64,000 nt of DNA, from assembly GCA_029975555.1 (NCBI GenBank), contig JARKOY010000074.1:62001-126000 (forward strand). Reading direction: 5' to 3'. Each line of letters opens with the position of its first letter. The stretch's first letter is position 1. The translations under genes and the position numbers were made by a program. The DNA comes from Spirochaetia bacterium (GTDB lineage: Bacteria > Spirochaetota > Spirochaetia > Treponematales > Rectinemataceae). A model generated the notes under the pieces. The model worked only from the letters and a program-made list of their open reading frames with translations. It was not told the DNA's origin and did no database searches. Shown piece after piece: positions 1 to 64,000 of the stretch.

Positions 1-696
1 TCGGAGATAGACGGCGCGCTGAACGGTGCGCTTGCCTACGACGACACAGCCTGGTGCAGAGAGAGGGGCATTCAGTACAAGAGCGCGCGGGGCGCGGAGA
101 GTCTTGAACTTGCGCTCTACATCTGCCCCAAATGTGCCGGCAAAGCGACCATGCACAGCGCGGGGAATGCCTTTAGCTGCGACCGCTGCGGTTTTTCCGT
201 CGAATATCGGCCTGATGGGGCATTCTCGCTCCGCTCGGCTGGAAGGGGCCATGGCTACGTTCCTCCCTTCGACGAAGCGCCCTTCTTCGACTCCATCGTG
301 ACATGGAACAATTTTCAGAACAGATATCTCTCCAAGCTCCTCGCCGAATGGAACGACGCAGGGAATACCGCGGGGCCGATCTTTTCAGATGAACTGGTCA
401 CGCTGAAGCGCGGCAAGCGCATCGACTCCATGAAAACGATGCTGAAGGGGCGGATCGAGCTCTACGCGGACCGACTCGAATTCCACGACTGCCGGAATGT
501 CGCCCGTAGCCCCGTCGTCTTTTCTCTCGAGCATGTGGAGGCAGAGGGCGTGCTCAAATGGAATTTTTTCGAATTCTACCAAGGGATGAATGTCTACCGC
601 GTCGTCTTTAAGAACCCGAAGGCGTCGGGCAGAAAGTACGCCGACGCCATAGGGCTCCTTCGCGGCATTGCCGCCGGTCATTTGCCAGGCCGATAG
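1..696 (+). CDS. C-terminal part of a 1-acyl-sn-glycerol-3-phosphate acyltransferase-like protein (5' truncated by window edge)
   Basis: Frame 1 is open from base 1 through the 151..696 ORF; CPKC...CDRC zinc-ribbon-like motif followed by a C-terminal domain; family assignment is tentative. Confidence 0.5.
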   Translation, partial: SEIDGALNGALAYDDTAWCRERGIQYKSARGAESLELALYICPKCAGKATMHSAGNAFSCDRCGFSVEYRPDGAFSLRSAGRGHGYVPPFDEAPFFDSIVTWNNFQNRYLSKLLAEWNDAGNTAGPIFSDELVTLKRGKRIDSMKTMLKGRIELYADRLEFHDCRNVARSPVVFSLEHVEAEGVLKWNFFEFYQGMNVYRVVFKNPKASGRKYADAIGLLRGIAAGHLPGR

Positions 697-2093
697 AAGT
701 TCTCTCCAGGCGCGGCGAAACGGCGCTTCCTCGCCAGGACCCAGTAGACCACGGCGACGAAGATCAGATAGCCTACGGCAATTGCGAAAAACGTCCAGTA
801 TGGGAGCATCGAACCGCTCGTATAGGCCTTTGCCGGCAGATTGATCGTCAGGATAAAAGGAATGGCCAGCGCAAAGGTGAGCCCAGCCGACAGCATGTAG
901 TCCGAGGTGACCTTTGTTTTGAACTCAGGGTCCATGACCCTCAGCAGCGCCAGGCCCGTGGACAGCGTCCCCGTCGAAACGCCATAGATCATGAGCATGC
1001 GCTCGAAGCGGAAGTCGCGAAAAATCCTCGAGCTCACCCATGGAATCGTGTAGTACACCATAAAGCCGCACAGCGTCGACATGAGGAGGATGGGGAACCA
1101 GTATTTCCCCACAAACACGAGGGATATCGCCGCGAGCGCCCCTGCGACCATGTAATCGACCGACATGCCGGAAATCCTCGTCAGCGCGTCGTCGTCGAGC
1201 ACATGGCCAATCCTGAATAGATCCATGATCTTCCGGGCCACAATGGCGATTATTGCGGAGAAAATAAAATTGATGCCCCACAGGTTCGTCGCGAGCTCGG
1301 CGCCAGCCTTGCCCGCAAAGCCGAGCAGAAACGACACCGCTTTCAAAAACAGAAAACTCAAGAAATACACGAACACTACAACGGCCGCGTGGAAGCTGAA
1401 AGAGTCGATGGCCTCGGAGTCGGTGGTGAGGCGGTCTCCCACGGGTTTGTCGCTTTCTCTAGGGATGATGCCGGTCAAAAGCGCCTTGTCCGTCATGATG
1501 CTGAGCTGTTCGGGCTTCATCCAGCCCTTCCGGACGCCTTTGTGAATCAACAGCATGCCTCCGAAACAGGCCCAGAGGTACCCAAGGGCCGCGAAGGTCA
1601 AGCCCACGGTGGCTCCGCCTTCAAATCCCATCGACTCCCAGCCCTTGCCGATCGCGTACGCCTGGCCAGGCCCCAAGGCGAAGCCCAGAGGCAGATGCAG
1701 CCCGAAGGCAGGATGAATGCTGGGGAGGAAAAACAGAGTGAGCAGAAGCCCCAGAATGGCCTGCGACGCATACCCGAAGAGTATCAGCGCCGACATGCCG
1801 AGCACGCTGCCGTTGGACCTGGATCCTTTGATTTTAGGGGGCGAGGACCTGAGCGACATGCTTATGAAGGAGATGTTCAACAGATGATAGACGAGGTCTC
1901 CGAGCCTGTTGGTGGCATATCCCAGCGCCGGCATCAGATAATTGTACACGGGAAGAAGCAGAAATCCGGCAGTCAGTGCGTTGGGAACGAGGTATCGCTG
2001 CAAAAAAGGAATTTTCGACCGCAGAAATGTCGCAACAATAAGCCCGATGGAAATACAACCTGCGTCGATGACGATCTTCCAGCTGAAGTCCAT
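678..2093 (-). CDS. Sodium/glutamate symporter (GltS)-like transporter
   Basis: Multi-TM protein with GltS-like features (ALGPGQAYAIGKGWE); start placed at MDFSWK with an AAGGAGC RBS rather than the upstream ORF start at 2141. Confidence 0.75.
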   Translation of the reverse strand: MDFSWKIVIDAGCISIGLIVATFLRSKIPFLQRYLVPNALTAGFLLLPVYNYLMPALGYATNRLGDLVYHLLNISFISMSLRSSPPKIKGSRSNGSVLGMSALILFGYASQAILGLLLTLFFLPSIHPAFGLHLPLGFALGPGQAYAIGKGWESMGFEGGATVGLTFAALGYLWACFGGMLLIHKGVRKGWMKPEQLSIMTDKALLTGIIPRESDKPVGDRLTTDSEAIDSFSFHAAVVVFVYFLSFLFLKAVSFLLGFAGKAGAELATNLWGINFIFSAIIAIVARKIMDLFRIGHVLDDDALTRISGMSVDYMVAGALAAISLVFVGKYWFPILLMSTLCGFMVYYTIPWVSSRIFRDFRFERMLMIYGVSTGTLSTGLALLRVMDPEFKTKVTSDYMLSAGLTFALAIPFILTINLPAKAYTSGSMLPYWTFFAIAVGYLIFVAVVYWVLARKRRFAAPGENFYRPGK

Positions 2094-2125
2094 GGCGTGC
2101 TCCTTGACACACAGTGTAAAATTGT

Positions 2126-2141
2126 TTGTATGCGTGTGCAA
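2126..2141. promoter_or_regulatory. Candidate Crp/Fnr-type operator TTGTATGCGTGTGCAA between divergent gltS-like and crp-like genes
   Basis: TTGNA-N6-TNCAA dyad in the divergent intergenic region. Confidence 0.4.
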
Positions 2142-2155
2142 CGGGGACCCAAAAA

Positions 2156-2878
2156 ATGAACGACCGCGACATCGCCAGACTGGCGCTCTGCAACCTTTTT
2201 CGCCGCACGCCCCTGGAGCGCTTCGCCGAGCTCGTCTCCGAGGTGCGGTGGCGCGATCATCAGTACCGAAGAGGCGGACTGATTCTGCTCCAAGGCTGCG
2301 TATATTCCTCGCTTTATATCCTCCTTGAGGGCACCGCCTACGCCGAGATGAGCGACGACGAAGGCCGCTGCATCAGAGTGGAGACTTTTTCGCCGGTGGA
2401 GGCGCTTGCGAGCGCCGTGCTCTTCGCGCCGAAGCCCGTACTGCCGGTGACGGTGGGAGCGCAGACGGACTGCCGAATCGTCTCATTTCCGAAAGAAGAG
2501 ATACTGAAACTGTGCATGAAAGACAAAGGCATTCTGGAAGCCTTCCTCGCCGAGGGCGGCGCCCGTATCCAATTCTTGAGCGAGCGGCTGAGGCTCACAC
2601 GCTTTTCGACGCTGCGCCAGCGCATCGCCGACTGGCTCCTGCAAACGGCACAATCGAGCACGGCAGGCTCCCCGGGCGGCCTTCCGAGCGTTCGGGTGGA
2701 GCCTTCTTTCCAGAAGATGGCCGACTTGATGGGCGTGGAGCGGCCGAGCCTGTCTCGAGAGCTGTCGCGCATGCGGAGGGAGGGGCTCATCGATGTCGAA
2801 AGAAGGATCATTCATCTGAAAAACATAGAGGCGCTCAGACAAATACGGAGTGCTAAAAAGAGCAGGCGTCTGCCTTAA
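2156..2878 (+). CDS. Crp/Fnr family transcriptional regulator
   Basis: cNMP-binding-like N-terminus and HTH (FQKMADLMGVERPSLSRELSRMRREGLI); ATG at 2156. Confidence 0.88.
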   Translation: MNDRDIARLALCNLFRRTPLERFAELVSEVRWRDHQYRRGGLILLQGCVYSSLYILLEGTAYAEMSDDEGRCIRVETFSPVEALASAVLFAPKPVLPVTVGAQTDCRIVSFPKEEILKLCMKDKGILEAFLAEGGARIQFLSERLRLTRFSTLRQRIADWLLQTAQSSTAGSPGGLPSVRVEPSFQKMADLMGVERPSLSRELSRMRREGLIDVERRIIHLKNIEALRQIRSAKKSRRLP

Positions 2879-2902
2879 ACCCTTCATGAAGGGTTTAAGG
2901 CA
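2871..2902. terminator. Perfect 32-nt palindrome between convergent genes, likely bidirectional terminator
   Basis: TGCCTTAAACCCTTCATGAAGGGTTTAAGGCA equals its own reverse complement; overlaps the crp-like stop codon. Confidence 0.7.
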
Positions 2903-3817
2903 TTATGAAGGCTGTGAATCTGAAAATCGGCCCGCTGCAAAGGCGTCGATGATGGACCGCGCGATGCTCCCTTTCATCGGCAGCTCAGGCAAGGCCTCGG
3001 CCGTATACCAGCCCACGTGATCGATTTCCACGCCGTCGGGGTGCGCCTCGCCGCTCGCCCACTCGGCGATGAAGCCAAGCATGAGGGAGTCGGGGAAAGG
3101 CCAGGGCTGAGAACGCAGGTATCGGAGGTTTTTCACCTCAATTCCCGCCTCCTCGCGGATTTCGCGCGCCGCCGCTTCTTCGAGCGTCTCGCCCATCTCG
3201 ACAAAACCGGCGACAAGGCTGTGACGATTGCCCGGAAAGCGCACGTTGTGCTCCAGAAGAATCGAATCCCCCCTTCGCACCATGACGATGACCGCAGGCG
3301 ACATGCGGGGAAAAAAGACCCTTCTGCAGCGGGGACAGAAGCGCGCACCGTGCGCATGCTCGTCGAGCGGTTCGCGGACATCCGCGTTGCCGTTGGCGTC
3401 GACAAGAGGTGCACCGCAGGCGCCGCAGAAGCGCGACACCTCGGCCCAATGGGCGTGCGCCTTGGCGAGGAGCACAAAGCGCCCAAGGTGCGAAGAAAAA
3501 TCGGAGGCAAGCCCGCGCACCGGCAAATGCGCGGCATGCTCAAGGCCGGCGGCCTTGATAAAACGCCCTCCATCGTCACTGAGGAGGACTGCGCCGTAGC
3601 TGATGTTCAGAAAAGGAAATGTCGAATATGAATATCCCTGGGCCGCACCGGCGAACAATTCAAGTGGAAACATCGAGGCAGGCCAGGAAATGACCTCTGG
3701 CGCAACGACCTGCGCCAAGGTACCGTCCGCGCTGGGTCGCAGCGCTTCGGCGAGCTGCGGGGGAACAAGACAGTCCTGGCCATGAAAGACCACGAATCGC
3801 TGAGGATAAGAGCTCAT
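2903..3817 (-). CDS. nudC: NAD(+) diphosphatase (NudC family Nudix hydrolase)
   Basis: CGACGAPL...FCPRC zinc site, Nudix box GFVEMGETLEEAAAREIREEAGI, NudC signature SQPWPFPDSLM. Confidence 0.93.
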   Translation of the reverse strand: MSSYPQRFVVFHGQDCLVPPQLAEALRPSADGTLAQVVAPEVISWPASMFPLELFAGAAQGYSYSTFPFLNISYGAVLLSDDGGRFIKAAGLEHAAHLPVRGLASDFSSHLGRFVLLAKAHAHWAEVSRFCGACGAPLVDANGNADVREPLDEHAHGARFCPRCRRVFFPRMSPAVIVMVRRGDSILLEHNVRFPGNRHSLVAGFVEMGETLEEAAAREIREEAGIEVKNLRYLRSQPWPFPDSLMLGFIAEWASGEAHPDGVEIDHVGWYTAEALPELPMKGSIARSIIDAFAAGRFSDSQPS

Positions 3818-3820
3818 TTT

Positions 3821-4897
3821 TCAGTGCCTGAGGACGGTCTCTTCGATGATGCGCAGCTGAGAGCGGTAGAGCCCCGTGATGTTCGTGCCATAATCGGCCA
3901 CAAGCCTCAGCATGTCCCGCGGATGCGCGTCCTCGTCTCTGCCATTGATGCGGTCGCCGGCGTCGCCGAGGCCCGGCATGATATAGGCGCGCTCGTTGAG
4001 GCTTGGGTCCATCCACAGCGTGTAAATCGTTATGTTGTCGATGGCCCGGACGACGCGGAGGCTTCCCTTGAGCGCGCTTATCACGTTGAAGAATTTAACG
4101 GAGGCCGGCCTGATGCCCTGCTCGAGCAGATATTTGACGACCGTGACGAGCGAGCCTCCCGTGGCGTTCATTGGATCGGCAAACAAAAGGTGCTTGCCGT
4201 CGAGCTGGGCTAAATCGAAGTAGGAGTGATCCAGGTCCAGCACATACTCCATCGTAGTCTCGCTCTTCGTGTCGTCGCGCTTTATCTTGAACAGGGCAAA
4301 GGGGGTGAGATAGCCCGACGAGGAGTACTCCTGAATCTCCTTCGAGAGGATCATCGACGGCAGAAGCGCCCCCCTCAGCATCACGCACATCACGGTGTCG
4401 CGGACAGCCTCGTCCACGTTCGGAATCTTGTGGACCGCGAAGTTCTGCACAGGAATCGTGACCGGCGTGCGCACGATGAGATAATTCTTGTTCGTTTTGT
4501 CCGAGCCACCGAAGGCGAGCGTGAACAGAAGTTCGAAGGCGCGCTGAATATAGTAGACAAACTCCTGCCTGCCTGTGTTCACGTCGCGCAGCTTGGCGAT
4601 GAGGCGCGAGGCCTCGCCGTGGGTCTCCTGGGGCGAAACGAAAGAATAGACCTGGATGCGCGGTTCGGCAGCACAGATCTCCTGCATGAGCAGGCCCATC
4701 TGATTGTAGAGGTCGATGAGCGCCTCTTCCTCACGACGCTTCTGCGAACCCGACGAACAGGTCGCCAAAATGTTGAACGAAACCATCGCCTGCCTGTACA
4801 GGCCATCCATCCTCGACAGGTATTCAAGGTCGCGCGCCGTGAGATACCCGTCCAGGTCTTCAGCTTTCAGAATGACTTTGCTCACGCACTGCTCCAT
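3821..4897 (-). CDS. upp: Uracil phosphoribosyltransferase with N-terminal extension
   Basis: C-terminal UPRT core: [34 protein letters not shown]; about 95 extra N-terminal residues. Confidence 0.85.
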
Positions 4898-4960
4898 TCA
4901 CGCGCTGCTTCGCTACGGGCTCCTTTCCGGAAGAACATTGCCCGCCAGCCTCCGATCGGT

Positions 4961-5542
4961 TCAGGCCTGCACAATTTCGCCGAGCACGCCACTCGAAATG
5001 CCCACCGCATTGCCCTCGTCGAAGTCGAGGTGACACTCGAGCGCATATATAGGGCTTACCCGGCACACCACATTCAAAAATATCGCAGCGCGCTCGGTCC
5101 CCACCTTGAGCGCCACGATTTGCTTGTCGACGACGCCGTAGCGCTTCGCAGCCTCGGGATCGAAGTGGATGTGGCGCATCGCGATGATGAGGCCACGCTC
5201 CTTTTTGATCGAACCTTTGGGGCCGATGACCTCAAAGGGAAAACTGCCCTCGAGCTGGCCAGATTCGCGCACTGGGCAGCCGGGCACGCCGAGCTTGAAC
5301 ACGTCGCTGGCGAGGATTTCGCACTGAGTCTCCTTGCGTTCGGGACCGAGAATGCGCACGCCATCCATCTGGCCTTTTGGACCTTTGATGGTCACGGTCT
5401 CCGCGCAGGCGAACTGACCCGGCTGGATGAGGTCCTTCGTCTTCGTCAGTTGATAGCCCTTTCCGAAGAGCGCTTCAAGATCATCGCGGGACAGGTGAAT
5501 GTGGCGGTTGGAGAGATTCACGATCACTTTGGTTTCGGGCAT
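4961..5542 (-). CDS. pduL: Phosphate propanoyltransferase (PduL-like)
   Basis: NLSNRHIHLSRDDLEALFGKGYQL and MRHIHFDPEAAKRYGVVDKQ duplicated His motifs typical of PduL. Confidence 0.9.
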   Translation of the reverse strand: MPETKVIVNLSNRHIHLSRDDLEALFGKGYQLTKTKDLIQPGQFACAETVTIKGPKGQMDGVRILGPERKETQCEILASDVFKLGVPGCPVRESGQLEGSFPFEVIGPKGSIKKERGLIIAMRHIHFDPEAAKRYGVVDKQIVALKVGTERAAIFLNVVCRVSPIYALECHLDFDEGNAVGISSGVLGEIVQA

Positions 5543-5663
5543 TCATGTCCTCCTGGCACGTATACGTACAGAAATGCTTATTTGATGAGCGTCTTTTCGA
5601 CGGGATAGTATCCTGCCGCGGATCTATATTAGCGCAGAAGGGCTTTTGTCGCAAGAATAAAAC

Positions 5664-5776
5664 AGTGCTCTCAAGCTTGGGTTGGGAAGGTACAGCGACA
5701 GTCACTGGCGCTGCACGCAGGGCTCGTGCGCTTGCGGCGCAGCACCGAGGACCTTTTACCCAAGGTTGAGAGCACT
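5664..5776 (-). terminator. Large structured hairpin element overlapping the aldolase 3' end (possible terminator or structured 3' RNA)
   Basis: 19-nt outer inverted repeat (5664-5682 / 5758-5776, one mismatch), inner AAGGT/ACCTT and GGTGCTGCGC/GTGCAGCGCC stems on the minus strand, followed by TGTTTTATTCTT. Confidence 0.55.
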
Positions 5777-6550
5777 AAGTGCCTTTTCCACTTCCCAGCC
5801 CCCATGGACCAGTCCCACCACACCTTTTAGCACACCCAATGCATCAGGATGGCCCCAGATGTTGCGACCCATCGCGATGCCCGAAGCCCCGCGCTCGAGC
5901 GCCCGCGCGATATCATCGAACAGCGTCCGGAGGGAATCTCGCCGCTCGCCTCCCAGGAGCAAAATCGGCACGTGGGAGCCGCAGGCCGCCCGCGCGAAGT
6001 CTTCGATTTTTTCAGGCATGGGCGCCTTGATGAAGGCCGCTCCCAGCTCCTCGGCCGCCCGCAGCGCGACGGCGAGAGCATCGGCGCGCACCGACTGCCG
6101 CCCCTCCTCAAAGGCCATCGCCTCGATCATGACAGGCAGGCCGCGGCGATCGCAGGCCGACACGAGGCGCGCGGCGGCTCTGATGAACTCACCCTCGCGG
6201 GTGTGACCGAACTTGACGGTCACCGCGGCGGCATCGGCTCCCCAGAACAGCGCGTCTTCGGCACCGCACAAGAGTTCTTCCTCGAAGCGGCCCCCCAGGG
6301 TCGTAAAGCCGCCGCTCACGCGCAAAATGAGCCCAAGGCCCCTTTCCCACCCCTCCATGCCGGTGCGCACAAAGCCTTTGTGGGCGAGAATCGCGTCGGC
6401 GCCTCCACGGGCGCAGAGGCGGACAAGCTCCACGGGCGACTCGATGCCCTTAAGCGGCCCGGCAATCGCCCCGTGGTCCGCGGCCACGACGACCGCGCGC
6501 CCGTCCTCCGAAAAAATGTGGCCCATGCGGAGTCTTGCTCCTTCGTTCAT
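5756..6550 (-). CDS. DhnA/LsrF-type class I aldolase
   Basis: VVVAADHGAIAGPLKG and GASGIAMGRNIWGHPD motifs of DeoC/FbaB/LsrF-family aldolases. Confidence 0.8.
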   Translation of the reverse strand: MNEGARLRMGHIFSEDGRAVVVAADHGAIAGPLKGIESPVELVRLCARGGADAILAHKGFVRTGMEGWERGLGLILRVSGGFTTLGGRFEEELLCGAEDALFWGADAAAVTVKFGHTREGEFIRAAARLVSACDRRGLPVMIEAMAFEEGRQSVRADALAVALRAAEELGAAFIKAPMPEKIEDFARAACGSHVPILLLGGERRDSLRTLFDDIARALERGASGIAMGRNIWGHPDALGVLKGVVGLVHGGWEVEKALSALNLG

Positions 6551-6562
6551 GACCTTCCCTCC

Positions 6563-8029
6563 TCAATCCACCAGGCGGGCACATCCGTCCGCCCCCGCCT
6601 GCGCCTTCGAAATCGCGGGAAACAGGCCAGCGAGCCGTCGATACCCCTCGAGGTAGATGGCGAAAAGCTCATCGTACACCGCCGCGGTTTCTTGTCTGGG
6701 CTCGAATATGTGGGCGGGGACGAAGACCTTCTCGGAGGCGGCGGCGAGGCTCGGCTCCTCGCCCAGCGCGAATCTGCCGATCGCGAGACCGCCCGCGAGT
6801 TCAGACTCGGAGAAATCGGCGACCATCACTCTCTTGCCCGTGATGTCGGCCTTTATCTGGTTCCATACCGGCGAACGCGAGGGCATGCCCGTGGCGCGCA
6901 TGTCTTCGACGCGGGCCCCCGCGGTCTCCATGACGTCCAGCACTTCGCGCATGGCGAAGGCCGTCCCTTCGAGCACGGCGCGCGCCAGCGCCCCCATGTC
7001 GTGATGGAGCCCGAGGCCGAGGAATACGGCCCGCGCGTCGGGGTCCCAGTGGGGCGACCGCTCGCCCGCGAGGTAGGGCAAGAACACGAGCCCTCCCGCG
7101 CCAGGGCTCGTTGCGGCGGCTCTCCTGTAGATCGCATCGTAGTCTTCCGCGGGCAAAAAACGGCTTCTGAACCAGGAGAGCGCCCCTCCGCTCGTCGAAA
7201 TGACGCCCGAAATATTGAAATAGGGCCGCACGACGTGCGGCATTACGAGGAGCGCACCCGCAGCACCCGTATCCTTTTCGGAACAAAGGTTGATCCCCTC
7301 TGAGGTCCCTCCTTTGTCGCAGGTCCTCCCAGGCCGGACCGTCCCTGTTCCCAAGAGCGAGGCAATGAAGTCTGGGCCTCCCATCACCACCGGCAGCCCC
7401 TGCGGCAAGTCAAACTCGTCGGCCGCCTTGGGATGCACGCGGCCGACAATGTCGCCGATGCCCACAAAGGGAGGAAATTTTTCGATATCGAGCGAGAGCG
7501 CCTCGAGCGCGGCCCTGTCCCAGATGATGCGCGTGTAGCCCTCGTTCGGAAGACAGGTCGTCCACTCGCCGGTGAGGTGCCCTACGACGAACTCTGGACA
7601 TGAGACAAAAAAGCGCGAAGCGGCGTAGAGGTGCGGCATATGGTCGCGCAACCAGAGAATTTTAGGCAGATTGAACGCTGCGTCGAGGGGATAGTGCAGA
7701 GCCGCCGAAGCCTCTTCGGCCTCTTTCTGGGCGCGCCGATCGAGCCAGGTGATCGCAGGCGAAAGCGGCTCGCCGCGCGCATCGATGGGCAGAATCGTCG
7801 GGCCGTTGCCGCTCACGACGAGGGCACGGAGACTGGCACGCGTGCTCGCCGAAAGGAGCTTGGAGGTTATGTCGGAGAGCGCCCCGAGCCAAAGCCGGGC
7901 GTCCACTTCGTGGTAGGTGTTCGAAGCGCTTTCCGCCAACTCCACGGCGGCGAATCCCACGCTCCTGCCTTCATGATCGAACAGCGCGGCCTTGACGCGC
8001 GTCGTTCCTATATCGACTGAAAGAATCAA
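6563..8029 (-). CDS. FGGY-family carbohydrate kinase (xylulokinase-like)
   Basis: MILSVDIGTTRVKAALFD phosphate-1 motif, FLPYLAGERSPHWDPDARAVFLGL. Confidence 0.9.
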   Translation of the reverse strand: MILSVDIGTTRVKAALFDHEGRSVGFAAVELAESASNTYHEVDARLWLGALSDITSKLLSASTRASLRALVVSGNGPTILPIDARGEPLSPAITWLDRRAQKEAEEASAALHYPLDAAFNLPKILWLRDHMPHLYAASRFFVSCPEFVVGHLTGEWTTCLPNEGYTRIIWDRAALEALSLDIEKFPPFVGIGDIVGRVHPKAADEFDLPQGLPVVMGGPDFIASLLGTGTVRPGRTCDKGGTSEGINLCSEKDTGAAGALLVMPHVVRPYFNISGVISTSGGALSWFRSRFLPAEDYDAIYRRAAATSPGAGGLVFLPYLAGERSPHWDPDARAVFLGLGLHHDMGALARAVLEGTAFAMREVLDVMETAGARVEDMRATGMPSRSPVWNQIKADITGKRVMVADFSESELAGGLAIGRFALGEEPSLAAASEKVFVPAHIFEPRQETAAVYDELFAIYLEGYRRLAGLFPAISKAQAGADGCARLVD

Positions 8030-8039
8030 AGCTGAACTC

Positions 8040-9065
8040 CTAGGGCAGGCTGTGCATCAGCAGAATCCGGTACGCGTCTCCGGACAGCGCCATGCGAAAT
8101 CCTTCCTCCAGCCTTGAGAAAGAGACTCGCGCCGATATGAGCGGATTTACGTCGATCTTGCCAAAGGCCAGAAGTCTTGTTGCCTGAAAGAAATCTTCCT
8201 GAACTCGACCTTCTGTGCCGGTGATCAGAAGCTCGTTGCGGTGAATCGTGTTGAGATCGAGCGGAATGTGCATGACATCTTCATATGCGGTGTAAATATT
8301 GATGCGGGCGGCCTTGGCCATCGCGAGAATCGCAGGCTCGAGCGCGGACGGCGAAGGGCTGGTCACGACGCAGCTCGAAAAGCCGATACCATCGGTGATT
8401 TCGCGGCCAAACGCTACGATATCCGTTGCTGAGGGGTCGACGACAAAATCGGCACCGAGCGCCGCGGCCATTTGTCTGCGGGCGTGGTTCGGCTCGCTCA
8501 CCGTGGTGCGCAGGCCCATCGAGCGCGCGGCCAGGAGGTGCAGAAGCCCCATCGTCCCCGCGCCGACGATGAGCAGGTCTTCGGTCATGGCGACCTTGAG
8601 GCGCTTTAGAGAGTGGATGCAACACGCGAGGGGCTCGGCGAAACTCGCCGCCTCGTAGCTCACCGAATCAGGCACGGGAAATATCTGATTTGGCCGCACG
8701 ACGAGGTATTCGGCGAAGCCCCCGAGCATGCGGGCAGCATTCTTATACCGGTTCAGGCACAGGTTCGACTTGCCGATGCGGCAGTAGTAGCATTCCCCGC
8801 AGCGCTCGACCAAGTCCAGCGCCACGCGCTGACCAGCGGCGAGGTCTTCGACGACCTTCGAACCGATCGCCTCGATGCGCCCCGAAGCCTCGTGCCCCGG
8901 CACGATCGGCAGCGGAAGATTCATCTTCCCGCTGAAAAGCCGCTGCTCGAGCGTACAGATGCCGCAGGCTTCAACCTTGACCAGCACCTCATTCTCTTTG
9001 GGCTCAGGAGTCCGCCGCTCCTCGATGCTGAGGGCGCCGGGCGCCGTCAGAACAGCAGCTTTCAT
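8040..9065 (-). CDS. Zinc-dependent alcohol/polyol dehydrogenase (MDR family)
   Basis: GHEASGRIEAIG, structural-zinc cysteines CGECYYCRIGKSNLC, Rossmann VGAGTMGLL. Confidence 0.9.
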   Translation of the reverse strand: MKAAVLTAPGALSIEERRTPEPKENEVLVKVEACGICTLEQRLFSGKMNLPLPIVPGHEASGRIEAIGSKVVEDLAAGQRVALDLVERCGECYYCRIGKSNLCLNRYKNAARMLGGFAEYLVVRPNQIFPVPDSVSYEAASFAEPLACCIHSLKRLKVAMTEDLLIVGAGTMGLLHLLAARSMGLRTTVSEPNHARRQMAAALGADFVVDPSATDIVAFGREITDGIGFSSCVVTSPSPSALEPAILAMAKAARINIYTAYEDVMHIPLDLNTIHRNELLITGTEGRVQEDFFQATRLLAFGKIDVNPLISARVSFSRLEEGFRMALSGDAYRILLMHSLP

Positions 9066-9071
9066 GGACGA

Positions 9072-9542
9072 TTATTCCTTGCCACGATTATACACCGAAT
9101 CCAGACAGAATGTCGTGAGATCACAGCGCTCGCACTCATCCCCTGGGCAGGAAAAGAATGTCTTCTTCTCTTTTATCGCACTCATGTGCGCCTCGATCTG
9201 GGCGATGCGCCGCTGGGCCTCGCTGATTTTCGCCATCTCTTCCTCTTTCTGATTCTCGTATATCTGCAGGAGAAGAAGACGGCACCGCTCACCGCTCGGA
9301 TCCTCGGCGTAGAGCATGAAAAATTCGCGGATCTGTCCGAGGGTGAGGCCGAGGCTCTTCAGCTCCTCGATGCGCTTGAGCCGTATCACGACATCGGCCG
9401 GATAGCGCCGGTGCAGTCCTTCGGTGCGATTCGACGCCTCGATGAGACCGAGCTCTTCATAATAGCGAATGGTGCGGGCGGTTACGCCAAAAAGAGAGGC
9501 AAGTTCACCGATTTTCAACAGTTGGTCGGTCAATGTCGACAC
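9072..9542 (-). CDS. MerR family transcriptional regulator with C-terminal Cys-rich motif
   Basis: KIGELASLFGVTARTIRYYEELGLIEA HTH; C-terminal CPGDECERCDLTTFC. Confidence 0.9.
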   Translation of the reverse strand: MSTLTDQLLKIGELASLFGVTARTIRYYEELGLIEASNRTEGLHRRYPADVVIRLKRIEELKSLGLTLGQIREFFMLYAEDPSGERCRLLLLQIYENQKEEEMAKISEAQRRIAQIEAHMSAIKEKKTFFSCPGDECERCDLTTFCLDSVYNRGKE

Positions 9543-9580
9543 CCCTTGAACAAATACAAAAAAGCGCTATACTAAATTTT

Positions 9581-9601
9581 ACGTGAGATAAAATCTCACG
9601 T
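9581..9601. promoter_or_regulatory. Inverted repeat ACGTGAGAT-AAA-ATCTCACGT, candidate MerR operator
   Basis: Perfect 9-bp arms with 3-nt spacer between divergent merR and BMP-transporter genes. Confidence 0.6.
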
Positions 9602-9671
9602 CAACTTTTACGGCAGGTAAGATTTTTGACACACTTCTCTCCTGCCAGCGCTCTCATCCGAGGAGGATTCT

Positions 9672-10676
9672 ATGCGTCGCTCCATCATCGCATCCATTAT
9701 CGCCATTGTGGCAGGTACCGCGCTTTGGGGACAAGCCCCCCGCATCGGTGTCTTCATCCCAGGCGCACGCGAAGGCAGTCCCATCTACGACACTCTGGCG
9801 AAGGGAGCCGAGCGCCTGGTCTCTGAGATTCCCGGCGCAAGCGTCAGAGTCATCGAAGCCGGTTTCAACCAGGCCGAGTGGGAAGAAAAGCTCACCTCCT
9901 TCGTGGCCTCAGGGAAATTCGACCTGGTCATCACCTCGAACCCTTCCATGCCCGAACTCATCAATAAGATTTCAAAGAGCTTCCCCAAGCAGAAATTTAT
10001 CTGTCTCGACGGGTACCTCGCGGGCAATCCTAACCTTTACACCGCACTCTACAACCAGCTCGAACAGGGCTACGTAAACGGCTACTTGTCGGGTCTCGTC
10101 TCGATCTCCGGCATGAAAGGGACAAATCCAGACAAGAAGGTAGGCATGATCATCGGCCAAAACTATCCCGTAATGGACAAGATGATCATTCCGGGCTTCA
10201 CCCAGGGGCTGAAGGCGGTCGATCCCGCCTTCCAGCTCGACATCCGCGTGCTCGGCAACTGGTACGACGCGGCGAAGGCAGCCGATTTGAGCCGCAGCCT
10301 CTATGCGGGCGGCGCCGACGTGATACTGCCGATCTGTGGCTCAGCGAGCCAGGGCGTGGTCAAGGTCGCCCAAGAGGTCGGCAAATACCTCGTGTTCTTC
10401 GACGATGACGAATTTGACCGTGCGCCGCAGAACATCCTCGGCTGTGCGGTGCTCCACCAGGAAGAGCTCGCCTACCGGAGTCTCAAGGCGGCCGTCGAGG
10501 GCAAACTGCCCTTTGGCAAGGCGGAAGTTGTGGGGATGAAAGAAGGCTACATCGAATTTCTGGACAAAAATCCTGCATACATCAAAAACGTACCGGAATC
10601 CATCCGTAAAAAGGTGGAAGCAGTGATTCAGGCGATCAAGTCCGGTCAGCTTACTTTCCAGGTGCCTTCGCTGTAG
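9672..10676 (+). CDS. BMP family (PnrA-like) ABC transporter substrate-binding protein
   Basis: Signal peptide then IGVFIPGAREGSPIYDTLAKGAERL and BMP fold motifs; adjacent ABC transporter genes. Confidence 0.87.
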   Translation: MRRSIIASIIAIVAGTALWGQAPRIGVFIPGAREGSPIYDTLAKGAERLVSEIPGASVRVIEAGFNQAEWEEKLTSFVASGKFDLVITSNPSMPELINKISKSFPKQKFICLDGYLAGNPNLYTALYNQLEQGYVNGYLSGLVSISGMKGTNPDKKVGMIIGQNYPVMDKMIIPGFTQGLKAVDPAFQLDIRVLGNWYDAAKAADLSRSLYAGGADVILPICGSASQGVVKVAQEVGKYLVFFDDDEFDRAPQNILGCAVLHQEELAYRSLKAAVEGKLPFGKAEVVGMKEGYIEFLDKNPAYIKNVPESIRKKVEAVIQAIKSGQLTFQVPSL

Positions 10677-10677
10677 A

Positions 10678-12240
10678 ATGCTGCCCATGACTGCAGTCAG
10701 GATGCGCGGAATCTCGAAACGCTACCTGCCCTCCGGGGTTCACGCCAACGACGGTGCAGAGCTCGTGGTCGAACGAGGCAGCATCCATGCGCTGGTGGGA
10801 GAAAACGGCGCTGGCAAGACCACGCTCATGAAGATTCTTGCCGGCCTCGAGCTGCCAGACTCCGGCGACATCGAAGTCGACGACAAGCCCGTGCGGATAT
10901 CGTCCCCTGCACGCGCTCGTGCGCTAGGGATCGGTATGGTCCACCAGCATTTTCTCATGTTCGACGAGCTGAGTGCGGCGGAAAACATCTTTTTCGGACT
11001 CGAGCCGGAGCGAAGGCCGCGCATCCTGGGCTTGCTGGGCATCGTCGATTCGGTCAAGCTCACTGAGCGAGCAATGACGTTGGCACAGGAATACGGTTTT
11101 GCGGTCGAACCTTCGGCCCCGGTCGGAACACTGAGCATCAGCAGCCGTCAGCAGGTCGAAATTCTGCGCCAGCTGGCCGGCCAGGTGCGCATCCTCATTC
11201 TCGACGAACCTACGTCCGTGCTCACCGAACAGGAGACCGAAACGCTCTTCGAAAAACTTACAGACCTGCGGCGCATGGGGCGTACGATTCTGCTTGTGAC
11301 ACACAAGATCGACGAAGTGATGCAGATTGCGGACAGGGTGACTGTCATGCGGCGCGGGAAGACGATCGGCACCTACGACACAGCCTCGATCTCCGCGAAT
11401 GAGCTCGCCTGTCTGATCATGGGCACAACGCCTCACGGAGAAAGCATGCTTCATGCCGCGCCTCATGCTGCGGGTCCCTCGGTGCTCCGCATCGAGGGTC
11501 TGTCTACCCGCCGAAGGCATCAGGGAGGAACAGGCCTTTCGGGACTTGCCTTCGATGTCCACGGTGGAGAAGTGCTCGGTATCTGCGCCCTGAGCAGCAA
11601 CGGCTTGGACGAACTCGAGGACGTGCTGGCCGGTTTCCTCGCGCCCACCGCGGGGACCTGCCTCTTCTGCGGGCATCAGTTCGATGCCCGGAGGTTCCAC
11701 GAATACCGGCGGCTCTTAAAAGAAGGGAAAATCGCATATTTACCCTCCGACAGAGTCCGCCGCGCCGTGGCGCTTTCTCTCCCCGTGATGGACAATTTCA
11801 TCGCGCTCGACCGCCGCATGTATTTCGCCAGAGGTTGGATCCGTTCGGCGCTCGCGAAACGCGCCACCCAGGAGGCCATCCGTGGCTTCGATATCTCCGC
11901 CAGGGCAGAGCAAACGACGGCAGAACTCTCGGGAGGGAATATCCAGAAATTGGCCGTCGCGCGGCTGTTCTCGAAAGAGCGTCCCGAGCTGTTCGTCCTC
12001 TGTGAGCCGACCTGGGGCCTCGACATCCGGTCCGCAGAGCAGGTGCACGACAGAATCCAACGCGCCAGGGATGCCGGATCGGCCGTGCTGCTCCTCTCTT
12101 CCGATGTCGACGAGATTCTCAGGCTCTCCGACCGAATCATGGTACTCTACCGAGGAAAGCAGGTGGCCCTCCTCGAAAATGCAGGACAGGTGAACCGAGC
12201 CCTGATCGGAGAATATCTGCTCGGGATACGGAGCGCATGA
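10678..12240 (+). CDS. ABC transporter ATP-binding protein with two nucleotide-binding domains
   Basis: GENGAGKTTLMKIL Walker A, LILDEPTSVLT Walker B, second LSGGNIQK signature. Confidence 0.93.
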   Translation: MLPMTAVRMRGISKRYLPSGVHANDGAELVVERGSIHALVGENGAGKTTLMKILAGLELPDSGDIEVDDKPVRISSPARARALGIGMVHQHFLMFDELSAAENIFFGLEPERRPRILGLLGIVDSVKLTERAMTLAQEYGFAVEPSAPVGTLSISSRQQVEILRQLAGQVRILILDEPTSVLTEQETETLFEKLTDLRRMGRTILLVTHKIDEVMQIADRVTVMRRGKTIGTYDTASISANELACLIMGTTPHGESMLHAAPHAAGPSVLRIEGLSTRRRHQGGTGLSGLAFDVHGGEVLGICALSSNGLDELEDVLAGFLAPTAGTCLFCGHQFDARRFHEYRRLLKEGKIAYLPSDRVRRAVALSLPVMDNFIALDRRMYFARGWIRSALAKRATQEAIRGFDISARAEQTTAELSGGNIQKLAVARLFSKERPELFVLCEPTWGLDIRSAEQVHDRIQRARDAGSAVLLLSSDVDEILRLSDRIMVLYRGKQVALLENAGQVNRALIGEYLLGIRSA

Positions 12241-13271
12241 TGAGGGCGGAGAGAGAACTTCAAAGTCCTGCAAGAGTCGTGCTTGCCGTGGGCGTCTCGA
12301 TCGCCCTCGCGGCAGGGGTGCTCGCACTGTTCAGTCAGGACCTCGGCAGCGCACTCGCCCAATTCTTTCTCGAGCCGTTTTCGAATCGCTATTTTCTGGG
12401 CAACTATCTCGCAGACGCCGTTCCTCTCATGATCGCAGGCCTCGGGGTTCTGATCGCGTTTCGTTCGAAGAACTTCAACTTGGGCGGTGAAGGCCAACTC
12501 TACGCCGGCGCCCTCGCCGCAGGCCTGATCGCGCTGCGCGTGCCTGCAGGGACTGCCCCCGTTGTGGTCTGGATTTGGGTAGCGGTGGCTGGGGCGCTCA
12601 CCGGCGCCGCGATCGGGGCCCTCTCTGGCCTGCTGAAGGCCTTCTGGCGCGTCTCAGAGATGATCTCTTCGTTCCTCATCTCGGCCATCGTCATCAACGT
12701 AAGCGACTTTTTCATCACTGGCCCCCTTCAAGACCCGGCCAGCAATTTTCAGACGACGCGCCAAATTGTCCCGCAATTCCTTCTTCCTAGAATACTTGCA
12801 CCTTCGAAGCTCGACGTTTCCCTCGGCCTTGCCATTGTCCTCATTTTGGTCTTCATGGTGGTAGCCAAGCGTACGAGAGTGGGCTTCGAGCTCAGAATCT
12901 GCGGGGAAAACGAGGAGTTTGCGCGGTACTGCGGCATTCCGGTCGCCGCCTACCAGGTTGCAGCGATGGCAGTGTCAGGCGGCCTGTATGGACTCGCCGG
13001 CGCGCTCCTCGTCATCGGGCCCCAGGGCCGAGTGATGCGCGGCTTTTCCTCGGGCCTCGGGTGGAGCGCCATTTCAGTGGCCCTCCTCGCCCAGGGGAAT
13101 GAGGCGGGAGTTGTGCCGGCAGCACTCTTTATTGCCTTCCTCAGCACAGGTTCGGATCATGTCATGATGGGCTCGGGGGTTCCTTCGGAGATCATCTCGA
13201 TACTGCAGGCAGTGGCGATGTGCTTCATCAGTGCGGGTGCCCTGCCTCGCTTTCGGCGGAGGCAATCATGA
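12237..13271 (+). CDS. ABC transporter permease (BMP/nucleoside type)
   Basis: Hydrophobic; FRSKNFNLGGEGQLYAGAL motif of this permease family. Confidence 0.9.
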   Translation: MMRAERELQSPARVVLAVGVSIALAAGVLALFSQDLGSALAQFFLEPFSNRYFLGNYLADAVPLMIAGLGVLIAFRSKNFNLGGEGQLYAGALAAGLIALRVPAGTAPVVVWIWVAVAGALTGAAIGALSGLLKAFWRVSEMISSFLISAIVINVSDFFITGPLQDPASNFQTTRQIVPQFLLPRILAPSKLDVSLGLAIVLILVFMVVAKRTRVGFELRICGENEEFARYCGIPVAAYQVAAMAVSGGLYGLAGALLVIGPQGRVMRGFSSGLGWSAISVALLAQGNEAGVVPAALFIAFLSTGSDHVMMGSGVPSEIISILQAVAMCFISAGALPRFRRRQS

Positions 13272-14155
13272 GCGACAGGGCGATGATTTTTGTCGACATC
13301 CTGAAATATACGGTCGTCGCGGCCACACCCCTTCTGTATGCATCGATCGGAGGCCTCTTTTCTGAACTCGCCGGAATGCTCAACATCGCGCTGGAGGGGC
13401 TCATGGGCATCGGCGCATTCTTCGGCATGGCCGCAGCAGGACTCAGCCACAACGTATTCATCGGAGCCGTGGCCGCCATAACTTCTGCTGTCGCAGCGTC
13501 TCTGTTGATGGGCGCCGTGACGATACGATTCAGGGCCAATGTTTTCATTGTGGGGCTCGCCATCAACCTGCTCGCCGGAGGCGTCACCACGGTACTCTCG
13601 CAGCGGTGGTATCACACCAAGGCCGTCGTCGCGTTCAGCCTGCCAGCGCCTCTCCCGGCCTTCCCTGCGGCACTCGCGCAGATACCCTTCGTCGGGCCCA
13701 TTCTCTTCTCTCATTCGGTGCTCACGGTGTGCGCGTGGCTCTGGGCCATCGGGGCCGCCTTCATCATCAGAAATTCTCGGCATGGTATCCGTATTCGGGC
13801 CACGGGGATGAATGCTCAGGCGGTGTCGGTCCTAGGGTATTCGCCAGATCGCGCCCGGGTAGCGGCGATGATCTGGTCAGGTGTCGGCAGTGGCCTCGGA
13901 GGCTTTGCCTTGGGACTGTCGATCTCAGCCTTCGTGCCGAATATCGTCTCGGGCAGAGGGTGGATCGCCCTCGTCGCCATCTATCTCGGCCAGAAAAAGC
14001 CGCTCTGGATCGCCGCGTCGTGCCTGCTCTTCGCCTTCGCCGAGAGCCTGTCGAACTACGTTCAGGGCTTCTCATCGATTCCGCCCCTGCTCGTACTCGC
14101 CCTTCCCTATGCGGTCACGCTCGTCTCGCTGATCGCCGCAGGCAATAAAAAATAG
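13268..14155 (+). CDS. ABC transporter permease (BMP/nucleoside type)
   Basis: TPLLYASIGGLFSELAGMLNIALEGLMGIGAF; ATGA overlap with upstream stop. Confidence 0.9.
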   Translation: MSDRAMIFVDILKYTVVAATPLLYASIGGLFSELAGMLNIALEGLMGIGAFFGMAAAGLSHNVFIGAVAAITSAVAASLLMGAVTIRFRANVFIVGLAINLLAGGVTTVLSQRWYHTKAVVAFSLPAPLPAFPAALAQIPFVGPILFSHSVLTVCAWLWAIGAAFIIRNSRHGIRIRATGMNAQAVSVLGYSPDRARVAAMIWSGVGSGLGGFALGLSISAFVPNIVSGRGWIALVAIYLGQKKPLWIAASCLLFAFAESLSNYVQGFSSIPPLLVLALPYAVTLVSLIAAGNKK

Positions 14156-14170
14156 CTTTTTAGGCTCGCT

Positions 14171-14818
14171 CTAAGTAGGCACCCCCAACTCCTCCAGCAC
14201 CGAGGCTATCTCGTACACTGTCCTTATTCGACGGTAGGGCAGAGAGGCAAAGCGGTCCATCTCATCTTTGAGCACGGCCTTGCCGCCGAGATCCACGTAG
14301 CCCTTCACATATTTCGGCAGGTCATCGACGAAGAGCGTCTCTTCCAGAGAAAAACCGGCATCGTGCAAGACGCGCAGATATGCATCTGGATTTGGTTTCC
14401 CAACAAGATTGTTGAAGCGGATGTCGTAGACGCCGATAAAGCAATCCGCAATGCCAAGCCTCTTCAGCACGCGCGCCGCATGCTCGCTGGGGGCGTTCGT
14501 CAACACCGCCTTCGGAAGCCGGATTTCATTGAGCATGAGTCTGAGCACGTGATCGGGCTCGAGACAGTCCTCTTCACCCTCAGGATGAATATACTGAAAA
14601 TACCTGTCAGGCTCAGTAAAGCCTTGTTCGCGCATGAGCCACTCGAGCGTCGTGCCGTAGGGTTTCGCATGTTCTCGACGGAACCGCACCGCCTCATGAA
14701 ACGGAAGGCCGAACATTTCGGCGATAAACTGGTTCATGCGCTGGGCAACGCCTGTCTCGAGCCCGGTCGCTTCGGAATAAAGGGTGTTGTCGAGGTCGAA
14801 AAGAAGAGCGCGTATCAT
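14171..14818 (-). CDS. HAD-superfamily hydrolase (pyrimidine 5'-nucleotidase-like)
   Basis: LLFDLDNTLY motif I, VLTNAPSEHA motif II, FVDDLPKYV motif IV. Confidence 0.85.
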   Translation of the reverse strand: MIRALLFDLDNTLYSEATGLETGVAQRMNQFIAEMFGLPFHEAVRFRREHAKPYGTTLEWLMREQGFTEPDRYFQYIHPEGEEDCLEPDHVLRLMLNEIRLPKAVLTNAPSEHAARVLKRLGIADCFIGVYDIRFNNLVGKPNPDAYLRVLHDAGFSLEETLFVDDLPKYVKGYVDLGGKAVLKDEMDRFASLPYRRIRTVYEIASVLEELGVPT

Positions 14819-14931
14819 TGGTTATGTAGTATCATGGAGCGGCCTCTGAGAACAAGTTGGAAGAAATCAACCTAGACGCCGCGATGAAGCTATGGTATTT
14901 TAGAAAGGTAGATTATCAAAGGGAGCGGCTC

Positions 14932-15660
14932 ATGATTCCGATTGGGGATGACAACTCCGGACAGCGGGGAAAGGCTGTCGTGACCTGGACACTTATCGGG
15001 CTCAACGTGCTCGTCTTCGTGTTTCTGCAGAAGTTTGCGCTCGACGACTATGCGACGCTGGCGCTCGCCGCGATTCCCGAAGAGATTCTGTCGGGACACA
15101 GGCTCTTCACCCTCATCACCTGTCAATTCACGCATGCAGGGTTCATGCACCTCGTCGGCAACATGCTGTTTCTCGGCATCTTCGGCGACAACATCGAGTG
15201 CCGCATCGGCAAACTGCGATATACGCTCCTCTATGTCATCTCCGGCACGATAGGGATACTGTTGCAGATTCTCTTCGCCGCCATGGCTGGCGGCGGCGCC
15301 CTTCAAATGCCGCTCGTGGGCGCCTCTGCGGCGATCTCGGGCATACTCGCCGCATACCTCGCCCTCTTTCCCGGCAACAAAGTCGTGGTGCTCCTCTTCT
15401 ATTTCATACCCACGGTGCTGTCCGCCTGGCTGGTGATCGGCTTCTGGTTCTTTCTGCAGGTGCTCGGCGGACTCTCCGGCCTTACGAGCCTTCAGGACGG
15501 AGGCACGGCCTACTTCGCCCACATCGGCGGATTTTTGAGCGCCTACGTATGGGCAAAGACATATAAACGAAAAGAGCTCAAGCTCATCTACGCGCGGCGG
15601 CGGAGAAGAAGGATCTCCGGCGATTCTGACGGCTTCCTGTGGTGGATCGTCGACGACTAA
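14932..15660 (+). CDS. Rhomboid family intramembrane serine protease
   Basis: THAGFMHLVGNMLFL, GASAAISGILAAYL (catalytic Ser), AHIGGFLSAY; start at MIPIGDD after GGGAG. Confidence 0.9.
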   Translation: MIPIGDDNSGQRGKAVVTWTLIGLNVLVFVFLQKFALDDYATLALAAIPEEILSGHRLFTLITCQFTHAGFMHLVGNMLFLGIFGDNIECRIGKLRYTLLYVISGTIGILLQILFAAMAGGGALQMPLVGASAAISGILAAYLALFPGNKVVVLLFYFIPTVLSAWLVIGFWFFLQVLGGLSGLTSLQDGGTAYFAHIGGFLSAYVWAKTYKRKELKLIYARRRRRRISGDSDGFLWWIVDD

Positions 15661-15666
15661 TGAGCC

Positions 15667-16440
15667 ATGACCGAACGACATGAGCGCCACAGGGGGCTGT
15701 TTCTCCATGCGAGGGACACGGCCAGAGGCGACAGAATCGTCGATTTTTTGTGTATTGAAGGACTTCTGCCGCTCTTTCTCTTTGGGGGCCCCAAAAGTTC
15801 GCTGCGGTCTGCGGCGACGCCCTTCGTGTCCGCGGAGATCGAGACCTACCGCGACAGACGAAGCGACTTTATAAAGCTCTCTGGGGTCAATATCCTTGAG
15901 ACCTACGAGGGCATTCAAAAAAGCTTCTCGCACATGCAGGCTGCAAGCGGAGCTGCAGAGTTCGTTCTCCACACATCCGCGTTCGGAGGAGAATACGGGC
16001 AGGCGCTCGCCATGATGACGAGCCTGCTCCGCGAACTTGCAGCCATCGATGAGGAACACGCCGGGCTCGCGCTCCACGCTTTTCTATGGAAGGCGCTCGT
16101 GCCGCTGGGCCTTGCCCCCGACACATCCGCATGCGAGCGCTGCGGCAGACCATTTTCAGAAAAAGGAGCCCTGCCAGGCAAACTCTTGATGGGCGAACAC
16201 AGCCTTCTGTGCGCATCCTGTGCCGAGGAGCGCAAGAGGCTGGGCTTTCCGGCCTCAGCGATGCTCTGGTTCGACGCAGAGGCCCTCCGCTGCCTCCACG
16301 CCGCCCTGCAGCTTTCGTACGGCGAGGCCGCCCAGACGATGGGCGCCTCCAGAGCATCTTCCAGCGTCAAGGCAGTGATTGAGTCGCTGGCAGAATCCGC
16401 CGCGGAAGGACCCTTGCAGAGCCTGCGGCTCTTCCACTAG
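15667..16440 (+). CDS. DNA repair protein RecO-like
   Basis: RecO-like length and layout with CERCG...LLCASC zinc finger. Confidence 0.65.
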   Translation: MTERHERHRGLFLHARDTARGDRIVDFLCIEGLLPLFLFGGPKSSLRSAATPFVSAEIETYRDRRSDFIKLSGVNILETYEGIQKSFSHMQAASGAAEFVLHTSAFGGEYGQALAMMTSLLRELAAIDEEHAGLALHAFLWKALVPLGLAPDTSACERCGRPFSEKGALPGKLLMGEHSLLCASCAEERKRLGFPASAMLWFDAEALRCLHAALQLSYGEAAQTMGASRASSSVKAVIESLAESAAEGPLQSLRLFH

Positions 16441-16524
16441 TGCTTTTATATCGTCCAACTTTGAAGTAAAATGGAATTTTGTGGCGATATTATCTATGAT
16501 ACAGGAAATCAGGAGAACTGTTGG

Positions 16525-17835
16525 ATGAGAGCTGTCGACATCATCATGAAAAAACGTTCAGGAGAAGCCCTCAATGATGAAGAAATACGGTTTATCGTCG
16601 AAGGTTATGTGAGAGGAGACATCCCCGATTACCAGGTCTCCGCCCTTTTGATGGCAATATTTTTCCGCGGCATGACTCCGGAGGAAACGGCGACGCTCAC
16701 GGAAGCGATGCTCGATTCCGGGGATCGGATGGACCTCTCCGGCATTCCCGGGCCATTCGTGGACAAGCATTCGACGGGGGGCGTCGGCGACAAGATTTCC
16801 TTGCCGCTCGCGCCCATGGTGGCCGCCTGCGGCATCAAGGTGCCGATGATGTCGGGCCGTGCCTTGGGACACACAGGCGGCACGCTCGACAAGCTCGAAT
16901 CCATCCCAGGCTACGTGACGGCCCTTGAGCTCGCGGCCTTCAGAAAGGGCCTCGCCGAGGACGGCTTTGCCATGACCGGACAGACTGCGCGCGTAGTCCC
17001 TGCGGACAAAAAACTCTACGCGCTCCGGGATGTGACCGGAACCGTGGAATCCATACCGCTCATCACGGCCTCAATTCTCTCCAAAAAGGTTGCGGAAGGC
17101 GCCGAAGGCATCGTATTCGACGTCAAATGCGGTTCAGGAGCCTTCATGAAGACCTTCGAAGATGCAAAGGCGCTCGCCAAAAGCCTTGTGGCGACGGGCA
17201 CGGCGATGGGCAAACGCGTCGTCGCGGTGCTGACCGACATGTCCCAGCCCTTAGGATACAAGGTCGGCAATTTCCTCGAAATAGAGGAGACTCTCGATTG
17301 CCTCGAAGGCAAGGGCCCCGACGACGTCATGGAACTCGTCTACGGTTTAGGTGCATGGATGCTGGTGCTCGGCGGTGCGGCCAAAGATGTGGACGAAGGA
17401 CGAGCCCGCTGTGAAGAGGCCATCGTGTCCGGAAAGGCGCTCGACCTGTTCTACCGCAACATCCTCAGACAGGGCGGCAGTGTCAGCGAGCTGCTCGCGC
17501 GCAGAGGCACATGGCGCTCCGAATTTTTCCGCGAAATCCGTGCGGACAGGGATGGCTTCATCGCCTCGGTCGATGCGCTCAAGATTGGCCTTGCGGGAGT
17601 CCACCTCGGCGTCGGGAGAAACCGCACCGAAGACAACGTCAGTCCAACCGCAGGCTTCATCTTCGAAAAAAAACGAGGGGCCTATGTCAACAAAGGCGAG
17701 GTCATCGCGGTCGCATACGGCAAGGACTGCGAGAGCCTCGAGTCGGCCGAGCCCCTCGCCGCCAGCGCCATATCGATATCTGATGCTGCCCCGGACTCAC
17801 CACCGCTCATACTCGAGGAAATTACAGCCCAATGA
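16525..17835 (+). CDS. Pyrimidine-nucleoside/thymidine phosphorylase
   Basis: MRAVDIIMKKRSGEAL, VDKHSTGGVGDKISLPLAPMVAACG, MSGRALGHTGGTLDKLE. Confidence 0.95.
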   Translation: MRAVDIIMKKRSGEALNDEEIRFIVEGYVRGDIPDYQVSALLMAIFFRGMTPEETATLTEAMLDSGDRMDLSGIPGPFVDKHSTGGVGDKISLPLAPMVAACGIKVPMMSGRALGHTGGTLDKLESIPGYVTALELAAFRKGLAEDGFAMTGQTARVVPADKKLYALRDVTGTVESIPLITASILSKKVAEGAEGIVFDVKCGSGAFMKTFEDAKALAKSLVATGTAMGKRVVAVLTDMSQPLGYKVGNFLEIEETLDCLEGKGPDDVMELVYGLGAWMLVLGGAAKDVDEGRARCEEAIVSGKALDLFYRNILRQGGSVSELLARRGTWRSEFFREIRADRDGFIASVDALKIGLAGVHLGVGRNRTEDNVSPTAGFIFEKKRGAYVNKGEVIAVAYGKDCESLESAEPLAASAISISDAAPDSPPLILEEITAQ

Positions 17836-19982
17836 AGTGGACAAAAAAAGAGATTGACCCTGCGCTTGTCCGTGACATAGCCCGCCGCTATCAGATCGAC
17901 ACCCTGACGGCTTCAATTTTCGTGCGGAGAAACCTCACCGAGCCGGAACAGATTCGGTTTTATCTCGAAGATGACCTTCAGCTGCTCTACAATCCATTCC
18001 TCTTCGCTTCCATGGAAGACGCAATCGACCGCATCCTCACGGCGCGCGAAGAAGAAGAGAAGGTGCTCGTGTTCGGCGATTCCGACACCGACGGCATCAC
18101 ATCGACTGTACTTATGACCGATGCGCTCAGGGACTTCGGACTCGAAGTGTTTCAGAAGGTGCCCGAGGGCGAAGAGCCTTACGGTCTGTCGAACGCTGCG
18201 GTCGACTTTGCCGAACAACATGGCATACGCCTCATCATCACGGTCGACTGCGGCATCTCGAATCACGAAGAGATCGCCTATGCGCGGCAAAAAGGCATCG
18301 ATGTCATCGTTGCGGATCACCACCACCTCCAGGCGCCGAGTCCGCCAGAGGCCATCGCCGTGCTCGATCCGAAACTTCCTGACTCCGGCTATCCGTTCCG
18401 TGACCTGTCGGGCTGCGGCGTCTGCCTCAAACTTGCACACGCCCTCGCGATCGCCCGTCTCGGTATGTACAAAGAGCCTCTGGCTCTCCTCTATGGAGGC
18501 GTGGAGACCGGTGCCCCCGAAACAAAGCCGACGACCGTCATCGAGGCGGTCAGGCTCGACAACCTCATCGAGACTTCCCGTCTGAGGATATCCTCCGGCC
18601 CCGAGGGCTCCTTGCCCTCCGACACGCTCCAAAAACTCGAAAAATTTCTCCGGGGACGCATCATTATCTCATGGAACAAAAAAGAAATCGGCCTCTTTTT
18701 TAGGGAGCACTTCAACGGCGGCGTCGACCTCGACGTCATGGACCTCAGTCAGCTTGTGGGCGCGTTCTGGCCCGGCATGGCAAAGAGCTCTCTTGCAGAA
18801 CTCATGCAGGCATCCAGAATGAAAAAATACGCCCGCGAGGCCCCGACAGCCCTCGATACAGTAAAAAACATCTTCGGCGCCTACATTCTCCAAGCCCTTC
18901 AGTCTCAGGGACTGCTCACCGAACGCATGTTCCAACTGGCCGCACTCGGCACGATCGCCGACCTCATGCCCCTTAAAGATGAGAACAGGCTCATTGTGCG
19001 TAGAGGCATCGAGGGCATCAACAGAGCGCCAACAGGCGGCATCCGCGAGCTCAAACTGAGCATGAATCTCGCACGACCGCTAGGAGCCATCGACATCGCA
19101 TGGCAGATAACGCCCACCCTCAACGCGGCGGGACGGCTGGGCACCCCAGGCCTTGCGCTCAACCTTCTGCAGGCCGACACGGTCGACCATGCCATGGAGG
19201 CGGCCTCACAGCTCATTCAGGCCAACACCGAACGCAGGCGCCTTGGGACTGAAGGTTGGGACATCGTCCGCGACAAGCTCAACGAGAGCCTTGCGCAACA
19301 CGGTGGAAAATTCGCGGTCGTGGGAAGCGCGGAGATAAAAACCGGCATCACGGGGCTCCTCGCCTCGCGAGCGGCAAATATGATGAAGGTGCCTGTGATC
19401 GTCGCAGTTTTTAAAACCGACGGGACCTGCACCGGCTCGATACGCGGGGCTGCATCCTTCCCCCTCACCAAGCTTTTGGCCTACTGTGCGGACCTCTTTT
19501 TGGATTACGGAGGTCATGACTCCGCCGCAGGCTTCACTCTTAAGACAGAGCAATGGCAGGCCTTCCTGATCAGGCTCTCGGAGTTCATGGACCACACGGA
19601 ATACAGCGCAGAAGAACCAGAACTTGCCATCGACGCAGAGCTACCGCACGCCTATGTGACGCCCGAACTTCTCGAGCTCTGCCGCCGCTTCGAGCCTTTC
19701 GGAGAAGAGAACGACCCGCTTGTTTTCTGCTCAAAGCGAGTCCCCATGATCGACGCACAGATTGTTGGCAAAAATGGCAAGAGCCACCTCAAGCTCACCC
19801 TGGACTTTGGCGCCTACAAGTGGCCCGCCATGCTCTGGGACGGCGCCGAACGCCTCGAGCGTGACTTTTCATTCCGCAATAAGGACAAAGTCGACATTCT
19901 CTACAAAGTCACCACAAACTACTGGAACGGAGAGGAACGCCCGCAGATAGAACTCTACGACATTCGTCGCACCGAAGACTAA
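17832..19982 (+). CDS. recJ: Single-stranded-DNA-specific exonuclease RecJ
   Basis: VFGDSDTDGITSTVLM, DCGISNHEEI, ADHHHL (DHH family), DYGGHDSAAGF (DHHA1). Confidence 0.93.
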   Translation: MKWTKKEIDPALVRDIARRYQIDTLTASIFVRRNLTEPEQIRFYLEDDLQLLYNPFLFASMEDAIDRILTAREEEEKVLVFGDSDTDGITSTVLMTDALRDFGLEVFQKVPEGEEPYGLSNAAVDFAEQHGIRLIITVDCGISNHEEIAYARQKGIDVIVADHHHLQAPSPPEAIAVLDPKLPDSGYPFRDLSGCGVCLKLAHALAIARLGMYKEPLALLYGGVETGAPETKPTTVIEAVRLDNLIETSRLRISSGPEGSLPSDTLQKLEKFLRGRIIISWNKKEIGLFFREHFNGGVDLDVMDLSQLVGAFWPGMAKSSLAELMQASRMKKYAREAPTALDTVKNIFGAYILQALQSQGLLTERMFQLAALGTIADLMPLKDENRLIVRRGIEGINRAPTGGIRELKLSMNLARPLGAIDIAWQITPTLNAAGRLGTPGLALNLLQADTVDHAMEAASQLIQANTERRRLGTEGWDIVRDKLNESLAQHGGKFAVVGSAEIKTGITGLLASRAANMMKVPVIVAVFKTDGTCTGSIRGAASFPLTKLLAYCADLFLDYGGHDSAAGFTLKTEQWQAFLIRLSEFMDHTEYSAEEPELAIDAELPHAYVTPELLELCRRFEPFGEENDPLVFCSKRVPMIDAQIVGKNGKSHLKLTLDFGAYKWPAMLWDGAERLERDFSFRNKDKVDILYKVTTNYWNGEERPQIELYDIRRTED

Positions 19983-20042
19983 AATCGAGGGTAATGATGG
20001 GAACAGGTACAGCACCCTACTCCACGCATGCGGCGTACAAGC

Positions 20043-20069
20043 GCCCACTCAATATCGAGTGGGCTTTTT
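20043..20069 (+). terminator. Rho-independent terminator
   Basis: GCCCACTC-AATATC-GAGTGGGC followed by TTTTT. Confidence 0.85.
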
Positions 20070-20145
20070 GTGCGTTTTTACACCACACGCGTGGCCCACA
20101 AGCTCTTGACCAACACCTCAAAAATCGTTATGGTACACACATCAT

Positions 20146-20216
20146 TCCCCGGTTGTGTAATGGTAGCACGGCAGACTCTGGATCTGCTTGTGGGGGTTCG
20201 AATCCTCCCTGGGGAA
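20146..20216 (+). tRNA. tRNA-Gln (anticodon CTG)
   Basis: Cloverleaf: acceptor TCCCCGG/CTGGGGA, anticodon stem GCAGA-CTCTGGA-TCTGC, T arm GGGGGTTCGAATCCTCC; no encoded CCA. Confidence 0.92.
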
Positions 20217-20306
20217 TTTCATTTTTGTTTGGGCGTTTGAGCCAGATGCTCAGACGACAGAGGCTCAAAAAGCCTCCATTGTGTAAGACCGAGTGTTTAC
20301 GACCGA

Positions 20307-20378
20307 GGCCCCTTCGTCTATCGGTTAGGACAAAAGATTCTCAATCTTTAAAGAGGGGTTCGATTCCCCTAGGGGCTA
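20307..20378 (+). tRNA. tRNA-Glu (anticodon CTC)
   Basis: Acceptor GGCCCCT/AGGGGCT, anticodon stem AAAGA-TTCTCAA-TCTTT, T arm AGGGGTTCGATTCCCCT. Confidence 0.92.
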
Positions 20379-20385
20379 ACATTAA

Positions 20386-20420
20386 AAATAAGTCCTTGTT
20401 TTACAAGGACTTATTTTTAT
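20386..20420 (+). terminator. Rho-independent terminator after tRNA-Glu
   Basis: AAATAAGTCCTTG-TTTTA-CAAGGACTTATTT 13-bp stem with trailing T-rich tract. Confidence 0.85.
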
Positions 20421-20482
20421 TCACCAAAATATTCGTCGCTCTCGCCAGAAAGTTGTGACACCCTCACACCGAGGGGCGGACT

Positions 20483-20794
20483 TCAGCCTCCAAAGCTTTT
20501 CGCATGACCGGCCTTGAGATCAGCATCTTCTTGTGCGCGGCCCATGTTTACAGACAATCGCCTTAGTATTTCAAGCGCTTCTTCAGCCTTTTGTTCGGGG
20601 ACAAATATGTGATCATGGTAATCTCCTGCGACCACGTTGGCGCTTATGCCGTGGTTGGCGAGTTCCGTGGCGACCGAAGCGGTGTCCGAGCCTTCAGTAT
20701 ATCCTCGCACGTGGCAGCATGCAAACTGGGGAGAGTCTTCGGGCGGGGCCGGCCATTTGGCTTCTATTCTCTCGACATTCGCATTACAATCAAC
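20483..20794 (-). CDS. ACT-domain protein, C-terminal-like portion (possibly N-terminally truncated)
   Basis: HGISANVVAGDYHDHIFVPEQKAEEALEILRRL resembles the C-terminal half of ACT_7/DUF2241-like proteins; start uncertain (GTG at 20794 suggested). Confidence 0.5.
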   Translation of the reverse strand, partial: VDCNANVERIEAKWPAPPEDSPQFACCHVRGYTEGSDTASVATELANHGISANVVAGDYHDHIFVPEQKAEEALEILRRLSVNMGRAQEDADLKAGHAKSFGG

Positions 20795-20831
20795 CCAGAG
20801 AAGAAATATCACCACTTGGCAGGGGGTCTGT

Positions 20832-22943
20832 ATGGCAGACAAGGGGCACGTATGGCGCTTCAGACGTATCGGCGGTACGGATCAGGTCGTACTGAAGACA
20901 GGAGAAGACATCGCCGCGCTTTCAGCGCTGGATCCAAAGCTGTGGGTCGCCCTCGCGATGCCTGTGGCGCAGCATCGCTGCACGGAGACGCTCTCCCTGC
21001 TCGACGAGGACCACGACGGCAAAGTCCGCGTGCCGGAGGTGCTGCATGCGGTGGACAGGTTGCAAAAGGCATTCAACAGCCTCGACATTCTATTTGACGA
21101 GAACAGCACAATTTCCCCAAGCCTGCTCAAAGACGAGAACCTCCGGGAAGCCTGCGTTAATGCTGCCCAAATTGCCGGAGCAAACGCCGAAGAAGTCGAC
21201 ATCTCTGTGGTAGAGAGGGCAATTTCGCGCTTCAACGAGCGAGCATTCAACGGGGATGGAGTCGTCCTCCCTGCATCGGCACAGGATCCGCATATCGCCA
21301 GCACCATCGAAACGCTCATCGGCTCAGGCTATCAGGCACCTGACAGTTCAGGGAAAAACGGCGTGGACAATTCGGCGCTCGAGGCCTTCGTCCACGATGC
21401 CGCCCTCGTTCTCGAATGGCACGCATCGGGCGAGGCGATGCGAAGTGCCCTGCTGGACCTTCCTTTCGATGCGACACTTCCGGCATTTCGTGCAGTGTCC
21501 GAGGTGATAGACGATTACTTCAGACGATGTGCGCTGCTCAACCTTGCAGGAACGGCCGAGGCGCTCAACAATCTCGAGACGCAGCTCGCGGCAGCCCTTG
21601 CCACCCCGCTCGGGAACAGCGCAGAAACCCTGCAGTCCTTGCCGCTGGCACTGCCTCGGGCCGATGGTCTTCTACCTCTCGACGCGCCGTACAACCCCCT
21701 GTACGCGACAGAAGTCAGATCTGTGTTCGATGCAGTGAAGCTGCCATATAGGGTGGAAAAACAACTCGACAAAGCAACGTGGGAACGAATTTCTTCCGAC
21801 TTCAGGTCCTATTCGTCGTGGCTCGGGCGCAAGCCCACAGTCGGCGCCCAGTCCATCGAACCAGAGATGCTCGATGACATCCTCCACGATGGCTCTCTGG
21901 AGGCAATCCGCACACTCATAGCCCAAGACCTCGCGGAGGCGTCCCAGGCGAAGATGCTCCATGAGCTGCGGAACATTCTGCTGTTAAAGAGAGATTTTTT
22001 AAGGATACTGCGCAATTTTGTCTCCATGGACGAATTCTACAGCAGCCACGAAGGCATGTTTCAGAGCGGCAGACTCTTCATCGACGGACGGGAGCTCGAG
22101 CTCTGCATGGATGTCCACAATCCTGCCGCGCACCTCTCCATGGCGGGGCTCTCCGGGATGTACCTCCTCTACTGCGACATACGCCGAACCACCGGAGAAA
22201 ATGGTTCGATCGTGGCCGCGCTCACCGCAGGGGATGCAGACAGACTCTACGTTGGGCGAAATGGAATCTATGTCGACAATGATGGCCTCGATTGGAACGC
22301 CACCATCACAAAAGTGGTCATTCAACCCATCAGTATCCGCGAGGCGTTTTTCAGCCCTTACAAATGGCTCGCGCGGACGATCGAAGAGTTCTCGGCCAAA
22401 CGGGCCAGCGCGGCCGAAGCCGCGCGACAAGGCCAGCTCAAGGACCTCGCCCAGAAGGCAGTCGAGCAGCCTTCAAAGGCTCCCCAGGCATTGGAACAGA
22501 TCGTGCCCAAGAAGATCGATGTCGGCACAGTGGCGGCGATCGGCGTTGCCTTGGGGAGCATCGGCGCGATGATCACGAGCATCCTCGGACTTTTTCTCGG
22601 CATGGGGGTGTGGATGCCCATCGGCATTGCCGCCGTCTTTCTGCTCATCTCCGGCCCTTCGATGATCCTTGCCGCGATCAAACTCAGGAAGAGAGATCTG
22701 AGCCCGATACTGAACGCCGAAGGGTGGGCCATCAACGGCCGCCTGAAATTGAATCTTATCTTCGGCGCAACGCTGAGCCATCGTGCGAATCTTCCCCCCA
22801 ATTCGATCCGGACATTAAACGATCCCTACGCGCCGAAGAAAAAACCGTGGCCCCTCTACGCCACAGTCATCCTACTCGGAGTGGTGGCCGCTGCATGGCT
22901 GTTGGGGTGGCTCGATCATGTCATTGTCCTGTTCAGAAGATAG
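20832..22943 (+). CDS. Uncharacterised EF-hand-containing protein with C-terminal transmembrane helices
   Basis: Canonical EF-hand loop DEDHDGKVRVPE; hydrophobic segments near residues 580-630 and at the C-terminus; ATG at 20832 preferred over the ORF start at 20637. Confidence 0.75.
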   Translation: MADKGHVWRFRRIGGTDQVVLKTGEDIAALSALDPKLWVALAMPVAQHRCTETLSLLDEDHDGKVRVPEVLHAVDRLQKAFNSLDILFDENSTISPSLLKDENLREACVNAAQIAGANAEEVDISVVERAISRFNERAFNGDGVVLPASAQDPHIASTIETLIGSGYQAPDSSGKNGVDNSALEAFVHDAALVLEWHASGEAMRSALLDLPFDATLPAFRAVSEVIDDYFRRCALLNLAGTAEALNNLETQLAAALATPLGNSAETLQSLPLALPRADGLLPLDAPYNPLYATEVRSVFDAVKLPYRVEKQLDKATWERISSDFRSYSSWLGRKPTVGAQSIEPEMLDDILHDGSLEAIRTLIAQDLAEASQAKMLHELRNILLLKRDFLRILRNFVSMDEFYSSHEGMFQSGRLFIDGRELELCMDVHNPAAHLSMAGLSGMYLLYCDIRRTTGENGSIVAALTAGDADRLYVGRNGIYVDNDGLDWNATITKVVIQPISIREAFFSPYKWLARTIEEFSAKRASAAEAARQGQLKDLAQKAVEQPSKAPQALEQIVPKKIDVGTVAAIGVALGSIGAMITSILGLFLGMGVWMPIGIAAVFLLISGPSMILAAIKLRKRDLSPILNAEGWAINGRLKLNLIFGATLSHRANLPPNSIRTLNDPYAPKKKPWPLYATVILLGVVAAAWLLGWLDHVIVLFRR

Positions 22944-22997
22944 CGTCCATACACGGTTGACGACACGCTTGACGGCTGGGCGTTCAGTCCTATATCC

Positions 22998-23180
22998 TAA
23001 GATTGCTCCAGGGAACCGAGGAATGCGGTGCAAATCCGCAGCGGTCCCGCCACTGTAACCGGGGATGGCCCAGCACGCAAAGGTCCAAAGTCCTTTGCAG
23101 CCATTGCGGCGCATGCCGTGAGAAGGCGCTGTGCGCACAGAGGATCCGGAAGCCAGGATACCGCTCTGGGGCAAGCCCAC
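22998..23180 (+). promoter_or_regulatory. Cobalamin riboswitch
   Basis: GGTGCAAATCCGCAGCGGTCCCGCCACTGTAACCGGGG (B12 box and core) and GGAAGCCAGGATACC; upstream of a BtuB-like receptor. Confidence 0.95.
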
Positions 23181-23369
23181 TATGATGTCCGGGCGAAACT
23201 TCGAGGATTGAGGAACTCCGGATGCGCAGCAACCTTGGCACGCATGCTCCTCTCGCGCGCGTGAGGCAGCGGCCCCTCCACTGCGAGGCAACACACCCGT
23301 TCCATATCCACGGCCACAGGGTACGACTCCTCCCTCGAATTCGCCTCGACCTCGAGGAGGAAACTCGGT

Positions 23370-25328
23370 ATGGACAGCGTGCGCCCACTCGGGGCCTTCG
23401 CGGCCCTCTGCCTCGTTAGTCTTGTTTATTTCCCGGTATTTTCCCAGACGGTCGAACTGCCCTCCGTCGTCGTGGAAGGCTTGCTGCCCATGAGCGACCT
23501 CGCGCCATCTGCGGGCACGACAAGCATCGACCATGCAGCGATCGAAGCGATGGCTGTGCGGGACCTCCCGACGCTCCTCTCATCGGTCGCGGGCGTGATA
23601 ATCTCTCCTACCGGAGCACAGGGCGCCCAGACGACGATCTCCCTGAGGGGTTCCACGTCGAACCAGGTCCTCGTCCTCGTCGACGGCGTGCGCATCACGG
23701 ACCCCGCGACGGGTCAGACCGACCTGTCGCGCATCGACATACCGCTCGACCAGATCGAGCGCATCGAAGTGCAGCGCGGGGCTCTGTCCGCCCAATACGG
23801 TGCGGACGCGGTCGGCGGGGTCATCCACATTCATACAAAAAAGAAGACGGCGACCCCGTCGGTCGACATATCGGTCCTGAACAGGGCTTTCTTGCCCTCT
23901 TCAGTGACAGTCGGCAGCGGCTTTTCCGCCACGACGGTCCCTTTCGTGGCCTCGGCCCTCGTCGACGGGCAAACGCTCGACATCTCCGCACGCAAGAACA
24001 ATCTTGCCGCATGGGCAAAGGCGGAGCGCGCCGCGAACGGCTACCCGTACTACGATTCGAACGGGATACGTCGCTCACGGACGAATGCTGACTTACTCTC
24101 GGCCTCAGGTGGCCTTCAGGCTTCCTCCTCTCTTCCGATCGGGGAACTGTCTGCGTCTGCAAGAATGAACTACCGTTCCATGGGGGTCCCCGGAACGCTG
24201 ACAGTACCCACCCCCAGCGCCCACCAGAACGACTGGAACGGCAGTGTATCCGTGCATTTCAGCACGGATTCCTTGTTCGCGGGGGCGCTCGCCATGGACC
24301 TGAGCCCCTACGCACAGTTCGGCGGCATTCAGTATCGCGAATCGGAAAGTTCGGGAACCGACCAGCACTACTCCTACAGAGCTGGCGCGGACGCCTCGCT
24401 TTCCTGGCTTCCTCCCTGGAACGGCGAACTGAAAGGCGGCGCATCGTTCCGCTATGACCGGCTCGACTCGAGCGTGGTTAAGACGAGCAGCGGCAGTTCG
24501 CCGCAGCGCTTTTCGGAAGGGCTCTTTCTCGAGCCCCGCGTGAGGTTCGGGAAGTGGGCGCTCGTCCCCGCACTCCGCTACGACGCGACCAGCGATTTCC
24601 CCTCGGGAATTTCTGCAAGTCTCGGCGTCCTCTATGACGTGGCGAAGGATACCGTATTCCGAAGTTCAATATCGAGCGCCTACAGGGCGCCATCCTTCGA
24701 CGACCTCTACTGGCCAGCATCAGGCGGGGTGGAGGGCAATCCCAATCTCAAACCGGAGAGCGCCTATTCGGCCGACGTCTCGGTGGCCCGCAACGACGGA
24801 CAAAGATCGTGGTCCTTAGGCGCATTCGCCCGCTATGTGCAGGACGTCATCCTGTGGCAGCCAGATTCCTCGGGTATCTGGACACCATCGAACTACGGCA
24901 ATGCGCTGTACCCTGGAATCGAGCTTGAAGGCTCCACTCCCGTCGGAGACTGGCAGCTCTGCGGCAACTACACCTTCCTCTACAGCTTTGTGCTCTCCGG
25001 GAACCTCACGCTCGCGGACGACAAGCGGGTCCCCTATGTGCCCGTCCACGCCGCGTCCCTCAGCGCGAGTAGATCGGTGAAGAATTTCAAGAGCGCCTTC
25101 ATGTTCACCTATAAGAGCCTCAGATACACGACCACGAGCAATGTTGCCTATCTCCCGTCGAACCTGATCGCCAATGTGAGGCTGCAATGGAAACTCGGCC
25201 CCCGGACGGACCTCGAGCTTCTCTTCCAGAACTGTTTCGACGAGCAGTACGAAGTCGTGCTGGGCTATCCCATGCCCGGTTTCTCGGTGTCGGCAAAATG
25301 CACCGTCCACCTTCAGGGGAAGGAATAG
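23370..25328 (+). CDS. TonB-dependent outer membrane receptor, BtuB-like (cobalamin)
   Basis: Plug domain TTISLRGSTSNQVLVLVDGVRI, IERIEVQRGALSAQYGADAVGGVIHIHTKK, beta-barrel C-terminus; directly downstream of the riboswitch. Confidence 0.92.
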   Translation: MDSVRPLGAFAALCLVSLVYFPVFSQTVELPSVVVEGLLPMSDLAPSAGTTSIDHAAIEAMAVRDLPTLLSSVAGVIISPTGAQGAQTTISLRGSTSNQVLVLVDGVRITDPATGQTDLSRIDIPLDQIERIEVQRGALSAQYGADAVGGVIHIHTKKKTATPSVDISVLNRAFLPSSVTVGSGFSATTVPFVASALVDGQTLDISARKNNLAAWAKAERAANGYPYYDSNGIRRSRTNADLLSASGGLQASSSLPIGELSASARMNYRSMGVPGTLTVPTPSAHQNDWNGSVSVHFSTDSLFAGALAMDLSPYAQFGGIQYRESESSGTDQHYSYRAGADASLSWLPPWNGELKGGASFRYDRLDSSVVKTSSGSSPQRFSEGLFLEPRVRFGKWALVPALRYDATSDFPSGISASLGVLYDVAKDTVFRSSISSAYRAPSFDDLYWPASGGVEGNPNLKPESAYSADVSVARNDGQRSWSLGAFARYVQDVILWQPDSSGIWTPSNYGNALYPGIELEGSTPVGDWQLCGNYTFLYSFVLSGNLTLADDKRVPYVPVHAASLSASRSVKNFKSAFMFTYKSLRYTTTSNVAYLPSNLIANVRLQWKLGPRTDLELLFQNCFDEQYEVVLGYPMPGFSVSAKCTVHLQGKE

Positions 25329-25373
25329 GGTGCGCAGCACCTACTGAAACCAATATCACGTTTAGGAGGTTGT

Positions 25374-26501
25374 ATGAAAAAGCTCTTGTCCAACTATGGA
25401 TGGCGCACGACCTGCGCCCTCGGAATCGTGCTTCTCCTCGCCACGCTGGCCGGGTGCGATCTGTTCACCAAGCCATCCGGATCTACTGGGTCCACGGCGC
25501 ACGTCTACGCGGTGGCATCCGGGAGCGGCAATGTGTACGAGATCGATGCGGACAATGCCACCGCGGCGTCGACGGCGCTCGTGAGCACCGGTCAGAACTC
25601 GACCGGCGAGATGGTCATACACGGCACAAAGGCCTTCGTCGCCGTGGGAAGCTACAACAACACGGCCCCTGGTCTCTACTGGTTCGACCTTTCGAGCTCG
25701 ACGCCTACGGCGAGCCTAATCGGGAACAAGACAAGCGCGCAGTACCTCTGCGTCGTGTCGGACACAAGGGGGTATGTGACCTCGGCAGACTATTCCGGCG
25801 CCTACGCCAACGCCGTGTACAGCTTCGACCCGAGCAACCCCTCGGCGGGGCTTGGCAGCGAGGTCACGGGCTTCGCCTCTGGCTTCTATCCTCAGGACAT
25901 CGCCTATGTGTCCGACGGCAGCGGGACCGGCCGCGTGTTCGTGACGGACAACGCCAACGGCAAGGTGTACCGACTCGATGCAGCAGCAGGCACTGCGGTC
26001 GACCTCACCTTCACGACGAGCGCGGGCGGCACGACGGGGCTTCTGCCCGGCGAATATGACTGGGACAACAACGGCAGCGACGATGCGGGTGTCTTCGTCG
26101 CCAATACCGGAGGCTACGACGCGAACTGGAACCCCCTTCCCGGTTCGATCGACTTCATTCCTTTGAACGCTGCCTCTGGTTCCGACATCGTCACCGTTCA
26201 GTCCAACCTCTCGGTGGGGAGGCTCGCCGCCTTCGACGCTGATCACCTCGTGGGGACGAATTACGGCGGGACGTGGATCATCGATTTGACAAAATCGTCG
26301 GGCGACGCTGGGCGGGTCACCGAGATCAAGAACAGTAGTGGCCTGTCCTTTGGTTCCATCGACGTGGACACCTACGGCGGATACGCCTATGTGCCGGACG
26401 GCTCGAACACGGTGTACAAGATCAGCTCCAGCGGCGCGGTCACGGCAATCGCCGTGGGTCTGAGCACCGAGAAGATCAGCAATGTGGCGGTGAGGGAATA
26501 G
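25374..26501 (+). CDS. Lipoprotein, probable beta-propeller (YncE/NHL-like)
   Basis: Lipobox LATLAGC; recurring blade-like motifs (HVYAVASGSGNVYEID, RVFVTDNANGKVYRLD, YAYVPDGSNTVYKIS). Confidence 0.75.
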   Translation: MKKLLSNYGWRTTCALGIVLLLATLAGCDLFTKPSGSTGSTAHVYAVASGSGNVYEIDADNATAASTALVSTGQNSTGEMVIHGTKAFVAVGSYNNTAPGLYWFDLSSSTPTASLIGNKTSAQYLCVVSDTRGYVTSADYSGAYANAVYSFDPSNPSAGLGSEVTGFASGFYPQDIAYVSDGSGTGRVFVTDNANGKVYRLDAAAGTAVDLTFTTSAGGTTGLLPGEYDWDNNGSDDAGVFVANTGGYDANWNPLPGSIDFIPLNAASGSDIVTVQSNLSVGRLAAFDADHLVGTNYGGTWIIDLTKSSGDAGRVTEIKNSSGLSFGSIDVDTYGGYAYVPDGSNTVYKISSSGAVTAIAVGLSTEKISNVAVRE

Positions 26502-26513
26502 CCCCACAAACGC

Positions 26514-28256
26514 TCACTTCGGAATACGATACTCGACGGGGATCACCAGCGACAGCGCAGAGGCCAGCCTGACATCCAGAGGGAAAATGCTCTGCACGAG
26601 TCTCAGGGCAGCCTCGTCGAGGATCGAGCTCCCGGAAGGACTTTGGATTTGTGCTCTGACGAGGCTGCCGTTGGGCGCCACAACGAGCAAAAGCTTCACA
26701 ACCCCTTCGGTTTTGCGCCTGAGTGCGGCCGGGGGATATTCCTTCCGCGCCGACAATGCGGCGATGATCTGCCGCGAAAGCGTCTCTGGAGTGTCAAACT
26801 GCGGTGCTTGGGCCACAGCCAAGGTCTGTACATCGCGCGCGCCTGAGGGGGCAGCGGGGGCCGCTTCCCCCTCCCTGTCCGGAGGGGCGCGAGGCGGTGT
26901 CTGATCCGCCACACTGGGCTGGGGTGTCAAAGCTCCTGGCTTGGGGAAAGCGTGGTTTTCTTCAGGCTGAGAGGGCGAAGGCACTTCCGCGATGCGACCG
27001 AGGCCATCCGACGGCTGCTTCTGATCCGGCACCACCGAAGCATCTTCTGCATGGCGCGCTATTTCATCCTCTCCTCTATGCTGCACTGCCACATCTTCTG
27101 CACGGGCCTCTGGGCCAGCAGCTTTGACGGCATCGCCCCCCTGCGCCACCTGTTTTGCAGCACTGTCTTCCGCCCGAGGCTGCGAAATGCCTTGAGCGGC
27201 GGCCGCATTGATATATCTCATTTCTTTGTATGAACGTAGCTTCTCTGCCTTGAGCTCTGCGGCCTGGGAAGAGGGAGATGTCCACCCTTCTTCCGCTTGC
27301 GCCGACGCCGCATGCCCAGCGTCTGGCGCCGCCACTGCATCGGATTTTGCAGGAGCCGTGGCACCAGCCTCACCCGCATGCGCCGTAGAAGTTCCGGGCG
27401 CAGTGCGCATCTTCGCGAAGAGTTCCTTCGAGGGAGCGAAGTACTGCCGAGGCGCCTTGGTGGACACAGGGCCCGAGGCGCGCCCGGCCGAAGGCGCGTC
27501 GATTTCAGGGCGCCTTGCCGCCAGAACGCCTGCACTCGGCGGGTCCGCTGGATCGCCTGCCGCCGGGCCACCCGAATCCGCCGGTGCTGCGGTCTTTGCG
27601 GCTGCGGTTTTTACAGAGGGCTCGGGGACCAACGTCGCTGCAGCCGCCGTGCCGGGCAGCGCTCTCTCCTCCTCTTTCGCCGCTTCTGCCTGAGGGGCCA
27701 CAGGGTAAGGCATGAGGGGCTCTGGATCGGAAGCTTGTTCTTGCAGCGCACCCGGAGGCATGCCCTCTGGGCCGCGCCGCCCCTGCCCCACATCGAGCGC
27801 GTGCTCGTCTTCTACGGAAAAGTCTGGCAGAAGAGAAATTGGTCCCTGGGCCGGTGCCGCCGCTGCCGAGGCTGTCGCCCCTCTCGGCAGCACGTATTCC
27901 TCAGCCTGGGCCCACACTGCGGGGCTCTCTTCTTTACCTTCTCCGGCTGGTTGCGCCTCGAGGATAGACAGCCCATCCCCTCCAATCGCAGGCACCTCTG
28001 GTGACTGCACGGGAGGAATAACCGGTACCGGAGAAGTGGTTACCTCCCACTGGGCCGGACGATGCACCTCTGCCTTCGCCCCACGCGCCACGTCGCTCGG
28101 CGCCTGCCCAACCAGACTTATCCTGAGCGACGGCGGGGGAACATTCCGGCCTTGGGCAAAATGCAGCGGGAGAAAAATGACGGCCCCATGGAACAAAAGA
28201 GAACAGAGAATCCCCACAAGCCAGTATCGCCGCTCAAGTCTCTTTTCCAGACTCAC
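26514..28256 (-). CDS. TonB family energy-transducing protein with long Ala/Pro/Glu-rich spacer
   Basis: N-terminal TM anchor, very long low-complexity region, C-terminal TonB domain (ALSARKEYPPAALRRKTEGVVKLLLVVAPNGSL); GTG start at 28256 overlaps the upstream stop. Confidence 0.85.
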   Translation of the reverse strand: MSLEKRLERRYWLVGILCSLLFHGAVIFLPLHFAQGRNVPPPSLRISLVGQAPSDVARGAKAEVHRPAQWEVTTSPVPVIPPVQSPEVPAIGGDGLSILEAQPAGEGKEESPAVWAQAEEYVLPRGATASAAAAPAQGPISLLPDFSVEDEHALDVGQGRRGPEGMPPGALQEQASDPEPLMPYPVAPQAEAAKEEERALPGTAAAATLVPEPSVKTAAAKTAAPADSGGPAAGDPADPPSAGVLAARRPEIDAPSAGRASGPVSTKAPRQYFAPSKELFAKMRTAPGTSTAHAGEAGATAPAKSDAVAAPDAGHAASAQAEEGWTSPSSQAAELKAEKLRSYKEMRYINAAAAQGISQPRAEDSAAKQVAQGGDAVKAAGPEARAEDVAVQHRGEDEIARHAEDASVVPDQKQPSDGLGRIAEVPSPSQPEENHAFPKPGALTPQPSVADQTPPRAPPDREGEAAPAAPSGARDVQTLAVAQAPQFDTPETLSRQIIAALSARKEYPPAALRRKTEGVVKLLLVVAPNGSLVRAQIQSPSGSSILDEAALRLVQSIFPLDVRLASALSLVIPVEYRIPK

Positions 28257-28984
28257 ACGTTGCTCCGGTGCAGATGTCTTCTGATGACGGCTTCGACCTG
28301 GTTCCGAAACACGAGGAGCAGGACCATAAGAATCGCCGTCAGAACCGCCAAGGCGATCACGAGTCCGAATCGCTCCCGGTAGACTGCACTCCCCGCGAGC
28401 GTCGTTCCGACGATGCCCGGCATGCGCGCGATCATCGACGCGACCAGAAAGAGCAAAAATGGGCGTGAGCCGGCCCCCGCGAAATAACACAACAGGTCTT
28501 TCGGAATGCCAGGAATCACAAATAAAAGGATGAGCCCGGCAAAGCTCCGCGCGTCCGCCGCATATTTCTGCAGCTTCTCATACTGCTCACGCCTTAAGAT
28601 CGTCATCAGAAAGCGGGGTCCCAAAAGCCTCCCCAGAAAGAAATTGAGCGCAGAACCAAGCGCGATGCCTAAGGTGGAGAGCAGCAATCCTCCCCAGAAT
28701 CCAAAAACAAATCCTCCGGAGACCTGCACCACTTCGCCGGGGACGACGAAGACCACTACCTGAAGCACGTGCAAAAGGATGAACATAAGCCATCCCGAGG
28801 CGCCGAAAGAGCGCACCCAGTTCCGCATCATCTCTCTCTGCGACAGCAGGGGAGTCAACCAATCCTTCAACAAAAGGCCCGCCACCACGAGCGCCACGAG
28901 GAACGCAGGAAAGGCGAGACTTCCCAGCGTGAGCGGTTCCCTTGTGCTGTCCTTCTTCTTCTCTTCCATGATCGGCATTACCAT
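28253..28984 (-). CDS. TVP38/TMEM64 (VTT domain) membrane protein
   Basis: VVFVVPGEVVQVSGGFVFGFWGGLLLSTLGIALGSALNFFLGRLLG. Confidence 0.88.
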   Translation of the reverse strand: MVMPIMEEKKKDSTREPLTLGSLAFPAFLVALVVAGLLLKDWLTPLLSQREMMRNWVRSFGASGWLMFILLHVLQVVVFVVPGEVVQVSGGFVFGFWGGLLLSTLGIALGSALNFFLGRLLGPRFLMTILRREQYEKLQKYAADARSFAGLILLFVIPGIPKDLLCYFAGAGSRPFLLFLVASMIARMPGIVGTTLAGSAVYRERFGLVIALAVLTAILMVLLLVFRNQVEAVIRRHLHRSNV

Positions 28985-29129
28985 ACCTCGCCCTGCGCAC
29001 CCTCTACAAGCCCGCCCGGACGACGCATAGATACAACTCTTTGTAAAACAAGATAATCCTCACCATCACCGCCCTCTTCAGTGCAGAGCTTTTGACTCTT
29101 CCTGGATTTTCTGTTATAATAAAATATCT

Positions 29130-29630
29130 ATGCCCAATGAGCAGACTGCAACCTTTTTAGTCGACCAGCGCGTCGTCTACCCAAGCCAGGGCGTCGGCCG
29201 CATCATGGAAATTCGGGAAAAAGTCTTCAATGGCCAGAAGACGCTCTATTATATCATCTATCTTGAATTTTCCGACATGACCGTCATGGTCCCCGTGGAT
29301 AAGGTCGACGCGCTTGGAATCCGTCCCCTCGTGTCCAAGGAAGAAGCGGAGACTGCCCTCAACTACATCTCTCAGGCGGCATCCACGATCCCTTCCGACT
29401 GGAAGCTGCGCTACCAGATGAACCTCGACCTCCTAAAAAAGGGCTCGATCATGGACATTGCGGCTGTCGTCCGCTCGCTCTACCAGCGCTCGAAGATCAA
29501 GGAACTGCCGATCCTCGAACGCAAGCTCTACGAATCGGCGCTCAACCTGCTCCAGGATGAGATAGCCTTCGCCTTGGGCCGCCCCAAGGAAGAGATCGTC
29601 GCGATCATCCGCGAAAATCTGGACAAATGA
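29130..29630 (+). CDS. CarD family transcriptional regulator
   Basis: FLVDQRVVYPSQGVGRIMEI; YYIIYLEFSDMTVMVPVDKVDALGIRPL. Confidence 0.93.
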   Translation: MPNEQTATFLVDQRVVYPSQGVGRIMEIREKVFNGQKTLYYIIYLEFSDMTVMVPVDKVDALGIRPLVSKEEAETALNYISQAASTIPSDWKLRYQMNLDLLKKGSIMDIAAVVRSLYQRSKIKELPILERKLYESALNLLQDEIAFALGRPKEEIVAIIRENLDK

Positions 29631-30838
29631 GCCAGTCCGCGCCAAAACCGATTCAGGCTCCAAGGCTCCCCATCGCCGGGAGGGCCTTTGCCCTCGTCAC
29701 CGCGGCAGGATCGAGCACCCGCTACGGCGGACCCAAAAAGGAATTCGAGCCCCTCGGCGGCCTCACCGTCATCGAGCGCGCGCTTGAGCCGTTCTTGGAG
29801 CTCTGCGCTGGCATCGTCGTCACCTGCCCGGCAGAGGCAAAGTCTGATTTCGAAGCCTTCTTTGCACGGTCGATGCTGCATTCTGCCCTCTCCAGGCTCC
29901 CCGTGGGCTTCGACATTGTGGAAGGTGGTGCGGTCCGCCAGGAATCCGTGCGACTCGGGCTGCGCGCGCTCGCCGCCTTGGGATGCGCAGAGGATATCGT
30001 GCTCATCCATGACGGCGCCCGTCCATGGATTTCCCGCGCGCTCATCCTGAAAACCCTCGAATGCGCGCGGACCACGGGCGCATGTCTGCCACTCGTGCCG
30101 CTCACAGAGACGCCCAAAATAGTAGAAGGAGAGTATATCCACGCGCATCCTGCGCGGGCTCACATGATGACGGCGCAGACTCCCCAGGCCTTTTCGTTTC
30201 CTGAAATTCTGGCCGCCCACGAACTGGCCCACCAGGAACACTACAGCGCCACCGACGATGCGATGATATGGGACCACTACGTGGGGCCGGTCTTTTGGGT
30301 CGAGGGTGAGCGCCAAAATCGGAAAATCACTTTTAAGGAAGACATCCTACACAGGCCGGCACTGCTGCGCACGGGCATCGGGTACGACATCCATCCGCTC
30401 GTCGAAGGCAGGCCACTGCTCCTTGCCGGCGTGCGCGTCGAGAGCGAACGCGGCGAAGCGGGGTATTCCGACGGCGATGTGCTCTGGCACGCGATCATCG
30501 ATGCGGCGCTCGGCGCAGCGGCGCTCGGGGACATCGGCTCGCACTTCCCCCCTGGGAAACCCGAATGGGAGAACGCCGATTCCACCCGGCTTGCTCGTAC
30601 CGTGTTCACCATGCTCAAAGAGCGCGGCCTTGCGTTCGTCAACATCGATTGCACCGTGCTCTGCGAAAGGCCCAAACTCGGCCCGTACCGCGAACGGATA
30701 TGCGCAGCCATCGCAGAGACTTTCGAGCTTTCGCCCAAGGCAGTCTCATTCAAGGCAAAGACAAAAGAAGGCTTCGACGCGACCGGCCGCGGCGAAGCGA
30801 TCGAGGCCCAGGCAGTGGTGCTCCTGGAACAGAGGTGA
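29627..30838 (+). CDS. ispDF: Bifunctional IspD/IspF
   Basis: AAGSSTRYGGPKKEF, LIHDGARPWIS (IspD); GIGYDIHPLVEGRPLLLAGV, YSDGDVLWHAIIDAALGAAALGDIGSHFP (IspF). Confidence 0.96.
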   Translation: MSQSAPKPIQAPRLPIAGRAFALVTAAGSSTRYGGPKKEFEPLGGLTVIERALEPFLELCAGIVVTCPAEAKSDFEAFFARSMLHSALSRLPVGFDIVEGGAVRQESVRLGLRALAALGCAEDIVLIHDGARPWISRALILKTLECARTTGACLPLVPLTETPKIVEGEYIHAHPARAHMMTAQTPQAFSFPEILAAHELAHQEHYSATDDAMIWDHYVGPVFWVEGERQNRKITFKEDILHRPALLRTGIGYDIHPLVEGRPLLLAGVRVESERGEAGYSDGDVLWHAIIDAALGAAALGDIGSHFPPGKPEWENADSTRLARTVFTMLKERGLAFVNIDCTVLCERPKLGPYRERICAAIAETFELSPKAVSFKAKTKEGFDATGRGEAIEAQAVVLLEQR

Positions 30839-30842
30839 TCTC

Positions 30843-31643
30843 TCAGATCGAAAGTAGCACAATCGACAGGCTGATGCCCGCAAAGGCGAAAAGCTGCGGA
30901 AGGTGCAGCGGCAGTTCCGAGACGAAATATGTCGCGATCGAAGGATACAGCACGAGCAGCCCGTAGAACGACGGCGCAACGGCCGTCATCTTCCCCCGCT
31001 CAAAGGCGACCTGTTTGATGAGGAAGGACGAAACGCCACAAAAGATGTACACATAGAGGTACGCCGAAACAAACCAGCTCAAAAAGTTCGAACCGTGGCT
31101 GAGCCGCAGCGCCTCCAGGGCGAGCACCATGAATCCTCCAAGCGCCCCCGCGGCGCTCCCGAGGGATACGCCCACTTGTTCAGGCCCCATGTGGCGACTC
31201 GCAAAGAGCATGATCATGGCAAAGGCCGTCGGAATGAAGAACGCGACCCAGAACGCGTCCACCTTAAAATGCTGAGAAGAGGCCTGTTCCACGAACCCCG
31301 CGTATGCCAGCGATGCCGCCATAAGCACAATCCACGGGATCTTCTTCGGCGATATCTTCTCCCCAAGCATACCGTACGAGAGCAAAATGGTGAAAATAAT
31401 GTTTGAGCCACCGATGGCGGCCACGATATTCGGCGCCAGCGCCCCGAGGGCGAGGTAGTTGAAGATCGGCTGCACATTCATGAGAATAAAGCCGCACGTC
31501 CAGCCGATTACCTCTCCACGGCGGATTTTCTCGCCCCGGCGCTTTGCGGAAAGCCACCCCACATACTTTTTCTGAAGCGAAAAGCCCAAAGACAGCAAAA
31601 AGTTCCCAAAAAGAGCGGTGAAGTACGCTGCTACCGTGCTCAT
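30843..31643 (-). CDS. DMT superfamily (EamA-like) transporter
   Basis: Repeated TM segments; LALGALAPNIVAAIGGSNIIFTILLSYGMLGEKISPKKI. Confidence 0.75.
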   Translation of the reverse strand: MSTVAAYFTALFGNFLLSLGFSLQKKYVGWLSAKRRGEKIRRGEVIGWTCGFILMNVQPIFNYLALGALAPNIVAAIGGSNIIFTILLSYGMLGEKISPKKIPWIVLMAASLAYAGFVEQASSQHFKVDAFWVAFFIPTAFAMIMLFASRHMGPEQVGVSLGSAAGALGGFMVLALEALRLSHGSNFLSWFVSAYLYVYIFCGVSSFLIKQVAFERGKMTAVAPSFYGLLVLYPSIATYFVSELPLHLPQLFAFAGISLSIVLLSI

Positions 31644-33142
31644 AGTCTGCTCGCTATCTGCCGAATCGAATCAAAGAGCCAGGCATATTCGCTCTCGACC
31701 CGATAAAAAACTGCCGGCATGCCGAAGGGGGCGTGGACCGTCACCATTCCGGAAGAATACACCCTCGATGTCCAGAGATGAATCCACTGCCCCGCCGGAA
31801 GGAGGCACGGGCACACCTCGCCTGTCCGCCCCAGATTGGGAGCAAACAGAAGATCCGGCCCCGAGAAGAGAATGTCGTCCCTCGCCGCGAATAGGGTATC
31901 TCGGGGCATCGAGATCGAGGGGTGCTGGAGCGCGGGGAGTCCCGTTTCTTCCCAGCGTCGCTGGCAGAACTCCCAATACTGCACTAACCCTGCCCGTATT
32001 TTGGCATAGCGGGTGACCATGCGCCTCCGGTCGCCCGGAATATGCAATTCCGGAGGAATTTCTCTGCGGAATAGCGGCGGAAGTGTGACGTCGGATTGAC
32101 AGAGCATCAGGTCGACTATTTTCCAGTCCTCCTGTCCACGGGCGGATCGGACGATGGAAAGGTTCAGGCGCTGAAACGCCTCCGGCCCTGCCCCCGAGAA
32201 AGAGAGCGACCCCAAAAGGCCTGCCCCGTCTCTCGCATCGAGGTGGGGAACGTTCAGGGGAGCCTTCAAAGGAAGAGCGGGCGAAGAGGATGGTGCCTGC
32301 ACCCGCTGGACCTGTGTCTTCCGCCTCCAGCCATGCCAGAGTGAACACGCCTCTTCAGGGCTCCGCGCATATCCGATATGGACCTCCGCGGGGAGTTCCA
32401 TCCTGAGCACAAAGGAGCCATCGTCAAAGGAGAGGAAGCGGGGGCCTGCGGACAGGCAGAGCAGGAATCTGCCGTCCAGCGCAAAAGCTGCCGTCTGTTC
32501 CGGCTGCAGCAGCGCGATCCGCCCCTTCACGGCGTGCGATTTTCGCGGACCGAGCCCGTTCCACTGCGCACATGGAATATCATGGAATCGAAGTTTTACG
32601 AAGTCGATCGCAGGGTCGAGCGCGGAGAAATAGAGGGAAAAGATCGCGGCGTAAGCGCCCGATGCACGGCCTGAGGCAGGACTTGGCTCAGGGCTGAAAG
32701 CACTAAATTCTTCACGCATGACGAGCTTGCTCGAAAAGGTAAACTGGGCGCTCGCCACAGACGTCATTGCCGGTATGCAGCTGCCTGCCCCTCGCCACGC
32801 CGACCGCACCTCCCCCAACCTGTGCACAAAGACTGCCGGCATCCTCGTCGTATGCCACAGAAGCCGCTGCCCGGCGACAGTCACAAGAAAGCCGTGCTTC
32901 CAATATTCAAATGAAATCAAAGCGATCTCCGGTATTCTTTTCGATATCCTCTCAGCTGCAACCTTCGCCACAATACTGAAAGATTCGCTATAACCATATA
33001 CGACTCGCGCGCGATGAGCAACACCGTCCTTGTGGCCGCGCACCACAATTCGCTTTTTTTTTATCGATATATCCTTGACTATTTTTGCGCTCCGTGCTAT
33101 CGTCAGCCCGTCATCGGTGGATGACAGTCGTCTATCTACCAT
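31640..33142 (-). CDS. GH31-related protein apparently lacking most of the catalytic barrel (5' end uncertain)
   Basis: C-terminus resembles GH31: RYAKIRAGLVQYWEFCQRRWEETGLPALQHP, FSGPDLLFAPNLG, LPAGQWIHLWTSRVYSSGMVTVHAPFGMPAVFYR; no recognisable catalytic Asp motifs. Confidence 0.5.
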   Translation of the reverse strand: MVDRRLSSTDDGLTIARSAKIVKDISIKKKRIVVRGHKDGVAHRARVVYGYSESFSIVAKVAAERISKRIPEIALISFEYWKHGFLVTVAGQRLLWHTTRMPAVFVHRLGEVRSAWRGAGSCIPAMTSVASAQFTFSSKLVMREEFSAFSPEPSPASGRASGAYAAIFSLYFSALDPAIDFVKLRFHDIPCAQWNGLGPRKSHAVKGRIALLQPEQTAAFALDGRFLLCLSAGPRFLSFDDGSFVLRMELPAEVHIGYARSPEEACSLWHGWRRKTQVQRVQAPSSSPALPLKAPLNVPHLDARDGAGLLGSLSFSGAGPEAFQRLNLSIVRSARGQEDWKIVDLMLCQSDVTLPPLFRREIPPELHIPGDRRRMVTRYAKIRAGLVQYWEFCQRRWEETGLPALQHPSISMPRDTLFAARDDILFSGPDLLFAPNLGRTGEVCPCLLPAGQWIHLWTSRVYSSGMVTVHAPFGMPAVFYRVESEYAWLFDSIRQIASRL

Positions 33143-33193
33143 TCAATTGTCTCGTGCTCCCGGATACCGCCTCCTTCTCCGGGAGCCTTTTTT
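33075..33193 (+). ncRNA. Candidate intergenic small RNA or attenuator leader with own promoter and terminator
   Basis: TTGACT-17-TATCGT promoter (33075-33103); GCTCCCGG...CCGGGAGC-CTTTTTT terminator (33156-33193). Confidence 0.4.
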
Positions 33194-33195
33194 CA

Positions 33196-33224
33196 TTGCA
33201 ATGCTCCCGAAGAGAGTGTATAAT
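33196..33224 (+). promoter_or_regulatory. Sigma70-like promoter for the TRAP-TAXI operon
   Basis: TTGCAA-17-TATAAT, with AGGAGGT RBS at 33242-33248. Confidence 0.6.
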
Positions 33225-33256
33225 TCCTCCATACGTGATCTAGGAGGTAAAGAAGC

Positions 33257-34198
33257 ATGAAGAAGATCGTAGCAATCCTATTCTGCCTGTTGCTGGCCAC
33301 CAGCGCATTCGCTCAGCAGCGATTCATCACCATCGCCACGGGCGGCACCGCAGGGACCTATTTCCCGCTCGGCGGCGCACTTGCCGACATTTGGAATAAA
33401 AACATTCCTAAGATGAACGCCACCGCACAAGCTACCGGCGCATCCATCGCCAACATCAACCTGCTCAAAGGCGGCAACGTCGACGTCATCTTCACGCAGA
33501 ACGACGTTGCCAATTATTCCTACAACGGCACAGAACTCTTGAAGGGCCAGGCCTATAAGGATCTACGCGGCATGGCCTGCCTCTACAACGAGACCATCCA
33601 GCTCGTCGCCCTCGAATCGAGCGGCATCAAGACGATTGCCGACCTTAAGGGCAAGAAGGTGTCTGTCGGCGCCGCAGGTTCCGGCACCGAAGCCAATGCC
33701 CGCCAGATTCTCGAAGCGGCTGGTCTCACCTACAACGACATCAAGGTGCAGTACCTCTCCTTCGCCGAATCCGCGAGCAACATGAAGGACGGCAACATCG
33801 ATGCGGCGTTCAACACCGCTGGCATTCCGACCGCGGCCATCCAGGACCTCGCCGTATCCAAAAAGATGGTGCTCGTGCCGATCGACGGAGAAGTCGCGGC
33901 GAAACTGACGGCAAAATATCCGTTCTATGCGCTCCAGGTAGCGCCCGCCGGGACCTACCAGGGCCAGACCAAGGACGTGACCACCGTCGCCGTCAAATCG
34001 ATGCTCGCCGTGAGCAGCAAGCTGCCCGCAGACCTCGTCTATCAGCTGCTGGAGACCATGTACAACAACACCGAGAGGCTGATTGCGGCCCACGCTCAGG
34101 GAAAGAACGTAAAGCTCGAGACCGCGCTCGAAGGCATGTCGATTCCTCTGCATGCAGGCGCCGAAAAATTCTTCAAGGATAAGGGTGTCATCAAATAA
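33257..34198 (+). CDS. TAXI family TRAP transporter solute-binding protein
   Basis: Signal peptide; FITIATGGTAGTYFPLGGALADIWNK; TGASIANINLLKGGNVDVIFTQNDVA. Confidence 0.93.
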   Translation: MKKIVAILFCLLLATSAFAQQRFITIATGGTAGTYFPLGGALADIWNKNIPKMNATAQATGASIANINLLKGGNVDVIFTQNDVANYSYNGTELLKGQAYKDLRGMACLYNETIQLVALESSGIKTIADLKGKKVSVGAAGSGTEANARQILEAAGLTYNDIKVQYLSFAESASNMKDGNIDAAFNTAGIPTAAIQDLAVSKKMVLVPIDGEVAAKLTAKYPFYALQVAPAGTYQGQTKDVTTVAVKSMLAVSSKLPADLVYQLLETMYNNTERLIAAHAQGKNVKLETALEGMSIPLHAGAEKFFKDKGVIK

Positions 34199-34228
34199 CC
34201 TTCAGGAAGAGCTAAGAATATCCCAGGA

Positions 34229-34257
34229 GCGGCGCGGGACTCTCCGTTCCGCGCCGC
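34229..34257 (+). terminator. Strong intra-operonic GC stem-loop between TAXI SBP and DUF1850 gene
   Basis: GCGGCGCGG-11 nt-CCGCGCCGC then TTGTTGTT. Confidence 0.6.
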
Positions 34258-34267
34258 TTGTTGTTGC

Positions 34268-34783
34268 ATGGACGCCATGAAAAAGGCAAGCAAATGCAAA
34301 GGAATGCTGATCTTGGGCGGCATAATTGGCCTCGCCGCGCTCCTCTCATTTGCATTTGGCCTCCGGCTCGTGCCAGCGCTGGTCATCAAAGACAGCAAGG
34401 GAGAGACGGTCGTAAGGCTCCCTCTTTTTGATGGACAGTTCGTCCACCATTTCATCCATTCGGTGCACAAGACGCCTGTCGATGAATATTTTGAGGTGCA
34501 TGGAAAAACCTTGGAATTGAAAAAGGTGAAGTACGACACGTACGGCGTGGGCATGCCCTCCGACGGAGGTGAAGCTTTTACCATAGAAAATGGGCGTTTT
34601 GTCGTGACCATGCACCGCAGTTTTTTGGCTATCCCCGTCCGCGTGTCGATTGTTCCTGATCATGGGATAGTCATCGGGGACACGCTCTTTCCCTTTACGC
34701 GGTGGGTAGCGCCAGAATCAGCAATTACGCTCTCCGCGGGGAGGATGCTGATATTCCAATATGGGAGGATTTCTTCAAAATGA
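34268..34783 (+). CDS. DUF1850 domain-containing protein
   Basis: FVHHFIHSVHKTPVDEYFEV motif; located between TAXI SBP and TRAP permease. Confidence 0.8.
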   Translation: MDAMKKASKCKGMLILGGIIGLAALLSFAFGLRLVPALVIKDSKGETVVRLPLFDGQFVHHFIHSVHKTPVDEYFEVHGKTLELKKVKYDTYGVGMPSDGGEAFTIENGRFVVTMHRSFLAIPVRVSIVPDHGIVIGDTLFPFTRWVAPESAITLSAGRMLIFQYGRISSK

Positions 34784-36780
34784 GTGATTCCCAGAAGCTC
34801 CAGCAGGAAAATGCGGCCGCAGATGCGCAGGAAATCTTGAAAAAATATGATAAAGAATCGAATTTCCGCACGTACAGCGGATTTCTGGCGAAGATAGTCG
34901 CTGCGCTTGCAATAGCCTTTTCTGTATTCCAGTTGTATACTGCCATTTTTGGCGTCCTGGATGCCATGGTTCAGAGGTCCATCCACCTCTCTTTCGGCTT
35001 GACGCTGATTTATCTGCTTTACCCGACAAGCAAGAAATGGTCGCATTCGAAGCTCAATCCAGTCGATGCGTTGCTCGCCGTCTGTGGCGCGCTCGCGCCC
35101 CTGTACATCGTACTGAACTATCAAAAATTGGTGCTGAGAGCAGGCACTGCTACGCCGGTCGACATCGTCTTCGGCGTCATCGGCATCCTGTTGGTGCTTG
35201 AAGCCGCGCGCAGGGTCGTCGGCGTTCCCATGGTCGTCATTGCGCTTGTCTTCATCGTCTATGCGTTCGCGGGGCCTTATATTCCCGGTAAACTCGCACA
35301 CCGTGGCGCCAACTTTGAAACGCTCATTCAGCATCTCTATTTCACGACGGAAGGCGTATTCGGCATTCCTCTCGGCGTTTCGAGCACGTTCATCTTCCTC
35401 TTCATATTGTTCGGTGCCTTCCTCGAGAGAACGGGGCTCGGACAACTCTTCATCGATCTGGCGAATGCAGTAGCGGGATGGGCCGCCGGAGGACCAGCAA
35501 AAGTCGCAGTACTCTCAAGTGCTCTTATGGGCACGGTCTCCGGCTCATCGGTTGCAAACGTTGTGGGTACGGGCTCATTCACGATTCCGATGATGAAACG
35601 CCTGGGCTACAAACCTGAATTTGCTGGCGCAGTCGAAGCAACCGCATCGACCGGCGGTCAGCTCATGCCCCCCATCATGGGCGCCGCTGCCTTTCTCATG
35701 GCAGAATTTACCAACATCCCCTACGTCCGCATCATTGGGGCGGCAGTGGTGCCGGCCATCCTCTACTACTTTGGCGTATGGGCAGGCGTTCATTTCGAAG
35801 CCAAGAAAAATGGACTGCGGGGATTGAGCCGCGAAGAGTTGCCGAAATTTAAGCAGATCATACTCGAAAAGGGCCATCTGATAATTCCGCTCGTGGCGAT
35901 CATCTATCTTCTGGTCACAGGTTTCACGCCCATGAAGGCGGCGCTCTGGGCGATCATCCTCTCGATTGCCTCATCGTGGCTGAAGAAGAGCACGCGCATC
36001 GCCCCGATCGAAATAGTAGGAGGCCTCGAGGCGGGCGCCCGTTCCGCCCTCGGCGTGCTTGCCGCCACGGCTTGTGCAGGCATCATCATCGGTATCGTCA
36101 CCCTTACAGGCCTTGGGCTTAAGCTTGGCTCAATTCTTGTCGAACTTGCCGGCGGACGACTGATTCCGACACTGTTTTTTACTATGATCACTTCTCTGAT
36201 TCTCGGCATGGGCGTGCCGACCACCGCAAACTACGTCATCACCTCGACCATCACCGCGCCTGCGGTCATTATGCTGCTCTCTAAGCAGGCTGGCCTCGAT
36301 CCGTACGCCGTTGCACCCGCGAACATTATCCTACCGGCACACATGTTCGCATTTTATTTCGGCATCATCGCCGACGTCACGCCCCCTGTCGCACTCGCCG
36401 CCTTCGCGGGCGCAGGTATCGCAAAGGCCAACCCCATGAAGACCGGCCTTAATGCGACGAAGCTGGCCATTGCGGCCTTCCTGGTACCTTACATCTTCGT
36501 GATGAATCCTCAGATGCTTCTTTTCAACATCAATTTCTTCACGTTCGTCTGGATGCTCATCACGAGTCTGGTCGGCATCATCGCGGTGGCGGCGGCGGTC
36601 AATGGCTGGTTTTTCACGACAATGCTCTGGTATGAGCGAATTCTTGGATTTGCCGGCGGCGTGCTGCTGATCGACCCGGGCATCGCAACCGACATCATAG
36701 GGCTCGCACTTTTTGCAGCCGTGGTGATCAGTCAATTCACTCGTTCCCGCAGGGCAAAGCACATGGCTGCAACGCGGTAA
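34780..36780 (+). CDS. TRAP transporter fused permease (4TM/12TM)
   Basis: GTVSGSSVANVVGTGSFTIPMMKRLGY, GMGVPTTANYVITSTITAPA; ATGA overlap with upstream CDS. Confidence 0.93.
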   Translation: MSDSQKLQQENAAADAQEILKKYDKESNFRTYSGFLAKIVAALAIAFSVFQLYTAIFGVLDAMVQRSIHLSFGLTLIYLLYPTSKKWSHSKLNPVDALLAVCGALAPLYIVLNYQKLVLRAGTATPVDIVFGVIGILLVLEAARRVVGVPMVVIALVFIVYAFAGPYIPGKLAHRGANFETLIQHLYFTTEGVFGIPLGVSSTFIFLFILFGAFLERTGLGQLFIDLANAVAGWAAGGPAKVAVLSSALMGTVSGSSVANVVGTGSFTIPMMKRLGYKPEFAGAVEATASTGGQLMPPIMGAAAFLMAEFTNIPYVRIIGAAVVPAILYYFGVWAGVHFEAKKNGLRGLSREELPKFKQIILEKGHLIIPLVAIIYLLVTGFTPMKAALWAIILSIASSWLKKSTRIAPIEIVGGLEAGARSALGVLAATACAGIIIGIVTLTGLGLKLGSILVELAGGRLIPTLFFTMITSLILGMGVPTTANYVITSTITAPAVIMLLSKQAGLDPYAVAPANIILPAHMFAFYFGIIADVTPPVALAAFAGAGIAKANPMKTGLNATKLAIAAFLVPYIFVMNPQMLLFNINFFTFVWMLITSLVGIIAVAAAVNGWFFTTMLWYERILGFAGGVLLIDPGIATDIIGLALFAAVVISQFTRSRRAKHMAATR

Positions 36781-36803
36781 GCCAAGCCTGTTTTCTCATG
36801 CAC

Positions 36804-36846
36804 ATGCAGGAGGACGTCGGCCGCTTAGTGCGGTGGCCTCCTGCAT
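36804..36846. terminator. Hairpin between convergent TRAP permease and thrA
   Basis: ATGCAGGAGG...CCTCCTGCAT 10-bp arms with internal GGCCGC/GCGG pairing. Confidence 0.6.
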
Positions 36847-36881
36847 TGTAACCTTGTTATAATCTTGCGCTATACTCGCAT

Positions 36882-39335
36882 TTATAGATAGGATTCCGCG
36901 GTCTTCAAAATGTCGGCGAACACTCCGCCAGCCGTAACATCCGCACCAGCCCCCGGCCCCCGTATGACAAGCGGATTCTGAGAATAGCGCCTGGATGTGA
37001 TCACCACCATGTTGTCGGTGCCCGTAAGGCTGTAGAAGGGACTTTCTGGGCCATAGGCGCACAGAGAAAGACGGACGCCCTGTGGCGTCACGACCGCTAC
37101 GTAGCGGAGCACCCTGTTGGACTTAGAAGCTTCGGCGCGACGATTCTCCAGAACCTCATCCATTTCAGGCAGCAGGGCCATGCAGGCATCCACCGAGTCG
37201 GCGTCGGCGATGTTCGGAGAAATAAGCGATTCTATCTCCACCGCGGATTCTTCAAGTGGATATCCTGCCTCGCGCGCCAAAATGATCGCCTTCCGCGCAA
37301 TATCCTTTGCGCTCAAGTCGTCGCGCGGGTCCGGTTCCGTATACCCGAGCCGTTTTGCGCGTCTCACGAGTTCGGAGAAAGGCAGGTCAGGGCTGAGATT
37401 ATTGAAAATATAGCTGATTGTTCCCGAAAGCACGGCCTCTATTCTGACGATCTCATCGCCCGATGCGACCATGTCCTGGATTGTTCCAATGACGGGAAGC
37501 CCGGCGCCGACGGTGGTCTCATACCGATAGGGCACATCCATATCCCGCGCAAGCGCCATAAGCCTCTGGTACTGCTGGATCGAACCGCTGTTCGAGCGCT
37601 TGTTCGGAGTCACCACCGAAATCGAGGCAAGGAGCATGTCCTCATAGTACTTCACTGGCTCCTCGCTCGCGGTACAGTCGCAGAAGCAGGCATTCGGCAG
37701 GTTGAGCTCGATTAATTCTCTGACAAAATGTGCGAGATCCGTCGTCTTCCCTTGTGCCGGAAGAATCTCTTTCCAACGCTCGATATCGATCCCCCTTGGG
37801 TCGATCAGCATGGTGCGCGAATTGGCGATACCGGCAATGCGCACGCGGATGGAGTGATCCCTAAAAAGCCTCTCGTGCTGGGCCGCGATCTGCGAAAGCA
37901 ATGTCCCGCCGATGAGACCGGTACCAACCAGAAACACGTTGACCGTGCGCACGCCCGCCAGGAAGAAGGCGTCGTGGATGGCGCTCATGGCCTTGTTCTG
38001 GTCCTGCGCGCTCACCACGATCGAAATGTTGAGTTCCGACGAACCTTGGGCGATCGCGACCACGTTGATGCCGTTCCGCCCGAGGGCCCTGAAGACCCGC
38101 CCCGAAATGCCCACGCGGTGCTTCATCATCTCGCCGACCACGGCGATGATGCTCAAATCCCTTTCTATCGTCGGAGGCTGAATGGTGCCGGCGCCGATTT
38201 CATACCTGAATTCTTCCCTGAGTGCGCGGGCCCCTTTCTCCGCGTCCTGGGGTAGCACCGCACAGCAGATCGAAAGCTCGCTCGACCCTTGGGTGATGAG
38301 GATGACATTCACCGCCGCATCTGCGAGTGCGGCGAACATTCTGCCCGCGATGCCCGTTACGCCCGGAAGTCCGGGGCCCTGGAGCAGCAAAAGTGAGATC
38401 GAAGGGATGGCGGCGATGCCCCGCACGGGCCACCTGCTGGGGGCCGCGTCCCTGACGATGCGCGTGCCGGGAGCCTCGGGATTGAAGGTGTTCAGGATGC
38501 GGACGGGAATGCCCTTCGCCATTGCAGGAAGAATCGTGGGCGGATGCAGCACCTTTGCGCCGAAGTGCGACATCTCCATCGCCTCGACGTAGGAAATCTC
38601 GGAGATGACGAAGGCGTCCGGCACAGCCTTCGGGTCCGCGGTCATGATACCATCCACATCGGTCCATATCTGAATTTCCTCGGCGTCGAGGCAGGCTCCC
38701 AAGATGCCGGCGGTAAAATCGGAGCCGCCGCGGCCCAGAGTCGTGGTGATTCCGTCCACGGTCGAGGCGATGAAGCCCGTCACCACAGCGGTGTGAGAAA
38801 AATTCGCAAAAAAGGACCTGACGCGGGGCAGCGTTTCGGATTCAATCCAGTGAGCATTTCCGAATTTGTCGTCGGTGATGATGAACTGCCGCGCATCCAC
38901 GGCGTCCGCCTCGATACCAGCCTGGGTCAAGGCCAGACTCACGATGCCAGCGCTCAGGCGTTCACCGTACGAAGCCACAAGATCGAGTGTCCTCGGCGAC
39001 AGGTCGTGCACAAGAGAAATTCCTAATAGCAAGGAAGAAACCTCATCGAGGAGAGCCTGCGTGCCCGCCCTCGCCTTTTCGTTGTAGGGAGGCTGAAGGA
39101 GCGCAGCGATCATCGAGTGGTGCCGCTCCGAGATGGTCTGGAAAATCCGCTGCCAATCCCGCCCTTCGCTCGCGAGCTTCGCCGCCTGCAAGAGAGAATC
39201 GGTGATGCCTGAGAATGCAGACACTACCACCACGCGCTCGCCGGAACGCTTCGCAATGCCGACGAGCGCACGAACCGCCTCTGGGCTGCCCACCGAGGTG
39301 CCGCCAAACTTGAGAACCTTCATCGTCAACTCCAC
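36882..39335 (-). CDS. thrA: Bifunctional aspartate kinase / homoserine dehydrogenase
   Basis: MKVLKFGGTSVGSPEAVR, GRGGSDFTAGILGACLDAEEIQIWTDVDG; C-terminal FLVGTGLIGGTLL, TVGAGLPVIGTIQDMVASGDEI. Confidence 0.95.
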   Translation of the reverse strand: MELTMKVLKFGGTSVGSPEAVRALVGIAKRSGERVVVVSAFSGITDSLLQAAKLASEGRDWQRIFQTISERHHSMIAALLQPPYNEKARAGTQALLDEVSSLLLGISLVHDLSPRTLDLVASYGERLSAGIVSLALTQAGIEADAVDARQFIITDDKFGNAHWIESETLPRVRSFFANFSHTAVVTGFIASTVDGITTTLGRGGSDFTAGILGACLDAEEIQIWTDVDGIMTADPKAVPDAFVISEISYVEAMEMSHFGAKVLHPPTILPAMAKGIPVRILNTFNPEAPGTRIVRDAAPSRWPVRGIAAIPSISLLLLQGPGLPGVTGIAGRMFAALADAAVNVILITQGSSELSICCAVLPQDAEKGARALREEFRYEIGAGTIQPPTIERDLSIIAVVGEMMKHRVGISGRVFRALGRNGINVVAIAQGSSELNISIVVSAQDQNKAMSAIHDAFFLAGVRTVNVFLVGTGLIGGTLLSQIAAQHERLFRDHSIRVRIAGIANSRTMLIDPRGIDIERWKEILPAQGKTTDLAHFVRELIELNLPNACFCDCTASEEPVKYYEDMLLASISVVTPNKRSNSGSIQQYQRLMALARDMDVPYRYETTVGAGLPVIGTIQDMVASGDEIVRIEAVLSGTISYIFNNLSPDLPFSELVRRAKRLGYTEPDPRDDLSAKDIARKAIILAREAGYPLEESAVEIESLISPNIADADSVDACMALLPEMDEVLENRRAEASKSNRVLRYVAVVTPQGVRLSLCAYGPESPFYSLTGTDNMVVITSRRYSQNPLVIRGPGAGADVTAGGVFADILKTAESYL

Positions 39336-39422
39336 GCCTTCGTGCGTCTCTCTGTTTTGGCGACTATATCATAACTATGCAAATGAACGGAATATCCTTG
39401 CAGGCTAAATGCTCAGAATCCT

Positions 39423-40553
39423 TCAGCCGAGCACCGACAAGAGAACCCCCGCCGCGACCGCGGAGCCGATGACGCCGGCGACATTCGGCCCCATGGCGTG
39501 CATAAGGAGGAAGTTCGTCGGGTCTTCCTTTGCGCCGACCACCTGGCTCACGCGGGCCGCCATGGGCACTGCGGAGACCCCCGCCGATCCGATGAGTGGA
39601 TTGACCTTGCCGCCGGTAACCCAGTACATGATCTTGCCGAAGAGCACCCCACCCGCGGTGCCGCAGCTGAACGCGAACAGGCCGAGTGCTATGATCATCA
39701 GCGTCTGGGGGTTCAGAAACCGCTCCGCGCTGGCTGTGGAGCCCACCGACACACCGAGGAATATCGTCAGAATGTTGATGAGCGCGTGTTGCGCGGTGTC
39801 GGAGAGGCGATCCGTCACGCCGGTTTCCCTGAACAGGTTGCCGAGCATGAGAGATCCGACGAGGGGAACGGCCGCCGGCAACAAGAGGCCGATCAGGATA
39901 GTGACGAAGATGGGGAACACCACTCTTTCCGCCTTCGAAACCTCACGGAGTTGGGCCATCTTCACCTGGCGTTCCTTCTTCGTCGTGAGCGCCCTCATGA
40001 TGGGAGGCTGAATGAGCGGCACAAGCGCCATGTAGGAGTATGCCGCAATCGCAATTGGCCCGAGGAGCTCCGGCTTCAGGCGCGAGGTGACATAGATCGC
40101 CGTGGGTCCGTCCGCACCCCCAATGATCCCGATGCTCGCGCAGGCCTTCAGATCAAAGCCGAGGTAGTATGCGGCGATGAAGGGGATAAAGATGCCCAAC
40201 TGCGCCGCCGCGCCAAGAAGGAGGCTCCAAGGATTGGCGATGAGCGGACCGAAATCCGTCATCGCCCCGATTCCTAAGAAAATGAGCGGCGGGTAGATGC
40301 CGAGCTTGACTCCCTGGTAGAGGTAATAGATGAGCCCTCCGACGAGGCCGTCTTTCGGCCCGTCGGTGATACCGCTCAGCGGGAGGTTGGCGAGCAGCAT
40401 CCCAAAGGCGATCGGGACAAGGAGCAGCGGTTCAAACTCGCGCGCAATGCCGAGGTACAAGAGGACGCAGGAGACCACCAGCATCAAAAGTTGCCCCCAG
40501 GTTATGGCAATAAAACCTGTTGAGGCAATAAAATGGGAGAGAAATTGTTCCAT
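39423..40553 (-). CDS. Sodium ion-translocating decarboxylase beta subunit
   Basis: [45 protein letters not shown]. Confidence 0.96.
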
Positions 40554-40572
40554 GGAGGAATCCCCCCTTCGC

Positions 40573-40962
40573 TCACGCGAGATCGACGAGCGCGTCGCCA
40601 GTGTTCACCGCGGCGCTCGCAGGAACGCGCAGCGCAACCACGGTTCCATCCTGAGGCGCGACGATCTCATTCTCCATCTTCATGGCCTCGAGGAGCAAAA
40701 GCACGTCACCGCGCTTCACCTGTTGACCGACGATCACTTTGAAGGCGATGACGGTGCCGGGCATGGGCGCCTTCACCGTCAGGATCGAGCCGCCGTTCGC
40801 GGGAATCGCGGCAGGCTGTGCCTGGGCAGGCTGAGGTGCGGCATCGGGTGCGGGAGCTGGCGTCGAAGCGCCGCTGGCGGCGGGCGCGTATCTGGATGCG
40901 CCGAGTTCTTCGACCGTCACATCATAGGATTTGCCATTTACCGTAATTCTATAGTGTTTCAT
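40573..40962 (-). CDS. Biotin/lipoyl-attachment (biotin carboxyl carrier) protein
   Basis: [38 protein letters not shown]. Confidence 0.96.
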
Positions 40963-40992
40963 AGTGCCTTACTCCTGATTCATTCTCGAGCA

Positions 40993-41355
40993 TTATTTGC
41001 GGGCGAGCCGCTCGATCCTTCCCCATATCGGGGTGTTGAAGCCGCCGACTTCCGGCGCAGTCTGATGCACCTGCGTAATCGCAAAAGATCCTGGCTCCGA
41101 TCCGCGTGCGGCGGCGACTGCGGCCGTCAGGACCGCAATCAGAGTTTCGTCTTCCTGTGCCGCTCCTGGACTCGCCGCTGGGGCAGATTTCTTCGTCACC
41201 TCGACGATCTGAGGGAGTGGAGCTGGATGCCCATGCTCTCTGCGCTTCAGCGCTGCAAAGAATCCGGGAAATCCCAACAGGAACACGATCATGAGAAAAA
41301 GTGCCACGAACACCGTGAGGATACCCACGGCCATAATCATCCAAGGATTTGTCAT
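40993..41355 (-). CDS. OadG-like decarboxylase gamma/delta subunit
   Basis: Single N-terminal TM, short cytosolic tail, position between beta/biotin and alpha subunits. Confidence 0.75.
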   Translation of the reverse strand: MTNPWMIMAVGILTVFVALFLMIVFLLGFPGFFAALKRREHGHPAPLPQIVEVTKKSAPAASPGAAQEDETLIAVLTAAVAAARGSEPGSFAITQVHQTAPEVGGFNTPIWGRIERLARK

Positions 41356-41365
41356 GGCCGCCCCC

Positions 41366-42958
41366 TCACACAGGAATGTTCCCGTGCTTGCGGGAAGGTG
41401 TGCTCTGGCGCTTGCCCAGCAGGGCGTTCAGGGCGTTGCACAGGCGCATCCGCGTATGGGCTGGATCGATGACGTCGTCGACATAGCCCCGGGCCGCGGC
41501 CGTATAGGGGTTCGCGAAGCTCCGCTTGTACTCTTCAATCTTCTGCTGACGCACGGCAGCCGGATCGGACGCCTCTTCGATTTCCTTTTTGAAGATGATG
41601 TTGGCCGCACCTTCTGGCCCCATGACGGCGATCTCCGCGGTCGGCCAAGCAAAGATCTGGTCCGCGCCGAGGTGCCTAGAGCACATCGCGATGTAGGCGC
41701 CGCCGTATGCCTTGCGCAGAATCACGGTCAACTTGGGCACGGTCGCCTCCGAGTACGCGTAGAGCAGCTTCGCACCGTGCCGTATGACCCCGCCGTGCTC
41801 CTGTCCGACGCCAGGCAGGTAGCCGGCAGTGTCGGCGAGCGTCAAGAGAGGGATATTGAACGCGTCGCAGAAGCGGATAAAGCGGGCGGCCTTGTCCGAC
41901 GCATTGATGTCGAGCACGCCCGCGAGGTACCGCGGCTGGTTGGCGATGATGCCTATCGACCTCCCCGCAAGGCGCGCAAACCCGACGACGATATTCTTCG
42001 CATAGTTGGGTTGCACTTCAAAAAAATCCGACGAATCGACGAGCCGGGTGATGATGTCGCGCACATCGTAGGGTTTGTTGGGCGAATCCGGCATGAGGTC
42101 TCCAAGAGAATCGTCGATGCGGTTCGGATCGTCGCCGACATCCACGAAGGGCGGATCCTCGACATTGTTCTGCGGCAGATAGGAGAGCAGTTTTCGGATC
42201 GCCTCCATGGTGGACTGCTCGTCGGGGAAGCTGAAGTGCGATACGCCCGAAATTTCTGAGTGCACGCGGGCCCCGCCCAAGTCCTCCGCGCTCACCTCTT
42301 CTCCGGTCACCGCCTTGATGACCTGAGGCCCGGTGATGAACATGTTGCTCGTTCCCTCGGTCATGAACACAAAGTCAGTGAGCGCGGGGGAATAGACCGC
42401 GCCGCCGGCACAGGGCCCCATGATGACGGAAATCTGAGGAATGACGCCCGAGGCACACGTGTTGCGGTAAAAAATTTCGCCGTAGCCGGAGAGCGCGTCC
42501 ACGCCCTCCTGAATCCGCGCGCCCCCGGAGTCGTTGATGCCAATCAGCGGGCAGCCAATCTTCACCGCCAGGTCCATCACCTTGCAGATCTTTGCGGCGT
42601 GCATCTCGCCGAGGCTTCCACCGATCACCGTAAAATCCTGGGCAAACACGCATACGTGCCGGCCATTGACGGCACCGTAGCCTGTCACCACCCCTTCGCC
42701 CGGCGCATCGACCTTGTCCATGCCAAGCTCGGTGGCCCGGTGCCTGACGAACGCATCCAGCTCCACGAAGGTCCCCGGATCGAGCAGCATCTCGATCCTC
42801 TCTCGAGCGGTCATCTTGCCTTTTTCGTGCTGTGCGGCGACCCTCTTCGGACCACCGCCGGCAAGCACTTTCGCCCGACGCTCCTCGAGCTCCCTCAGCT
42901 TCTCTTCCATATAGACCATCCTTATTTCATTACCTCTAGTAAAGAGGTCGCTTTTCAA
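41366..42958 (-). CDS. Acyl-CoA carboxylase/methylmalonyl-CoA decarboxylase carboxyltransferase (MmdA/12S-like)
   Basis: GINDSGGARIQEGVDALSGYGEIF, MGPCAGGAVYSPALTDFVFM, TPGY-like VDTAGYLPGVGQEHGG region. Confidence 0.95.
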   Translation of the reverse strand: MKSDLFTRGNEIRMVYMEEKLRELEERRAKVLAGGGPKRVAAQHEKGKMTARERIEMLLDPGTFVELDAFVRHRATELGMDKVDAPGEGVVTGYGAVNGRHVCVFAQDFTVIGGSLGEMHAAKICKVMDLAVKIGCPLIGINDSGGARIQEGVDALSGYGEIFYRNTCASGVIPQISVIMGPCAGGAVYSPALTDFVFMTEGTSNMFITGPQVIKAVTGEEVSAEDLGGARVHSEISGVSHFSFPDEQSTMEAIRKLLSYLPQNNVEDPPFVDVGDDPNRIDDSLGDLMPDSPNKPYDVRDIITRLVDSSDFFEVQPNYAKNIVVGFARLAGRSIGIIANQPRYLAGVLDINASDKAARFIRFCDAFNIPLLTLADTAGYLPGVGQEHGGVIRHGAKLLYAYSEATVPKLTVILRKAYGGAYIAMCSRHLGADQIFAWPTAEIAVMGPEGAANIIFKKEIEEASDPAAVRQQKIEEYKRSFANPYTAAARGYVDDVIDPAHTRMRLCNALNALLGKRQSTPSRKHGNIPV

Positions 42959-42979
42959 AACAATAAATTAGGGCGAATT

Positions 42980-43384
42980 TTACGCTCGTTCGCAGAGCTC
43001 GACAAGCACGCCCCCCGTCGCCTTAGGGTGAATGAAGGCGATCCGCGCTCCGCCGGCGCCGTAGCGCGGCGTCTCGTCGATGAGACGGACACCCTTCGCC
43101 TTGAGCTCGGCGAGCGTCTCTTCGATGTTGGCGACGCGAAACGCCACATGGTGGACGCCCTGCCCCTTTGCCGCAATGAATTTGCCGATGGGTCCCTCAG
43201 GATCGGTCGGCTCGAGGAGCTCGATTTCGCTCTCTCCGAGCGGCAAGAAGGCGGTCTTCACCCTCTGATCGGCGACCTCCTCGATACCGTGCAGAGGAAG
43301 CCCTAGGACGCCTTCCCACACGGGAAGGGCCGCATCGATCTTCTCGACCGCAATGCCGATATGGTCAAGCGTGAGTATCTTCAT
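42980..43384 (-). CDS. mce: Methylmalonyl-CoA epimerase
   Basis: MKILTLDHIGIAVEKIDAALPVWE, GQGVHHVAFRVANIEETL; start revised from ORF start. Confidence 0.93.
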   Translation of the reverse strand: MKILTLDHIGIAVEKIDAALPVWEGVLGLPLHGIEEVADQRVKTAFLPLGESEIELLEPTDPEGPIGKFIAAKGQGVHHVAFRVANIEETLAELKAKGVRLIDETPRYGAGGARIAFIHPKATGGVLVELCERA

Positions 43385-44447
43385 GCGCTGCTCCTTGGAT
43401 TGGAATGCTGTGAAAAAGCGCCATTCCGGCGCTGTAAATGTCCAGCGTGCGGCAAAACACTTGCTGCGCAAGCTCATCCCGGACTTTTGAAAGCTCTGGA
43501 AGGCTAAGAAGGTGCGTCATTTCATCGAAGACGAACTGGCTCAGCTGATAGCGGATGGACTCAAGCCGCTTGCGCTCCAGTTCTCCGGTTTTCATGAGCC
43601 GCTCAAAATGGCGGACGATCGTGTCGGCGAGTTCTGGCACGCCCGCGCCTGTCTCCGCGATTGTCTTGAGGACGGGAGGAGTGGAAGACTCTTCGTCCAC
43701 GGCCTCGGACAGCCCCGGCACCAGCCCCGCGTGGTGCATAAAATCAGGATCGTGCGCCGCCAGCGTATCCGGCCCGCCCAAAGGGGCCTGCCCACGGCGC
43801 AACTGGGCTTGCGTCTCGAGCATCGCCCGCAGTTCGCGCACCACGCGGTCCGCGCCGTCGCGGTCCGCCTTGTTCACGACGAAGATGTCGCCGATCTCCA
43901 TGATGCCGGCCTTGATCACCTGGATGTCGTCGCCGAGCCCAGGCACGGACACGAGCACCACGGTGTCCGCGACTTTCACAATGTCGATCTCGGATTGACC
44001 GACCCCTACTGTCTCAACGAGCACGATATCGTAGCCCGCGGCGTCGAGCACACGGATCGCCGCGTGCGTCGCCTTCGAGATGCCGCCTAGGCTCCCCCGC
44101 GTCGCGAGGCTCCGTATGAAGACCCCTGGATCGGTCGCGTGTCCCTGCATGCGCAGACGGTCGCCCAGAATGGCGCCGCCGGAAAAGGGACTCGAAGGGT
44201 CCACGGCGAGCACCCCCACCCTTAGCCCGCGCGCCCTGAATTGCGTGATCAATTTGTCCGCGAGCGTGCTCTTGCCTGAGCCCGGCGGCCCCGTGATGCC
44301 GATGACCTGAGCGCGTCCCGCGTGATCTTTCAGACGATACAGCGCGGCATAGGCCTCTCGATCTTGGCTCTCAAGGAGGGTGATGAGGCGTGCTGCCGCG
44401 CGGACATCGCCTTCGATGCAGCGGCGTACCAGTTCTTTCATGGACAA
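43365..44447 (-). CDS. meaB: Methylmalonyl-CoA mutase-associated GTPase MeaB
   Basis: VIGITGPPGSGKSTLADKLI, GVLAVDPSSPFSGGAILGDRLRM, VLVETVGVGQSEIDI. Confidence 0.95.
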   Translation of the reverse strand: MSMKELVRRCIEGDVRAAARLITLLESQDREAYAALYRLKDHAGRAQVIGITGPPGSGKSTLADKLITQFRARGLRVGVLAVDPSSPFSGGAILGDRLRMQGHATDPGVFIRSLATRGSLGGISKATHAAIRVLDAAGYDIVLVETVGVGQSEIDIVKVADTVVLVSVPGLGDDIQVIKAGIMEIGDIFVVNKADRDGADRVVRELRAMLETQAQLRRGQAPLGGPDTLAAHDPDFMHHAGLVPGLSEAVDEESSTPPVLKTIAETGAGVPELADTIVRHFERLMKTGELERKRLESIRYQLSQFVFDEMTHLLSLPELSKVRDELAQQVFCRTLDIYSAGMALFHSIPIQGAAHEDTHA

Positions 44448-44469
44448 AGCGCTCCAGGCGTATCGCGTC

Positions 44470-44874
44470 TCAGCACAAGGGGCGCTTCACGTTTGCCCTG
44501 ATGAACTCTATGGTCTTCGAGGTCGGCGTGCCAGGACCGAAGATTTCGGCGATTCCCTTCGATTTTAGGAAGGGAATGTCCTCTTCAGGGATGACGCCGC
44601 CGCCGAAGACCAACACGTCATCGGCACCCCGCTCCTTGAGGAGCTCCACCACGCGGGGAAAAAGGTGGTTGTGCGCCCCGGAAAGTATCGAGAGTGCGAC
44701 GACATCGACGTCTTCCTGAATCGCGGCGTTGACGATCTGCTCCGGTGTCTGCCTGAGGCCGGTGTAGATCACCTCCATGCCCGCATCGCGCAGGGCCCGC
44801 GCGATGACCTTCGCGCCCCGATCGTGCCCGTCGAGCCCGGGTTTCGCCACCAGCACTCTGATTTTTCTTTCCAT
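44470..44874 (-). CDS. Methylmalonyl-CoA mutase cobalamin-binding (small/C-terminal) subunit
   Basis: [59 protein letters not shown]. Confidence 0.96.
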
Positions 44875-44887
44875 ATCAGGATCCCCC

Positions 44888-46555
44888 TTAGAACATCACG
44901 TTCGGCCTGTATTCGCCGAATTCCTCGCGCAGTACGCCACAAATCTCGCCGAGCGTCGCATAGGCGCGCACGGCCTCGAGGATCGGCGGCATGAGGTTGT
45001 CGGTGCCCTGCGCCGCACGCCTGAGCGATGCCAAGGCCGAATCTACGGCCTTTTGGTCGCGGCCAGCCCTGAGGGCGACCAGTTTCTGCTTCTGGCGCTC
45101 TCCCACCGCCGGGTCGACCCGCAAAAGCCCTTTCGGCGGATTTTCCTTGATCTGGAATTTGTTGAGACCGACGATGACCCGCTCGCCTTTCTCAACATCC
45201 ATCTGCCACGCATAGGCGGAATCCTGAATTTCTTGCTGGATATAGCCCTGCTCGATCGCCTTGACCGCGCCGCCCAGATCGTCAATGCGCTTGATGTACT
45301 GGAACACTTCTTTTTCGATGCGGTCGGTGAGGCTCTCGACATAGTACGAACCGGCAAGCGGATCAACCGTCTCCGCGACGCCCGATTCGTAGGCGATGAT
45401 CTGCTGGGTCCGCAGGGCGATGCGCACGGCCTCCTCGGTGGGAAGCGCGAGCGCCTCGTCGCGCGAGTTGGTGTGCAGCGACTGAGTGCCGCCGAGGACC
45501 GCGGCGAGGGCCTGCAGCGTGACGCGGATGATGTTGTTGTCGGGCTGCTGGGCGGTGAGGGTTGAGCCTCCCGTCTGGGTGTGGAAGCGGAGCATCCAGC
45601 TCTTCGGGTTCTTCGCGCCGAAGCGGTCGCGCATGATGTGCGCCCAGACGCGGCGTGCGGCCCGGAACTTCGCCACCTCCTCAAAGAGGTCGTTGTGGGC
45701 GTTGAAGAAAAACGACAGGCGCGGGGCAAACTCGTCGACGTCGAGCCCAGCCCTGATCGCCGCCTCGACATAGGCGATGCCGTCCGCAAGGGTGAAAGCC
45801 ACCTCCTGGACCGCCGTGGCGCCCGCTTCCCTGATGTGGTAGCCAGAAATAGAAATGGTGTTCCAGTTCGGCACATGCTTCGAGCAGTATTCAAAAATGT
45901 CGGTGATGAGCCGCATCGAGGGTGCAGGAGGGAAAATATAGGTGCCGCGCGCGATGTATTCTTTTAATATGTCGTTCTGAATCGTGCCGTTGAGCGCCTC
46001 AGGGGCTACGCCCTGCTTCTCCGCCACGGCAATGTACATCGCAAGGAGCACGGCCGCAGGGGCGTTGATCGTCATGCTCGTCGACACCTTGTCAAGCGGA
46101 ATGCCGTCAAACAGCACCTCCATGTCCGCAAGCGAATCGATGGCCACGCCGACCTTCCCCACTTCGCCTTCCGAGAGCGGGTGGTCTGAATCGTACCCGA
46201 TCTGCGTGGGCAGGTCGAAAGCAACGGAAAGCCCCGTCTGCCCCTGTTCGAGCAGGTATTTGTAGCGCGCGTTCGATTCCTCGGCGGTCCCGAAGCCCGC
46301 ATACTGGCGCATCGTCCACAGCCGTCCGCGATACATGGTCGGCTGCACGCCGCGCGTATAGGGGAATTCGCCCGGCAGCCCGAGTTTGGTCGTATAATCG
46401 AAGTCTTTTTGGTCAAGCGGCGTATACACGCGGTTGACGGGGACATTCGAGCCCGTCACAAATTGTTTTTTGCGCTCGGGATATTTTTCGTTGGCCTTTT
46501 CGACTTTCGCCTGCCAGGCCTGAAAGTCCTGTTCGAGTTTTTCGAAATCGGTCAT
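44888..46555 (-). CDS. Methylmalonyl-CoA mutase large subunit
   Basis: [68 protein letters not shown]. Confidence 0.96.
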
Positions 46556-46573
46556 CTATATCCTCCCACGGCC

Positions 46574-47116
46574 TCACGAATGGGCGGCCTTCGCCTGCGC
46601 CGCAAGCGCCAGGCCCTCCTCGAGCGCCGCGAGGTTGAGCGCTTCGGTCCCCTTCGGCACGCGACTCTTGACCGCTTCTCTCAGCGCTTGCGGCGAGGCT
46701 ATGCCGGAGATGCCCCCCAGCACGCCCAGCGCGACCATGTTCGCCACCACCGCGCGCCCCAGCTTCTCGGAGGCCGTCTCGAGGATGGGCAGCGCCACCA
46801 CCGGCACCTGCGCCGGCGGATCGAGCTTCACTGTCGAATCCGCAATGATGATGCCCTTCTTCATCGAAAGGCCGTAATTCCGGTAGGCGTCCGTCGTCAA
46901 GGCGAGCAAAAAGTCGGGCGCCGTGGCCTTTGGATAGTCGATCTCGCCGTCCGCGATCACGACTTCGGCCTTGCTCGCCCCTCCCCGGGCTTCGGGGCCG
47001 TAGCTCTGGGTCTGTACCGCATTCTTGCCGTCTTGGATCGCCGCCTCGGCCAGGACGATGCCCGCGAGCAAGAGCCCCTGCCCGCCCGAGCCGCTCAGTC
47101 TGAATTCAACTCGCAT
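46574..47116 (-). CDS. 2-oxoacid:ferredoxin oxidoreductase gamma subunit (KorC-like)
   Basis: FRLSGSGGQGLLLAGIVLAEAA, TQSYGPEARGGASKAEVVI. Confidence 0.93.
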   Translation of the reverse strand: MRVEFRLSGSGGQGLLLAGIVLAEAAIQDGKNAVQTQSYGPEARGGASKAEVVIADGEIDYPKATAPDFLLALTTDAYRNYGLSMKKGIIIADSTVKLDPPAQVPVVALPILETASEKLGRAVVANMVALGVLGGISGIASPQALREAVKSRVPKGTEALNLAALEEGLALAAQAKAAHS

Positions 47117-47961
47117 CCTGGTACTCCTTTGTTCCGAGCATAGGTGGGGTTGGCACGCTGCACTCTAGCGATGAGCTCGAGGTACTGCTGCGTAAATTCC
47201 GCCTTTTCGACGCTGTGAAGCTCGCCGATGAGAATCTTGCCTGCGCGTTTTTCGGCCGGCAAGGCTGCCGCCGCCTTCACGTTGACTGTCTGCTCCTTGA
47301 TCCAGTTGAGCGTGTCGACGGCGCCGCCGATCTTGTTTTTGCGGCCGAAATACGTGGGGCACTGCGACAGCGCCTCCACCACGGCGAAGCCTTTGTGCAT
47401 GAGCGCCTTGGAGATGAGGTCTTCAAGCAGCACGTAGTGGTAGGTCGTCGCCCGCGCCACATAGGTGGCTCCCGCGGCCTTCGCGAGCTCGCAGAGGTCG
47501 AAGTTGTACTCGACGTTGCCGTAGGGTGCCGTCGTGCCGAGCATGCCGTGCGGCGTCATGGGCGAGGCCTGGCCGCTCGTCATTCCATAGATATTGTTGT
47601 TGATGATGATGGTCGTGATATCGATGTTGCGCCGCGCGGCGTGGATGAGGTGGTTGCCGCCGATGGCCGCGCTGTCGCCGTCGCCCGTGATGACGATGAC
47701 CTTGAGGCGCGGACGGGCGAGCTTGACGCCCGTGGCGAAGGCGATGGCGCGGCCATGGGTGGTGTGGAGCGTGTCGAAGTCGAGGTAGCCGACTGCGCGG
47801 CTGGAACAGCCGATGCCCGACACCACGACGATGTTGTTTTTGTCGAGGCCGAGCTTGTCGATGGCGCGGATGAGCGCGCCTGTCACCGTGCCGTTGCCGC
47901 AGCCTGGGCACCAGATGTGCGGGAGCCTGTCCTGCCGAAAGTAGGAAAGAAATTCAGCCAT
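47095..47961 (-). CDS. 2-oxoglutarate:ferredoxin oxidoreductase beta subunit (KorB-like)
   Basis: HIWCPGCGNGTVTGALIRAI, VVSGIGCSSRAVGYLDFDTLHTTHGRAIAFATG, TGDGDSAAIGGNHLIHAARRNIDI. Confidence 0.94.
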   Translation of the reverse strand: MAEFLSYFRQDRLPHIWCPGCGNGTVTGALIRAIDKLGLDKNNIVVVSGIGCSSRAVGYLDFDTLHTTHGRAIAFATGVKLARPRLKVIVITGDGDSAAIGGNHLIHAARRNIDITTIIINNNIYGMTSGQASPMTPHGMLGTTAPYGNVEYNFDLCELAKAAGATYVARATTYHYVLLEDLISKALMHKGFAVVEALSQCPTYFGRKNKIGGAVDTLNWIKEQTVNVKAAAALPAEKRAGKILIGELHSVEKAEFTQQYLELIARVQRANPTYARNKGVPGCELNSD

Positions 47962-49094
47962 CAGAACGCCTCCTTGATCGCGGCGAACACCTCATCCGGG
48001 TGGAAGAGCTCGCCGTTGACCTTTCCGAGCCTGATTACGGGGCGTTCGCACCCCGCGGCCCGTTCTATCTCCAGGGCGAGCTGGCCGAGGTTCATTTCGG
48101 GCACGAGGATCTTCTTTGCCGGGGCGAGCAGGCGTTGCACCGTCGCAGAAGGGAAGGGCCATATTGTCTTGAGCCTCAACATCCCCACCTTATCCCCCTC
48201 GCTGCGCGAGCGGCGCACCGCCGACAGAGCCGCCATCGCCGAAGACCCAAAAGAGACAACAGCGATATCGCAATCTTCGAGGCCTTCGGCGACGCAGTCG
48301 GCCAATTCGTCGGCCTTGCTCTCGATTTTCAAATTGAGACGGCGCATCAGCGCGGAAGCCACCGCAGGCTTGCTCGAAGGTGCGCCGTTTTCATCGTGGA
48401 AGAGCCCGGTGCAGTGCCAGCGGTACCCCGTGCCGAACGGCGCCATAAGCGGCACACCGCCCTGAGGGTCCGCTGCATAGGGTTTGTAACCTGCTGGGCT
48501 TTGCGGCATGGCCCGCCGAGGAATCGTATACCCTTCGGAATCTGGAAGAACCACTTTTTCGCGCATGTGGCCGATGACCTCGTCGGTGAGCACCACCACG
48601 GGCACGCGATACTTTTCCGACAGCTCGAAGGCCCGGAAGGTGAGCTCGTAGCACTCCTTCACGTTGCCCGGCGCGAGCGCGATGATCGGATGATCGCCGT
48701 GGGTTCCCCAACGAACCTGCATGAGGTCGCCCTGGGCAGGGCTTGTCGGCATCCCTGTCGAGGGCCCCACGCGCTGGACGTCGATGATGACAACAGGGAT
48801 TTCACAGAGGCTCGCATAGCCGATCGATTCCTGCATGAGCGAAAAACCGGGCCCAGAGGTCGCGGTCATCGCCTTTGCACCGGTGAGCGAGGCCCCGATG
48901 CACGCCGAGATGGAACCGATCTCATCCTCCATCTGGATGAATTTGCCACCGACCTTGGGGAGCTCTTCCGCACAGATCTCGGCGATCTCGGTGGATGGGG
49001 TGATGGGATACCCTGCATAAAATTCCAGCCCTGCAGCGATGGCCGCCATCGTGCACGCTTCGTTCCCTTGCATAAGTCTCGCTTTTTCAGGCAT
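47961..49094 (-). CDS. 2-oxoglutarate:ferredoxin oxidoreductase alpha subunit (KorA-like)
   Basis: QGNEACTMAAIAAGLEFYAGYPITPSTEIAE, MTATSGPGFSLMQESIGYA. Confidence 0.95.
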   Translation of the reverse strand: MPEKARLMQGNEACTMAAIAAGLEFYAGYPITPSTEIAEICAEELPKVGGKFIQMEDEIGSISACIGASLTGAKAMTATSGPGFSLMQESIGYASLCEIPVVIIDVQRVGPSTGMPTSPAQGDLMQVRWGTHGDHPIIALAPGNVKECYELTFRAFELSEKYRVPVVVLTDEVIGHMREKVVLPDSEGYTIPRRAMPQSPAGYKPYAADPQGGVPLMAPFGTGYRWHCTGLFHDENGAPSSKPAVASALMRRLNLKIESKADELADCVAEGLEDCDIAVVSFGSSAMAALSAVRRSRSEGDKVGMLRLKTIWPFPSATVQRLLAPAKKILVPEMNLGQLALEIERAAGCERPVIRLGKVNGELFHPDEVFAAIKEAF

Positions 49095-49362
49095 GATGCG
49101 CCTCCGGCGGAAGGCTCAAGTCGATGTGGTTGACACTCCGCTCAGCCGTGACCTTCTCTTCGGCCGGATGCACCTCGATGGCAAAATCGGGGCACCGAAG
49201 CTCACACATCCGGCATCCGATGCAGTCATCCGGCCTGGCTGGAAAGACCTTGCCGTTTTTAAGCTCCAACACCTGCTTAGGACAGAACGCGACACAGATA
49301 CTGCAGCCCTTGCAATAATGCTCGCGGATAACATGAAAGAATCGTTTTTTTGATTCGGCCAT
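49087..49362 (-). CDS. 2x[4Fe-4S] ferredoxin, KorD-like delta subunit
   Basis: YCKGCSICVAFCP and CIGCRMCELRCPDFAIEV. Confidence 0.93.
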   Translation of the reverse strand: MAESKKRFFHVIREHYCKGCSICVAFCPKQVLELKNGKVFPARPDDCIGCRMCELRCPDFAIEVHPAEEKVTAERSVNHIDLSLPPEAHHA

Positions 49363-49600
49363 CTCTTTTGCTCTTGCTCGCTGTTCCGCCGCACTCGGTC
49401 TGACAGACTGAGCAATGTTCCTGTAGAAAAGTGAATTTTGACAAGGAAAATTGATCCAAGGAACGCATTACGGCGTAATCTTATTGTACAAGTAATTCCC
49501 TATTTTGTCAAAATCTATCAATTTTGTGCATAAATCTTATATAGCGCCGATACTTGTCGAGTTCTCGGATTTTAGGTACAACTAGTCTCTTGGAGAACAG

Positions 49601-51364
49601 ATGATGAAATATATCAAGATTCGCGACGTGACACTCCGAGACGGACAACAATCGCAGTTCGCAACGCGCATGACCAACGAACAGGTCAAAGCGGTGCTCG
49701 ACGATTATCGTCAGAGCCACTTCTATGCGATGGAAGTGTGGGGAGGTGCGGTTCCTGATTCGGTGATGCGCTACCTCGGCGAAGACCCATGGGACAGGCT
49801 CGCCACCATCAAACAAGGCATCGGCGATGCCTCAAAGCTCACTGCACTCTCCAGAGGCCGAAACCTCTTCGGTTACACGCCCTACCCCGATTCCGTCATC
49901 GAGGGCTTCTGCAAGCACGCCATTGCCACGGGCATCGACATCATGCGCATCTTCGATGCGCTCAACGATATCGACAACATGAAATCCTCGATCCATTTTG
50001 TGAAGGCTGCCGGCGGATTGGCCGACTGCGCGGTGTGTTACACCGTCGATCCTCGTTTTAGGTTGAGAGATCGAGTCAATGCGCTCTTTGCCGGCAAAAA
50101 GATCCCCCCAAAGATATTCACCGTCGGCTATTACGTTCAAAAAGCGAAAGAACTGGCCTCGCTCGGCGCCGACATGATCACCATCAAGGACATGGCCGGC
50201 CTCATCGACCCCTCGACCGCCGCGGAACTCATACGAGCGCTCAAAAACGAGCTCGACGTGCCCGTGGACCTGCACACGCACTGCACCCCGGGGTTCGGCG
50301 TGGCGAGCCTGCTGGCCGCCATGGTCAACGGCGTCGACATCGTCGACACCGCGGTGCTCTCGTTCTCCGGCGGCCCCGCAGCCCCCGCCTACGAGATCAT
50401 ACGCATCTTTGCCGACAGGCTCGGCCTCTCCACCGATGTCGACAATGCCGCCGTGGCAAGAATAGATAGGCGCCTGCGCCAGATCCGCGCCGAACTTGCC
50501 GCATACGATCAATACAAGAAGTTGCCTTTCGAACTCGACCTTTCCAAAGACAGCATCCCCCCCCATCTTTCCAGGCTCTTCGACGACGCGCTTGAAGCGG
50601 CCGTGGGCGGAAAGTATCAGAAATCGCTCGCCATCTGCCAGGCGATCGAAAAGGCATTCTCGTATCCCGATCCCGACGAAATCGTGCGGCACGCGCAGAT
50701 ACCGGGCGGCATGTACACCAACATGATGACCCAGCTCAAAGAGGCAAAGCTCGAGCACCACTTGAACGAAGTGTTGCGCCTCGTGCCCCGCGTGCGCCTC
50801 GATTCAGGGCTGCCGCCGCTCGTGACCCCCACGAGCCAGATCGTAGGCGTGCAGGCGGTCAACTGCATCATCAGTCTGCACCAGGGCAAGGACATGTACG
50901 AGAACGTCTCGAAGAATTTTGCGGAACTCATTCTCGGCTCATACGGGAAGACTCCCTGGCCGGTAGACTCCGAATTCCGGTATAAAATCTGTGGTACGCG
51001 CGAGGAAAAGCCCTACGACACGAGTCAATACAAACCTCAGGACAATCCACCCGTACCCGAGGCGGGGGGAACGCCCTTGGCCGTCAATGAAAAGGAACAG
51101 CTCCTCCTCGAGCTCTTCCCTTCCGTCGCGACAAGATTCCTCAGAAACAAAAGAATCGAAGAGTGGAAGAAAGCACACCCCGAAGAGGCGGCCTCCCAAT
51201 CCGACGCAAAAGCCACAGTCGCGCCGGCTTCGCCCTACGAAGCATCCGATTACGAGCCTTCAGACGGCGAATCGCCTTCGTTCTGGGAAGAAGCTCCCGG
51301 CTGGGCAGGCTGGACGGACACCATCGACACCGCCGCACAAGGCACGGCGCTGCGAGGTGACTAG
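49601..51364 (+). CDS. Biotin-dependent carboxyltransferase (PycB/OadA/5S-transcarboxylase-like) without C-terminal biotinyl domain
   Basis: IRDVTLRDGQQSQFATRM, DMITIKDMAGLIDPSTAAELI, PVDLHTHCTPGFG, no AMKM motif at the C-terminus. Confidence 0.93.
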   Translation: MMKYIKIRDVTLRDGQQSQFATRMTNEQVKAVLDDYRQSHFYAMEVWGGAVPDSVMRYLGEDPWDRLATIKQGIGDASKLTALSRGRNLFGYTPYPDSVIEGFCKHAIATGIDIMRIFDALNDIDNMKSSIHFVKAAGGLADCAVCYTVDPRFRLRDRVNALFAGKKIPPKIFTVGYYVQKAKELASLGADMITIKDMAGLIDPSTAAELIRALKNELDVPVDLHTHCTPGFGVASLLAAMVNGVDIVDTAVLSFSGGPAAPAYEIIRIFADRLGLSTDVDNAAVARIDRRLRQIRAELAAYDQYKKLPFELDLSKDSIPPHLSRLFDDALEAAVGGKYQKSLAICQAIEKAFSYPDPDEIVRHAQIPGGMYTNMMTQLKEAKLEHHLNEVLRLVPRVRLDSGLPPLVTPTSQIVGVQAVNCIISLHQGKDMYENVSKNFAELILGSYGKTPWPVDSEFRYKICGTREEKPYDTSQYKPQDNPPVPEAGGTPLAVNEKEQLLLELFPSVATRFLRNKRIEEWKKAHPEEAASQSDAKATVAPASPYEASDYEPSDGESPSFWEEAPGWAGWTDTIDTAAQGTALRGD

Positions 51365-52158
51365 GCCTCAAGGCGGCGTATGCTCCGGGCTTCTGGGATT
51401 TCGAGCCTCGCCATTATTGGACGATACGACTCTGGATTTCCAGAGGTGACGAGATCGAGCGACGGTGCAGAAGCGCTCTCCGCGTCGCACTTTCCTCCCC
51501 CCCACGAAGAAAAAAGCCGCAACACTGCATCTGCCTGTAAATCGGCCGGATCAATGAATTCGATGCCAGGCGCCAGCGAGGTGAAGATATTCATCACGAT
51601 CGGGTAGTGCGTACAGCCCAAGAGCACCGTCTTAACCGGGTGCATCGCAGTAAGTCTTTCCAGCATCGCGGCGATTTCGTCGCGGATCGCCGCTTCGTCG
51701 TCGATCGCCCTGTCGATGAGGGCTGCGAGCCTCGGGCTCGCGACTCCATGGACCGTAACGGCAGGGTTGAGCTCCCTCACGCGCTTGGCATGCAGACCAG
51801 ACTTCACCGTAAATTCAGTGGCAAAAAGGCCGACATCGAGCTCGCCGCGTCGGGCCAGCGCCGCTGCCGCCGGGGTTATGATGTCGACAAGCGGCACGCT
51901 GCAACGCGTCCGCAGCTGATCCACCGTCGCCGAAATCGTGTTGCAGGCGATCGCCACTGCCTCCACGTGGTATTCCGAGAGTAGCTTCAACATGCGCAGC
52001 GAGAGTGTAACGATCTCGCCCGCAGGCCGGTTGCCGTAAGGCATGTTCGCGTTATCGCCCACATAGACCACATCGAAAGGCGCTCCCCTCGCAACGAGGC
52101 TCCGCACCACCGTAAGTCCGCCCACGCCGCTGTCGATGATGCCAATTGTGTGTCGCAT
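51361..52158 (-). CDS. murI: Glutamate racemase
   Basis: IGIIDSGVGGLTVVRSL, ACNTISAT, VLLGCTHYPIV. Confidence 0.95.
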   Translation of the reverse strand: MRHTIGIIDSGVGGLTVVRSLVARGAPFDVVYVGDNANMPYGNRPAGEIVTLSLRMLKLLSEYHVEAVAIACNTISATVDQLRTRCSVPLVDIITPAAAALARRGELDVGLFATEFTVKSGLHAKRVRELNPAVTVHGVASPRLAALIDRAIDDEAAIRDEIAAMLERLTAMHPVKTVLLGCTHYPIVMNIFTSLAPGIEFIDPADLQADAVLRLFSSWGGGKCDAESASAPSLDLVTSGNPESYRPIMARLEIPEARSIRRLEA

Positions 52159-52223
52159 GACCAGTATAGAGCCATGCTCCTACCTCTTCTGTCAATCGAG
52201 AGGCCTGCCCCTGCGGCGAGCTC

Positions 52224-52943
52224 CTATTCCGTCAGAAGATCGAATTCTATGGACACCGAGGCACTGACCTCGAGCTCACCGGGACTCAAAAAATCCTGGC
52301 TCACAGCCTTCATCGTGAGAGTCTCAACACCGAAGGCCGAGGAGGAATCCTGTATGTCCACGGAGATCGGAGCGCCGAGCAGGACACCGAGCGCCGCTGC
52401 CGCCGCATCCGCCTTCATCTTCGCATCTGTGCAGGCTGCCTGGATGAGCTTGGCCTTAAATGCCTGCATGTCCTTGCGATCATAGGAAAGAGAGCGGACC
52501 GCATTTGCCCCCGCATTCATTGCCGCATCCACGAGGGCCGCCACTAAGGACAAATCCGCAATTTCCACCTTGATCGTCGTCTCCGCCCTGTATCCGATGA
52601 TGAGGTTCTGTTTGTCCTGGCGCGTGCTGTAGACCGGTGAAACCCGATACGAGCTCGTCTTGACCTTGGCCCTGTCGATACCGGCCTGCGATAGAGCCGC
52701 AAGCACTTTTGAGGCCCGCTCGGCAAGTAGCCCCTGTGCCTTTGCCGCCGTATCGCCCTGTGTCTCCACCCCGACGGACAGATAGGCAACATCGGGCTCA
52801 ACCGACATCGTCGCCTGGCCCTGCACACGAATACTGCGCTTTTGCGGCTGCGCCGCCGCCCCGCCCACAGCGACAAAAAGCACCAACGCGACCATTCCAA
52901 TGCCCAAAAATCCCACTCTATGCGCCGCTCGTCCTGTACTCAT
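52224..52943 (-). CDS. SIMPL (DUF541) domain-containing exported protein
   Basis: Signal peptide; IRVQGQATMSVEPDVAYLSVGVETQGDTAAKAQ; ANAVRSLSYD. Confidence 0.9.
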   Translation of the reverse strand: MSTGRAAHRVGFLGIGMVALVLFVAVGGAAAQPQKRSIRVQGQATMSVEPDVAYLSVGVETQGDTAAKAQGLLAERASKVLAALSQAGIDRAKVKTSSYRVSPVYSTRQDKQNLIIGYRAETTIKVEIADLSLVAALVDAAMNAGANAVRSLSYDRKDMQAFKAKLIQAACTDAKMKADAAAAALGVLLGAPISVDIQDSSSAFGVETLTMKAVSQDFLSPGELEVSASVSIEFDLLTE

Positions 52944-53911
52944 CGCTCATCCTCCCTCGAAAATTCCACCACTGCACCGACATCGACACACTGCGCCTGT
53001 GTCGCCAAAATTCCCACGATCTGCGCCACCGCATGCTCCGACTCGCGAATCGGCAGGAGCATCCAGACATGGAGCATCCCTTCATACTCGTAGTAATCGA
53101 GTTGGGCGCCAGTTACGGCGCAGAGCTCTCTGAATCTCCGACAATCGGCCAACAAAAGGTCCTTCGTCCCGATAAAGAGGCTCATGGGAGGAAGACCTTC
53201 GAAATGCCCGTATATAGGACTTATCTCCATACGGCGCGGATTCGAGCGGCCAGCCCATGCCTTCCCCGCGCCCCGCAGCGCCTCGACGTTGAGAAAAGGA
53301 TCGACCGACGAAAGCGCCTTGATCTGCGGGTTTTCGAGGGTCACGTCGAGCCACGGACTCAGCATGATCACCGATGCGGGCATGGTGAGATGGGCGTCCC
53401 TCAGCGCCTGCACGAAGCCGAGGGCAAGCCCGCCGCCCGCCGAATCGCCCATCAAGGCAGTGGCTGTGCACGGCAAGAACTCTTCCATCCGCTTCCAGAG
53501 CGCGAAGAGCATCCGGTACGCATCCGACCAGCGGTGCCCAGGCGCAAGCGGATAATCCGGGGCGATGACCACGCTCTTTGTCTTTTCCGCGATTTTTGCA
53601 AGAAAATTCCAGTGCTGTCGCGTAAATGTCGCGACATACGAGCCTCCGTGCAGATACAGAACGCAGCGTCCACAAGCCTCGGTGCGAGGGAGGAGGACGT
53701 ACACCCGAGACTGTTCAATACGGAAAGCTCGCACGTCGAGCCTGACCCGTACACTGCGCAGGGGCTCCGGCGACAGAAGGCTCTTCGTGTACTGGCGCAC
53801 GATGAACCGAGGCGGCGGGGCGTCGGGGCTGCGGCTGACCTGCACGCGCCGAAAAACCCGCTCCACCAGCATGCTGCGGACGCTCTGTGGCTCACGGTGG
53901 ATAAAAATCAT
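52940..53911 (-). CDS. Alpha/beta hydrolase (HSL-like esterase)
   Basis: VLYLHGGSYV oxyanion motif, MGDSAGGGLALGF nucleophile elbow, HVW near C-terminus. Confidence 0.93.
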   Translation of the reverse strand: MIFIHREPQSVRSMLVERVFRRVQVSRSPDAPPPRFIVRQYTKSLLSPEPLRSVRVRLDVRAFRIEQSRVYVLLPRTEACGRCVLYLHGGSYVATFTRQHWNFLAKIAEKTKSVVIAPDYPLAPGHRWSDAYRMLFALWKRMEEFLPCTATALMGDSAGGGLALGFVQALRDAHLTMPASVIMLSPWLDVTLENPQIKALSSVDPFLNVEALRGAGKAWAGRSNPRRMEISPIYGHFEGLPPMSLFIGTKDLLLADCRRFRELCAVTGAQLDYYEYEGMLHVWMLLPIRESEHAVAQIVGILATQAQCVDVGAVVEFSREDER

Positions 53912-54534
53912 CGGCGCCCCGAATGCGCGGAGAAATACCTCTCGAAAGGTCTCAAAAGCTTTTCGTATGCGAGCAAAAGATTACCCTCAAAAGTCTGTTC
54001 GTCCGCAGAGCTCCACCCGACATAGATGTTGCGCACCAAGGCCGCGGCCAGAACCTGAAAAAGATAGATGTGCCGACAGAGCTCCTGTTCTATAGTTCTG
54101 TCGACAAGTTGTCCCAGCACTTTCTGGAACGTATAGTCATAACACTCCATGAAAGGTGAATGATCAGAATAAGGCGCAAAACTCACAAAGATAAGAGAGT
54201 ATATCTGCGGATACCGCTTGGAAAACGCGAGTAACTTTCTCCCCATCTCCACAAAACCGAGAAGAGGACAGGATGGCTCCCTCTCGAAATACTCTTTTAA
54301 ATCATTCTGGATCGACTCGAAGGCCTTTTCGTACGCCACCCTGACAGAGGCCTGAACAATTTCTTCTTTATTCGAAAAATAATTATAGAGCGTCATAGGA
54401 GAAACGCCAAGACGGGCGGCAAGCTTCCTCGTGGAGAACTTTTCGTAGCCGATTTCACAGATAAGGTCGATTGCTGCATCGATGATCCGGTGTTCGTCCT
54501 CGAAAAAACGTTCTCTACTCATAATATTATTCAT
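53908..54534 (-). CDS. TetR family transcriptional regulator
   Basis: IIDAAIDLICEIGYEKFSTRKLAARLGVSPMTLYNYFSNKEEIV. Confidence 0.95.
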   Translation of the reverse strand: MNNIMSRERFFEDEHRIIDAAIDLICEIGYEKFSTRKLAARLGVSPMTLYNYFSNKEEIVQASVRVAYEKAFESIQNDLKEYFEREPSCPLLGFVEMGRKLLAFSKRYPQIYSLIFVSFAPYSDHSPFMECYDYTFQKVLGQLVDRTIEQELCRHIYLFQVLAAALVRNIYVGWSSADEQTFEGNLLLAYEKLLRPFERYFSAHSGRR

Positions 54535-54687
54535 ATATTGAAGGAAGCGTGCATCAATGTCAATATAAAAAGATTATGTATCGTGTAAGAATTCATTGCA
54601 GGAAAAATAAATAGTTGAGCAAATGGATACAGAATTATCCCCCCATCATCCGAACACTGAGGCCCCTGCACGACCTCAGTGCAGCCC

Positions 54688-55368
54688 TCAATGCAGGCTA
54701 GGTAAATTTTCTCCTCTGGAATTCAACAACACCTGCGAAAATTTGATGAGCGGCACCGAGTGCGGCAGCCCCAGGTACCGCTTCACAGCCTCGGCGGAAT
54801 CGCCCTCGGCGCCGCCATACTCGTGCAGGTTGTCCGTGTAGACCGCAATGAGCCCGTCGTACATCAGATGCAGACCTTTGATTTTCTGCGCGCTGGCCTT
54901 GCAACACTTGTAAAATTGAATGCCGTGCTTTATGCAGGCATAATCGAACAGGAAATCGAGCTCCGCGGGGCCCAGCAGCAGAAGGCTCGTATATCCGTTG
55001 CGGCTGACAGTCTCAATAAAAACATCGATCTTCTTTCGATACAGCGAGGCATTCTGGGCAGCCCGCATAAAATAATCCACCGTGCGCACGGCGATCTCTT
55101 CCAAGCCGGAAGGTGTCAGCGCGTACTTGATTTTGCGGCCGTTGACGTGCAGAAGCTTGACCCAGCCCCGCTCGATAAAGCGCTTCAAGAGCGTATTGGT
55201 CAGACCGAGCGACAACCCCGCCGTATTCGCGAGCTCGCGCTGCGAGACGAGCGCCGGGCTACTCCCCTCCTCCGTCACGCTATAGATCGACTCGAGGAGC
55301 TGTAATTCAGGATTGTCGGGAATCATCTTTAATTGTCTATAATACAACGAACGTTGGAAGCCGGACAA
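54688..55368 (-). CDS. Winged-helix (MarR-like) regulator with C-terminal domain (start may be ATG 55326)
   Basis: SQRELANTAGLSLGLTNTLLKRFIERGWVKLLHVNGRKIKYALTPSGLEEIA; divergent from the Mo-hydroxylase operon. Confidence 0.75.
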   Translation of the reverse strand: MSGFQRSLYYRQLKMIPDNPELQLLESIYSVTEEGSSPALVSQRELANTAGLSLGLTNTLLKRFIERGWVKLLHVNGRKIKYALTPSGLEEIAVRTVDYFMRAAQNASLYRKKIDVFIETVSRNGYTSLLLLGPAELDFLFDYACIKHGIQFYKCCKASAQKIKGLHLMYDGLIAVYTDNLHEYGGAEGDSAEAVKRYLGLPHSVPLIKFSQVLLNSRGENLPSLH

Positions 55369-55459
55369 GGCCTGACAATTTGCCGATTCAGAGAAGCTAT
55401 GCTATGATATTGTTTCATCTGAGTGGAGACTTCATCGACAATCAGCAAGGAGCATGCAG

Positions 55460-56248
55460 ATGGAAATACTCAAATATGCTCGTCCTCAAAGCATGGATGA
55501 AGCATTTCGCCTCATTTCCGAACAGCGCGGCACGGCCATCGGAGGCGCCGCATGGCTTCGAACGAACACGAAAACCATCGCGCTCGGCGTCGATCTGGCT
55601 GACCTTGGCCTTGAGTACGTGCGGGAAGCAGGCGACCACATCGAAATCGGCGCCATGACGACCTACAGAGAACTCGAGACGAGCCAGCTCCTCAGGGCCC
55701 GCTTCGGCGCGCTCTTCGAGGCGACCGTGAGCCATGTGGTAGGCATCCAGCTGCGCAACATCATCACGGTGGGGGGAACTGTGGCTGGACGCTACGGCTT
55801 TTCAGACCTCAACACGACACTCTGCGCGCTGGGCGCCCAGGCGGTCTTCTATCCCGACCAGACTGTGGACCTGGCAGAGTTCATAGAAAAGGGCGCAGGG
55901 GCTCCCTTTCTGCTCGAAAAGGTGCTCTTGCCTGTTTCGGCCAAGGGGGCGTATCGTCAGATGAGAATCTCCGAGAACGATTTTCCCATCATCAACACGA
56001 CGGCCGCGTGGACTGGCTCTGGCTGGCGCATTGCGGTCGGCTCGAGGCCTGCCGCCACTCGCCTCTGTCAGAAGGCAATGGCGATTCTGGGCGAGGACCC
56101 TCTCCCTTCCGACGAGACGATCGCGTCTGCAGGCCGAGCCGCCGCGGACGAGCTCCAGTTCGGCAGCGACATCAGGGCGAGCGCCGAATACCGCAGAGAA
56201 ATCTTGCCTGTCCTTGTACGGCGCGCGCTTATGGAGGTGCGGGGATGA
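55460..56248 (+). CDS. Xanthine dehydrogenase-family FAD-binding subunit
   Basis: MEILKYARPQSMDEAFRLI, EIGAMTTYRELETS, NIITVGGTVAGRYGFSDLNTTLCALGA. Confidence 0.9.
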   Translation: MEILKYARPQSMDEAFRLISEQRGTAIGGAAWLRTNTKTIALGVDLADLGLEYVREAGDHIEIGAMTTYRELETSQLLRARFGALFEATVSHVVGIQLRNIITVGGTVAGRYGFSDLNTTLCALGAQAVFYPDQTVDLAEFIEKGAGAPFLLEKVLLPVSAKGAYRQMRISENDFPIINTTAAWTGSGWRIAVGSRPAATRLCQKAMAILGEDPLPSDETIASAGRAAADELQFGSDIRASAEYRREILPVLVRRALMEVRG

Positions 56249-56703
56249 ACATCACACTGCGTATCAACGGAAAAGAACAGTCTATAGAATGCCAGCCTGG
56301 AGAAATGCTCACAGAAGTGCTCCGCAGAGCCGGGCACCTCGAAGTGAAGAAGGGCTGCGACACGGGCAACTGTGGCGCCTGCACGGTCCTTCTGGACGAC
56401 AAGCCCGTCCTGTCCTGTTCGTACCTCGCGGTCCGCGCCGAGGGCAGAGAAATCACCACGATTCAGGGCCTCGCCGACGAGGCAAAGCAATTCGCGGCGT
56501 TTCTGACAGCCGAAGGCGCCGACCAGTGCGGTTTCTGTGCGCCTGGCTTTGCGCTCACGGTGCTCTCGATGAAAAAAGAGTTCTTCCACACCCCAAGCGA
56601 GGCCGAAATCCGTCACTATCTTGCGGGCAACCTGTGCCGCTGTTCGGGCTATGAAGGACAGATCCGCGCCATAAAGAAATATCTGGAGGCCGACCATGCG
56701 TAA
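56245..56703 (+). CDS. Xanthine dehydrogenase-family [2Fe-2S] subunit
   Basis: CDTGNCGACTVLLDDKPVLSC, QCGFCAPGFALTVLSM, HYLAGNLCRCSGY; ATGA overlap. Confidence 0.96.
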   Translation: MNITLRINGKEQSIECQPGEMLTEVLRRAGHLEVKKGCDTGNCGACTVLLDDKPVLSCSYLAVRAEGREITTIQGLADEAKQFAAFLTAEGADQCGFCAPGFALTVLSMKKEFFHTPSEAEIRHYLAGNLCRCSGYEGQIRAIKKYLEADHA

Positions 56704-59080
56704 CGACCACATCCCCGCTTCCCCATCCACCGATACGCCCCTTGAGGCCACGAAAAGGTTCAACGTCGTCGCCCACGACGTCCCTAAGGTCGACGGCGAG
56801 GGGCTCGTGCTCGGCCGCCCCGCCTACACCGACGACCTTGTGCCCCCGAATGCGCTCTACGTCAAACTCGTGCGCAGCCCCCACGCCTTCGCCCGCATTC
56901 TCTCCATCGATCCCTCCGAGGCGCTTGCGCTTCCCGGAGTCGCCTGCGTGCTCACGTGGAAGGACTGTCCGCGCATTCCCATCACGCGAGCCGGACAGGG
57001 CAACCCTGAGCCGAGCCCGCACGACCGCTTCATCCTCGACCAATACGTGCGCTACGTGGGCGACGAGGTGGCCGTGGTTGCGGCGGAGACCGAGGCCCTC
57101 GCCGAGAAGGCAGCCAGCCTCGTCAAGGTCGAGTATGAGGTGCTGAAGCCCGTGCTCGATTTCGAGAAAGCCATCGACAACCCCACCGTCATCCACCCGG
57201 AGCCTGAGATCCACGAGATGTTTCCCATCGGCTTCGAGCCAAAGCGCAACATCGCCGCTGCCTACCACATGGAGATCGGCGACGTGGAAAAGGAGCTCGC
57301 GGCCTCGCCGGTCAGGGTAGAGACGACGGTCCACACCCAGGCTCAACAGCACGTCGCCCTCGAGCCGCACGCGGCCTTCAGCTACATCGACCTGCACGGG
57401 CGGCTCGTCATCGTGACGTCGACGCAGAACCCGTGGCACACGCGCAGGCTTTTGGGACTCGCCTTCCAGATGCCTCTGCGCAAGATTCGCATCGTAAAGC
57501 CGAGGATCGGCGGAGGCTTCGGCGGGAAGCAGCACATCCACGTCGAGCCCTACGTCGCCATGGTCACCATGAAAACAGGCAGGCCCGCCCGCCTCGCCCT
57601 CACGCGCCGCGAGGTCTTCGAGGCAACCTTCACCCGCCACGAGATGCGCGTAAAGGTGAGGCTCGGCGCGAATCCCGACGGGATGCTCCAGGCGATCGAC
57701 ATGCAGGTGCTCTCCAACCCGGGCGCATACGGTGAACACGCGCTCACCACCTTCATGGTCGCCGGCTCCAAAACGCTGCCGCTCTACAACAAGGTGAACG
57801 CGGTCCGCTTCGGCGGACACGTGGTGTACACGAACAAGGTGTCCGCAGGCGCCTTCCGCGGATACGGTGCCATCCAAGGGCTCACCGGCCTCGAGGCGAC
57901 GATGGACGAACTGGCCCACAAACTCGGGATTGATCCTGTGGAGCTGCGGCGCAAAAACATGCTCCACGAGGGCGAGACGAGCGAGGTCTTCCGCATCATG
58001 GGCGAGGGCACCGAGGGCGTGGCGATGAACATCGAGTCCTGCAAGCTCGAGGAGTGCATCGCGCGGGGCAAAAGGCTCATAGGCTGGGACCCCGAGCACC
58101 TCGTCCGCGAAGTGGCTCCAGGCGTACTCAGGGCGAAGGGCATGGCCATCGCCATGCAGGGTTCAGGCATCCCGCTCATCGACATGGGCTCGGCGCGCAT
58201 CGAGTTCCAGGACGGAGGATTTTTCAAGCTCCACGTCGGGGCGACCGACCTCGGAACGGGCTCGGATACCATCCTCGCCCAGATCGCGGCTGAGGAGCTC
58301 GGCGTGGACCTGGAGGACATCGTCGTGCACTCCTCCGACACCGACCACACGCCGTTCGACGTGGGCGCCTACGCATCGAGCACGACCTATGTGTCCGGCT
58401 CCGCGGTGCTCAAGGCTGCCAGAAGCCTCAAGGCAAAACTCATCGCCGCGGTGGCCGACAAGTTCGGCGTGGCGCCAGAGGACATCGTCTACGAGCACAA
58501 GACCTTCAGGACCGCCGACGGCACAAGGTCCCTCTCCCTGAACGACTTCAGCTACGACACTCTCTACCACGACGGCGCGAAGATGAAGACGATCGAGGCC
58601 ACCGAGTCATTCTCGGGCGAAAAGTCGCCCCCGCCCTACCTCGCCGCCTTCGTCGAGATTGAACTCGACACCGAAACCGGCAAGGTGAACGTCGTCCACT
58701 ATGTGGCGGTAGCCGACGTCGGCACCCCGATCAACCCCAACCTCGCCAAGATACAGATCGAGGGTGGGCTGCTGCAGGGGATAGGGCTCGCACTCTACGA
58801 GGATGTGCGCTATTCGGAGGCTGGTCACATGCTCAGTCACAGCATGATGACCTATCCCATTCCCTCGAGGGAAGATGTGGGACGCATTACGGTGGAGCTC
58901 GTGGACAGCTACGAGCCTTCCGGCCCCTTCGGCGCAAAGTCCGCCGGCGAAATCGGCATCGACACGCCGCCCGCCGCGATCGCCAACGCGATCCGGAATG
59001 CGACCGGCATACGGCTCACCGAGTATCCATTCACGCCAGAACGCGTGCTCGCGGCGCTGAAGGCGGCAAAGGCACAATAG
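56696..59080 (+). CDS. Xanthine dehydrogenase-family molybdopterin-binding subunit
   Basis: GGGFGGKQHIHVEPYVA, AGAFRGYGAIQG, GPFGAKSAGEIGIDTPPAAIANAI. Confidence 0.95.
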   Translation: MRNDHIPASPSTDTPLEATKRFNVVAHDVPKVDGEGLVLGRPAYTDDLVPPNALYVKLVRSPHAFARILSIDPSEALALPGVACVLTWKDCPRIPITRAGQGNPEPSPHDRFILDQYVRYVGDEVAVVAAETEALAEKAASLVKVEYEVLKPVLDFEKAIDNPTVIHPEPEIHEMFPIGFEPKRNIAAAYHMEIGDVEKELAASPVRVETTVHTQAQQHVALEPHAAFSYIDLHGRLVIVTSTQNPWHTRRLLGLAFQMPLRKIRIVKPRIGGGFGGKQHIHVEPYVAMVTMKTGRPARLALTRREVFEATFTRHEMRVKVRLGANPDGMLQAIDMQVLSNPGAYGEHALTTFMVAGSKTLPLYNKVNAVRFGGHVVYTNKVSAGAFRGYGAIQGLTGLEATMDELAHKLGIDPVELRRKNMLHEGETSEVFRIMGEGTEGVAMNIESCKLEECIARGKRLIGWDPEHLVREVAPGVLRAKGMAIAMQGSGIPLIDMGSARIEFQDGGFFKLHVGATDLGTGSDTILAQIAAEELGVDLEDIVVHSSDTDHTPFDVGAYASSTTYVSGSAVLKAARSLKAKLIAAVADKFGVAPEDIVYEHKTFRTADGTRSLSLNDFSYDTLYHDGAKMKTIEATESFSGEKSPPPYLAAFVEIELDTETGKVNVVHYVAVADVGTPINPNLAKIQIEGGLLQGIGLALYEDVRYSEAGHMLSHSMMTYPIPSREDVGRITVELVDSYEPSGPFGAKSAGEIGIDTPPAAIANAIRNATGIRLTEYPFTPERVLAALKAAKAQ

Positions 59081-59100
59081 CTCAGCATAAAAGGAGTATC

Positions 59101-60273
59101 ATGAACGAGCTCAGAACATGGATTTTAGGACGCCTCGACCACGGGAAGGCAGTGGTGCTCGCCGCGGTGACCCGGGCATCGGGTTCCACGGCGAGGGGCA
59201 CTGACGCGCTCCTCGCGATGGACGCGAGCGGTGCCATGGTGGGCACCGTCGGCGGAGGCTACGTGGAGCACGAGACCATCGAGGCAGTCCACCGACTCTT
59301 CAGGCCAGAAGGCGAGGATGTCAGCATAGCCCGACCTGCGCGCGACCTCGAGTTCGACCTCAGCCCAGAATCCAACAACACCCAGATGATCTGCGGGGGC
59401 CGAGTTTCGGTCCACCTCGAAAAAGTAGAGCCCGGGAGCAGCGCGGAGCTAGCCCTCCGCGCATGCTTCGAGCATGTTGATGCCGGGAAACCTTGTGCCT
59501 TCGTGGCCCTCCACACGCCATGGGTGCGGCACTATTTCGCGCTGGACGAGAAAAAAAAGGTGCTGTTCTCCGGGACGCCTGCGCAGGAAGAAAACATCGG
59601 GGCAGCATGGACGGTCGCGCTGCCTAGGGCGCCCGCGCTGAAAGACGCCCTCGCGGCGACGCTGGAAGCGGTGCGACCGGCCTTCGGCGAAGCGGCCGAA
59701 TTCGCGCTCGAGGCAGGGATCGCCCCCGAACTGGAAGGCTGCCGTGTCTTCTGGCTCGGGCTTGCGCCGGAACCTGTCGTGTACATCTTCGGGGCCGGCC
59801 ATGTGGGAAAGGCGACCTGCGAGGCCGCGAGCCTTGTGGGCTTCAGGGTAGTGGTCACCGACGACAGGCCGGAGCTTCTGACCGAAGAGCGCTTCCCGCA
59901 CGCGAGCCTTCTCAGGCGTATCGACAGCTTCGACCATCCGCTCGCACCGTGTGGCAGGGTTCCTGCGATCGAAATTGGCCCCGAGGACTGTGCACTCGTC
60001 CTCACTCACAAGCCTGGCATCGACAAAGAGATGGTCGCGCAGCTCTTGCGCACCGATGCAGGCTACATAGGGCTCATCGGCTCGAAGACCAAGCGCGACG
60101 GCATCTACGCCAGCCTTCGGAGCGAGGGCTTCACCGACGCCGACCTCGCGCGCATCCACTCGCCGATAGGACTCGCGATCGGCGCGCGCACGCCCGAAGA
60201 GATCGCGGTGAGCATCGTGGCCGAGATCATTGCGGTGCGCGCGGGGGTTTCGCCCGGCAAGCCCTATGCGTGA
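59101..60273 (+). CDS. XdhC family protein
   Basis: VTRASGSTARGTDALLAMDASGAMVGTVGGGYVE; VYIFGAGHVGKATCEAASLVGFRVVVTDDRPE. Confidence 0.95.
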   Translation: MNELRTWILGRLDHGKAVVLAAVTRASGSTARGTDALLAMDASGAMVGTVGGGYVEHETIEAVHRLFRPEGEDVSIARPARDLEFDLSPESNNTQMICGGRVSVHLEKVEPGSSAELALRACFEHVDAGKPCAFVALHTPWVRHYFALDEKKKVLFSGTPAQEENIGAAWTVALPRAPALKDALAATLEAVRPAFGEAAEFALEAGIAPELEGCRVFWLGLAPEPVVYIFGAGHVGKATCEAASLVGFRVVVTDDRPELLTEERFPHASLLRRIDSFDHPLAPCGRVPAIEIGPEDCALVLTHKPGIDKEMVAQLLRTDAGYIGLIGSKTKRDGIYASLRSEGFTDADLARIHSPIGLAIGARTPEEIAVSIVAEIIAVRAGVSPGKPYA

Positions 60274-60874
60274 GTTTGCAGTTAAAAAGCCTGCCGCGAT
60301 CATCCTGGCGGCGGGTTACTCTTCCCGCATGGGACAGGCAAAGCCGACGGTCCTCCTCGAGGGCTGTCCCATGCTCCTGCATGCGGCGAAGACGTTTACG
60401 GACGCAGGTATCGACCACATCGTCGTCGTGACCGGCTTCGAGGCCGAAAGGGTGGACAGGCTCGCCCGCGAGCATGGGCTACACCCCGTGTACAACAGCC
60501 GCTTCGGCGAGGGCATGTTCAGCTCGGTGCTCGCCGGCCTCGGCGCGGTGCCTCCGGACTTCGATGCAGCCTTCGTGCTGCCGGTCGACATTCCCTTTGT
60601 GTCGCCTTCCACCGTGCACGCGATACGCCTCGCCATGGGCGCGCGGCCCATCGTGGTGCCGCGGCACCGTGGGAGGTCTGGGCATCCGCCGCTTCTACAC
60701 CGTGTGGTGTTCGACAGCGTAGGGGGGTGGCGCGGCCCGGATGGGCTCGGGGGGTTCTTAAAAAGCCGCGAGTCAGAAGTCGGGTATGTCGACGTGGACG
60801 ACCGCTTCGTGCTGCGCGACATCGATTCGAGGGCCGATCTGGAGCGAGTTCTTCTGGACAGAAGCCGCACCTGA
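60266..60874 (+). CDS. MocA/MobA-like NTP transferase
   Basis: AAIILAAGYSSRMGQAKPTVLLEGCPML, FVLPVDIPFVSPSTV. Confidence 0.9.
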   Translation: MREFAVKKPAAIILAAGYSSRMGQAKPTVLLEGCPMLLHAAKTFTDAGIDHIVVVTGFEAERVDRLAREHGLHPVYNSRFGEGMFSSVLAGLGAVPPDFDAAFVLPVDIPFVSPSTVHAIRLAMGARPIVVPRHRGRSGHPPLLHRVVFDSVGGWRGPDGLGGFLKSRESEVGYVDVDDRFVLRDIDSRADLERVLLDRSRT

Positions 60875-60898
60875 GACGCCTTCTTCAAGGAAAAAACC

Positions 60899-62224
60899 AT
60901 GAATATTGCCGAAAAGCTTTCAACTATGGTCAGGTTTCGCACCGTCTCATCGTATCGACCGGAGGAAGAGGACGAATCGTCCTTCGCCGCCTTTATCGAG
61001 GCGCTGCCGGGCCTTTTTCCAGGCGTGCACGCCGCCCTCGAGCGGACGGTAGTGGGCCCTCGGGGCATCATCTACCGATGGCGGGGGAAAAAACCTAGCC
61101 TGAAACCCGCGATTTTCTGCGCGCACTTCGACGTCGTCCCTGCTTCGGAGAGCGATCCGTGGACAGAGCCTCCCTTTTCGGGCGCCATCAAGGACGGCTA
61201 TGTCTGGGGCCGCGGGACGCAGGATGTCAAGGTTCAGATCGCCTGCATCCTCGAATCTGCGGAGACGCTCGTAACCCGTGGGTTTACGCCTGAGAGAACC
61301 CTCTACTTCGCCTTCGGCGGCGACGAGGAGGTGGGCGGCACGAGGGGGGCCGGCGCGATTGCGACGTGGTTTTCCGACCAACAGATCCATGCGTCCTGGA
61401 TAATCGACGAGGGGAGCCCCGTGGGGCAGGGCTTGATCGGCTTCGTCCAGACACCGATCGCCCTCATCGGAATCGCCGAGAAAGGCTATGCCGACATTGT
61501 CGTCGAAGTGGAAGGAAAGGGAGGCCACGCCTCCATGCCGCCGCGGCACACGGCACTCGGCGCGCTCGCCCACGCGCTCGCGCGCATAGAAGACAAGCTC
61601 TTCCCCGCCAGGCTCACCAAGACCACCGACGAGTTTCTCGCCGCGCTCGCACCGCACGCAGCCGCACCCTACCGACAGCTCTTTGCGCTCCGGCACATCC
61701 TCTCCCCGCTTATGCTGAAGGCCTTCTCTGCCACTCCCTCCACGAATGCGATGGTGAGGACGACCTGTGCCGCGACCATGGCGCAGGCGAGCCCAAAGGA
61801 GAATGTCCTTCCCACCCTCGCGCAGGCAGTGGTCAACGTCCGCATATTGCCGGGTACGACGGTCGCCGAGGTCATAGACTTTCTCAACGCGCTCATTGCC
61901 CCCTACGGCGCAAAGGCCTACGCGAAGTTCCCTGAGCATGCCGTGGAGCCCTCGGCGGAGTCCTCGACCGAGTCCGAGGGTTGGAATTCCATCGTTGCAG
62001 CGATCGGCGAGGCCTTCCCCGGCGCCGTCCCCGCCCCTTTCCTCTTCACGGCGGCCACCGACACTAAGCACTACCGCAGCATCACCGACGACATCTACAG
62101 GTTCTGTCCGCTCGTGCAGACGCAGGAGGACCTCGCGGCCGTACACAACGTCAATGAAAGGGTGAGCATCGAAAATCTTGAGCGCTGTGCGCGCTTCTAT
62201 GCGGCGCTGATGAGCCGGCAGTAG
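60899..62224 (+). CDS. M20 family metallopeptidase (carboxypeptidase S/PM20D1-like)
   Basis: IFCAHFDVVPAS, WGRGTQDVK, FGGDEEVGGTRGAGAI. Confidence 0.93.
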   Translation: MNIAEKLSTMVRFRTVSSYRPEEEDESSFAAFIEALPGLFPGVHAALERTVVGPRGIIYRWRGKKPSLKPAIFCAHFDVVPASESDPWTEPPFSGAIKDGYVWGRGTQDVKVQIACILESAETLVTRGFTPERTLYFAFGGDEEVGGTRGAGAIATWFSDQQIHASWIIDEGSPVGQGLIGFVQTPIALIGIAEKGYADIVVEVEGKGGHASMPPRHTALGALAHALARIEDKLFPARLTKTTDEFLAALAPHAAAPYRQLFALRHILSPLMLKAFSATPSTNAMVRTTCAATMAQASPKENVLPTLAQAVVNVRILPGTTVAEVIDFLNALIAPYGAKAYAKFPEHAVEPSAESSTESEGWNSIVAAIGEAFPGAVPAPFLFTAATDTKHYRSITDDIYRFCPLVQTQEDLAAVHNVNERVSIENLERCARFYAALMSRQ

Positions 62225-62247
62225 GATTGCAAGCAGTAGAATTGCAG
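62218..62247 (+). repeat. 15-bp tandem duplication spanning the M20 stop codon
   Basis: GCAGTAGGATTGCAA / GCAGTAGAATTGCAG. Confidence 0.7.
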
Positions 62248-62404
62248 GCGGGCTGCTCGGCGCGGGCGCTTCGCTGCCGCACCGCAACGAGTCCCATTAA
62301 AAGGCCAAAAAAGCTGTCGCGGACGAAGAGAATATGCTTCTGTGGGTGCGGGCCCACCCGTCCGTCTGCGCTCGGGCTGCTCCACCCCCAGAGCGCAAGA
62401 GATT

Positions 62405-63139
62405 TCAGCTTCCTCCGCCTCGCGAGCGGGAACCGAGGTAGGCCGCCTTGACCGTAGGATCGCGCGCAAGGTCCCGGGCGGGGCCTTCCTTCACGATTCT
62501 GCCCTGCTCCAGGATGTAGGCACGGTCCGCCAACTGCAGCGCCTTGAAGGCATTCTGTTCGACGAGGAGGATGGTCTTGCCGAGCCCGCGGAACTGCTCG
62601 ATGATGCCGAACACGGTCTGAACAAGCAACGGCGCAAGCCCGAGCGAGGGCTCATCCATGAGGATGAGGTCTCCGTTCGTCATGAGCGCCCGCCCCATCG
62701 CCAGCATCTGCTGCTCCCCTCCGGAGAGCGTGCCTGCCCTCTGGGCCCGGCGCTCTTTCAGCCGTGGGAAGATCTGGTAGACTTTTTCCAAGTCGGATTG
62801 AACCGCCCTTCTGTCGTTCCTAAGGTACGCGCCGAGCAAAAGATTGTCCTCGAGGCTCAGGTTGGCGAAGATGAGCCTCCCCTCCGGCACGTGGCAGATG
62901 CCCGATTTGACGATGAGGTCTGGCCGCCGGGGGAGAACCCTACCCTTGTAGAGCACCGATCCTCTGACCGGCTTCAGGAAGCCTGAAATGGTGTTGAGGA
63001 GCGTCGACTTGCCTGCCCCGTTAGCGCCGATGATCGTGACGATCTCGCCCCTCTGTACAGAGAGCGAGATGCCCTTCAGGGCCCGGATGCCGCCGTAGGC
63101 CACGTGGAGATCCTTGACTTCGAGCATCGACTCAGGCAT
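62405..63139 (-). CDS. livF: Branched-chain amino acid-type ABC transporter ATPase (LivF)
   Basis: GANGAGKSTLLNTISGFL, LSGGEQQMLAMGRALM, LMDEPSLGLAPLLV. Confidence 0.95.
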   Translation of the reverse strand: MPESMLEVKDLHVAYGGIRALKGISLSVQRGEIVTIIGANGAGKSTLLNTISGFLKPVRGSVLYKGRVLPRRPDLIVKSGICHVPEGRLIFANLSLEDNLLLGAYLRNDRRAVQSDLEKVYQIFPRLKERRAQRAGTLSGGEQQMLAMGRALMTNGDLILMDEPSLGLAPLLVQTVFGIIEQFRGLGKTILLVEQNAFKALQLADRAYILEQGRIVKEGPARDLARDPTVKAAYLGSRSRGGGS

Positions 63140-63914
63140 CGGTCGCCTCCTCGCGGGTGCCGAGGTACGCCTCGATGACCTGAGGATGCCTCGACACTTC
63201 CTCGGCAGAGCCCTCTGCGATCTTCTCGCCGAAGTTGAGCACGATGATGTGCTCGCATACCCCCATGATCAGGTCCATGTGGTGCTCTATCACGAGCACC
63301 GAGAGCTTAAAATCGTCCCTGATCCGCACGATGAGGCGCATGAGCTGCTCGGTTTCGTCCGGGTTCATGCCCGCCGCCGGCTCATCGAGCAAAAGGAGCG
63401 AGGGGTTGAGTGCCAGGGCTCGCACGATCTCGAGCCTGCGCTGGAGCCCGTAGGGCAGATTGTTCGCGATCAGGTCCTTGTAGCCCAGAAGGCCCATGAT
63501 GTCGAGTAATTCCTCAGCCTTCGCCATGAGGCGCTTCTCCTGTGTCCGGAATCGAGGGAGCCTGAGAATGGCCTCCGCAAATGAATAATTCGCGCTGAGG
63601 TGGCAGGCGGTGAGGACATTGTCGAAGACGCTCAAGTTTTTGAAGAGGCGGATGTTCTGGAATGTCCGCGTGATGCCCATATCTGCGATGCGGAAGGGCT
63701 CGAGCCCCACGATCGACCTGTCTCGGAATTCTATCGAGCCCGACGTGGGCTTGTAGACCCCTGTGATCAAATTGAAGATGGTCGTCTTGCCAGCACCGTT
63801 CGGACCGATGAGGCCGACGATGCCGCCTTCGGGCACATCGAAGCTCACGGCGTCCACCGCGGTCAGGCCACCAAACTGCTTCGTCAGGTCACGGATGTGG
63901 AGAATGGCTGCCAT
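63132..63914 (-). CDS. livG: Branched-chain amino acid-type ABC transporter ATPase (LivG)
   Basis: [42 protein letters not shown] at 63914. Confidence 0.95.
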
Positions 63915-63916
63915 CG

Positions 63917-64000
63917 TCAATCCTCCTCTTCGCCCGAGCCTTCGGCGAGCAGTTTTGCCTTCGCCTCGCGGAGGGCGTTCCGCTCCGCAGCCACCTTCCG
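63917..64000 (-). CDS. C-terminal end of upstream Liv operon gene (probably livM permease), truncated by window edge
   Basis: Minus-strand frame ...[26 protein letters not shown] ends just before livG. Confidence 0.5.

Follow-up and report, generated by a model that had tools for sequence, protein, structure and literature searches.

What does a lipoprotein do when its gene follows that of a vitamin B12 receptor, downstream of a cobalamin riboswitch, in a spirochaete? In Bacteroides, BtuG caps the receptor BtuB, binds corrinoids on a negatively charged channel face and then releases them to BtuB (PMC10404256). A paper of 2018 described BtuG as exclusive to Bacteroidetes (PMC6143338). Through BtuG, gut bacteria of this phylum obtain B12 from human intrinsic factor. 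The window analysed here is a 64,000-nucleotide stretch of DNA from a spirochaete, and a preliminary description of it had proposed that the lipoprotein is either a functional analogue or a distant homologue of BtuG. We consider it probable that the protein is a distant BtuG homologue, acting as the B12-capturing partner of BtuB in a riboswitch-controlled uptake cassette.

Organization of the cassette

The cobalamin riboswitch aptamer lies at 22968..23182 on the forward strand and was detected with cmscan as RF00174 (83.7 bits, E 3.7e-19; gathering score 31.5), the match spanning the full model, positions 1-189. The riboswitch claimed in the preliminary description thus stands on a strong match, while the start then given for the locus, 22998, has to be moved about 30 nt upstream. 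Between the aptamer and btuB is a leader (23183..23369, +) with a GGAGG-type ribosome site just 5' of the ATG, as read from the sequence. A switching helix was sought in this leader by folding, and the predicted stability equalled that of shuffled sequences (z -0.18). Just 5' of the riboswitch a large protein of 768 aa is encoded (20637-22943, +), its start being uncertain. It has a membrane region at the C-terminus, and no Pfam family reached the cut-off.

The receptor gene (23370..25328, +) encodes 652 aa with the Pfam domains Plug and TonB_dep_Rec_b-barrel, in agreement with its earlier reading as a TonB-dependent receptor. Its top NCBIfam model is TonB-B12 (201 bits, E 2.4e-59), and its best matches among PDB sequences are Bacteroides BtuB2 and BtuB3, in the chains solved together with BtuG, followed by E. 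coli Cir and BtuB; its closest fold is E. coli BtuB. Since the best matches of all three comparisons are B12 receptors, although the score stays under the 599.7-bit equivalog cut-off of TonB-B12, the receptor is a BtuB, sharing fold and family with Bacteroides BtuB2/BtuB3 and E. coli BtuB as a divergent member of these TonB-dependent B12 receptors. Convergent with the cassette is a gene for a TonB energy transducer (26514..28490, -; TonB_C, E 2e-12). This TonB is unusually long, 658 aa, and a low-complexity Ala/Pro/Glu-rich stretch precedes its C-terminal domain.

The lipoprotein gene (25374..26501, +) has its start codon 45 nt 3' of the BtuB stop, with GGAGG upstream, and encodes 375 aa. Both the 45-nt gap and the lipobox LAGC (L25-A-G-C28) of the preliminary description were confirmed from the sequence, and Cys28 is the predicted site of lipid attachment. 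A lipobox-like Cys occurs in all 11 aligned family members that have an N-terminus, being weak in two of them (L022 and L026). The mature protein is acidic (pI 4.2), as are those of the family (pI 4.1-4.6), an overall charge that resembles BtuG, where the B12-binding face of BtuG2 is strongly negative.

Predicted fold and relationship to BtuG

An AlphaFold2 model of the lipoprotein, built with the 12-member family alignment as input, has a pLDDT of 88.5 and a pTM of 0.85. Its strands fall into seven blades, the last being closed between the C-terminal strand and the strands with which the mature protein begins. The recurrent blades noticed earlier are thereby borne out, and the model is the seven-bladed propeller that had been expected from structure prediction. 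When it was compared with the whole PDB by Foldseek, ranks 1-13 were all BtuG (BtuG1/2/3, E 4e-12 to 1.3e-8). The first other match was a designed propeller (E 1.1e-7), with E. coli YncE at the same E value. Both are weaker than the last BtuG by a factor of about ten, and than the best by four orders of magnitude. The predicted specificity for BtuG over other propellers rests on this ranking of PDB folds, in which BtuG is the nearest solved relative. The BtuG matches have a TM of about 0.7 and an identity of 12-14%, so the relation is distant.

Propeller blades are repeats, and sequence evidence therefore needs care. By sequence alone the lipoprotein matched only single NHL or Pizza blades in the PDB, and these were not taken as evidence of family. 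When the PDB was searched with the family profile, single NHL-type blades again outscored BtuG, which was matched over long stretches at E ~1e-3. We then aligned the window's family by hhalign with a set of 19 Bacteroidota BtuG proteins, whose profile matches BtuG chains at up to 1e-77. The two families matched with 98.1% probability (E 7e-14) over 304 columns, with about 23% identical residues and with the register kept all the way between the lipobox region and the final blade. When two lipoproteins of other families in Spirochaetota, those of L081 and L154, were aligned with each other, they matched the window's family at 99.5% and BtuG at 99.6%, and that of L154 by itself matches BtuG chains at 2e-10.

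A propeller that evolved independently and was recruited to BtuB would be an analogue compatible with the same function. In its favour, convergence is easy among repetitive blades, the best scores by sequence go to single NHL blades, and unrelated spirochaete propellers are also matched by the BtuG profile of Bacteroidota. Set against this are the profile match, which keeps its register over the full length between lipobox and C-terminus, the BtuG-specific fold ranking and the location of the intermediates in B12 loci, and we regard an independent origin as unlikely. The proposal of the preliminary description is supported by the fold and by the neighbourhood of the homologues; of its two options, distant homology is favoured over analogy as the probable relationship because of the profile-profile match and the intermediate spirochaete proteins.

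A pattern scan with the most conserved peptides of the family through a collection of 84,980 species gave six loci, and one of these holds a Cyclobacteriaceae protein (L034) that is a clear member of the BtuG family. With L034 the window's lipoprotein shares the GGYDANWNP of a GGYDANWNPL loop (residues 246-255; 26109..26138, +), and the GGY loop is common to it and some BtuG members. In BtuG2 the loop Asp236-Pro249 includes Tyr239, which touches B12 (PMC10404256). Tyr248 of the GGY motif appears to correspond to this residue, the numbering having been read by us from the aligned sequences in the hhalign register. Several homologues, the more distant ones, are without this loop, so that the correspondence is suggestive only. 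Conservation in the family concentrates at the blade starts round the channel (P 0.0006, for windows picked from the model strands after the alignment had been viewed).

Distribution and gene neighbourhood in Spirochaetota

Homologues of the lipoprotein were found in 11 other genomes among 58 relatives. In a sample of 294 genomes from the order, 12 have the protein, the genome of the window being counted. In all ten other copies with an upstream region present the order is riboswitch, BtuB, lipoprotein, and no copy was found elsewhere; the eleventh is cut by a contig end and is outside this count. Across these ten and the window, the riboswitch lies 38-207 nt 5' of BtuB and the lipoprotein 22-208 nt 3' of it. 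The arrangement is not due to chance, because it is repeated in ten other genomes of the family and order. Of the three outcomes that the preliminary description had set against its own proposal, neither a fold other than a propeller nor homologues away from BtuB and B12 riboswitches was encountered; the neighbourhood survey that it had suggested places the homologues consistently beside both.

The search among relatives gave 13 BtuB proteins at least about 40% identical to that of the window, which is counted among them, and the lipoprotein gene comes next in 11. One of the remaining two lies at a contig edge. The other belongs to a sister species of the same genus (G003, locus L070), which has kept the riboswitch and a 65% identical BtuB and is cleanly without the lipoprotein gene, so the lipoprotein is an accessory. 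This species offers a ready natural comparison of BtuB without the lipoprotein. At 6118-7200 of its locus, BtuB ends beside a convergent tonB region. Within the family and order, BtuBs more distant than these are without the lipoprotein wherever the downstream region is present, and two of them have BtuF-BtuC-type genes downstream instead. On a BtuB tree the state of pairing clusters on particular clades. It changes three times there, as compared with 8.4 times in shuffles, a pattern in keeping with joint inheritance and loss.

In 393 Spirochaetota genomes searched with the Bacteroidota BtuG profile, 26 loci round the matches were examined. Most hold generic propellers without B12 context, and the reading that every match is BtuG-like was rejected on this ground. 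The two strongest matches, L153 and L154, lie in B12 loci: L154 has the order riboswitch, BtuB, propeller, and in L153 the riboswitch is followed by two further genes, BtuB, propeller and TonB. An AdoCbl riboswitch is upstream of a BtuB-propeller pair in L159, and the genes for BtuB and the propeller are adjacent in L166 and L167. Other arrangements are riboswitch-lipoprotein-ExbB-ExbD-TonB-BtuB (L081) and a lipoprotein end followed by ExbB-ExbD-TonB and then CobO/BtuR (L082).

Several further genes were seen in these loci. Directly 5' of BtuB, L153 (811-1788) and L159 (7672-8472) encode homologous proteins (phmmer 1e-36) without a Pfam family, possibly a further accessory surface protein. An unannotated secreted-type protein directly 3' of BtuB in L081 (1652-2830) matches neither Pfam nor this pair. 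In L170 (3882-5761, -) a weak cobalamin riboswitch (34.4 bits) stands directly 5' of a propeller lipoprotein with no BtuB alongside, and the small membrane protein that follows could be a transporter component.

Since many Spirochaetota propeller lipoproteins are encoded away from B12 genes, and one sister species does without the lipoprotein altogether, the protein might have an unrelated function, for example in envelope assembly or adhesion, and merely travel with btuB. Every family member with its upstream region present, however, adjoins BtuB under a B12 riboswitch, and more distant relatives recur in differently arranged B12 loci such as L081 and L082, the latter with CobO/BtuR; we judge an unrelated function very improbable.

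Proposed role and cellular location

The lipoprotein probably related to BtuG differs from it in several respects besides its low identity in the profile alignment. It comes from another phylum, its B12 binding is putative, and a sister species has lost it while retaining BtuB. Searches of Pfam and NCBIfam with its single sequence returned no families, DUF5074 included; DUF5074 is matched by one of the 12 family members (E 1.3e-4) and is carried by the Bacteroidota relative. The Bacteroidetes lipoprotein export signal was sought after Cys28 and is absent, the residues there being DLFTKPSG, whereas BtuG2 carries MKWD after its lipid Cys (PMC6143338). As this signal is described as exclusive to Bacteroidetes, its absence speaks against BtuG proper and not against the function; together with the missing DUF5074 match, it led us to file the protein as a BtuG-like variant rather than as BtuG itself.

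The same residues bear on the side of the membrane that the lipoprotein faces. It might belong to the B12 system and yet be turned to the periplasm, as a tether or hand-off between BtuB and BtuF and not as an extracellular lid. Besides the want of a Bacteroidetes-type export signal, the Asp at position +2 after Cys28 would agree with this. In E. coli, Asp at this position retains lipoproteins at the inner membrane, a rule that is not known to hold in spirochaetes. In the family as a whole the position after Cys is occupied by D, N, T, S, G or Q, so that Asp is not conserved there as a signal for retention. Propellers of the periplasm that pair with receptors do exist. One is YncE, whose partner YncD (PqqU) is a TonB-dependent receptor like that of the window, and YncE is among the non-BtuG fold matches. 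It falls some four orders of magnitude below BtuG in Foldseek, however, and the receptor of the window is of the BtuB type under a B12 riboswitch. A periplasmic orientation is in our estimation decidedly unlikely.

The analysis shows the riboswitch, the order of the genes, the fold of the model, the homology and the conserved pairing; that the two genes are co-transcribed, and that the lipoprotein binds B12, is exposed on the cell surface and docks on BtuB, we infer. Under scarcity of cobalamin the riboswitch would permit expression of BtuB, and the same transcript would yield a lipid-anchored, acidic, seven-bladed propeller. Corrinoids are most likely bound where the central channel of this propeller opens, and the propeller most likely sits on BtuB as a capturing lid, from which BtuB would receive the vitamin for import driven by TonB. 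The TonB encoded nearby, together with the BtuF-BtuC of the same genome under a second B12 riboswitch, would complete the route. The co-folding suggested in the preliminary description was attempted with an in-frame BtuB-lipoprotein fusion of 1043 aa, in which the TAG codon was translated as Gly. Both domains form in it; the pTM is 0.57 and the arrangement unreliable, and with such a pTM and no interface measure the fusion is not counted as evidence of docking.

The known systems most like the cassette are those of BtuG1/2/3 in Bacteroides thetaiotaomicron (PDB 3DSM, 8BMX, 8OKV, 8BLW), likewise seven-bladed propeller lipoproteins encoded beside btuB in cobalamin-riboswitch loci. BtuH and BtuJ (DUF4465) are also accessory B12-binding surface lipoproteins of riboswitch loci; BtuJ has a beta-jellyroll fold, BtuH uses a non-propeller C-terminal domain for binding, and the lipoprotein of the window matches neither family. 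DUF4465 has been reported in Spirochaetota (PMC13398666). A report of BtuG in spirochaetes was sought in the open-access literature and none was found, the DUF4465 paper being the only one among those listed to join both terms.

We are cautiously inclined to think that B12-capturing lids of the BtuG type are not a Bacteroidetes invention. On this view BtuB has a wide and varied range of propeller lipoproteins as partners throughout Spirochaetota, and these would reach the surface without the Bacteroidetes export signal. They would have been passed on together with certain lineages of BtuB, and repeatedly lost from them. With a BtuG-like lipoprotein in a free-living spirochaete, the catching of B12 by a lid may extend well beyond the phylum of Bacteroides; if the counterpart is true, lid-assisted capture would be older or more mobile than thought. 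The diverged pairs of BtuB and lid would be a resource for finding residues important in binding and hand-off, and they prompt one to ask how such a lid is brought to the surface of a spirochaete.

The genome of the window has two more cobalamin riboswitches, one before BtuF-BtuC and one before NrdD, as would be anticipated for a cell with B12 sensing and import. The third riboswitch (L028, 7371-9688, -) precedes NrdD, a B12-independent anaerobic ribonucleotide reductase.
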